From IMG/VR virus record IMGVR_UViG_3300047550_001382, positions 1 to 31,442 of that record: 31,442 nucleotides of DNA; one strand, given 5' to 3'. Positions 1 to 31,442 of the stretch are shown here, piece after piece. This stretch comes from a virus. The notes beneath the pieces are model-generated. The model saw only the letters and a program-made list of their open reading frames with translations, was not told the DNA's origin and did no database searches. Both the position numbers and the translations under genes were made by a program. How positions within the stretch are numbered: position 1 is the stretch's first letter; each line of letters opens with the position of its first letter.

Positions 1-1
1 C

Positions 2-166
2 GACGTGATCCGCATGGCGCGGGAGGCGGGGCTGGAAATCGTGCATTTCACTAGCACTCCAGAAGCAATTGAACGCTTTGCCTCCCTTGTCGCCGCAGCC
101 GAGCGCGAGGAGTGTGCAAAGCTGATTAAAAGGCTCTGTGTTTTTCCTTACGAGTCAAACACTTAA
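2..166 (+). CDS. C-terminal part of a small phage hypothetical protein (5' truncated)
   Basis: An open frame runs from the left edge (codons from base 2) to a TAA at 164-166, giving 54 residues. It contains the segments DVIRMAREAGL, FASLVAAAERE and ECAKLIKRL. This 'IRMAREAGL ... FA.LVAAAERE.CA' pattern is a familiar one in small uncharacterised proteins of phages of Proteobacteria, usually encoded in early regions. The true start lies outside the window. No function is known to me. It is read in the same direction as the three small plus-strand genes that follow, so they may share a transcript, although a 179-bp gap with dyads separates them. Confidence 0.6.
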   Translation, partial: DVIRMAREAGLEIVHFTSTPEAIERFASLVAAAEREECAKLIKRLCVFPYESNT

Positions 167-345
167 CCCAAACCGTCTACCAATCCCCGATTTCCGACCA
201 TAGGATTTATGCGGTTGGTGGCGGGTCTGGTAGACGCCGGATCTGGTCGAACCACTGTATATAAACCCACTCTGTATCTACGTATACACCGCGTTGCGCA
301 GCGCGGTATACTGCAACCGTCGAAAGCAACAACGGAGACCGCACA
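167..345 (+). promoter_or_regulatory. Leader region with dyads upstream of the plus-strand gene trio
   Basis: This 179-bp non-coding stretch holds an inverted repeat of GTCTACCA (175-182) and TGGTAGAC (228-235), a short TGGT-CGA-ACCA dyad (244-254), and an imperfect dyad at 282-311 whose outer arms are GTATAC and whose inner arms are CGCG. A TATAAA (260-265) and a TATACT (307-312) resemble -10 boxes, but neither has a convincing -35 at the right distance. I infer a control region with possible operators; the exact promoter is not established. Confidence 0.4.
329..341 (+). repeat. Shared ribosome-binding leader, copy 1
   Basis: The 13-base block ACAACGGAGACCG precedes the ATG at 346 by four bases and recurs unchanged at 635-647 before the ATG at 651. 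It includes the Shine-Dalgarno-like GGAG. An identical block outside coding sequence before two consecutive genes suggests a copied or conserved translation-initiation region. Confidence 0.6.
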
Positions 346-579
346 ATGAAAACACTGAATACCTACGTAAGCGCCATGAGCTTGGAGTTGTATGAGGACT
401 GTCCCAAAGCGGTGTTGGCGGCTATCGCTGTAAGCGCGCTCACTATTGGTGGCGATCAATTAGACAAAGCCGCAGCGCGGATTGCACAGGAATGGCAAAC
501 GCTGCACGCGGCTGGGGTTGTCGCGCAGCCGCCTACTAAACAAGCGCGCGACCTTCTCGCACAACATGCCCGAGCCTAG
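346..579 (+). CDS. Unknown small protein, 77 aa
   Basis: ATG start with GGAG seven to ten bases upstream, inside the leader block that is repeated before the next gene. The product is 77 residues, Ala-rich and probably mostly helical, with a mildly hydrophobic stretch near residues 22-36 (AVLAAIAVSALTIGG) that is too weak for a sure membrane segment. No Cys pairs, helix-turn-helix or catalytic motif can be seen. I do not recognise the family. It is the first complete gene of a short plus-strand set and probably belongs to the early or lysogenic side of the genome, because all late genes in the window lie on the other strand. Confidence 0.6.
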   Translation: MKTLNTYVSAMSLELYEDCPKAVLAAIAVSALTIGGDQLDKAAARIAQEWQTLHAAGVVAQPPTKQARDLLAQHARA

Positions 580-634
580 CCGCCGAGCCGCACGTACTGC
601 GCCTGCCCTGCGGGCGCACTGCGAGACGCTTAAC

Positions 635-647
635 ACAACGGAGACCG
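635..647 (+). repeat. Shared ribosome-binding leader, copy 2
   Basis: Second exact copy of ACAACGGAGACCG, three bases before the ATG at 651 (first copy at 329-341). It supports 651 as the start of the next gene. Confidence 0.6.
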
Positions 648-650
648 AAC

Positions 651-1007
651 ATGAGCAACGCAGAAGCATTCCGAGAAATGCTGCTCGATTTTGAACGAGC
701 GCATCAGCAGCGACTTAAAGCCGCCATCTCAAAAGACCCAGCGGCACATCGCGACACGACACTGATGGGCGAGGACGGTCTGCGGTGGCGGTACTGGCGC
801 GTGCCGACCTCAAAGTCGTCTTACGTCGCCTTTTGTTACGCCACGACGAAGAACGCTGCGGGTTACTACCTTACATGGCAGGAAACGGTGAACAGCAAAG
901 GAGTCGGGACGCGTGAATTTATTCGCGGGCACAAGCTGCGCCGCGACGCGAAAGAGTCGGCCATGAAGAGTCGCGATCGATTCATGGCAGATCATGACAA
1001 AGGCTAA
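651..1007 (+). CDS. Unknown protein, 118 aa
   Basis: The ATG is preceded by the repeated ACAACGGAGACCG leader. The 118-residue product is highly charged with a helical N-terminus (about residues 1-30), a central region rich in Trp and Tyr (WRYWRVP, residues 46-52; AGYYLTW, residues 70-76) and a basic C-terminal helix. It may bind nucleic acid or another protein, but there is no recognisable motif. It overlaps the next gene by 14 bases in a different frame, which suggests translational coupling. Confidence 0.6.
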   Translation: MSNAEAFREMLLDFERAHQQRLKAAISKDPAAHRDTTLMGEDGLRWRYWRVPTSKSSYVAFCYATTKNAAGYYLTWQETVNSKGVGTREFIRGHKLRRDAKESAMKSRDRFMADHDKG

Positions 1008-1152
1008 CCCCGGCCGCGACCTGGCCCTGCTTCGTAAAACCGAGCGCAAGCCCTGCGTGGAGTGCGGGAAAGCGTTTGTGGCTAGGCTCAACGCTGTCTA
1101 CTGCACGGACGCCTGTAGGCAGCGAGCGAGGTACAGGCGAGAGCGCGGTTAG
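994..1152 (+). CDS. 52-aa Cys-rich zinc-ribbon-like protein
   Basis: A 52-codon frame starts at an ATG inside the 3' end of the preceding gene (14-base overlap) and ends in TAG at 1150-1152. It contains PCVECGKAF followed by YCTDACRQRARYRRERG, a CxxC ... CxxxC arrangement with a basic tail. This is the look of small zinc-binding phage proteins that carry a 'CxxCgk.F ... yCs..Cr...' pattern. It is probably a nucleic-acid-binding accessory protein; the target is unknown. Its stop codon overlaps, on the opposite strand, the stop codon of the DUF3310 gene. Confidence 0.7.
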   Translation: MTKANPGRDLALLRKTERKPCVECGKAFVARLNAVYCTDACRQRARYRRERG

Positions 1153-1358
1153 GGGTACTCTGCGGCCAGCAGAAGTTCGAGGTAATGGATCGCTTTCTCG
1201 ATGTCCTGCCTGCCGTTTTTTGAAGCGTGGCGGCAGATGTACTTGATGGCGTTGCCCTCGTACCAGCCGATCCGGTTCTTGTGGATGAACTCGGACGGTT
1301 GAATAGCCATCGTGCGGTAGTGGTCGCCGCCGATTTGTTTCTCGCGGGGGTCACTCAC
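1149..1358 (-). CDS. DUF3310 family protein (T7 gp1.7-related), 69 aa
   Basis: From the GTG at 1358 the product is 69 residues and reads as one complete DUF3310 domain: KQIGGDHY (7-14), QPSEFI (20-25), the core GNAIKYICRHASKNG (35-49) and a closing helix QDIEKAIHYLELLL (51-64). In T7 this family includes gp1.7, a nucleotide kinase; in most phages the role is untested. The frame is open upstream, but that part is antisense-like sequence inside the preceding gene. The GTG overlaps the stop of the ADP-ribosyltransferase-like gene by eight bases (GTGAGTGA), which favours this start. It is the last gene of the minus-strand late operon; DUF3310 is more usual among early genes, so its place here is slightly odd. 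Confidence 0.85.
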   Translation of the reverse strand: MSDPREKQIGGDHYRTMAIQPSEFIHKNRIGWYEGNAIKYICRHASKNGRQDIEKAIHYLELLLAAEYP

Positions 1359-2592
1359 GCTTGATGATCTTCGGCAGGTTCTCGTCGAAGACGACAATGT
1401 TGCGGGTGCCGTTACCGGCGTCGCGAGATCCGGCGTCGAGGTAACGGATGCCGGGGATGCCGAGTTCGCGCAAGTGGCGAGACGCTGCTGTCTGCGATGA
1501 ATTTTCTGCCGCATAACCCGACAGATGAGGGGGCTGGTCTTGCGTAAACCGCCCCGTTAGCGCCCGATAAAACTCCCCGCCGTTCTGGTAGTGGTCGTCA
1601 ATTTTTCCTGACTCGAAAAGGCGCGCAAGTCGTTTGTCGGACATCAACGCTTTGCGCACCGACTCGGGCTGCTGACTCAGCGGCGCGTCCCAGTCCAGCA
1701 TCTGCGCGACCGCCTCGTCGGGGATCTCGACGGTGTAAAGGGCCCCCGGCTGCTCTCCCATTTTTAACGTCACAGCGCCGGGTCTAGACAATTCGTCTCG
1801 CAAGGCTTTCGCGTGCGCTACCCCGTCCGGCCACTCCGTCGCGTAGTCTTTAATGCGGTCGTCGAGTTTCTCCAGCACTAGTCGCTGCACGGCAGCGTCC
1901 CCGCCGACGTTGTACTGCGCGACGAGTTCGTTCTCGTCAATCAGCACGTCCTCGATCATTGAGGAATGGATGTTCTCGCGAGTCGAATTGCCGCGCGGCG
2001 AGTAATCGAACCCGTTGAACTCGCCAACTGTTTTTGTGCCGATCTTCAGCCGTTCGATTGGCGCTCTGTCCGCTAGCCTGCTCCGATACTCCTGCGCGAC
2101 ACCAGGATTCTCAGCAAAGTAGAGGCCGTGCCCGTAAGCCTGCGCGCCCTCGCCCGTCCCGACCTTGCTCATGTCGAACTTAGAGAACCTGTGCGGCGAG
2201 CCGTGGTAGGCATTCATCCCGAGCGCGTTGCGCGGCACGCCCTTCGTCGCAGCACTGGCACCCAAGCCCGAGCCCATGAAGTTAAGGCCAAAGTTGAGCG
2301 CGTCTTCTTCCGTGACCTGCCCGCCTCGCATCGCGTAACCGGGGGCCAAAGCGGCTTTGGCAAACTCGTTCACGAGTGCCGGGGCCAGCCATTCACCGGA
2401 CGCAGTACGCCGAGGGAGCAGGTTCAGTCTCTCGTCATTGCGCCATTGCTCGAGGCCCGTCTTCTGCTGAACATACGCGCCGAGATTCGGCGGCAGTCTG
2501 CGCAGAGAATTAGTCGGTGCGGGTCGGCGCGCGAGCGCGTTTGAGGGCGTGTCCATCTGCGCGTTCGGTTGCATGGCGTTGTTCATCGGCAT
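1351..2592 (-). CDS. ADP-ribosyltransferase-like protein (ART-PolyVal type), 413 aa
   Basis: The 413-residue product has a Pro/Arg-rich N-terminus, a linker, and from about residue 127 a domain beginning AYHGSPHRFSKFD (128-140), then GTGEGAQAYGHGLYFAENPG (145-164), and ending GIRYLDAGSR ... NIVVFDENLPKI. This pattern, with the HG of the first strand (H130) and GLYFA (Y158), is characteristic of the ART-like domain found in phage polyvalent and virion-associated proteins. Such enzymes would transfer ADP-ribose from NAD+ to a protein target. A catalytic Glu cannot be assigned with certainty by eye. Its position late in the structural/lysis operon suggests that it is made late and may be packaged or act on the host at the end of infection; this is inference. 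The ATG lies two bases after the stop of the upstream membrane-protein gene. Confidence 0.75.
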   Translation of the reverse strand: MPMNNAMQPNAQMDTPSNALARRPAPTNSLRRLPPNLGAYVQQKTGLEQWRNDERLNLLPRRTASGEWLAPALVNEFAKAALAPGYAMRGGQVTEEDALNFGLNFMGSGLGASAATKGVPRNALGMNAYHGSPHRFSKFDMSKVGTGEGAQAYGHGLYFAENPGVAQEYRSRLADRAPIERLKIGTKTVGEFNGFDYSPRGNSTRENIHSSMIEDVLIDENELVAQYNVGGDAAVQRLVLEKLDDRIKDYATEWPDGVAHAKALRDELSRPGAVTLKMGEQPGALYTVEIPDEAVAQMLDWDAPLSQQPESVRKALMSDKRLARLFESGKIDDHYQNGGEFYRALTGRFTQDQPPHLSGYAAENSSQTAASRHLRELGIPGIRYLDAGSRDAGNGTRNIVVFDENLPKIIKRE

Positions 2593-2594
2593 GG

Positions 2595-2747
2595 CTAGAC
2601 CCCATAGGCTGCGAAAATGAGACCGACGTTCGCAATCGCGTAGGCGAAGAAGGTCAACGATAGGGGGTAGTTACCCTGCACGAAGGCAAGGTCAAGTGCG
2701 GTGAGCACATACATAAGCGTCGCTACCGTCATCGGGATGATTCCCAT
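2595..2747 (-). CDS. Small two-helix membrane protein, 50 aa
   Basis: The ATG shares its A with the TGA of the phosphoesterase gene (TGATG), and the frame closes with TAG at 2597-2595. The product is strongly hydrophobic: segment one is roughly MTVATLMYVLTALDLAF (residues 6-22), a short polar loop QGNY follows, and segment two is LTFFAYAIANVGLIFAAYG (31-49). Two transmembrane helices with a 'QGNY...FFAYA.ANVGLI' turn are common in tiny phage membrane proteins of unknown role. It lies four genes after the lysis genes, so a role in lysis or superinfection exclusion is possible but not shown. Confidence 0.75.
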   Translation of the reverse strand: MGIIPMTVATLMYVLTALDLAFVQGNYPLSLTFFAYAIANVGLIFAAYGV

Positions 2748-3826
2748 CACGCTACCCTCTCGTTCTTCTGCCACACAACAGCACCGTCATCGAGGACGGT
2801 GACCAATTCCGGCGGTTGCAGTTTTCCGTCACGGAACTCAAACACGACAAACCCGCTACGCCAGTCGAGCGGGTTGGCTTCTGTGTAGCCAAATTGAGGC
2901 CCGAGCGGTTCAGCGAGGCACCCAAGGTCAACACCCCAGCGCGTACCCTTGGCATCTGTTACGGGATATGACCGCTGGCTGTGCAGGTGCCCTGTCGCAA
3001 TCGACATGCCGGATCTCAAGGCATTGTTGAACGTGGCATGTTGGCCGCCTTTGTATCGGTGCATCACGAGAAGCTCGTCGTTGATCCGTAACGACCATTG
3101 GAACTGCCAGCCAGGGAAATGTGACTCGACCGCCTCGGCCACCATCCCGCGAAACTCTGGCGCGTTGCGGGCGATGTACGCGAACGGACGAATGCAGTGA
3201 TTTCCGAGGTTGTAGTACAGACTGCACTTTGAGCCTGCGGCCTTTCGGATCTCGGCCATATGCACACGGCAGGCGTGCAGTTCGTCGTCGATTGACGGGG
3301 TGTGCTCTAACCCATTCGGGTCGTGTCTAGAAATCGACGCGCCATCGATGATGTCACCGTTCGCAATGATGGCCGCAGGCTTGGCCGCTTTGATGACTCT
3401 GAGCAACGCCTCGTGCGCAGCGCTCTTTTGCGTTTCCCACCAGTGCGCGTCCGAGAAAGCGATCACGCGGCCGTCAGGGATCTCGACCCGCGTCTCTCTC
3501 GGATAGACCGAGCCGTAGGTCTGTGAGTTGCCACGCCCTCGAAGACCGAGTTTTCTGTACCAGCTGGCGACCGTGCTCGTGAGTCCACCAATCGCTGCCG
3601 CAATCGCTGCGACATTTCCAGCGTGCTGCGCCCACAGCTCGAGCAGTTCTTCCTTCGGTGGCGCGATGCTACGCGCGCCGCCCTTCCCGGTCCCTCGCAG
3701 ACCGATGGCTCGATACCAACTGTTGACGGTGGGAGGCGGTCTGCCGATGGCGTCGGCTATGCGGAGCATGTTGCCGCTGTGCTTCTCGTGTAACGCGCGT
3801 AACTCAGCCTCACTCGGTCGTGTCAT
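2747..3826 (-). CDS. Metallophosphoesterase with two N-terminal helix-turn-helix repeats, 359 aa
   Basis: Residues 1-46 and 55-97 are two related units, each ending in a similar stretch (VNSWYRAIGLRG and VASWYRKLGLRG), preceded by GNMLRIADAIG or GNVAAIAAAIG; both look like Fis/resolvase-type helix-turn-helix motifs. Residues 118-345 form a calcineurin-like phosphoesterase domain: FSDAHWW (D126, H128), NGDIID (G157, D158), LGNHC (N209, H210), MHR (H256) and ATGHLHS (H280, H282). These are the usual metal ligands, although GNH is followed by Cys instead of the more common Glu/Asp. It is probably a DNA-binding phosphodiesterase or nuclease. It overlaps the preceding 65-aa gene by 17 bases and is coupled to the following membrane-protein gene. 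Confidence 0.85.
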   Translation of the reverse strand: MTRPSEAELRALHEKHSGNMLRIADAIGRPPPTVNSWYRAIGLRGTGKGGARSIAPPKEELLELWAQHAGNVAAIAAAIGGLTSTVASWYRKLGLRGRGNSQTYGSVYPRETRVEIPDGRVIAFSDAHWWETQKSAAHEALLRVIKAAKPAAIIANGDIIDGASISRHDPNGLEHTPSIDDELHACRVHMAEIRKAAGSKCSLYYNLGNHCIRPFAYIARNAPEFRGMVAEAVESHFPGWQFQWSLRINDELLVMHRYKGGQHATFNNALRSGMSIATGHLHSQRSYPVTDAKGTRWGVDLGCLAEPLGPQFGYTEANPLDWRSGFVVFEFRDGKLQPPELVTVLDDGAVVWQKNERVA

Positions 3827-4007
3827 GCTTTAGCTCGCTAGTTTCAACGCGGATCGTGGTCGGCTCGAGGGGCACGAACTCGACGGCCCAGCCACCGGCC
3901 TCATCGACGGCAACGCTTGCCAGTCGTTTGCAGGTCCAATCGGGGCACGCAGGAACCCGGCCGCAGAACTGACACGCGGGCGGGCCGGGCAATTTGCGGA
4001 CGCTCAC
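3810..4007 (-). CDS. Unknown 65-aa protein with N-terminal Cys cluster
   Basis: A GTG start overlaps the TGA of the upstream spanin-like gene (GTGA). The N-terminal half has CQFCGRVPACPDWTC, four Cys residues within 15 positions, followed by a beta-rich part (WAVEFVPLEP). This could be a small zinc-binding fold. Proteins of this shape occur next to phage lysis genes, but I know of no function. An o-spanin would need a lipobox signal sequence, and none is visible here. Confidence 0.6.
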   Translation of the reverse strand: MSVRKLPGPPACQFCGRVPACPDWTCKRLASVAVDEAGGWAVEFVPLEPTTIRVETSELKHDTTE

Positions 4008-4285
4008 GGCCGCTCGAGACGGCCCGCGATTGTGGCGACACTTACACGGACTTGAGACAGCGCGTCACCAAATTCGTCGAACTTGCTCGAGACCTGACGA
4101 CGCAGTTCCCGGTCGTCCTCAATCCTCGATTCCAGTTGACGCAGCAACGCGGTTAGATCGTCCTTGTTGGCTTTTCGCGCGTCGATCTCGTCGATGCGCT
4201 CGATGGCTCTTTTGCCGAGAAATCCCATCAGCATCACCACGGCGGCAAGCAACGACTCGGTGATGTGCTCTGTAAGCCACTGCAC
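4004..4285 (-). CDS. Membrane-anchored coiled-coil protein, candidate inner-membrane spanin, 93 aa
   Basis: From the GTG at 4285 (one base after the holin stop; AAGG lies nine bases upstream) the product has a short N-terminus, one hydrophobic segment (LLAAVVMLMGFLG, about residues 12-24), then a long charged helix with heptad character, including ERIDEIDARKANKDD and LRQLESRIEDDRELRR, to the C-terminus. One N-terminal transmembrane helix followed by a periplasmic coiled coil is the plan of inner-membrane spanins such as lambda Rz. It sits directly after lysozyme and holin, which fits. No lipoprotein partner (Rz1) is recognised nearby or embedded, so the assignment rests on topology and place. 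Confidence 0.55.
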   Translation of the reverse strand: MQWLTEHITESLLAAVVMLMGFLGKRAIERIDEIDARKANKDDLTALLRQLESRIEDDRELRRQVSSKFDEFGDALSQVRVSVATIAGRLERP

Positions 4286-4286
4286 A

Positions 4287-4595
4287 TCATGCCGCCTTGA
4301 TTTTGCGACTCGCGGACCAGATGAGCCCGCCAATCGTCACCGCCACCGTCGCCACCTGCGTGAGAGCGTCATCACTCATCGAGAGCCCCAGCGGACCGGC
4401 CGCTGTCATTGCATGACGCAAGAGTGCTAACACCAGTTGAATGACCAGCGCCTTGTCCATCGTCGTCTCCTCGAATTGAAATTCGCCTTCGGTCGCAGCC
4501 GCTGCCGCTTCCGCCTTTTTTCGTTGTCTGCGTGCGCGGACTCGCTGCACGGGCTTAACCAACAGCCACAGTTTCGCTACGGTGATCGGGTCCAC
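4287..4595 (-). CDS. Holin with two in-frame starts (102 aa and 57 aa forms)
   Basis: The short form starts at the ATG at 4460, preceded by a strong GAGGAG six bases upstream, and gives 57 residues with two hydrophobic segments (about VIQLVLALLRHAMTAAG and VATVAVTIGGLIWSA) and a basic tail SRKIKAA, typical of small two-helix phage holins. The frame also extends upstream to a GTG at 4595, inside the lysozyme gene's 3' end, adding a basic, Ala-rich N-terminus (VRARRQRKKAEAAAAA). A long positively charged form and a short form from one gene recall the holin/antiholin dual start of lambda S. Located immediately after lysozyme and before the spanin-like gene. Which form is used, or both, cannot be decided from sequence alone. 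Confidence 0.7.
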   Translation of the reverse strand: MDPITVAKLWLLVKPVQRVRARRQRKKAEAAAAATEGEFQFEETTMDKALVIQLVLALLRHAMTAAGPLGLSMSDDALTQVATVAVTIGGLIWSASRKIKAA

Positions 4596-5005
4596 GTTCC
4601 GCTCCTCATCGCGTCCGCTAGTTTCTTTCCACGTCGTCCGACCTGTCCGTACCACTTGCTCGAGACAAGCTCGGCCGCCGCCGCCGCATAATCCCCGCGA
4701 GTGATCGCGGCGTTCGCCTTAGCAAACTTCCGCCAGCCTGGAGCGCCGAGATTGAATACGAGATCGCAAACCACAAGGCGACGAACGTCATCAAGAGCAG
4801 TCCAGTAAGGCAAAGTGCTGCACGTAGATAGAACAGACTCAATGTCTCTCCCCAGCAGGTAGTCAATCTCGTCATCCCGCAGCCCCACGTCGTCGAGATT
4901 GCGGCCGCACCCGATGGTGAGCTTGCCGACCGTGTCGCGGTAAGGTTTAGATCGACGACCCTCGGCCCACTCGAGGTGGGCGCGGAGTTCGGTCTCGAGA
5001 TCCAT
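4577..5005 (-). CDS. Endolysin, T4/P22-type lysozyme (GH24), 142 aa
   Basis: The ATG at 5005 overlaps the stop of the second tailspike gene (TGATG). The sequence carries the GH24 signature: WAEGRRSKPY then RDTVGKLTIGCGRN. E15, D24 and T30 have exactly the 9- and 6-residue spacing of the T4 lysozyme catalytic triad (E11, D20, T26). The length, 142 residues, is close to the P22 enzyme. It would cut the beta-1,4 glycan bonds of peptidoglycan. There is no signal peptide or N-terminal anchor, so it should depend on the holin for export. A diverged copy of its first 13 codons lies at 6986-7024 between the two tailspike genes. Confidence 0.92.
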   Translation of the reverse strand: MDLETELRAHLEWAEGRRSKPYRDTVGKLTIGCGRNLDDVGLRDDEIDYLLGRDIESVLSTCSTLPYWTALDDVRRLVVCDLVFNLGAPGWRKFAKANAAITRGDYAAAAAELVSSKWYGQVGRRGKKLADAMRSGTWTRSP

Positions 5006-6954
5006 CAGAGGTATTCGATTCCGACGTACCCGGCGTGATTGTTCGCGCCGGAGGTCTTGCGGAAATAAATCCGGCCCTCGGTCCACGATCCGGCACCGAC
5101 CTTGAAGGCCGACCCTATCGCCGTTCCGACATTTATCACTGCCTCGAAATAACCGGAACTGGGATTAGTCGTCGCAATCGTCGCGGCCAGCACGCCGTCC
5201 GTGGCATATGCGAAAGTGCCAGGCACAGCCCAGTCGGCATTGTCCTTGACGATGTAGACCTCGTAGGTCGTGGTCTCTGTGCGGCGCGTGAAATCCTTGA
5301 AGATGAACGCCTTCAACGGTCGCGCGTGCTTCGGCAGTTTGAACTTCACGTCCGTCATGCCAGACGTGAGCAGAGAGATCTCGTAGATCATCCGCCGAGG
5401 TTGAGCGACCTGCAGACCATGACCGAGGTGGTCAATGTTCGCCATGTCATCGAGCGCGAGGAAGCTGTCGGTAGGGATCGAGTACGTGTGGCCGGTCTTC
5501 GGTCGCGAGTCAATCAACACCCTGCCAAGCCGGTTGGCTGAGTAAGTCCCGTATGCACTTGACGTGTTGACGTTAAGCGTGACGTGGCTCGTGTCTCTAA
5601 TGATGACGCTGCCTTGAGAACCGGCAAGCGTTGCGCCTGCGTATGCGGTGAACCCGTCCGTTGGGTATTGCTGAATGATTAGTTCGGCAGTATTCAGAAC
5701 GTCGAGGCCGTCGCACAGGAACGTGAGCCGCCCTGCGTAACGTAGCAGGTCTATCGTCTGCCCGAATCCGTTGGCCTGTCCGCCACGGATGCAGATCGAA
5801 ACTTCCTGCGCGGCGTTTTTGGTTCCGGCGACCTGCTCGAACAGCACGCCGTTGTGCGTACTGCGCCACTCAAAGCGCACGTTGCTGAACTCAACCCGTG
5901 CGCCTTGGAATAACGTCGTCCCGGCAGAATCGTAGTATTGCTTGTAGAGCTTTCCTCTGCCAATGATTGATCCGCCAATAAACTTGAAATCGCCGCCCGC
6001 TCTGTCGTCGATGAATGTGTACTGCTCTCCCACGTCGTCGTTCTCGAAATCAGTCGCGACAAACGTGTTATTCACGCTCTGGATGTTCTCGCAGATGATC
6101 CCGGTGCGGACGTTGTAGAACTTGCAGTTCAGCCACAGCCCTTCAGAACACCAAGAGTGATTTGTTCCGACTAGAGGCGTGGCGGACGTGAGCCATATGC
6201 CCGTCTTGAAGTTCGTGAAGTCACAGTCCACGAACTCGTTCTTCCAATTCGCTCCCGCGCCACCTGCGCCCGTCAGTTCGTCCTTAATCTTGATGCCGAT
6301 GCAGGTGTTCGGCGTGCCGTCGTAGAACCGAATCCCGACGAAGCGGGACCGCGAACTGGTGTTCGTCAGATCAATCACCACTGTGTCCGACGCTGCGCCG
6401 GAGATCGTGATCGAGACCTCGCGTTTCGTTTCGGCGTGAACGTCCGCGTAGAGCGGGACCGATAGCGTGCCGTTGATTGTGTACGCGCCATTAGGGATGA
6501 ACCCACGGTGGCCGGTTGAGACCATCGCGTTCCAGGCGGAGACAAAACCGCTTGACGTGGTGATGGTGCCATAGCGTCGGATGTCGCCGGGCTCGTATCC
6601 GTAATCCGTTGGTGTGACACCTGCGGTGACTTCAGCCGCCGTGCGCGGGTACAGGGCTCGACCGATCTCGTCCTGCGTGAGCGAGTCGCTCACCGGATCC
6701 ACGGTGTAGATCAACGCGCCTGCCGAAGTCTTCCACGTCAGCTTGTACGTGACCTCGGGGTCGAGCCAGATCGGCTCGAACACACCGTCCGCATCTGCCT
6801 CGACGGGGTTTGCGTGCGTGATCGTGAGACCTGAATTGGTGTACACGTCCGCAGGGGTCGTGGTCCCGGTGACGTAGAAGTACAGTTTCGAGCCCGCATA
6901 GGTTTGCGAGCCCGAGACCGCAACCGGCTTCGGGAGACGGAATAGTGAGGGCAT
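5005..6954 (-). CDS. Tailspike 2: head-binding domain plus beta-helix, 649 aa
   Basis: The N-terminus (about residues 1-120) parallels that of the upstream tailspike: KLYFYVTGTTTPADVYT, HANPVEADADGVFEPI and a junction RTAAEVTAGVTPTDYGYEPG. This is a P22 gp9-like virion-binding domain. After the junction the sequence becomes a right-handed beta-helix-like stretch rich in short strands, Asn and Gly (about 130-470), then a C-terminal beta-rich part ending GYVGIEYL. The body differs from the first tailspike, so it likely recognises or cleaves another surface polysaccharide. Catalytic residues are not identifiable by eye. The ATG follows the relic reading frame's TAA after one base. Confidence 0.85.
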   Translation of the reverse strand: MPSLFRLPKPVAVSGSQTYAGSKLYFYVTGTTTPADVYTNSGLTITHANPVEADADGVFEPIWLDPEVTYKLTWKTSAGALIYTVDPVSDSLTQDEIGRALYPRTAAEVTAGVTPTDYGYEPGDIRRYGTITTSSGFVSAWNAMVSTGHRGFIPNGAYTINGTLSVPLYADVHAETKREVSITISGAASDTVVIDLTNTSSRSRFVGIRFYDGTPNTCIGIKIKDELTGAGGAGANWKNEFVDCDFTNFKTGIWLTSATPLVGTNHSWCSEGLWLNCKFYNVRTGIICENIQSVNNTFVATDFENDDVGEQYTFIDDRAGGDFKFIGGSIIGRGKLYKQYYDSAGTTLFQGARVEFSNVRFEWRSTHNGVLFEQVAGTKNAAQEVSICIRGGQANGFGQTIDLLRYAGRLTFLCDGLDVLNTAELIIQQYPTDGFTAYAGATLAGSQGSVIIRDTSHVTLNVNTSSAYGTYSANRLGRVLIDSRPKTGHTYSIPTDSFLALDDMANIDHLGHGLQVAQPRRMIYEISLLTSGMTDVKFKLPKHARPLKAFIFKDFTRRTETTTYEVYIVKDNADWAVPGTFAYATDGVLAATIATTNPSSGYFEAVINVGTAIGSAFKVGAGSWTEGRIYFRKTSGANNHAGYVGIEYL

Positions 6955-6955
6955 G

Positions 6956-7024
6956 TTAGGTCCCGCTTATGGGTGCAGATATTTCCCACTCAAGGTGGGC
7001 GCGGAGTTCGGTCTTGAGGTTCAT
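6956..7024 (-). pseudogene. Relic of the lysozyme 5' end between the tailspikes
   Basis: The stop of tailspike 1 (TAATG) is followed by a 22-codon frame. Its first 13 codons, MNLKTELRAHLEW, match the lysozyme start MDLETELRAHLEW; by my alignment 35 of 39 bases are identical between 6986-7024 and 4967-5005. Similarity stops after the TGG codon, and the frame runs on to EISAPISGT and a TAA just before tailspike 2. The simplest reading is that tailspike 1 was once followed directly by lysozyme, and a second tailspike module with its own lysozyme junction was inserted or duplicated. The fragment keeps a coupled start and could still be translated as a leader peptide. Confidence 0.85.
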
Positions 7025-8769
7025 TAGGCGCTCTGGCTCTTGATCGCCCAGCCAAACCGATACCAGGCCAACGTGACCCGACCAGCCGTAGCGGATGCAA
7101 AAGTCACTATTGACGATCCGCCAGAGGAAACGATGTCAAGCGTGTACGCGCCGAGACCCGTACGAATAATCGTTATCTCAAGCCCGTTGAAGGCGTTGTT
7201 TTGCGCGCTACCTGAAATGCTCGGCAGCGTGACTGTTCGGTTCGCGGTTAGCGTGGTGTCATATCGGATGATCGTCGCGTCACCGATTGCCCATGTGTAA
7301 TTCGCATCGCCCTTGTCGTTTGAGACGCGCGGCTCGGCCCAGCTATCTACTCGAACTGCATCGGCGCCCGACGTTGACGTGGCCTCTGTGAGATAGATGT
7401 TGGTTATGATCTCAGAGGGACGGATGTAGCCGATGCGCGCTCCACGCACAGGAGCGCCGCTCGACGATGCGCCCTGGGCGATATACAGCCGCCCGCTTGT
7501 GATCGTAGTGTCCGGCAATTCCAAGATGTTGATGTCATACCGCCCGTTGCCAGAACTAAAGCCGAGGATGGTGACCGGGTTCGTTCCGCCCGGATTGATC
7601 GTCACAGTTCTAAAATGCAGCAGCCCGACGTGCATGCGCGAGTCTGGGAAGTCGAACAATCTTGCGCCAGATGTTGTGTACGTTCCGACTTCCAGCTTGA
7701 ACGCCTGGCAGTCTATCGTCGTACCCTCGCCCGCGTTGATAAGGCGCGGCCCGTTCGGCGCGTTGTTGATCTCAATATTCGCCATCGTCGTGTTGGCGCA
7801 CCCGACGAGGTTGAAAATCGACTCGGACGCTTCGACCGAATCAGCCAGAATGTAGATGTGTCCGAAACGGCCGTTCGGATGCCCTAATGACGACGTATCG
7901 CCCAGGTAAAAGAACGACCCGGAGACGTTCTGGCCCATCGTCACCCGGTCAATGTTGAACCCCCACACCGCTGCGCCGTTGCTATTGTCGTGAGCAAAGC
8001 ACCGATAGGCGTTGTCGATGTGAACGTCTTGCACTGTGAAATTGTAAAAACCGGCTCCCGGCGTTCCCGTGTCGCACATGAACGAGAACGCCACCGATCC
8101 CGACTGAGCAGACGTTTGTGCGCTGCTGTAATCGAGTCGCAAAGACTCAATAGTCCATCCATGCGTGTTCGCGGTCGTGAACCGGAGAATGCGCTTATTG
8201 TTCGTGTACTGCTTAATGATCGTCCCGCCGCGCGACTGGCCGCGAATCTTCCATCGGGCGGCGAAAGGGATCAGTAACTCGTCGGTGATTTTGTACGTGC
8301 CGTCAGGCAAATATAGTTCTCCGCCTGTCAGCGTAAGACAGAGGTCCATGGCAGTTTGAATCGCTGCCGTGTCGTCCGTTGTGCCGTTACCGGCCGCGCC
8401 GTACCGCCGGACATTCCCCGGCGCGTATCCGTAATCCGTTGGCGTCACGCCCGCAGAAATCTCGGCAGCGGTGCGGGCGTAGACCGGCTCGGCACTCGGC
8501 ACCGTGTCCACCTGATAGATCTGCACCCCACTGGAGTCGGTCAGCTTCACCCGGTACTGCCACACGGAGGGATTCAGGTAGATCGGCGGGAACACGCCCT
8601 CGGAGTCGGCCTCGACGGGGTTTGAGTGCGCTACATCGAGTGCGGGCGTCGTGTAGACATTCGCGGGCGTGGAAGTACCTGTCAGGTAGAAATAGAGTTT
8701 CCCTGCGGGCACGACATCGCCGTTGTCGAGCGGCACCTGTTTCGGTAGGGCAAAGAGTGTTCCTGCCAT
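7024..8769 (-). CDS. Tailspike 1: head-binding domain plus pectate-lyase-type beta-helix, 581 aa
   Basis: ATG with AGGAA upstream. Residues 1-110 are the virion-binding part (KLYFYLTGTSTPANVYT, HSNPVEADSEGVFPPI). The linker RTAAEISAGVTPTDYGYAPG leads into VRRYGAAGNGTTDDTAAIQT (about 121-140), the typical opening of the pectate-lyase-3 beta-helix fold used by phage depolymerases, followed by GGELYLPDGTYKI. The C-terminus (GDANYTWAIGDATI ... AWYRFGWAIKSQSA) resembles trimer-tip domains shared by many tail proteins. It is expected to be a trimeric spike that binds and perhaps degrades the host surface glycan. The N-terminal domain is clearly paralogous to that of the next gene. Confidence 0.88.
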   Translation of the reverse strand: MAGTLFALPKQVPLDNGDVVPAGKLYFYLTGTSTPANVYTTPALDVAHSNPVEADSEGVFPPIYLNPSVWQYRVKLTDSSGVQIYQVDTVPSAEPVYARTAAEISAGVTPTDYGYAPGNVRRYGAAGNGTTDDTAAIQTAMDLCLTLTGGELYLPDGTYKITDELLIPFAARWKIRGQSRGGTIIKQYTNNKRILRFTTANTHGWTIESLRLDYSSAQTSAQSGSVAFSFMCDTGTPGAGFYNFTVQDVHIDNAYRCFAHDNSNGAAVWGFNIDRVTMGQNVSGSFFYLGDTSSLGHPNGRFGHIYILADSVEASESIFNLVGCANTTMANIEINNAPNGPRLINAGEGTTIDCQAFKLEVGTYTTSGARLFDFPDSRMHVGLLHFRTVTINPGGTNPVTILGFSSGNGRYDINILELPDTTITSGRLYIAQGASSSGAPVRGARIGYIRPSEIITNIYLTEATSTSGADAVRVDSWAEPRVSNDKGDANYTWAIGDATIIRYDTTLTANRTVTLPSISGSAQNNAFNGLEITIIRTGLGAYTLDIVSSGGSSIVTFASATAGRVTLAWYRFGWAIKSQSA

Positions 8770-8777
8770 TTTTGTTC

Positions 8778-10709
8778 CTACTTCAGAGAATTGCTCGGCG
8801 GGTCGGAGTAGATAGAGCGTGGCTTGAGTTTCGTGGTCTTCGGAGGCGACATAGACACGCCCTTCCCTGGCGCGAGAGCATTCCCGACTTCACGGCGCAA
8901 CGCTCGCTCCTCAAACAGTCGCTTTGCGAAGGTGCCCACAGGTATCCCGTGCGCAGCGTAATTCGCCGCCCCTTCCGCTGCCGACGCGCCGACTTTGGTG
9001 GCGGCAGAGACAAAGGTGTTCGAGTTGTTGATGTAGCTGCCTCTCGGTTGCGCAGTCGAGTAGGTTGCGACATTGCGCAGCCTGCCCAACGTCTCCGCCG
9101 TGTCAGCGTCGAAAATGAGCCCCGCCTTCGGGTCAAGCTGCCTGAGAGCTTTTGCAAACCCGGCCGCGCTGAAGTTGCCAGAGTAATTCGGGTCGAGGCG
9201 TGCGGCATCGCGCAGATAGTCAAGCACTGCGACCGCAACGGTCTGGCGCGCGCCCGGCACGGATTCCACAGCGGACATCAGTCGCGACACGTCGTCACGC
9301 GCAGCACCGAGAACAAACTTCTGCACAAACTTGTCCGCTGATATGGATGACTCCACCGCTGCTGAGTAGGCAGGGTCGGCCTCAAGCTCCGCAAACCGCT
9401 CGCGCGCCGCGCGTCTGGCAGCGTCCGCAATCGGTTTTAACCGTTCTACGCCGGAGCCGGGGAACAGCGGCACGTCCTCCAGTGCTTGCAGCATGATCCT
9501 GGCGGCGGCCTTCTCGTTGCCGTTAGATGAGGACCGGATGGTCGCCGCGAGATTGCTTCGCAGCGACTCAAACTGCTCAAACGTCATGTTCTTCGCTGCG
9601 GCGAAGGCTTTCAACTGACTCATCTCGACGGCGGGCGCGAACTCGTACTTGAGCTTCTTGTGCAGGTTCTCGGTAGCGTCTCGCAGGATCGCGTTAGCAT
9701 CGACCGGGACACGGCCGCCGAACTCGTCCTCAAGCCGCTTATACAGTGCGCGGATGTTTGCGTTTCTGGCTTCGTCGATTTTTCGGTAGGCAGCAAGCAG
9801 CGTATCGCCGTGCTCGACCATGTTGGTCGTGAACACGTCCTCGCCTACTCGATCCCGAAGAGATTGCAGGTTTTCCCCGAGCCTCTTGTTAGTCTCAGCC
9901 ATCCGATAGGCAAGCTGCGGTCGATTGCCGCGCAGGTTTCTCTCGTTGGAGAGCGCCACGATGTCTTGCGTCGCCTCTCCAGTCGTCAGCGCAATCGGTA
10001 CCGGCAGTGACTCGGCCTCGATGTAGCGTTGAATCGCCTCGCGGTTGAGCGGCACGCCTCTGCGCTCCGCTGCTTGGACAGCAGCGCGCAGTTCTGGGGA
10101 CGCGCCCTCAAGCGAGATCGCTGCGGCCGATGCCCCGACAGAATCGTTGGACGCCAGCCCGCCCCGGCCCACGGGCTCGGGCGCTGCGTTCGGTGCGTTC
10201 AGGCTCGTGCGCCGAGCGGTTTGAGACAACAGCCTCGGAGCGCCGAATGCCGCTACGTTCAACACAGACCCGGCGAAATCCCGCACCTCCGGCCCCGCGA
10301 ACTGCTCGACAATGTTGCCGAGAGCCCGCGTCGCTTGCGGGATGTAGGTCGCCTCTAGCGCCCTATTGAGCCCACCGGCAACCATCTCGCCCTGCGGCGT
10401 GCGGAGTCGGTCATCGCGGACCAGACCTTGATCTGTCGCGATCTGCTCGCGAGCACGCTGTTGTGCCCCCAGGTAGGTGTCGTCGGGCATAATCGCCCCG
10501 GCGAGCCCTGCGAGCGACGACACTGGCGCGTTCACCATTGAGCGCGCCGAACTGACCGCAACATCACCGACGCCGATTGCTGCGTCCTTTAATGCTTGCG
10601 GAGAGGTGAGCAAGTCGCGACGAGTGCGGATGTCTGGAGGCCCAACGAATTGACGCGGAGCGTCCGGCACAAATCGCGATTTTGGTCGTTGGTCAGGTAT
10701 GAAAGGCAT
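8778..10709 (-). CDS. Large DNA-ejection protein (gp16-like position), 643 aa
   Basis: The ATG at 10709 overlaps the preceding stop (TAATG); a GTG at 10718 would add three residues. The product is a long, Ala/Arg-rich, mainly helical protein with no enzymatic motif seen. It has mildly hydrophobic helical stretches near residues 45-75 (SSARSMVNAPVSSLAGLAGA) and 125-165. In P22-like phages the last and largest of three ejection proteins (gp16) lies directly before the tailspike gene, as here. Such proteins leave the capsid with the DNA and form a conduit across the envelope. The assignment rests on place, size and composition; family-level detail is limited. Confidence 0.65.
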   Translation of the reverse strand: MPFIPDQRPKSRFVPDAPRQFVGPPDIRTRRDLLTSPQALKDAAIGVGDVAVSSARSMVNAPVSSLAGLAGAIMPDDTYLGAQQRAREQIATDQGLVRDDRLRTPQGEMVAGGLNRALEATYIPQATRALGNIVEQFAGPEVRDFAGSVLNVAAFGAPRLLSQTARRTSLNAPNAAPEPVGRGGLASNDSVGASAAAISLEGASPELRAAVQAAERRGVPLNREAIQRYIEAESLPVPIALTTGEATQDIVALSNERNLRGNRPQLAYRMAETNKRLGENLQSLRDRVGEDVFTTNMVEHGDTLLAAYRKIDEARNANIRALYKRLEDEFGGRVPVDANAILRDATENLHKKLKYEFAPAVEMSQLKAFAAAKNMTFEQFESLRSNLAATIRSSSNGNEKAAARIMLQALEDVPLFPGSGVERLKPIADAARRAARERFAELEADPAYSAAVESSISADKFVQKFVLGAARDDVSRLMSAVESVPGARQTVAVAVLDYLRDAARLDPNYSGNFSAAGFAKALRQLDPKAGLIFDADTAETLGRLRNVATYSTAQPRGSYINNSNTFVSAATKVGASAAEGAANYAAHGIPVGTFAKRLFEERALRREVGNALAPGKGVSMSPPKTTKLKPRSIYSDPPSNSLK

Positions 10710-11860
10710 TACTGCCACACTCCTGTGACTCCGCCAATATTGATGCGCGTGCCGCTCGTGATCTGGCCCGCCGCCGCCGCTGCTTCAGCTTCGGCCTCAG
10801 TGTTGAACGTCGGCATCTGCTGGGCACCAAACGCTTCGGCAGGATTCGGGCCGACAATGTCGTTCTCAGTGAATCCGTATTGTTTTGCGTATTGAGCGTA
10901 GCGGGCGCGCTCCTGCTCATACGGGAGCCTCAGAGCCTCAACCTGTCCTTGTAGAGCGTTGAGGATCTCCGCTCTCATTTTCGGGGTGAGTCGTCCTTCG
11001 CCTGTTATCTGACTGTTGACGGCCGCCGCCATCTTTTGCAGCCACGGCGATGCGTTCATCGATAGCTGTAGCTCGCCCTCGCGCACGACGCTCGTCGGAT
11101 CGAAAATCTTGCCGAGCGCGTAGATGACTGAAAGGTCGCCCGCCATATCATTCGCAGCGTTCTTCGCGCGCTCAAATATTGGCAACACGGCTCTGTAGGT
11201 TTTGACGGGGGGAGAGTCCTCTAGTTCTTTCCGCAATTGCATGCTGTCTCGGAACGAGTTCACGTCTCCAGTCTTAGGAGGGCCATCGGCAATCTTGTTG
11301 CCTTGGGCATCGAACCTTGCCTGCCCCTCGCCAAGGGTAAACCCATCGACAGGCTTGTCCCGCCCTGATGCGATCAGACGCCCCTGCGAATCGTATCGAG
11401 CCTGCCCTTCGCTAAGGGTAAACCCTTCCGGTTGGGACAGTTCCCCGCCATACACTCTGACGTTGTCGAGGGCCTGTTGACGGATTGAGTCGTCGTTGTC
11501 GTTGGGATCGATCCGAAGGTGCTCGTCGCCAAAACCAACACCCTTCGCGGCCGCAATAAAACTCGGGTCTGACAATGCGCGCTGATACAGTCTGAGCGGT
11601 TGATCGGACTGCGCGATGGCGGATGACCAACGCCCAAACACTCCGCGAGCGTTCGCAGTCTGCTGCTCAGAGAGCGCCTGCCGCTGCTGCGCGGCGGCCT
11701 CGTCCTTGAGATCAATATCTTGCCGCAGGGCTCTCTGCTCGAGCGGGGCTGCGTCCACGCGATTCTGCGCGAGCGCGTTTGTTAACCGCTCACGCTCCAT
11801 CATCGTCGGATTGAACCGGGGGGAGTTCTGGGCGAGGAAGTTGGCTACATCGACGGGCAT
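10709..11860 (-). CDS. Ejection/internal virion protein, 383 aa
   Basis: ATG start 29 bases after the preceding gene. The N-terminal 75 residues form a charged, Gln-rich helix (RQALSEQQTANARG), followed at 146-193 by two near-copies of a 21-residue motif (FTLSEGQARYDSQG and FTLGEGQARFDAQG), then a helical part (200-335) and an Ala/Glu-rich tail (EAEAEAAAAAG) closing with INIGGVTGVWQ. It lies in the middle of three genes at the ejection-protein position of P22-like phages (7, 20, 16). I infer a pilot/ejection or internal head protein; no enzyme motif is present. Confidence 0.6.
   Translation of the reverse strand: MPVDVANFLAQNSPRFNPTMMERERLTNALAQNRVDAAPLEQRALRQDIDLKDEAAAQQRQALSEQQTANARGVFGRWSSAIAQSDQPLRLYQRALSDPSFIAAAKGVGFGDEHLRIDPNDNDDSIRQQALDNVRVYGGELSQPEGFTLSEGQARYDSQGRLIASGRDKPVDGFTLGEGQARFDAQGNKIADGPPKTGDVNSFRDSMQLRKELEDSPPVKTYRAVLPIFERAKNAANDMAGDLSVIYALGKIFDPTSVVREGELQLSMNASPWLQKMAAAVNSQITGEGRLTPKMRAEILNALQGQVEALRLPYEQERARYAQYAKQYGFTENDIVGPNPAEAFGAQQMPTFNTEAEAEAAAAAGQITSGTRINIGGVTGVWQ
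11282..11425 (-). repeat. Tandem 81-bp coding duplication in the 383-aa ejection protein
   Basis: Two copies at 11363-11425 and 11282-11344 encode GFTLSEGQARYDSQGRLIAS-G and GFTLGEGQARFDAQGNKIAD-G, offset by 27 residues. The copies have diverged but clearly share an origin. They probably form two repeated beta hairpins that bind a partner. Confidence 0.75.
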
Positions 11861-11889
11861 TAGAGCACCCTCTGTTTAATGCGCGGCAT

Positions 11890-12819
11890 TCAGCCGCCGA
11901 ATGTTGACCAGAAGTCGTAGTTGTCACGCTTGGTGCGAGTGCCACGGCTCGCGCCGTATCCATCGTAGAGAGCGTTCTGCAAGGCGCTGGTCGTGTTTAG
12001 CAATCCGCTGGCCCGCGCGTCACCCCTCGCCATCATCGCGTTGCCCGCGAGTGAGGCGTTGTTGGTGCCTGCGTTCGCGTTCTGCGCGTTCGCAGTCTGG
12101 CCCGCGCCCATCATGTCGAATTGACGGTTGAACCAGTTCCCGAACTCCCCTGCGGCGAGGTTGCTGTTGTATTCGGTCAACGCCTTCAGAGCGTTGCCAG
12201 AGAACGCGCCACCTCGAGCACCAAAATAGTTCCCGATGTTCTTCATGCCCTGCTGCTGCCGGAATTGGTAATCCGGCGAGGCGAAGAACGCTTCGTAGTT
12301 CGGCGCACTCATTGGCGCGGGCTGGTTCACTTGGCCCTTGTTGCCACCGATGGGGGTGCCGCCCGCCCAACCCGTCCCGGCGTTCCAGTTGATGTCACTG
12401 AAATTCGCCGCAGGACGGATCGCGCCCCAATTCGACGCGATGAAGTTCTCGACCCCTTCGCTCATCTGCGGCTTGCCGCCAATCGCCGACCAGTTGATGT
12501 CGTTCCAGTTCGCGGCCGAGCGAACCTTGGGGAACAGCGACGCAAGGGTTAGATAATCGCTCTGAAGGAACGGCGAGTTCCCGTACGCTGCTTGCGACGG
12601 ATCGCTCCCCCCGTACCCGTACATCGACGACAGCGTCCCCGCCGCCTGCGCCCCGAGGTTGGTATACGGCGCGTTCGCCTGCCGGGTGTAGTCGTACACT
12701 TTATTCGAGAGCGCGCTCGCGCTCGCGGCAGCGTCTTTCTGGGCGTCCGAGGCCTTTTTACCGCCGAGGATCTGCGTGGCGGCGTTAATGCCAATCGCGG
12801 CCAAAATTGGAAACGGCAT
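11890..12819 (-). CDS. DNA transfer/ejection protein (P22 gp7/P32-like), 309 aa
   Basis: The ATG at 12819 has GGAG six bases upstream; the longer open frame is only antisense overlap with the previous gene. The N-terminus MPFPILAAIGINAATQILGG is a glycine/alanine-rich, mildly hydrophobic segment, followed by KKASDAQKDAAASA. Near the C-terminus lies DYQFRQQQGMKNIGN, then ARGGAFSGNALKALTEYNS, a pattern well known from phage DNA-transfer proteins ('Y.FRQ.QG..ai.....A.G...SG..lkaL..y'). These proteins are packaged and injected with DNA. There is an internal pseudo-repeat: ANWNDINWSAIGG (about 150-160) and ANFSDINWNAGTG (about 183-195). Confidence 0.75.
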   Translation of the reverse strand: MPFPILAAIGINAATQILGGKKASDAQKDAAASASALSNKVYDYTRQANAPYTNLGAQAAGTLSSMYGYGGSDPSQAAYGNSPFLQSDYLTLASLFPKVRSAANWNDINWSAIGGKPQMSEGVENFIASNWGAIRPAANFSDINWNAGTGWAGGTPIGGNKGQVNQPAPMSAPNYEAFFASPDYQFRQQQGMKNIGNYFGARGGAFSGNALKALTEYNSNLAAGEFGNWFNRQFDMMGAGQTANAQNANAGTNNASLAGNAMMARGDARASGLLNTTSALQNALYDGYGASRGTRTKRDNYDFWSTFGG

Positions 12820-12832
12820 AATGTTCTCCGAA

Positions 12833-13291
12833 TCAGGCTGTGAGCCCGAGAGTGACCAGCGCAGCGCGCAAATTGTTGATGGCGTTCTTGAGAGCGGTGA
12901 GGCTGTCGTTGATGTCCCCATCCGCACCGCTGCCGGTGATCGTGGTCACCGATACCAGCGAGGTTGCCGGCCTTGCCACGGGCGTCGTCCCGTAGAACCC
13001 CACGTTGCCGCTAAACTGTACTGATTGTGAGAATGCCCACGACACCGCTTGCACGAGCGAGACGACCTGTGTCGGGGTCAGTTGTTGTAGGGTGCCATCC
13101 GTGGCGAGGCGACCGAGAATCCTGTCTGCGGTCATTTCCTGAAACTTGGCGAGCGTGACTGAGTTGTCGATCAGTTCAGCCGTGCCTACTGAATTGTCGT
13201 CAGCCGCTAAGACCTGCTCTTTGCACCACTTCGCGCTCTGGCGCGAGTCCATGCTCGAGAACGGGATCTGTCCCGGCTGTAGCTTCGGCAC
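12833..13291 (-). CDS. Tail-needle-position virion protein, 152 aa
   Basis: The GTG at 13291 shares its G with the TAG of the gp10-like gene. The N-terminus (PKLQPGQIPFSSMDSRQSAKW) is followed by a helical region with VGTAELIDNSVTLAKFQEM, a repeat-like motif frequent in phage fibre stalks, and a C-terminal part NVGFYGTTPVARPA ... LTALKNAINNLRAALVTLGL, a tip-and-helix ending frequent in short phage fibres. It occupies the place of P22 gene 26 (tail needle) directly after gene 10. The length is shorter than gp26, so 'needle or short fibre' is an inference from position and style. Confidence 0.55.
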   Translation of the reverse strand: MPKLQPGQIPFSSMDSRQSAKWCKEQVLAADDNSVGTAELIDNSVTLAKFQEMTADRILGRLATDGTLQQLTPTQVVSLVQAVSWAFSQSVQFSGNVGFYGTTPVARPATSLVSVTTITGSGADGDINDSLTALKNAINNLRAALVTLGLTA

Positions 13292-14679
13292 TAGAGTCGG
13301 CCTCCGCGCGCCTCAAGCACCGTGTCGGTGAGCGTCACCGAGACGGGGTCAGAGATCGAGGCCCGATATACACGCTGCTCACTCGAGCCTAGTGAGTGCC
13401 ACACGACGCGGTGTGAGTACTCTCCGAGTCTTCCTAGCGTCTGGTTCGGCAGGGATGTCCAGGTACGTCCACCGTTGTCCGAGTACTCCAGCATCACCTC
13501 AGGGTCAGACCCCTGCCCGGTGGTCAGACCCACACCACTCTCGAACACCATCTCGAGCCGGTCGTGGAACACCCGATGCTGCTCTGCATACACGGGTTGA
13601 TAGGTCCACTCCATTCTCTGGGTCGTTTCCAGTTCTGCAAACGTGTGCGGGTCGAGTTGACCGATAGCGTTGCTAGTCGTGCTGCCGACCAGGATCACAC
13701 CGTTGAAGCTCACCGCACTGCCCCAGTTCCACGTGGAACTGCCGTAGCTCTCACGCTCGTGCCACAGCCCGGTAGTAGCGTCGTACACGAACGTCCCCTC
13801 GGTGAGCGCGAGCACGTAGAAGAAGTGCCCGTCCTGGCTGTACGTGAACCCTCTCGCGCTTGAGATCGTCGAGTCCACGATCTTCTGCTCTACCGCATGA
13901 GTCGAGACCCGTACCGGCGTGATGCCCTCGAGTCGGCGGACGGTGTAGTCACTGGCAAGCCAGAAGATGCTGTTGTCGAGCTTGGCTATCGAGCGCCCAT
14001 TCAAGCACCCGATCTCAGCGTACCCGTTCACCGCTCGCGCGAAGGGGAAGTCGCCTGCACTGGGATCGTTGTCCCAGATCTCGACCGAGTTCTCACCGAA
14101 CAGGCACGCCTGCAAGTGATCGGCTTTAAGCCCGACCAGTTCATCGGGCCCGCCTTCAGCGGTTGCGAAGTTGAGCGCGTCAAAGTCGGTCGCGGTCCCT
14201 ATATCAGCCCCGAAGAACCGGCCCGAATCAGGCTCCCGAAAGAGCAGCCAGTTCGATAGGAACTCCACGTCCCCCGCGCCTCGAGAGGTGTAATCAGCGT
14301 CGGTGATCTGCCCAAACGTGGTCCCGTCCCAGTAGTAGGCGTTGGGCTCGTTCACCACCACCACCGAGTCGGTGTTGCTGTCGATGTCGATGTTGCCCGG
14401 TGTACCGATAGACCCGAGCAGCGTCGAGACCTTATTCGTGTCGATCTTGTACAACGACGATCCCGAGACCACGAACAGTTCACCGAGTGCGGAGTGCATG
14501 GCAGAGATCGGGCCGTTGCCTACGGTGGTCCACGCCTTCACCCCCGGCGCGCGACTGAGCAGCACCGGAGCCCGTGACCCCGGCGGCAGCATCTCCGAGA
14601 ACGCATTCACCACACGCACGGGACTAGCAGGGCGGGAGCGTAGCTCGTAACTCGCCAGCGGCAGAGGAATCCTAGCCAC
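13291..14679 (-). CDS. Packaged-DNA stabilisation/head-closure protein, P22 gp10-like, 462 aa
   Basis: The GTG at 14679 overlaps the end of the gp4-like gene by eight bases. The sequence opens with ARIPLPLASYELRSRPASPV and NAFSEMLPPGSRAPVLLSRA, matching the start pattern of the P22 gp10 'phage stabilisation' family, and continues as a beta-propeller-like chain of short strands (GELFVVSGSSLYKID, ANWLL-type repeats, QDGHFFYVLALTEGTFVYD) up to the C-terminus. P22 gp10 has 472 residues, so the length fits. The protein forms part of the neck that plugs the portal after packaging, together with gp4. Confidence 0.88.
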   Translation of the reverse strand: MARIPLPLASYELRSRPASPVRVVNAFSEMLPPGSRAPVLLSRAPGVKAWTTVGNGPISAMHSALGELFVVSGSSLYKIDTNKVSTLLGSIGTPGNIDIDSNTDSVVVVNEPNAYYWDGTTFGQITDADYTSRGAGDVEFLSNWLLFREPDSGRFFGADIGTATDFDALNFATAEGGPDELVGLKADHLQACLFGENSVEIWDNDPSAGDFPFARAVNGYAEIGCLNGRSIAKLDNSIFWLASDYTVRRLEGITPVRVSTHAVEQKIVDSTISSARGFTYSQDGHFFYVLALTEGTFVYDATTGLWHERESYGSSTWNWGSAVSFNGVILVGSTTSNAIGQLDPHTFAELETTQRMEWTYQPVYAEQHRVFHDRLEMVFESGVGLTTGQGSDPEVMLEYSDNGGRTWTSLPNQTLGRLGEYSHRVVWHSLGSSEQRVYRASISDPVSVTLTDTVLEARGGRL

Positions 14680-15076
14680 TGGTGATGTCTACCCTGACCG
14701 CATGCCCCTCACCGAGCGAGATGTTGAGGTCCATCGGTCGCATCTTCTCCACGGCCGTCTTGCGAATGACCTGCCCCCACGCCTCGTCGATCTTGGCGGC
14801 GAGTTCCTGGGAGATCGTCGAGCCGTAGACGGTCGCAAGCTCCAGCGCCAGCTTCGCCTTAACCCCACGCTCCGACCACTTCGGGATCGGGCAGTCGTCG
14901 GTAGTGGATGACTGCGCGTAATACCCCAGATCGATGCCGTCCTCCGTCGCAGCCTCGAGCAACTCGTTCAGCTTCCGTAACCCATGCGCGCCCTGCTCGG
15001 CGGACGGAGTAGCGATCTCCGAGATCACGTTCAGTTCCCTAAGGGCGTCGGAGATGATCTCGAGGTTAGTCGCCAT
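14672..15076 (-). CDS. Head-completion protein, P22 gp4-like, 134 aa
   Basis: ATG start overlapping the methyltransferase gene by 11 bases. The 134 residues are mostly helical: NLEIISDALRELNVI, EQGAHGLRKLNELLEAATED, GYYAQ, KAKLALELATVYG and a C-terminal helix. This pattern (residue ~30 'G...LN.LL..w..dG') is typical of the P22 tail accessory factor gp4 and related adaptor proteins that bind the portal after packaging. It is shorter than P22 gp4 (166 residues), lacking much of the C-terminal extension. The next gene is gp10-like, as in P22. Confidence 0.8.
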   Translation of the reverse strand: MATNLEIISDALRELNVISEIATPSAEQGAHGLRKLNELLEAATEDGIDLGYYAQSSTTDDCPIPKWSERGVKAKLALELATVYGSTISQELAAKIDEAWGQVIRKTAVEKMRPMDLNISLGEGHAVRVDITSG

Positions 15077-15665
15077 AGCTCACTCTCGACGGCTTGATCG
15101 CCTGCAACACAAATTGGAACTGATGCTGCCCTTTATTGGCAGCCACACAGTCAAAGTCGGCTTGGTACCAATACCGGAAGTCGGTCATTGCGGTGGGCTT
15201 GTCCACCGGCTTATCGATCTGGTTGATGTATTCCTGCTGGTTCAGGAACACCAAGCTACCGTCCGTGATGACCCGCTTGTGCGAGGGATCGCCCCACGCC
15301 CACGGAGAGTCCCACATCGGGACCGTCGCCATTAGGTAACCGTTGGGCTTTAACATCCGCCACAGGTCCGCGAACTGTTCGAAGAAGTACCGGAAGTCGC
15401 CTTGCTGGCCCGTGTGCTCGAGCACCTCGTAAGCGTGGATCTCATCGAACACGTTGTCCGCGAACGGCAGCGGCAGCTTCTCCATGTCCCACAACACGTC
15501 GGGCTTGTTGTCCGGGTTGTGATCGACCGTGACTAGGTTCTGCCACTCCTGCGGGCCGTTCGGTGCGCTGATGCGCTTCTGTCGCAATCTGCCCGCGCCC
15601 AGCAGGAGATGGTTGACCGTTGACGGTTCTACAAAGAACTCGCGCTCAAACTCAGGCTTCCACAT
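15066..15665 (-). CDS. SAM-dependent methyltransferase (class I), 199 aa
   Basis: The ATG at 15665 (GGAG upstream) is preferred over an upstream in-frame start that would overlap the glycosyltransferase gene more deeply. Motifs follow the class I order: LLLGAGR (20-26) for SAM binding, VTVDHNP (45-51) with the acidic ribose ligand D48, DVLWDMEKLPLPFADNVFDE (56-75) and the EVLEH motif (80-84), then LWRMLKPNGYLMATVP for strand 5. The substrate is unknown; the fold is of the Methyltransf_11 kind used on small molecules, sugars and proteins. It sits next to a glycosyltransferase within the head genes, so the pair may act on one glycan or on a virion protein. Confidence 0.8.
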   Translation of the reverse strand: MWKPEFEREFFVEPSTVNHLLLGAGRLRQKRISAPNGPQEWQNLVTVDHNPDNKPDVLWDMEKLPLPFADNVFDEIHAYEVLEHTGQQGDFRYFFEQFADLWRMLKPNGYLMATVPMWDSPWAWGDPSHKRVITDGSLVFLNQQEYINQIDKPVDKPTAMTDFRYWYQADFDCVAANKGQHQFQFVLQAIKPSRVSYGD

Positions 15666-16422
15666 TGGCTTTCTCCGCCGCTTCCTTTGCCATGATTCTT
15701 TCTGCATCTCGGATCAGGAAGTCGTGCCAGTTGCCGGTGTAGTCCTTGTTGTGAGTGAAGGTGAAGTCGGGGTAGCACCAGATGTAGTCGTTGAACTGTT
15801 CGCAGTAGTCCTTCGACCACGCGAAGTCCTCACCGACGAACTTGCCGTCCTCTTGCATGTACGTGTGAAACAGCCTCGGCGTCGGCGGCTGCGGTCGGTG
15901 CGGGTTGCTGTCGATGATCTTCGGAGCCTTCGCCGCCATCTTCTCGATCACCGATCTCTCGATGCAGAGGAATCCTGTGGCTACACGATCACACATGATC
16001 CAGTCGCCACGCATCTCGAGACCCTTGCCGCCCTCCCCTACCACGAAGCGCATGGGGTACTCCTCCGGCGTCTGGCGCTTTGGATATGCGCCAGCACACA
16101 CCGGGAGGCCCGCAGTAGCGAGCGAGATGAACGCTCGCGACTCCCACTTCAGATCGGAGTCAATGAAAAACAGGTGCGTGCATTCAGTCTCGAGGAAGAG
16201 CCTCGCGAAGATGTTTCTCGCTAGGTCGATAAATGCGCCGTTGCCCATCACGCACGCCGTGGTCTGTATCCCGGTGAGGGCACAGTCACGGAACGTCTCG
16301 GCTAGAGACTGCGCGAAGTCAGCGTTCACCTTGCCGTCGTAGGCAGGTGTCGCGATGAACGCATGGATCTTCTTCGACTCGAACGGCTTTTGGCCGTCAG
16401 GAACCCGGTTTGGGAATGCCAA
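15652..16422 (-). CDS. GT-A-type glycosyltransferase, 256 aa, TTG start
   Basis: Start is a TTG at 16422, with GAGGAGG just upstream and the preceding TGA adjacent; no ATG or GTG fits as well. The fold begins IHAFIATPAYDGKV, then NIFARLFLETECTHLFFIDS-D with a DxD metal motif (D88, D90), LPVCAGAYPKR, and later GEDFAWSKDYC, where the acidic residues could be catalytic. These are the features of phage GT-A glycosyltransferases of the kind found in virion-gene clusters. The donor and acceptor are unknown. Placement between coat and head-closure genes suggests late expression, with capsid or tail proteins or host surface sugars as possible targets. Confidence 0.78.
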   Translation of the reverse strand: MAFPNRVPDGQKPFESKKIHAFIATPAYDGKVNADFAQSLAETFRDCALTGIQTTACVMGNGAFIDLARNIFARLFLETECTHLFFIDSDLKWESRAFISLATAGLPVCAGAYPKRQTPEEYPMRFVVGEGGKGLEMRGDWIMCDRVATGFLCIERSVIEKMAAKAPKIIDSNPHRPQPPTPRLFHTYMQEDGKFVGEDFAWSKDYCEQFNDYIWCYPDFTFTHNKDYTGNWHDFLIRDAERIMAKEAAEKANVEA

Positions 16423-16611
16423 TCAGTCCTCCTCGAACTCACCACAGTAACCAATCACCACGACCTCATGGCCGTGGCGCTCAAACTTGAACCCTTTCGG
16501 ATGCACCTCTTCGATGAGGTACGCCTTCAGCTCCTGATAATGGCGCTCGGCGTCTTCGCCCTCCGCTATCAGGCGGCGGGCGTTGTAGATGTTCTCGACT
16601 TTAAGATGCAT
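16423..16611 (-). CDS. Unknown 62-aa charged protein
   Basis: 62 residues, mixed helix and strand: KVENIYNARRLIAEG, AERHYQELKAYLIEEVHP, then HGHEVVVIGYCGEFEED. No motif is recognised. Its ATG is only three bases after the U-tract of a strong hairpin terminator, and no Shine-Dalgarno is free, so translation is likely weak or depends on transcripts that read through. Its 3' end supplies the GAGGAGG used by the glycosyltransferase, which follows immediately, suggesting coupling. Confidence 0.6.
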   Translation of the reverse strand: MHLKVENIYNARRLIAEGEDAERHYQELKAYLIEEVHPKGFKFERHGHEVVVIGYCGEFEED

Positions 16612-16614
16612 CCG

Positions 16615-16642
16615 AAAAGGGGCGACTGTTTCCAGCCGCCCC
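16615..16642 (-). terminator. Rho-independent terminator/attenuator after the coat gene
   Basis: On the minus strand a 10-bp stem (GGGGCGGCTG with CAGTCGCCCC, one G-U pair in RNA) encloses a GAAA tetraloop and is followed by TTTT. Just upstream, GCCCTAATTAGGGC (16647-16660), a perfect palindrome, contains the coat stop codon. It probably sets a high coat-to-downstream ratio by partial termination. Confidence 0.85.
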
Positions 16643-16653
16643 CCAAGCCCTAA

Positions 16654-17919
16654 TTAGGGCGCGTAGAACGAACGAACCGCGAGTTCGGGGTACAGCGGCG
16701 CGAAGCCCCAGTAGATGTCAAAGCGCGTCGCAACCGTATCGGTCGCAGCCGCCCACTGACGTGCCAGGCGCATCGAGATGCCGTCCATCGAATCACGCGC
16801 ACCCCAGGCACCGAACTTCGAGACATCCACGAGGTCCACCGTCGCGAACGCGAAGGCATCCTTGTGCATCTGGATGTTCTGGCCGTAGGCAGTGCTCGCC
16901 ACACCAAACATCGTCACGGTCATGTTGTCCGTGTCGGCCTTGGTGTTAACGCAGTTCTGGTAGGGGTTACCAGATCCAGTGATGACACCAGGGGAGACCG
17001 TCGCCGTGTACGTGTTCGCCTGAGTCGTCAGCGTCACGTCAGCCGTGACAACGAACTTCTTCAGGCGACCGAGCGATGTCTTCGTCTCTGGGTGGATGTC
17101 CACGATGCCCGCCGCGACCGTGCCGAAGGTGAGAATGTCGCCCGCCTTCAAAGTCGTGAGCGACGTTGCGCCGTCAATCGGTACGCCCGTGGTAGCAACG
17201 TAGGAAGCCGCCGTCGTGCTCGTGCTCCACGACGCACCGGTCGTCAGCGGCGTGCCCGCGAGGGAGCCGGTCGTGTGCGTCGGGATGAACGTGTTCTCGT
17301 AGACCGAGAACCCGGACGTGCGGCCCATGAGGCCCTCTTTGTACTGCTCCTGAATGTTGTCGGAGTCGTGGAACAGCCCCTTCACCTCATTCATGAACTG
17401 TACTTTGCTAGCAGGCGTCAGGAACGCCGAGCGATTGCCGACAGGGGCCAGCGCCTCCGTCAACGACTGCCCGCCCTGAGCGAACTGCAGGAACGTGAGC
17501 TGCGTCGAAGTCGTGCCGACGTAGTTCGCGATGCTCTTGTACGCAACGGCGAGCGCGTCGCCCTCGATCTTCGCAGCCAACTGCGCCATCGCAGGCTTCA
17601 GCACTACATCGCTGAACTGATTCAGGTCCATCGTCAGTTCTTTCGACGTGAAGCTCACGTCGATACCGTACTGACTCGAGACCGTGAGAGCCGTGCTGCT
17701 TTCTACGTGGTCGTTCGCTGTGTAGGTAGCGTTCGTCCGAACGGCGTAGCGCGGCGGACGGCGGACGTAGATCGTCGTGCCGACCTTGCCATCGCGACCG
17801 TCAGCCGCGAATCGGTCCTCGTACGTTCTGTTGGTCGCGCCAACAAACGACAGTTGGCCGTGAAGAACCCGGAGCGCCTCTTTCGTGATGACGGTCGGGG
17901 TAAGGATTGAGTTAGCCAT
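16654..17919 (-). CDS. Major capsid protein, P22 coat-like, 421 aa
   Basis: ATG with AGGGAA upstream. The sequence begins NSILTPTVITKEALRVLHGQ and continues YEDRFAADGRDGKVGTTIYV-RRP, the opening pattern of the P22 coat (gp5) family; SFTSKELTMDLNQFSDVVLKP (about 90-110) is also characteristic. A Thr/Ala/Gly-rich insertion at about 210-330 would correspond to the telokin-like I-domain region of P22 coat. Length is close to P22 gp5 (430). It forms the T=7-type HK97-fold shell with the scaffold protein encoded just upstream. A strong hairpin terminator follows. Confidence 0.92.
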   Translation of the reverse strand: MANSILTPTVITKEALRVLHGQLSFVGATNRTYEDRFAADGRDGKVGTTIYVRRPPRYAVRTNATYTANDHVESSTALTVSSQYGIDVSFTSKELTMDLNQFSDVVLKPAMAQLAAKIEGDALAVAYKSIANYVGTTSTQLTFLQFAQGGQSLTEALAPVGNRSAFLTPASKVQFMNEVKGLFHDSDNIQEQYKEGLMGRTSGFSVYENTFIPTHTTGSLAGTPLTTGASWSTSTTAASYVATTGVPIDGATSLTTLKAGDILTFGTVAAGIVDIHPETKTSLGRLKKFVVTADVTLTTQANTYTATVSPGVITGSGNPYQNCVNTKADTDNMTVTMFGVASTAYGQNIQMHKDAFAFATVDLVDVSKFGAWGARDSMDGISMRLARQWAAATDTVATRFDIYWGFAPLYPELAVRSFYAP

Positions 17920-17931
17920 GTGAGTTCCCTA

Positions 17932-18744
17932 TTACGATCTGCGGGCCTTTCGTTCCGCAGCCAATTCCTTTTCCCGCAACTTTGCCCACTCATCACCAGG
18001 CAGTTTCAGAGCCTCCGGGTCCGTCGATTTCATTCGACTCCCAGGCTCTCGTGCCTCGATCTTGGGTGGCGGTGGCGGGGCCTTGCTGACAGGCTTCTCG
18101 CCCGCTAGCTTCCTCTCGGACGCAAGACGGTCCTCGATACGCTGTATTTCCCTGCCAGCCTTGGCTGGCGACATGTAGTACAGCTTGCGAGCGATGTCGG
18201 GATTAGTTCCTAGGTAGTACATGACCGCCCCTGGATCGTCCGAGTCGAGCAGCACGTCGGCCATCGCCTCAGAGACGGGGGTCTGTTCATTCACTACGTC
18301 GTAGTAGTCCTCGACATTCGTCGCGAACGCATCGACCTTCTCGTCGAACTTCGCCCTTCGCTGAATCGCTTCGTGCTCCGATCTGTACCGCTCGGCCGCT
18401 GCTCGGGCCGCTTGGTCGGCCTTCGCCTCGACACGCTTCAGAACGTATGCGGAGTACTGCTTTTCATCGAAGTTGAAATCCGCCAGACCTTTCTCCGGCT
18501 CCTCCCGCGTTTGCGGTGCAGGTGCCTGAGTCCGGCCCTCGAGCAGGGCGAGCAATCGCTCCTCTCGCGCCTCGGCGGCTCTGCGAGCGTCTGTCAGTTC
18601 CTTGATCCGCTTTGCTACGCCTCGGGGCTCATCGCTCTCCGGTTTCGCTGGCGGCTCTACTGCCTCCGTTGCTGCCCCATCCGGGGCCGTAACGGGTTCA
18701 CTTTCCACGGGCAATGGGATGCCCTCAGGGTTTACCTGATCCAT
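17932..18744 (-). CDS. Scaffolding protein, 270 aa
   Basis: Highly charged, mostly helical protein with an acidic, Pro-rich N-terminus (about 1-45), a helical core RIKELTDARRAAEAREERLL, ARAAAERYRSEHEAIQRRAK, and a basic C-terminal helix KLREKELAAERKARRS. P22 scaffold (303 residues) likewise ends in a basic helix-turn-helix that binds the coat. Placement between portal and coat genes matches P22 gene 8. It would guide procapsid assembly and portal inclusion, then leave before packaging. Confidence 0.85.
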   Translation of the reverse strand: MDQVNPEGIPLPVESEPVTAPDGAATEAVEPPAKPESDEPRGVAKRIKELTDARRAAEAREERLLALLEGRTQAPAPQTREEPEKGLADFNFDEKQYSAYVLKRVEAKADQAARAAAERYRSEHEAIQRRAKFDEKVDAFATNVEDYYDVVNEQTPVSEAMADVLLDSDDPGAVMYYLGTNPDIARKLYYMSPAKAGREIQRIEDRLASERKLAGEKPVSKAPPPPPKIEAREPGSRMKSTDPEALKLPGDEWAKLREKELAAERKARRS

Positions 18745-18778
18745 GTGATTCGCCTCTATCGGAGCGACCCGGTTTAGC

Positions 18779-18797
18779 CCTGTGAAACGCTCACAGG
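18779..18797 (-). other. Hairpin between portal and scaffold genes
   Basis: A perfect 7-bp stem, CCTGTGA/TCACAGG, with a 5-base loop lies in the only sizeable gap (67 bp) of the packaging/head block. No T-tract follows, so it is not a standard terminator. It may be an mRNA processing or stability element that separates the portal message from the highly needed scaffold and coat message. Confidence 0.5.
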
Positions 18798-18811
18798 TAA
18801 GCGGTTGAGCC

Positions 18812-21085
18812 CTACTGGATGCCGGTAGGTGCGGTCTCGTACTCGGGTTCTGCCACCAGTTCGCCGTTCACGCGGCGCGCACGGATGCGCACGGGCTTGG
18901 GCTGCGGCGGCACGAATACTTGTGTCTGCTGCTTCGCCATGATCTCGGCCAGCGTCGCGAGCGATTGCTGCTGGAACTCGGCCGCCATCTGCTGAATCGC
19001 CAGCACGGCCTGCTGGACTTCGGTCGAGAGCGAGGCACGGTCGTTGGTGGCGTCCGTCTGAGCCTGGCCGACCGACGACTGCGCCTCTCGCAGCGTGAGA
19101 TCGGCCTGGGCCTTCACGATCTTCGCCATCTCCTTCTCGACCATCGCGCTGAACTGCGCCTCTTGGGTCTTGAGGTTCGAGATCGCGACATCGACCTGGC
19201 TGCGCGCCTTCTCGGCCTCGGCCTTGCCCTGCTCGACCTCTTGCGCGGCGGCCTGAATCATCTGCGTCTGCTGCTGCACGATCTGCATCGCCTGCGCGAC
19301 CTGCGCCATCGCAGCCTGCGCTTCTGGCGGGATGCTCTTGCCTTCGTTGATCTGCTGCTGAATCGCGGGCGGCAGGATCGACTGCCACCGCTTCGCCACT
19401 TCGTCGGCATAGGGCAGATCCATCGCCTTGAACACGAGATCCCCCGCCACCTGCATCAACGCGGGGTTGCGGGAGCCGAGTTCGCCGTAAATCTCTGCCG
19501 CCTCTTGTCTCTGTGTGGAGAACGATGGGCCCGTGGTGACCGTCACGTCGTACTTACCGACACTGAGATCGTTCACCCGAACGGCACGACCTGTTGCCGG
19601 GTCCATCACGACGGTGTTCACCTTGGCGTAGTCCTCAGCCCCATCCGCCCCGATGACCCGAAGCTCACGCTCGGAGTCGTAGATCCGTGGGATGAGGTCG
19701 ATCAGGATCTCCCACGTACGCCGCACACCTTTGGAGATGTTGTCGGGGAAGTTGTACGTCACCAACTGCGCTTGGTTCTGCTTACGCGCAATCGCGATCC
19801 CGGACTTCTCGCCAGACTCCTGGCCGAACGAGGTCTCGTGTAGACCTGTGACATCGCGCAGATCCTGCGCAGCCATCTGAGAGACAGCCATCAGTGCTGC
19901 GGGGATCTCGACGCCCCCAGCGCGTTGTGGAGCGGCTCCGCCGTTCTTGGGGTCGGGGTTGTAGAGCTTATAAGGGAAGTTCTTCTTGTGCGCCTCGGCC
20001 CACAGCTCCGTGTGGCCTCGAGCCTGCTCCGGCGTCGCCCAGAAGTACTCCTTCGGCGCGCCTGCGACAGTCTCATCGCACGAAGTTCTGTTGATGTTGT
20101 AGGACTTTTGAGCGTCCTTCGCGAAGCGGTGCAGGCCCCACCATTTCACCTCGCCATCTACCACTTTGTACTCGCCGTACACCATCACGAACGGGAACTG
20201 AGCCCCGGCCCAGTCCGCTTCCTCGAGGATCGCGTCACCGGAGGCGATGCACATCTTGATCTTGTGCGTGCGAGCGATCCGTGTGCGAATTGGGGTCACG
20301 CCCTGAGCCTTCAGCCCGCGAGCCTCATCACTCTCGGCATCAATGGTCATCGGGCCGTTCGGGCCCTGGATGAGCCAGATCTCTTTGTCGGCCGGTTCTT
20401 TGTACCAGTACTCGCAGATGCGGATTGTCTCGGAGTCCGCCCACTCGTCTTGATCGTCGAACTCGACGCTCTCCTCGAACTCGACGGGCTCAGCATCCGG
20501 CCAGCGGCTCTCGAACGAACGCTTCGAGATGCGCTCGGTGACAATCCAGTCCTCAGCGTCACGCTTGAGCACGTCCTGGCAGGCTGGGTCGACGTAGACA
20601 CAGAACGGGTTCTTGAACGGCTTGATGATGATGTCTTGCTCAAACGCCGTGTCGTGCGAGTACTCGGTCGTCACGCGCCACGCAGCCATGCCCGCATCGA
20701 CTTGGTACTCAGCCGCTTGGTCGGTCACCGTATCGAAGTCGGAACTGTTAGCGATGTTGCGGCACAGGCCTTCGTACAGTTCAGCCGTCTTCTTGTCCCC
20801 GCCCTCGACCGCTCTGACCTTGCCCTGCGGACGATTCGCACGGATCTCGTTGATGACCCTCTTGCCGTTGATCCTGACCTTATTGAACTCGAAGCACGGA
20901 CGATTGCCGCGCTCCTTGCGCATGTTCTCGTCCCACTGCGCGCCCGGTTCATTCGCGAATTTGAGATCCTCGAGAGCCAGGCGACGGTTCTCTTGATCCG
21001 CCTCGCTCATGACCTTGTAGCGGTCGCGGATACGGCGCAGGAGATCCGCCTTCTTGCTGCTTTTCTTCTGTGCCTTCTCTTTCAC
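18812..21085 (-). CDS. Portal protein, P22 gp1-like, 757 aa
   Basis: The GTG at 21085 overlaps the TGA of the terminase gene (GTGA). After a basic N-terminus comes DRYKVMSEADQENRRLALED, LKFANEPGAQWDENMRKERG and RPCFEFNKVRINGKRVINEI, the hallmark start of the P22-type portal family. Middle segments (KPFKNPFCVYVDPACQD; TSCDETVAGAPKEYFWATPE) also fit. From about residue 560 to 720 the protein is a long Gln/Ala/Glu-rich helix, corresponding to the barrel of the P22 portal. Length (P22: 725) agrees. It forms the dodecameric DNA entry ring and works with TerL. Confidence 0.93.
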   Translation of the reverse strand: MKEKAQKKSSKKADLLRRIRDRYKVMSEADQENRRLALEDLKFANEPGAQWDENMRKERGNRPCFEFNKVRINGKRVINEIRANRPQGKVRAVEGGDKKTAELYEGLCRNIANSSDFDTVTDQAAEYQVDAGMAAWRVTTEYSHDTAFEQDIIIKPFKNPFCVYVDPACQDVLKRDAEDWIVTERISKRSFESRWPDAEPVEFEESVEFDDQDEWADSETIRICEYWYKEPADKEIWLIQGPNGPMTIDAESDEARGLKAQGVTPIRTRIARTHKIKMCIASGDAILEEADWAGAQFPFVMVYGEYKVVDGEVKWWGLHRFAKDAQKSYNINRTSCDETVAGAPKEYFWATPEQARGHTELWAEAHKKNFPYKLYNPDPKNGGAAPQRAGGVEIPAALMAVSQMAAQDLRDVTGLHETSFGQESGEKSGIAIARKQNQAQLVTYNFPDNISKGVRRTWEILIDLIPRIYDSERELRVIGADGAEDYAKVNTVVMDPATGRAVRVNDLSVGKYDVTVTTGPSFSTQRQEAAEIYGELGSRNPALMQVAGDLVFKAMDLPYADEVAKRWQSILPPAIQQQINEGKSIPPEAQAAMAQVAQAMQIVQQQTQMIQAAAQEVEQGKAEAEKARSQVDVAISNLKTQEAQFSAMVEKEMAKIVKAQADLTLREAQSSVGQAQTDATNDRASLSTEVQQAVLAIQQMAAEFQQQSLATLAEIMAKQQTQVFVPPQPKPVRIRARRVNGELVAEPEYETAPTGIQ

Positions 21086-22350
21086 GCCGCATAACTCCCG
21101 CGCAGTGAGGCGTATACGTCGCCTATCACTCCGCTGTCGTTGGTCATCTGGTCGGCCACTAGTGCCATGTAACGGAATCCGTCGGCTCCGTGGGACTCGT
21201 CGTCATGCACTGGAGTTGATGCCTGACCCTCGCTGTTAACTCGTCTGCGGTATCGCCCCAAACGACTAAGCAAGTCGCTCGCGTGTGTTCGGTCCACGTA
21301 GACCCGGCCAAAGACCTCGCGAGCCTTTCGGATGCCCTGCTCAATATCCACATTAGGGACGATCTCCACATCCCAACCCAGTGCTCGGAACTGCTCCTCA
21401 GCACTCGTGCCAGTAACGTGTCGCGCTTTGCCGTCATGGGGTAGGTACAGCTTCCCGTAGTTGAGAGCGAGGTCTTTAAGCTCTTGACTGTAGCTCGGGA
21501 TGTATCTCTGCCGGTCTTCGATGTATCGAATGACCCGGATCTCAGACGCCACCCGCTGCACCAGCAGCAGACTCATGTAGTCGTTGAATCCGAGGTCGCA
21601 CACCACATGCACCTTCAGCATCGGGTCGTACGGTGCGTTGCAGAGCCGCCCTGTGTTCTTGAGGGCTGCGACCTCTTTGTAGTAGATCGCGCCATCGACA
21701 GCCGGTCGGCACGCGCCGCCGTAGACGTGTGCGTACTCGTCTGGATCTTCCCGCGCCATCTGCTCGCGCCTCGCGTCGAGCACCTTGGAGCGCCAGGGGT
21801 TGTCCTCCCAGCCGATCTTGGTGACGATGGACTGCGGCGGGCTCGACAACACGAACTCGCGATAGATGAAGTCGGTGTCTAGGCCGGGGTTGAAAGTCGC
21901 CCAGATCTCGCTGCCCTCGGCCCGGATCGTCGGCTCGAGAATCCCCCACGACCGTTTCGTGATGGCCTGGGCCTCTTCCACCCAGCAGATCGTCGGCCGC
22001 TCAAACGACTTCAGGCTGAGAGCCGTCTCAGCCGACAATCCACGGAACGCGAAGATCGTCCCGTTCTTGCCCTCGATGTAATCTCTCTTGACGGTGTAGA
22101 AGTCCTCAAGCCCCAGCGCCTTGATCTGGTCGCTGAGTAGCTGATGCACTGAGTCGGCAATCGACTTCTGCACCTCTCTCACGCACAGGATGCGCTCCGG
22201 CTTCGCTCGTCCTCGAGCAAGTGCCGCCCGAGCACACGACCACGACTTCGCCCCGTCTCGACCCCCGTACAGAACCTTGAAGCGGGCCCACTCAGCCGGG
22301 AACAGCGTCTCCGCTGCCTTGGCTGGAAGGTCAATCTGTAGGGCTGACAC
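21082..22350 (-). CDS. terL: Terminase large subunit (PBSX/Terminase_3 family), 422 aa
   Basis: GTG start, overlapping the small-subunit gene by 20 bases. ATPase part: Walker A GGRDGAKS (29-36), Walker B ICWVEEA (121-127) with the catalytic Glu, and coupling motif ATFNPG (151-156). Nuclease part: VVCDLGFND (D252), LPHDGKARH (D306) and HDDESHGADGFRY (382-394), the three acidic clusters of the RNase H-like fold. The order and the ADGFRY ending are typical of the Terminase_3/3C group. It packages DNA into the procapsid through the portal and cuts the concatemer; overall style suits headful packaging, but that is not proven by sequence. Confidence 0.94.
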   Translation of the reverse strand: MSALQIDLPAKAAETLFPAEWARFKVLYGGRDGAKSWSCARAALARGRAKPERILCVREVQKSIADSVHQLLSDQIKALGLEDFYTVKRDYIEGKNGTIFAFRGLSAETALSLKSFERPTICWVEEAQAITKRSWGILEPTIRAEGSEIWATFNPGLDTDFIYREFVLSSPPQSIVTKIGWEDNPWRSKVLDARREQMAREDPDEYAHVYGGACRPAVDGAIYYKEVAALKNTGRLCNAPYDPMLKVHVVCDLGFNDYMSLLLVQRVASEIRVIRYIEDRQRYIPSYSQELKDLALNYGKLYLPHDGKARHVTGTSAEEQFRALGWDVEIVPNVDIEQGIRKAREVFGRVYVDRTHASDLLSRLGRYRRRVNSEGQASTPVHDDESHGADGFRYMALVADQMTNDSGVIGDVYASLRGSYAA

Positions 22351-22621
22351 TGCGGATCAATATCTCGCTGGTGGTCTTGATTGAGGGGTCGTCCTCATCG
22401 CCGCCCACAATCGCTTGAGCGGGCCTCCCGTCGATCCGGTCCATGATCTCGCGCATCGCCCACTGCTCTTTGACATCAGCAGCGTCGAGCAAGGACTCGG
22501 CAACCTTCTCAAGTCCGGCAGAAGCTGTTCCATACCGGCGCGCAAGCACCCGTCTTAGGGCCTGCCGGAACTCTTTGCCCTTGGTGGCGTTCTGGTTGCC
22601 AGGTTGTCCGCCGCTTTCCAC
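22331..22621 (-). CDS. Terminase small subunit-like protein, 96 aa
   Basis: GTG start. The sequence GGQPGNQNATKGKEFRQALR, then LARRYG, LLDAADVKEQWAMREIMDRIDG and RPAQAIVGG, follows the short family that lies just before large terminase genes in many podophages and siphophages (often annotated DUF5681-like or small terminase). Gene order supports recognition of packaging sites on viral DNA. No classical helix-turn-helix can be drawn with confidence in this short protein. Confidence 0.7.
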   Translation of the reverse strand: MESGGQPGNQNATKGKEFRQALRRVLARRYGTASAGLEKVAESLLDAADVKEQWAMREIMDRIDGRPAQAIVGGDEDDPSIKTTSEILIRSVSPTD

Positions 22622-22636
22622 TTGAAACGAGTCCTA

Positions 22637-22984
22637 TCACGTTGTTCCGTAAAGGTTTTCTATGCGCCACTGCCGACTGCCGCGCATCTGGTCACTGAGG
22701 CCCGTGTCAGCCTCGACGGTTAACTGCTTCCACTCGTACGTGTTGCCGTCGTCGATGATCTCGTTTTCGACTCCGGTCACGGCGATGGTCACGCTCGAGC
22801 CCGGTGTGACGCTGGTCCAGTCCTTGACCGTCGTTCGTGTGGTCAGGCAGTCGATGCGGTAACGCACACTCGCCGGAGTGTCGGCTGCTGCTGTAGAGCG
22901 GACACGGAACACGGCCGTAGCCGTGAGCCCGCTGCCCTCGAGCAGCTTCGTCTTCTCGATCTGGATGGCGACTTGGTCTGACAT
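22637..22984 (-). CDS. Beta-rich small protein, candidate virion decoration, 115 aa
   Basis: ATG start two bases after the stop of the repeat-protein gene; the ribosome-binding site is weak. The product is built of alternating hydrophobic/polar strands (SVRYRIDCLTT, SSVTIAVTGVENEI, YEWKQLTVEADTG) without enzyme motifs, resembling a single Ig-like domain. Similar short beta proteins sit near terminase genes in related phages. I infer a structural or decoration role; no direct evidence. Confidence 0.6.
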   Translation of the reverse strand: MSDQVAIQIEKTKLLEGSGLTATAVFRVRSTAAADTPASVRYRIDCLTTRTTVKDWTSVTPGSSVTIAVTGVENEIIDDGNTYEWKQLTVEADTGLSDQMRGSRQWRIENLYGTT

Positions 22985-22986
22985 GG

Positions 22987-24309
22987 TTAGTGCAGGAACA
23001 TCATGGTTGCTATTAGGAGGAACTCTTCTTCCTCCGCCGCTTTCCTCAGCTCTCGATCTAGTGCTTCCAGTGCCGAGAAGTTCCCCTGCCTCAGGGCTCG
23101 TGCGTAGGCAGTCGCGACTTTCTCGCTGTAGTCTTTCGCGGCCTCGAGATCCGCGTGAGCCCGCGCTAGTTCTCCGAGCCTCTGTAGCTCTTTGCGTCGC
23201 TCGTCCTCAGCCTCCTGAACTCTCAGGAGTTGCGCGATCTCTCTTGAGGTCTCATCGGCAATCTGCGCCGACTCGGTCTCGAGCCGCTCGCGCTCCCGCT
23301 CCCGCTCCCTGCGCCGCCGGAGTTCAATCTCGTACTCGTTGTGGAACAGCCATCCGCCAGAGGGCTGCTCGGTCGGTGTCTGCGTCTGCGCGGCGAGAAC
23401 CCCCGCCGCGTCGAAGGTGAGACTCGAGACGCCTAGCAACTCGCCGCTGCCGGTGAGCACTCCGGTCGCAGTGAACGACAGCCCCGCCGTGCCGCTCAGG
23501 GCTCCGGCGGATGCTGATGTCAGCGTGCCGCTGCCACCGAACGTCAGGCCGCTCGAGCCGAGTAATGCCCCGGCCCCGGTCAGTGCGCCGGACGGAGTGA
23601 ACGAGAGAGCGGCCGAACCGAGTAGCGCCCCTGAGCCCGTCAGTACCGCGACTGGCGTGTACGTGACCGACGCCGCGCCGAGCAACGAGCCCGCGCCGCT
23701 CAATGTCGCGGTCGGAGTGAATGTCAGGCCAGCCGATCCGGTCAGCGCACCGGACCCCGTGAGCACAGCGACTGGGGTGAATGTCAGCCCCGCGCTGCCC
23801 GCAAGCGCGCCCGACCCGGTCAACGACCCGGTCGGCGTAAAACTGAGCGAGGTCGAGCCTGTCAGATCGCCGCTGGCGGCGCTCGAGAGCGTGCCGCTCA
23901 CGCTGAACGTGAGAGCACTCGTTCCCGACAGAGCGCCCGATCCCGTCAGCGCGGCAGTCGGAGTAAATGTGACCGCGCTCGTGCCGGTCAGAGCACCCGC
24001 GCCCGTTAGGGTTGCGGTCGGCGCGAAACTGAGCGCGCTCGATCCTGAGAGCGCCCCCGACCCCGTTAGGGTGGCAGCAGGGGTAAACGTCAGCGTCGAT
24101 GCGCCCGCCATTCGCGCGGTGAACGCACCAGATACTGCAAACGTCAGCGCAGCCGCGCCGATTAGAGCACCAGCACCCGTGAGAGTTGTGCTCGATCCGA
24201 ACGTGAGCGATGCCGTTCCGGTCATCTCCCCTGAAGGGGGAGCGTAACTTGGGATTAGCTGCGCCCGTGGGATGTAGCGCAGCATCCACGGCCGCAGAAA
24301 TAGCGCCAT
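22987..24309 (-). CDS. Repeat protein: fourteen ~20-residue repeats plus coiled-coil tail, 440 aa
   Basis: After a short hydrophobic N-terminus, residues 29-305 are made of about 14 copies of a Ser/Thr/Ala/Gly/Leu repeat with consensus LTGSGALxGSxxLTFTPxxx. Residues 331-430 turn sharply into a charged coiled coil starting RRRRERERERERLE. The C-terminus (EEFLLIATMMFLH) is hydrophobic. Regular 20-residue beta repeats followed by a helix suggest a beta-solenoid or fibre-like stalk. The gene lies in the accessory block before the terminase genes, so it may be a virion fibre or a surface protein; neither signal peptide nor LPXTG anchor is seen. No family is recognised. Confidence 0.75.
   Translation of the reverse strand: MALFLRPWMLRYIPRAQLIPSYAPPSGEMTGTASLTFGSSTTLTGAGALIGAAALTFAVSGAFTARMAGASTLTFTPAATLTGSGALSGSSALSFAPTATLTGAGALTGTSAVTFTPTAALTGSGALSGTSALTFSVSGTLSSAASGDLTGSTSLSFTPTGSLTGSGALAGSAGLTFTPVAVLTGSGALTGSAGLTFTPTATLSGAGSLLGAASVTYTPVAVLTGSGALLGSAALSFTPSGALTGAGALLGSSGLTFGGSGTLTSASAGALSGTAGLSFTATGVLTGSGELLGVSSLTFDAAGVLAAQTQTPTEQPSGGWLFHNEYEIELRRRRERERERERLETESAQIADETSREIAQLLRVQEAEDERRKELQRLGELARAHADLEAAKDYSEKVATAYARALRQGNFSALEALDRELRKAAEEEEFLLIATMMFLH
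23395..24225 (-). repeat. Degenerate in-frame 60-bp tandem repeat array
   Basis: The LTF-like core (SLTF, ALTF, TLTF, ALSF, AVTF ...) recurs 14 times, mostly every 20 codons, with one 18- and two 22-codon intervals. The array encodes residues 29-305 of the 440-aa protein. All copies have diverged at synonymous and some amino-acid positions, so it is an old array under selection on the protein rather than a recent expansion. Confidence 0.85.
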
Positions 24310-24311
24310 GG

Positions 24312-24551
24312 CTAACCCCTAGTGCGTTCTAGATCGTCCAGCAGTCCTAACGCGCTCCAATGTCTCGACACGTCGCCTGCGTTTCGTTTCGCTTCTTTCG
24401 ACCGAAACCGTAGCCATTGGCTCATTTGCAAGCCGGTTTCGTAGTCCATCGTTAACGTCGAGTTGCCCACGTGCAATTTGACTAGCTCGCCGTCACACTC
24501 GACCGCTATGCGCTGGCGTTTCAGCACGTCGCGCTTATTACTTCCGAACAT
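24312..24551 (-). CDS. Conserved-looking small protein, 79 aa
   Basis: ATG start; stop two bases before the next gene. It opens MFGSNKRDVLKRQRIAVECD, has a small beta part (GELVKLHVGNSTLTMDYETG) and a helical basic part (LQMSQWLRFRSKEAKRNAGD). This 'L.....ALQLSQWLR..A.EAKR..GD' ending is seen in small uncharacterised phage proteins near structural genes. No function is known. Confidence 0.6.
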   Translation of the reverse strand: MFGSNKRDVLKRQRIAVECDGELVKLHVGNSTLTMDYETGLQMSQWLRFRSKEAKRNAGDVSRHWSALGLLDDLERTRG

Positions 24552-24559
24552 GGGATGAT

Positions 24560-24994
24560 CTAGTCAACGGTGATGTCGAGGGCCCCGGCAGCGAATGAGG
24601 GTGTCACGCCGTTGCTCACCGTCAACGACGACGTACCCGAGAACAGCAGATTGCCCGTGCCGCTCGAGTCCGTGCCGATGCCAAAATGGGTCACGGTCGA
24701 GCCAGTAACACCGCAGGCCGCAAACGTAATCGCGTTATCGTTGTCCGTCACGCCTGACGCATGCGTCCATTGCGCAGCCGCGCGAGCAACGCTCACTCGA
24801 GCATAGTTCGTATAGGCGCTCTCGCTCGTGGTTTGAGTACCGGCCTCGCCAGGATCGCCCGTGTGCAATGAAATGTAGAACACACCCGCCGTTGCCGAGC
24901 CGCGCAAGCCTCCGGCGTCACCGATGAGGGTGTAATCCGTATTCTCAAAAACGAGCCGCATGATGCCCGCTTCAAAGCCGTTTGATGCACTCAT
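24560..24994 (-). CDS. Phage virion-associated protein with 'SLHTGDPG' motif, 144 aa
   Basis: ATG start, coupled to the preceding gene with the stop and start adjacent. Motifs FYISLHTGDPGEAGTQTTSE and YTNYARVSVAR, then THFGIGTDSSGTGNLLFSG, are widespread in small phage structural proteins often labelled tail-fibre-associated. They indicate a compact beta domain. Together with the two upstream neighbours it probably forms a surface or fibre complex. No catalytic residues are apparent. Confidence 0.7.
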   Translation of the reverse strand: MSASNGFEAGIMRLVFENTDYTLIGDAGGLRGSATAGVFYISLHTGDPGEAGTQTTSESAYTNYARVSVARAAAQWTHASGVTDNDNAITFAACGVTGSTVTHFGIGTDSSGTGNLLFSGTSSLTVSNGVTPSFAAGALDITVD

Positions 24995-25462
24995 TTAACC
25001 GAACTCCTCGACATATAGGGTCCCACTGATTGTCAGAGAGTCAGCAGGTGTAGTAGCCAGTTCCACAGTCGCGCGCCGACTGCCTGTGAGTTCAACGCAG
25101 AACTCAGGCGGCAGAATCAATTGATACGGCACGCGGATATTCCAGTTGTCGGCATGGTGCGTGACGATTGTTCCAGTGTTGGCTTTGGTGGTGTTGTTCA
25201 CTTCCGCCGAGAACCCGGCGGCTGCGTCCGTCACGTTGACGGGAACCGGCGTCGGAGCCGAACCACCAGAACCGGACACTGTCGCGCCGGACTTGATAAT
25301 GACCGACAGACCTTCCTCGGCCGCGTCGCCAACGTCGCTGGACTGCGAGAGATACAGCGCGCGTAGTCGGCAGTTTTTACCGGCCGCTGCTGTGATCTCG
25401 AAAAAGTCCTGCTGTGCCGTCACGGCCACGCCAGTAAACGACACGGTGTAAAACCTGCTCAT
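24995..25462 (-). CDS. Small beta-rich structural protein, 155 aa
   Basis: ATG with GAGG upstream. The product starts MSRFYTVSFTGVAVTAQQDF, followed by FEITAAAGKNCRLRALYLSQ, and ends LTISGTLYVEEFG. This layout ('f.v.ft.vav.a.qD.feI.a..gk..rl..i.l.Q') is common to small uncharacterised phage proteins next to fibre genes. There is no signal peptide. It is probably a virion accessory protein with a jelly-roll-like domain; this is inference from composition and place. Confidence 0.65.
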   Translation of the reverse strand: MSRFYTVSFTGVAVTAQQDFFEITAAAGKNCRLRALYLSQSSDVGDAAEEGLSVIIKSGATVSGSGGSAPTPVPVNVTDAAAGFSAEVNNTTKANTGTIVTHHADNWNIRVPYQLILPPEFCVELTGSRRATVELATTPADSLTISGTLYVEEFG

Positions 25463-25470
25463 GTGTTACC

Positions 25471-27369
25471 TCAATGCAGCAGCAGAGGCGCAATGCTGCG
25501 CAGATAAACGAAACTCGTGGACGGTCCCGCAGTGCCTACGGTCCATCGTGGCGTCTGTGTGTAAGTGTCGAGCGCGGTCGATCCGGCGTAGACGCGAAAG
25601 TCGAAGTAGTCGCCGTCGCTCGGTGCTGAACTCAGCGCCACCAACCACTCGACCTCGGTGTAATCGTCCGTCGTGATGTCGATGGCGTCGCCCGTTTCGC
25701 TGTTTTCGTCGTCCCAGCGGCGACCAGTGACGAAATCGCTCGTCGTTTTACCGCTCGGCGCTGTGAGGCGCGCCGTCGTCGCTTCGCCGCCAGCCGTGAT
25801 GTTGCTCGACGTGTCGACGTAGACCTCGTTAGATGCCCCTGTGATACGCACGCGGAGCACGAATCCTGGGCCGCGCACGTTCGTCGTCGTGCCGCCCGCC
25901 GTAGCTGTCAACGTCACCGCACCAGAGCCAGAGCCCGACGACACGGCCGCCTCGACGATAAAGCCGCCGATGTCGTTTCCGGTCGTGCTGTCCGGTTCCT
26001 GCACCTCGGTCACTGTCCCGAACGTCGTACCAGACTGAGACAGCGCCTCGGCCGAGAACTGGCTCGGCGTCGTGACGTCGGTCGGTATGACCATGCCGGC
26101 CAAGATGTAGTCGCCGGCCGCAATGTCGATTGAGCCTGTGGCTATCGAGACGTTGCCCGCGCTCGTGTCCTTACCTACTGCCCCGGCATAGCTGAGCGTG
26201 CCGGTGTCACTCGCCTGTATGCGGTAGATGTTGGCCCAACATACGTTATTGGTGCCGACCGTCACCGACAGCGTGCCGGACTCTGAGCCCGACACGGTGT
26301 CCTTGGTGTACACGTAAATATTCGTGTTGCCGGTATCGGCACCGAGCGTCGTCGTATAGCCGCCCGTGTTGCCATCAGTCGCGCCCGTGTTCTGGGCTTG
26401 GAGCGTCCACCCGCTCGGCGTCGTGACCGTGCCGCCGTTCGCGCTGCTCGGCTTCTGGCCCACGACCAGCACTAGCGCCGAATTGGCCGTGATTCCACTC
26501 GGGTAGGTCGGCGCGACACTCGTGCCGCCGCTCGCGGAGTAGGCGATTGTGCCCGCTGCGCCGAATGACAGCGTGGGCGAATTCACGGACCCTACCGGAA
26601 CCGGAACATATCCGCCGGTCCCGTTTTTTTGGTATCGCAACGTGTAGGCGGTGCTGTCTGCGTCGCCGGTCGAATCGACCAGCAGCCGCACCAAGCGGCT
26701 CTGCGTGTCCGGCAGAGTTATGCTGGTATCCTGAGCCGCTTCCCATGTGTGGGCAGATTCAGACCCGTCGTCTACACCCCAACGGTACCCTTCTTGCTCG
26801 AGCGTCGCTGTGCTGTACGTGACGATCAGTTCCGGCCGTTGGCCGTCGGTGCCCTCAGAAGACACGACCTCAAAATAGTTTGCTGAGTCGGTCAGCAGCC
26901 AACCGTAGTTTGGGTTGGTGCCGTTGACCCAATTTTGCACGTCACTGATTAAACCGGCCGCTTGGTAGCTCACGTACCCGGTGCTGGTGCCGTGATTGAT
27001 TGTGGCGCTGGACGCTGCTGCGTCAGTTCCGGCCGCCGCGCCAGCAGTGCCCCAGTTGTTGCCAGTGGAAAAGACGTTCCACGTCGCCTGATTCTCGACC
27101 CAGTTCCGCAGAACGCGTGAGAAGATTGTACTGCCGGCGACCGGGCTGCCAACCGCATAGAGCCGGACCGTCACGTCGGTTACGGTCGCGTTGCTTGGGA
27201 TGTTTGACAGCCCACTGAATTTTATTAACGGCTTTTCGTCGTTAAACGACGAACTGGTCATTGGCGATGCGCTGCCGAGATTCGTCGTCGGCGTGCTTAC
27301 GTCGATTTCGCAGTCCTCGACGCCGGTGTACGTCCCGGTCGTGTTGTCGGTGATCGTTGCGACGGTCAC
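25471..27369 (-). CDS. Large surface/adhesin-like protein with N-terminal DNRLRE-type domain, 632 aa
   Basis: GTG start at 27369, one base after the preceding stop. Residues 1-180 look like the DNRLRE beta-sandwich (YTGVEDCEIDV, EKPLIKFSGLSNIPSNATV, VRLYAV, RNWVENQATWNV, DVQNWVNGTNPNYGWLL, RPELIVTYS), a carbohydrate/surface-associated fold. The remainder is Ser/Thr/Gly-rich beta sequence, with several Ig-like or fibre-like segments (PSGWTLQAQN; GDYILAGMVI). No signal peptide, so it is probably carried on the virion rather than secreted by the Sec pathway. It may be an adhesin or fibre that helps binding; its place directly downstream of the late promoter is unusual for P22-like phages. Confidence 0.7.
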   Translation of the reverse strand: MTVATITDNTTGTYTGVEDCEIDVSTPTTNLGSASPMTSSSFNDEKPLIKFSGLSNIPSNATVTDVTVRLYAVGSPVAGSTIFSRVLRNWVENQATWNVFSTGNNWGTAGAAAGTDAAASSATINHGTSTGYVSYQAAGLISDVQNWVNGTNPNYGWLLTDSANYFEVVSSEGTDGQRPELIVTYSTATLEQEGYRWGVDDGSESAHTWEAAQDTSITLPDTQSRLVRLLVDSTGDADSTAYTLRYQKNGTGGYVPVPVGSVNSPTLSFGAAGTIAYSASGGTSVAPTYPSGITANSALVLVVGQKPSSANGGTVTTPSGWTLQAQNTGATDGNTGGYTTTLGADTGNTNIYVYTKDTVSGSESGTLSVTVGTNNVCWANIYRIQASDTGTLSYAGAVGKDTSAGNVSIATGSIDIAAGDYILAGMVIPTDVTTPSQFSAEALSQSGTTFGTVTEVQEPDSTTGNDIGGFIVEAAVSSGSGSGAVTLTATAGGTTTNVRGPGFVLRVRITGASNEVYVDTSSNITAGGEATTARLTAPSGKTTSDFVTGRRWDDENSETGDAIDITTDDYTEVEWLVALSSAPSDGDYFDFRVYAGSTALDTYTQTPRWTVGTAGPSTSFVYLRSIAPLLLH

Positions 27370-27370
27370 G

Positions 27371-27574
27371 TTATAACCCTACGCGCGCCCACCCGACGCT
27401 CGACGTGCGCATCGGGTTATGCTCTCGAATGCCTAACACGATCAGACGTTTCAGAAAGTGCGTGCGGTTCAGTCCCAGTGCCTCAGCCGCTTTCGCGTTC
27501 GAGCCGTGCTCAGCAATCGCCGCGATCAGTGTCTGCCGCTCCCATTCCCGGCGCATTTCACTGAAGCGGCTCAT
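27371..27574 (-). CDS. Fis-type helix-turn-helix protein, 67 aa
   Basis: The ATG at 27574 shares its A with the preceding TGA (TGATG); the longer open frame upstream is antisense-like. The core ERQTLIAAIAEHGSNAKAAE-ALGLNRTHFLKRLIVLGI (residues 11-48) matches the Fis/NtrC C-terminal DNA-binding domain, in which AA..LG and the following R form the recognition helix. There is no oligomerisation or sigma54 domain, so it acts as a small DNA-binding protein. Being the second late gene, it may regulate late or host genes, or help recruit DNA for packaging; no evidence decides. Confidence 0.75.
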   Translation of the reverse strand: MSRFSEMRREWERQTLIAAIAEHGSNAKAAEALGLNRTHFLKRLIVLGIREHNPMRTSSVGWARVGL

Positions 27575-27975
27575 CAGCCAAATCGGTGCTGCAACATCGC
27601 ACGGACCCAAGCCAGAACGACATCGACAATCGACGGCGGATTCGGCGCGGAATAGCTGCCAGTTTTGCAGGACACGTTCGACGGCCCGCTCGTTAAGCCG
27701 CCTTTCGCGGCCGTGGTCGTCGTCTTGGCGCGATAGCACCGGCTGACGCCTGCCGCTGGATCTGGGACCGTTGCCGATGTGGCAGCGCCTGCCACCACCT
27801 GCGAACCTGCGACCGAAACGAATGCCGAGGTCGTTGCCCACTCGATGGTCGTTGAGGCAATGTCAGCCGAGGCCAACACGGTGCCGTCCGTATAGCTCGT
27901 GGGGTTTGTCCACGTCACGACGGCGGCTTGACCTGCGAAACTGACGAGCGCGAGCAGGGCTGCGAGGTATCGCAT
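27574..27975 (-). CDS. Secreted FnIII-like protein, 133 aa
   Basis: ATG with AGGAG six bases upstream. Residues 1-18 (MRYLAALLALVSFAGQAA) are a good Sec signal peptide, cleaved after AQAA-type GQAA. The mature part resembles a fibronectin type III domain (TWTNPTSYTDGTVLASADI, TTIEWATTS, CYRAKTTTT) with two Cys that could form a periplasmic disulphide. It is the first gene after the two terminators and thus the first to be read under Q control. Likely exported; possible roles are host-surface modification or exclusion, but this is unproven. Confidence 0.7.
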   Translation of the reverse strand: MRYLAALLALVSFAGQAAVVTWTNPTSYTDGTVLASADIASTTIEWATTSAFVSVAGSQVVAGAATSATVPDPAAGVSRCYRAKTTTTAAKGGLTSGPSNVSCKTGSYSAPNPPSIVDVVLAWVRAMLQHRFG

Positions 27976-27990
27976 GATGTTCTCCTAACG

Positions 27991-28016
27991 AATAAAACGC
28001 CCCTTATGCCGGGGCG
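27991..28016 (-). terminator. Second rho-independent terminator of the Q-late leader
   Basis: On the minus strand CGCCCC-GGCATAA-GGGGCG is followed by TTTTATT. The 6-bp GC stem lies 15 bases upstream of the AGGAG/ATG of the first late gene. Confidence 0.85.
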
Positions 28017-28055
28017 TGGCGCTCCGCTGTCACCCGTAGGTGCGCGAGATGGCGC

Positions 28056-28082
28056 AAAAAAAAACCCCGCTCAGTGGCGGGG
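28056..28082 (-). terminator. First rho-independent terminator of the Q-late leader (tR'-like)
   Basis: On the minus strand CCCCGC, a six-base loop CACTGA, and GCGGGG are followed by nine T. It lies about 45 bases past the predicted late start site and directly after the Q gene, the arrangement expected for a terminator overcome by Q antitermination. Confidence 0.9.
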
Positions 28083-28130
28083 CAATGAACGCGCATTTAC
28101 TCGGGGCGAGCGAATGCGCTGAGATGGCCG

Positions 28131-28502
28131 CTATCGTATCAGACCTGGCAGATGTTGCAAGGCATGGAGATGATGACCTACGAGAATACGTGCTTGGCGG
28201 AGCATTGCCGCCACCCGCTGGACGTTGTAGCCGACCTCGTCCGCGATCTCCGACTCCGAGAGTTGTGAGGGGTTGAGGTAATACCTAGCGACCACGCTCC
28301 AGTAGTCCGGTCTCGCCGCCCGCATCTTCGCGACCGCTTTCTCGGTGAGTTCGATCTCCGGGGTCGGCTCACCGTCGTGGGCGTGGTCAAGTCTCTGGCG
28401 CAGGTAGCCCGCAGCGGTCCCCTCGGCCCCTGGGGCTGGACACCGCGCCCACCGACCCCAGGCCAGCATGAGCAGGTGGATCTCGCGCGGCTCGTCAGTC
28501 AC
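28131..28502 (-). CDS. Q-like late antitermination protein, 123 aa
   Basis: GTG start with GAGGAG five bases upstream and GTGA overlap with the preceding gene. The N-terminus has LMLAWGRWAR (11-20) and GYLRQRL, then PEIELTEKAVAKM, RPDYWSVVARYYLNPSQLSE and SESEIADEVGYNVQRVAAML (82-101), which reads as a helix-turn-helix. This layout ('W.rW ... A..vd.av..l.......v..yY..g.s..eIA..lg.....v...l..a') is that of small phage Q-type antiterminators. Its place, after the nin genes and immediately before a promoter plus two terminators, agrees strongly. It would bind near the late promoter and convert RNA polymerase into a terminator-resistant form. Confidence 0.78.
   Translation of the reverse strand: MTDEPREIHLLMLAWGRWARCPAPGAEGTAAGYLRQRLDHAHDGEPTPEIELTEKAVAKMRAARPDYWSVVARYYLNPSQLSESEIADEVGYNVQRVAAMLRQARILVGHHLHALQHLPGLIR
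28133..28160 (-). promoter_or_regulatory. Candidate late promoter (pR'-like) overlapping the Q gene 3' end
   Basis: The last codons of Q contain TTGCAA (28155-28160) and, 16 bases downstream, TGATACGAT, that is an extended -10 (TG-n-TACGAT, box at 28133-28138). Both hexamers match four of six consensus bases. The start would be near 28126, and the first terminator follows within about 45 bases. In lambda the Q-responsive promoter is just after Q, with the qut site overlapping it. I infer the same role here. Confidence 0.6.
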
Positions 28503-28654
28503 TGCGGCTCCTCGTGGTTCTCGACGTTGACCAGTAGCGAAAACTTTTCAATGACCTCCTCGGCCATCTCGTACCGGCGTCGCCACTCATCACGCTCTTT
28601 CAGAGCCTCGGCGTACCGTTCCTGCAAAGAGCAGTAATCACAGTTGCACTTCAT
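28499..28654 (-). CDS. Small Cys/coiled-coil protein, 51 aa
   Basis: ATG overlapping the TGA of ninB (ATGA). The product has a CNCDYC knuckle at residues 3-8, followed by a single amphipathic helix (LQERYAEALKERDEWRRRYE) and an acidic end. It may be a tiny zinc-binding adaptor; no family recognised. Its end supplies the GAGGAG ribosome-binding site for the Q gene. Confidence 0.6.
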   Translation of the reverse strand: MKCNCDYCSLQERYAEALKERDEWRRRYEMAEEVIEKFSLLVNVENHEEPQ

Positions 28655-29061
28655 GCCGCTTGCTCCCCCGGAAGCTCGAGCACGATCCCGAACTCGGCCA
28701 TCCGACGTACGAACCACTCGACGAACTCCGCGAACTCGGCCGCGCTCAATGCCGAGCTTCTGCGGAGCGGCTTGAGCCGTCGCTTGCCCAGCCCCGACAT
28801 TTCCTGCCACCCGAAGCACTCCCCGAGCGCCCACTCGTGCAAGTCGTCCTTGGTCCACCCCGCGAGCGTCTCTCCGCCCCTCTCAAGCACGTCGGCGTAC
28901 AAAGCCCACAGGAGCGCGTTCTGGTCGTTGCTGCGCTTGGCGTAGGGCTCCACCACTACGCGCCACTTGCGATCCGTAGGCAGGCTGTACAGGTGGCGCA
29001 TGAGCTTGCCGATGGCCTCAGTGCGATCCAGAGAGCCCGGCAAAACGAACGAGTCCTTCAC
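28651..29061 (-). CDS. ninB: NinB (lambda Orf-like) recombination mediator, 136 aa
   Basis: The GTG at 29061 overlaps the ninG stop (GTGA); an upstream start would extend 12 residues into ninG without gain. The family signature RSNDQNALLWALYADV (about 43-58) is clear, followed by WTKDDLHEWALGECFGWQ and ALSAAEFAEFVEWFVRRMAE, as in lambda NinB. Length is close to lambda NinB (146). These proteins bind single-stranded DNA and help load recombinase on SSB-coated DNA. Located between ninG and Q, as in lambdoid phages. Confidence 0.9.
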   Translation of the reverse strand: MKDSFVLPGSLDRTEAIGKLMRHLYSLPTDRKWRVVVEPYAKRSNDQNALLWALYADVLERGGETLAGWTKDDLHEWALGECFGWQEMSGLGKRRLKPLRRSSALSAAEFAEFVEWFVRRMAEFGIVLELPGEQAA

Positions 29062-29645
29062 GGCCGCATCTCCCGCTCGTTTTTCAACTCGCGCCACGCC
29101 GCCACATACCGCCGCCGCAACGTGAGCAACCCGTCTCGAGTCCAGTGAACCGGCTCGTTGTCGTTCTCAAGCGCCTCGACCCTTTGCAGGCCGATCTTGC
29201 CGATCAGCGCCTTGCGGTATTCCACAATGTTCCCGCTCAGGTACGTGTTGCACTGCTCGCATTGCAGGTGGCAGTTGTCCTCGTTGAATCTGAGGTGCGA
29301 TGCCGCTGCCGTGGTTCGGTAGTGCCCCGCGTTAACTTTTGCGCCGCTTGAACGACCGCACGATATGCACGGCTGGCCGTAGTCTCTCTCGCGGATAAAC
29401 CGGTTAAATTCGCGCTGAACCTCTTTGAGGTACTGGCTGATCGTTTTATTCTTGACCCGGTACTCGCGCCGCTCTTCCTTCACGGCCTTAGCGACCGTCT
29501 TAGCGACCTTGTGCGGCTGGCTCCGTGCGTAGGCGATGGCGCATGTCGGTGAACAACACGCTTGCAACGTGTTTCGCGGCTCAAAAAAGCGTTTGCACAT
29601 CCGGCACTTTTTCTGCTTGACGGACTCGCGCGAGGAATCGCTCAT
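29058..29645 (-). CDS. ninG: NinG (lambda Rap-like) Holliday-junction nuclease, 195 aa
   Basis: The ATG at 29645 overlaps the stop of the zinc-finger ORF (ATGA); the open frame upstream lacks family similarity. It has an N-terminal Cys cluster C14/C17 ... C31/C35 (KKCRMCKRFF; CCSPTCA), then YLKEVQREFNRFIRERD and a second cluster PCISCGR (C93, C96) ... NAGHYRT (H108), NCHLQCEQCNTYLSGNIVEY (C129, C132), the HNH-like core of NinG. Lambda NinG/Rap resolves recombination intermediates. Length is near that of lambda NinG (204). Confidence 0.92.
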   Translation of the reverse strand: MSDSSRESVKQKKCRMCKRFFEPRNTLQACCSPTCAIAYARSQPHKVAKTVAKAVKEERREYRVKNKTISQYLKEVQREFNRFIRERDYGQPCISCGRSSGAKVNAGHYRTTAAASHLRFNEDNCHLQCEQCNTYLSGNIVEYRKALIGKIGLQRVEALENDNEPVHWTRDGLLTLRRRYVAAWRELKNEREMRP

Positions 29646-29781
29646 GGATTGCTTTCCAGCACTTCCGGCCGGTGCTCGGATGACACAACCACATCCGGCG
29701 CTTCTTGATCCCAAAGAGGTACGGCACGATCTCGACGCCGACCACGCTGTGGCGGTGGCAGTGTTCGCACGTTTCGCGCAT
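29581..29781 (-). CDS. Overlapping 66-aa Cys-containing ORF bridging the zinc-finger/ninG junction
   Basis: A third frame, starting at an ATG at 29781, lies over the last 140 bases of the zinc-finger ORF and the first 65 bases of ninG. It encodes ETCEHCHRH (C5, C8), EIVPYLFGIKKRRMWLCHPS (with C33) and GRKCWKAIHERFLARVRQ (C41), which looks like a compact zinc-binding protein and is more protein-like than the Pro/Arg-rich tail of the overlapping frame. It may be a real gene, or it may be the original reading frame continuing after an old frameshift. Either way one of the frames here is unusual. Confidence 0.5.
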   Translation of the reverse strand: MRETCEHCHRHSVVGVEIVPYLFGIKKRRMWLCHPSTGRKCWKAIHERFLARVRQAEKVPDVQTLF

Positions 29782-30007
29782 AGCCCCAACCCTTCACCGC
29801 CACTTTCACGATCCCCTTGCCGTGGGGGCTTTCCTCTTGCCGGACGTTCTCAAAGTGCACCCTCGTCGAGTCGCTACGTATTGCGCGCATGGTCGCGTTC
29901 ATGCAGGGCTTGCAGCGGGACTTGTAGGTTTGACGCCCGTCCAACAGCCCGGACTTGGCGAACTCTTCAAGCGGTCGCTCAGTGCCGCACGTCGTGCACT
30001 TCTTCAC
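29642..30007 (-). CDS. Small zinc-finger ORF (CxxC...CxxC), 121 aa
   Basis: A GTG at 30007 overlaps the P-like gene's stop (GTGA). The first 45 residues, KKCTTCGTERPLEEFAKSGL and YKSRCKPCMNATMRAIR (C4, C7, C32, C35), form a well-known small zinc-ribbon of phage endonuclease-type proteins. Residues 60-121 (for example RTLPPPQRGRRRDRAVPL) look like low-quality coding and lie under the 66-aa ORF, so the true gene may be the N-terminal half. The ATGA overlap with ninG argues that translation reaches 29642. Confidence 0.6.
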   Translation of the reverse strand: MKKCTTCGTERPLEEFAKSGLLDGRQTYKSRCKPCMNATMRAIRSDSTRVHFENVRQEESPHGKGIVKVAVKGWGYARNVRTLPPPQRGRRRDRAVPLWDQEAPDVVVSSEHRPEVLESNP

Positions 30008-30459
30008 GCCAGCCGCCCCCGGATCTTCGCGATCCACGAATCGACCCGCTCGGGGCTCGCTTGTTTGTCCGGGGCTGGAAGCGCGCGACGAAGCTCGTCC
30101 GGTGTCGTCGGCACGCCGAGGTAACTCTGTGGCGGTTTGTGCTTGCAAGCCGCCACGAACTGCGTGAGGTTGGCGGGAAACTCGCGAGCTTGTTTCGCAA
30201 GCTGCCCCAGCCCTCGACGGCACTCGTCGTCGGTGAGCTTCGCTATCGCCGCCGTCCACATCGGGTTCGGCGCATCACCGTAGGCGGCGGTGAAGGCCCC
30301 CGTGCCGTAAAGTTGCTTCATGGCGTGCCAGACCCTAGCGGCACGCTGATCGGCGTCAGATTGTGGCGGGGTCGATGCCCCGCTCTCGCGCCCAGTCGTC
30401 GAGGGCCTGCTTTGATCGCTCAAACGCTGTAACGCGTGTTTTAGGTTGGCCGTTTCCAT
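30004..30459 (-). CDS. Replication protein, lambda P-like helicase loader, 151 aa
   Basis: The ATG at 30459 has AAGGA eight bases upstream and overlaps the O-like gene by 104 bases; an ATG 13 codons further up lacks such a site. The conserved part is VWHAMKQLYGTGAFTAAYGD, PMWTAAIAKLTDDECRRGLG and REFPANLTQFVAACK, the 'W...l..L...e...gl..l......fPP.l.eF...C' pattern of P-type proteins, though short compared with lambda P (233). It would bring host DnaB to the origin with the O-like protein. Confidence is from the pattern and from gene order. Confidence 0.7.
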   Translation of the reverse strand: METANLKHALQRLSDQSRPSTTGRESGASTPPQSDADQRAARVWHAMKQLYGTGAFTAAYGDAPNPMWTAAIAKLTDDECRRGLGQLAKQAREFPANLTQFVAACKHKPPQSYLGVPTTPDELRRALPAPDKQASPERVDSWIAKIRGRLA

Positions 30460-31153
30460 TGGTTGAATCCTTCGGCTCAAATAGGCCTTGGTAGCCATTG
30501 CGGACGCTGTAATCGACGATGGCCTGTTGCTCGGTCTGCGCGTGCTTCGCGAGGAACTCGGTCAACTTCCTGATGGTGGGCTCGCGGTAGCGAGGGAGCT
30601 TTCGCTCGGCTCGGTATCGAACCCACTCAGCCCATGCAGTCAGATTCAGATCGTCGGGTAACGGGGGAAGCGGCGCAGCCGCGTTTCCCTTCTTCTCTTC
30701 TTCTGTGTTTGTGTTTGTGTTTGTGTTTGTGTTTGAGGGCGGGACAGCGCGGGACTCGTCGGGACACGTCGGGACACGCTCCGCCCGCTTACGTTCTGCG
30801 TCGGCACCGGACTCCGTGCGCCTGGCGTCGAACGCAGCCTTGCGAGCCTTGTCCCTGTACTTGCTGTGGTTGACGACGCGCCAGCCCCAGGGCCGTGCCG
30901 GGTCGATGAGCACTAATCGAGCACCGCCGTGCTCTTGCGACCGCGAGTACGGATCGGGCTCGCAAAACCGAGCCATGCAAGCCACAACCTCGGCCAACGG
31001 CAGGCCGGTCACGCTGGCGATGAAGGTGGGCGTCTTATCGACCAGTCCGTGGCTGTCGGTGAGGGACAGCACGATGGGCCACAGCCCAACATCGGGCCAT
31101 CGCCCGCACAGCGTCCCGCTGGTGAGCGAATCGAATAATGGCGTGTAACCCAT
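30356..31153 (-). CDS. Replication initiation protein, O/DnaT-like, 265 aa
   Basis: ATG two bases after the preceding gene. N-terminal 100 residues look like a winged-helix replication domain: MGYTPLFDSLTSGTLCGRWP, PIVLSLTDSHGLVDKTPTFI, ASVTGLPLAEVVACMARFCE and WRVVNHSKYRDKA, as in many phage initiators. Then a disordered linker with (Asn-Thr)5-Glu3-Lys2, followed by a C-terminal DnaT/DnaC-interacting-like domain (LNLTAWAEWVRYRAERK-type NLTAWAEWVRYRAERK, RYREPTIRKLTEFLAKH). It starts replication together with the P-like loader downstream. A five-copy hexanucleotide repeat inside the gene may serve as part of the origin. Confidence 0.75.
   Translation of the reverse strand: MGYTPLFDSLTSGTLCGRWPDVGLWPIVLSLTDSHGLVDKTPTFIASVTGLPLAEVVACMARFCEPDPYSRSQEHGGARLVLIDPARPWGWRVVNHSKYRDKARKAAFDARRTESGADAERKRAERVPTCPDESRAVPPSNTNTNTNTNTEEEKKGNAAAPLPPLPDDLNLTAWAEWVRYRAERKLPRYREPTIRKLTEFLAKHAQTEQQAIVDYSVRNGYQGLFEPKDSTNGNGQPKTRVTAFERSKQALDDWARERGIDPATI
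30705..30734 (-). repeat. Five perfect 6-bp repeats in the O-like gene (candidate origin element)
   Basis: GTGTTT is repeated five times without change on the plus strand (AAACAC on the coding strand), next to a pyrimidine-rich tract (TTCCCTTCTTCTCTTCTTC at 30684-30702). It encodes the Asn-Thr linker. It is markedly AT-richer than its surroundings and sits in mid-gene, as the lambda origin does in gene O. Confidence 0.7.
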
Positions 31154-31155
31154 TG

Positions 31156-31347
31156 CTATACGGGCAGATTGTCGAAATCAATCGGCATCGAGACGACCGG
31201 TCGGATCGAGTTCGCCGGGCGTGCTGCTGCTGCCGCGATCTGCCTGGCGATCAGCCGCTCGTTGACGGGGTATGCAGGGCGGCGCAGCGGTTGGTATGGC
31301 CCGACGAGGGGGCGACGGAGTGCGTTAAAGAGTTCGCGGAGTTTCAT
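31156..31347 (-). CDS. Unknown 63-aa protein upstream of the replication genes
   Basis: ATG with AGGAG six bases upstream, the strongest site in this area. Sequence KLRELFNALRRPLVGPYQPL, then RPAYPVNERLIARQIAAAAA and IRPVVSMPIDFDNLPV. A basic N-terminal helix and a Pro-rich middle are the only visible features. No family recognised. It precedes the O-like gene by two bases, so it is part of the same early transcript. Confidence 0.6.
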   Translation of the reverse strand: MKLRELFNALRRPLVGPYQPLRRPAYPVNERLIARQIAAAAARPANSIRPVVSMPIDFDNLPV

Positions 31348-31442
31348 CTTTCTCTCCTGGCACGCGGGTTGCAGTAGTGTTTTTGTTCGGGGCGATCTGG
31401 CGGGGTTTTCCCGCGAGAAATTCCAAGATTTGGAAAATGAGC
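31348..31442 (-). other. Right-end stretch, unresolved partial coding or leader, with a dyad
   Basis: All three minus-strand frames are open across these 95 bases up to the next gene, so a truncated upstream gene cannot be told from a leader. A frame ending HYCNPRARRER has its TGA overlapping the next ATG (ATGA), but another (LIFQILEFLAGKPRQIAPNK) has better composition. It contains TTCCAA-GAT-TTGGAA (31421-31435), a perfect dyad, and GCGGG-AAAAC-CCCGC, a short hairpin without T-tract. Confidence 0.35.

Follow-up and report, generated by a model that had tools for sequence, protein, structure and literature searches.

Relaxed homologous or illegitimate recombination underlies the mosaicism of phage genomes (PMC3945230), and in lytic coliphages a conserved sequence lying just downstream of the spike genes has been proposed as a recombination site (PMC10408124). 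The locus examined here belongs to a 31,442-base IMG/VR virus record, the whole of which is called the window, and it carries the remnant of a lysozyme start between two tailspike genes. As with the motifs flanking the receptor-binding domains of coliphages, the window has a short conserved joint just downstream of a spike; the coliphage motif, on the other hand, is non-coding and terminator-like, whereas the joint of the window consists of the first codons of a lysozyme gene, with a second copy between the stacked spikes (PMC10408124). The window also resembles classical mosaicism, in which related phages exchange modules and the joints carry short stretches of diverged homology, but mosaicism is a replacement while here a module appears to be added and its joint duplicated (PMC3945230). 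In the Xanthomonas phages Xp10, OP1 and Xop411, short direct repeats are found in or around the duplicated host-range parts of the tail fibre, as is the case here, although the duplication lies inside one fibre gene and the window has two stacked genes (PMC2248197). According to the available part of the report on the branched multi-tailspike loci of Ackermannviridae, several spike genes have N-terminal domains in common and undergo recombination among themselves (PMC11414711); that part deals with a different type of phage with branching domains and mentions no gene-start relic, and the extra spike it describes had been introduced by engineering, the outcome being fusion or deletion. The locus of the window is a known kind of event in a clearly preserved fossil and not a new system. 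It offers an unusually legible trace of a short-tailed phage gaining a second receptor-binding protein, with the joint known to the base.

Organisation of the tailspike locus

The phage of the window is short-tailed, and its head genes (terminase, portal, coat, head closure Hc3 and adaptor) are P22-like; the late genes are carried by the minus strand, where most of them overlap in a tightly packed operon. On this strand, a 646-aa gene is followed by spike 1, a 22-codon frame, spike 2 and the lysozyme (Table 1), so that whatever comes after tailspike 1 has lower coordinates.

Table 1. Features of the tailspike-lysozyme locus, in order of transcription
Feature	Position	Strand	Basis
646-aa gene upstream of spikes	8778..10718	-	conserved neighbour; relatives found, several upstream of spikes
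Tailspike 1, 581 aa; head-binding N-terminal domain and pectate-lyase-like body	7024..8769	-	ORF; PF12708 E 2.6e-11; PDB 7eeq E 1.4e-16
Spike 1 head-binding domain coding region, about residues 1-125	8395..8769	-	alignment with spike 2
Relic of lysozyme codons 1-13 (35/39 identical); start codon and spike 1 stop overlap in TAATG	6986..7024	-	repeat match
22-codon mini-ORF built on relic; TAA one base before spike 2 ATG	6956..7024	-	ORF
31-nt tail from relic to spike 2; presumed spike 2 leader from donor phage; putative crossover at 5' edge	6955..6985	-	lysozyme similarity ends here; weak likeness to spike 1 leader
Tailspike 2, 649 aa; head-binding domain of the spike 1 family, body unrelated to that of spike 1	5005..6954	-	ORF; 7eeq E 5.9e-15
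Spike 2 head-binding domain coding region, about residues 1-129	6568..6954	-	alignment with spike 1
Lysozyme (endolysin), intact, 142 aa; start codon and spike 2 stop overlap in TGATG	4577..5005	-	PF00959 E 3.8e-9; phrog_7 endolysin
43-nt direct repeat, lysozyme-start copy; 88% to 6985-7027; two copies flank spike 2	4966..5008	-	repeat search

The N-termini of both spikes matched the head-binding domain of the tailspike in PDB entry 7eeq, from cyanophage Pam1. Such a domain is one hallmark of the P22/Pam1 type of tailspike, the other being a trimeric beta-helix body that cleaves polysaccharide. Downstream of this domain, the body of spike 1 matched the pectate-lyase-like family PF12708, and no family match was obtained for that of spike 2. 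The two spikes align over about residues 1-170 at 44% identity and show no significant similarity to each other beyond that point, the bodies being unrelated, which is the arrangement described in the first-pass annotation of this sequence (a related N-terminal domain on differing bodies). Within the head-binding domains, identity is 60% for nucleotides and 54% for amino acids over 124 aligned codons. Structure predictions made without alignment (mean pLDDT of 39 and 35) were too poor for a comparison of folds. The lysozyme that closes the locus is a T4-type endolysin (PF00959).

A truncated lysozyme start between the two tailspikes

The minus-strand segment 7024-6986 shares 35 of its 39 bases with the start of the lysozyme gene (5005-4967), exactly as had been noticed in the first-pass annotation, and 38 of 43 when the overlapping stop codons are counted. 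All four differences are transitions, and the longest identical run extends over 22 bases. The runner-up among 39-base matches to the lysozyme start, on either strand of the whole window, reached 23/39, and an independent repeat search returned the same pair (43 nt, 88%; 4966-5008 and 6985-7027). None of the other gene starts in the window exceeded 18/39 against the lysozyme start; therefore, the likeness of the relic doesn't come from a shared style of ribosome start.

Both copies are in the same reading frame, and the ATG of each overlaps the stop codon of a spike, TAATG for spike 1 and TGATG for spike 2. The similarity stops after GAGTGGG and is followed by nine further codons and then by TAA-C-ATG at spike 2, the complete 22-codon frame being translated as MNLKTELRAHLEWEISAPISGT*. 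The earlier proposal that this frame contains a piece of the lysozyme start is consequently supported by its 35/39 match, which keeps the lysozyme frame from the ATG onwards and has no equal in the window. Since the relic reproduces only the beginning of a gene that is complete nearby, it is a gene remnant. It ends two codons before the Glu of the AEG motif, presumably the catalytic residue by inference from T4 lysozyme, and thus cannot be an active enzyme. No match to the peptide TELRAHLEW was found by a degenerate search in IMG/VR or with a similar pattern in GTDB genomes. The tail of the mini-ORF (EISAPISGT) was also considered as the end of a donor gene and was set aside, a by-eye comparison with the C-termini of genes upstream of the spikes of relatives having given no clear match.

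Tandem spike junctions in related viral contigs

The DNA of the region had no match in 50,697 phage records, and single-protein searches of IMG/VR with spike 1 and spike 2 found no relatives; neither parent genomes nor a single-spike form was seen in these searches. The nearest phage relative, L154 (93% identity in the coat protein), stops short of the spike genes. Several hundred loci were obtained when profiles of the head-binding domain, the head-closure protein, the 646-aa protein and the lysozyme were run against IMG/VR, and that of the lysozyme against GTDB genomes as well; the counts depend on HMM thresholds and include contig fragments. After the first three of these searches, 39 loci, the window included, had two or three tandem genes with a head-binding domain. 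Stacked spikes are ordinary among related viral contigs.

The spike-spike gap measures 69 nt in the window compared to 14 nt or less at 37 other tandem junctions (33 once contigs fetched twice are removed), where the genes mostly overlap or abut. A copy of the downstream sequence was found at none of these 37 junctions, the top score being 13, within or near the shuffled range, compared to 28 in the window. That score came from 13 identical bases in a row at the junction of L133, rejected as a chance match inside a gene. A survey of 224 lysozyme genes in 221 loci, that of the window included, likewise revealed no second copy of the lysozyme start for the 223 others (best score of 14 versus 28 in the window). 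The scar is therefore absent from the same joint in 37 of 37 cases, in relatives that are distant, and no frame resembling the 22-codon one lies between spikes in these related, distant contigs, as a conserved gene would. The relic-leaving insertion had been presented in the first-pass annotation as a way in which phages stack receptor-binding modules; as a general route it finds no support here, tandem spikes being common in related contigs that lack a relic. The start-codon relic between tandem spikes nonetheless provides a search rule for stacking events, of which this first survey yielded no second case.

Among distant relatives, the lysozyme start overlaps or abuts the stop codon of a spike without any scar in L002 (ATGGTAG) and L147 (TAA directly followed by ATG), the lysozyme following a spike-like C-terminus in L002 and a spike in L147 and L148; in L393, it overlaps or abuts the stop codon of an unrelated 289-aa protein. 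The same lysozyme start is found behind two unrelated spike bodies in the window, which implies that spikes had been exchanged at the boundary before. Together with the lysozymes abutting or overlapping the preceding stop in L002, L393 and L147, this agrees with the proposal that the spike/lysozyme boundary is a recombination joint, and indicates that it was used more than once.

The podoviral tandem spikes of ctkAd229 (MW202691) resemble those of the window in their number and in their 7eeq type of head-binding domain, but they are separated by 2 nt, lack a relic and are followed by a different gene. Three tandem head-binding-domain genes (325, 611 and 672 aa), with a one-base overlap or directly abutting, were observed in L101 (3188-8019). 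In many related loci (e.g. L090, L092, L095 and L160), a short head-binding-domain protein of about 290-320 aa directly precedes a long spike; it often has a GFTxSGTKG-like motif near its end and is perhaps an adaptor spike.

Origin and possible role of the relic

The relic differs from the lysozyme start at 10% of bases (95% CI 3-24%), whereas the head-binding domains of the two spikes differ at 40%, and the probability of four or fewer differences in 39 bases at the latter rate is 4e-5. Since the head-binding domains are presumably under selection, a functionless relic born of the same duplication should be at least as diverged as they are. The contrast indicates that the scar is younger than the difference between the spikes, even if 39 bases make its age poorly datable. 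This comparison had been named beforehand in the first-pass annotation, and it goes against the single duplication of a tailspike module that was proposed there. A tandem duplication would show equal divergence along the whole unit, while identity is here 90% for the relic and 60% for the N-terminal domains, the bodies are unrelated, and the 31 bases before spike 2 are only weakly like those before spike 1, mainly near the ribosome site. From the earlier proposal of a recombination at the spike/lysozyme junction, the scar between two spike genes is consequently well supported and the duplication of a spike is not. The added spike being already different, the event is one of acquisition rather than of copying followed by divergence.

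The 22-codon frame is probably the scar of one unequal crossover between two related phages whose spikes already differed. From the repeat with its positions and frame, from the divergence contrast and from the absence of a scar at the other tandem junctions, we infer two parents, a single event and its direction. In each parent, the lysozyme would have come directly after a spike, its ATG overlapping the spike stop. Phage A would have supplied the left arm, which includes spike 1 and extends to lysozyme codon 13, and phage B the right arm, beginning 31 bases upstream of B's own spike and comprising spike 2 and then the intact lysozyme of B. A single crossover of this kind would give two different spikes and one working lysozyme, with the lysozyme start of phage A left as a relic. 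No homology explaining the join was found at the crossover point. The unequal crossover agrees with the idea of a recombination site downstream of spikes (PMC10408124), with relaxed recombination (PMC3945230) and with the instability of added spikes (PMC11414711), and it would predict a parent in which spike 1 is followed by a lysozyme starting MNLKTELRAHLEW.

The relic may owe its survival to a frame that continues as far as the spike 2 start and could keep translation coupled in the packed operon. It is conceivable, though on balance doubtful, that the frame is now kept chiefly as a leader or coupling mini-ORF through which ribosomes that finish spike 1 (stop in TAATG) reach the start of spike 2 (TAA-C-ATG), a present use compatible with an origin as a scar. 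Its stop falls one base short of the spike 2 ATG, for which the chance is about 0.05, and the genes of the operon overlap; this position of the stop is only suggestive of coupling. On the other hand, spike 2 has a weak ribosome-site-like sequence of its own (GCGGGAC), about equal to that of spike 1 (-5.3 versus -4.8 kcal/mol), no RNA structure is predicted to hide its start (z 1.25), and the frame is conserved in no relative among the related contigs.

Less probable as an origin is a tandem duplication of the leader, spike and lysozyme start in one genome, followed by a swap in which one spike received its body and head-binding domain from another phage. Such a history yields the observed order of spike, relic, spike and lysozyme and is in line with the frequent exchange of spikes between phages (PMC10408124); however, two events are needed, and a plain duplication, without the swap, should leave leaders and head-binding domains that match as well as the relic, which they do not.

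Whichever way the 43-nt repeats arose, recombination across them would be predicted to excise spike 2, so that a full-length lysozyme would come directly after spike 1. It is nevertheless very unlikely that spike 2 is a removable cassette, with one-spike and two-spike phages alternating in the population. In its favour, the copies lie precisely on either side of spike 2 and share the lysozyme frame, and engineered tandem spikes were lost or fused through recombination (PMC11414711); against it, the deleted form was not seen, 22 identical bases are short and nothing points to a programmed use. Slighter still is the likelihood that the lysozyme start serves as a reusable docking sequence, between copies of which spike cassettes would be gained and lost, with one- and two-spike forms interconverting and the lysozyme undamaged. 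Finally, although the locus comes from one metagenomic contig, a chance similarity or an assembly artefact, chimera included, is hardly credible in view of a runner-up match of 23/39, of copies that differ at four sites and so are not one sequence read twice, of reading frames that are intact throughout and of a join that is not shared sequence.

Additional features of the genome

Other parts of the minus strand provided separate observations. The 152-aa protein encoded at 12833-13291 is 100% identical over residues 1-150 to its counterpart in L154 (L154:11389-11838), compared to 93% for the coat and 80% for the head-closure protein, indicating a recent mosaic exchange nearby. A gene with a methyltransferase domain (PF08241; 15066-15707) is located in the structural operon between the coat and adaptor genes. 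The 440-aa protein at 22987-24309, for which no Pfam match was obtained, consists largely of repeats of about 20 residues rich in Thr, Gly, Ala and Leu, encoded by a family of 60-nt DNA repeats that are 62-73% alike. Upstream of the terminase genes, the frame at 24560-24994 matched podophage GP4 fiber I gp80 (PF23140, E 3.8e-21), and the 413-aa protein at 1351-2592 showed a weak match, under the curated cut-off, to ART-PolyVal, the ADP-ribosyltransferase in polyvalent proteins (E 1.6e-5).
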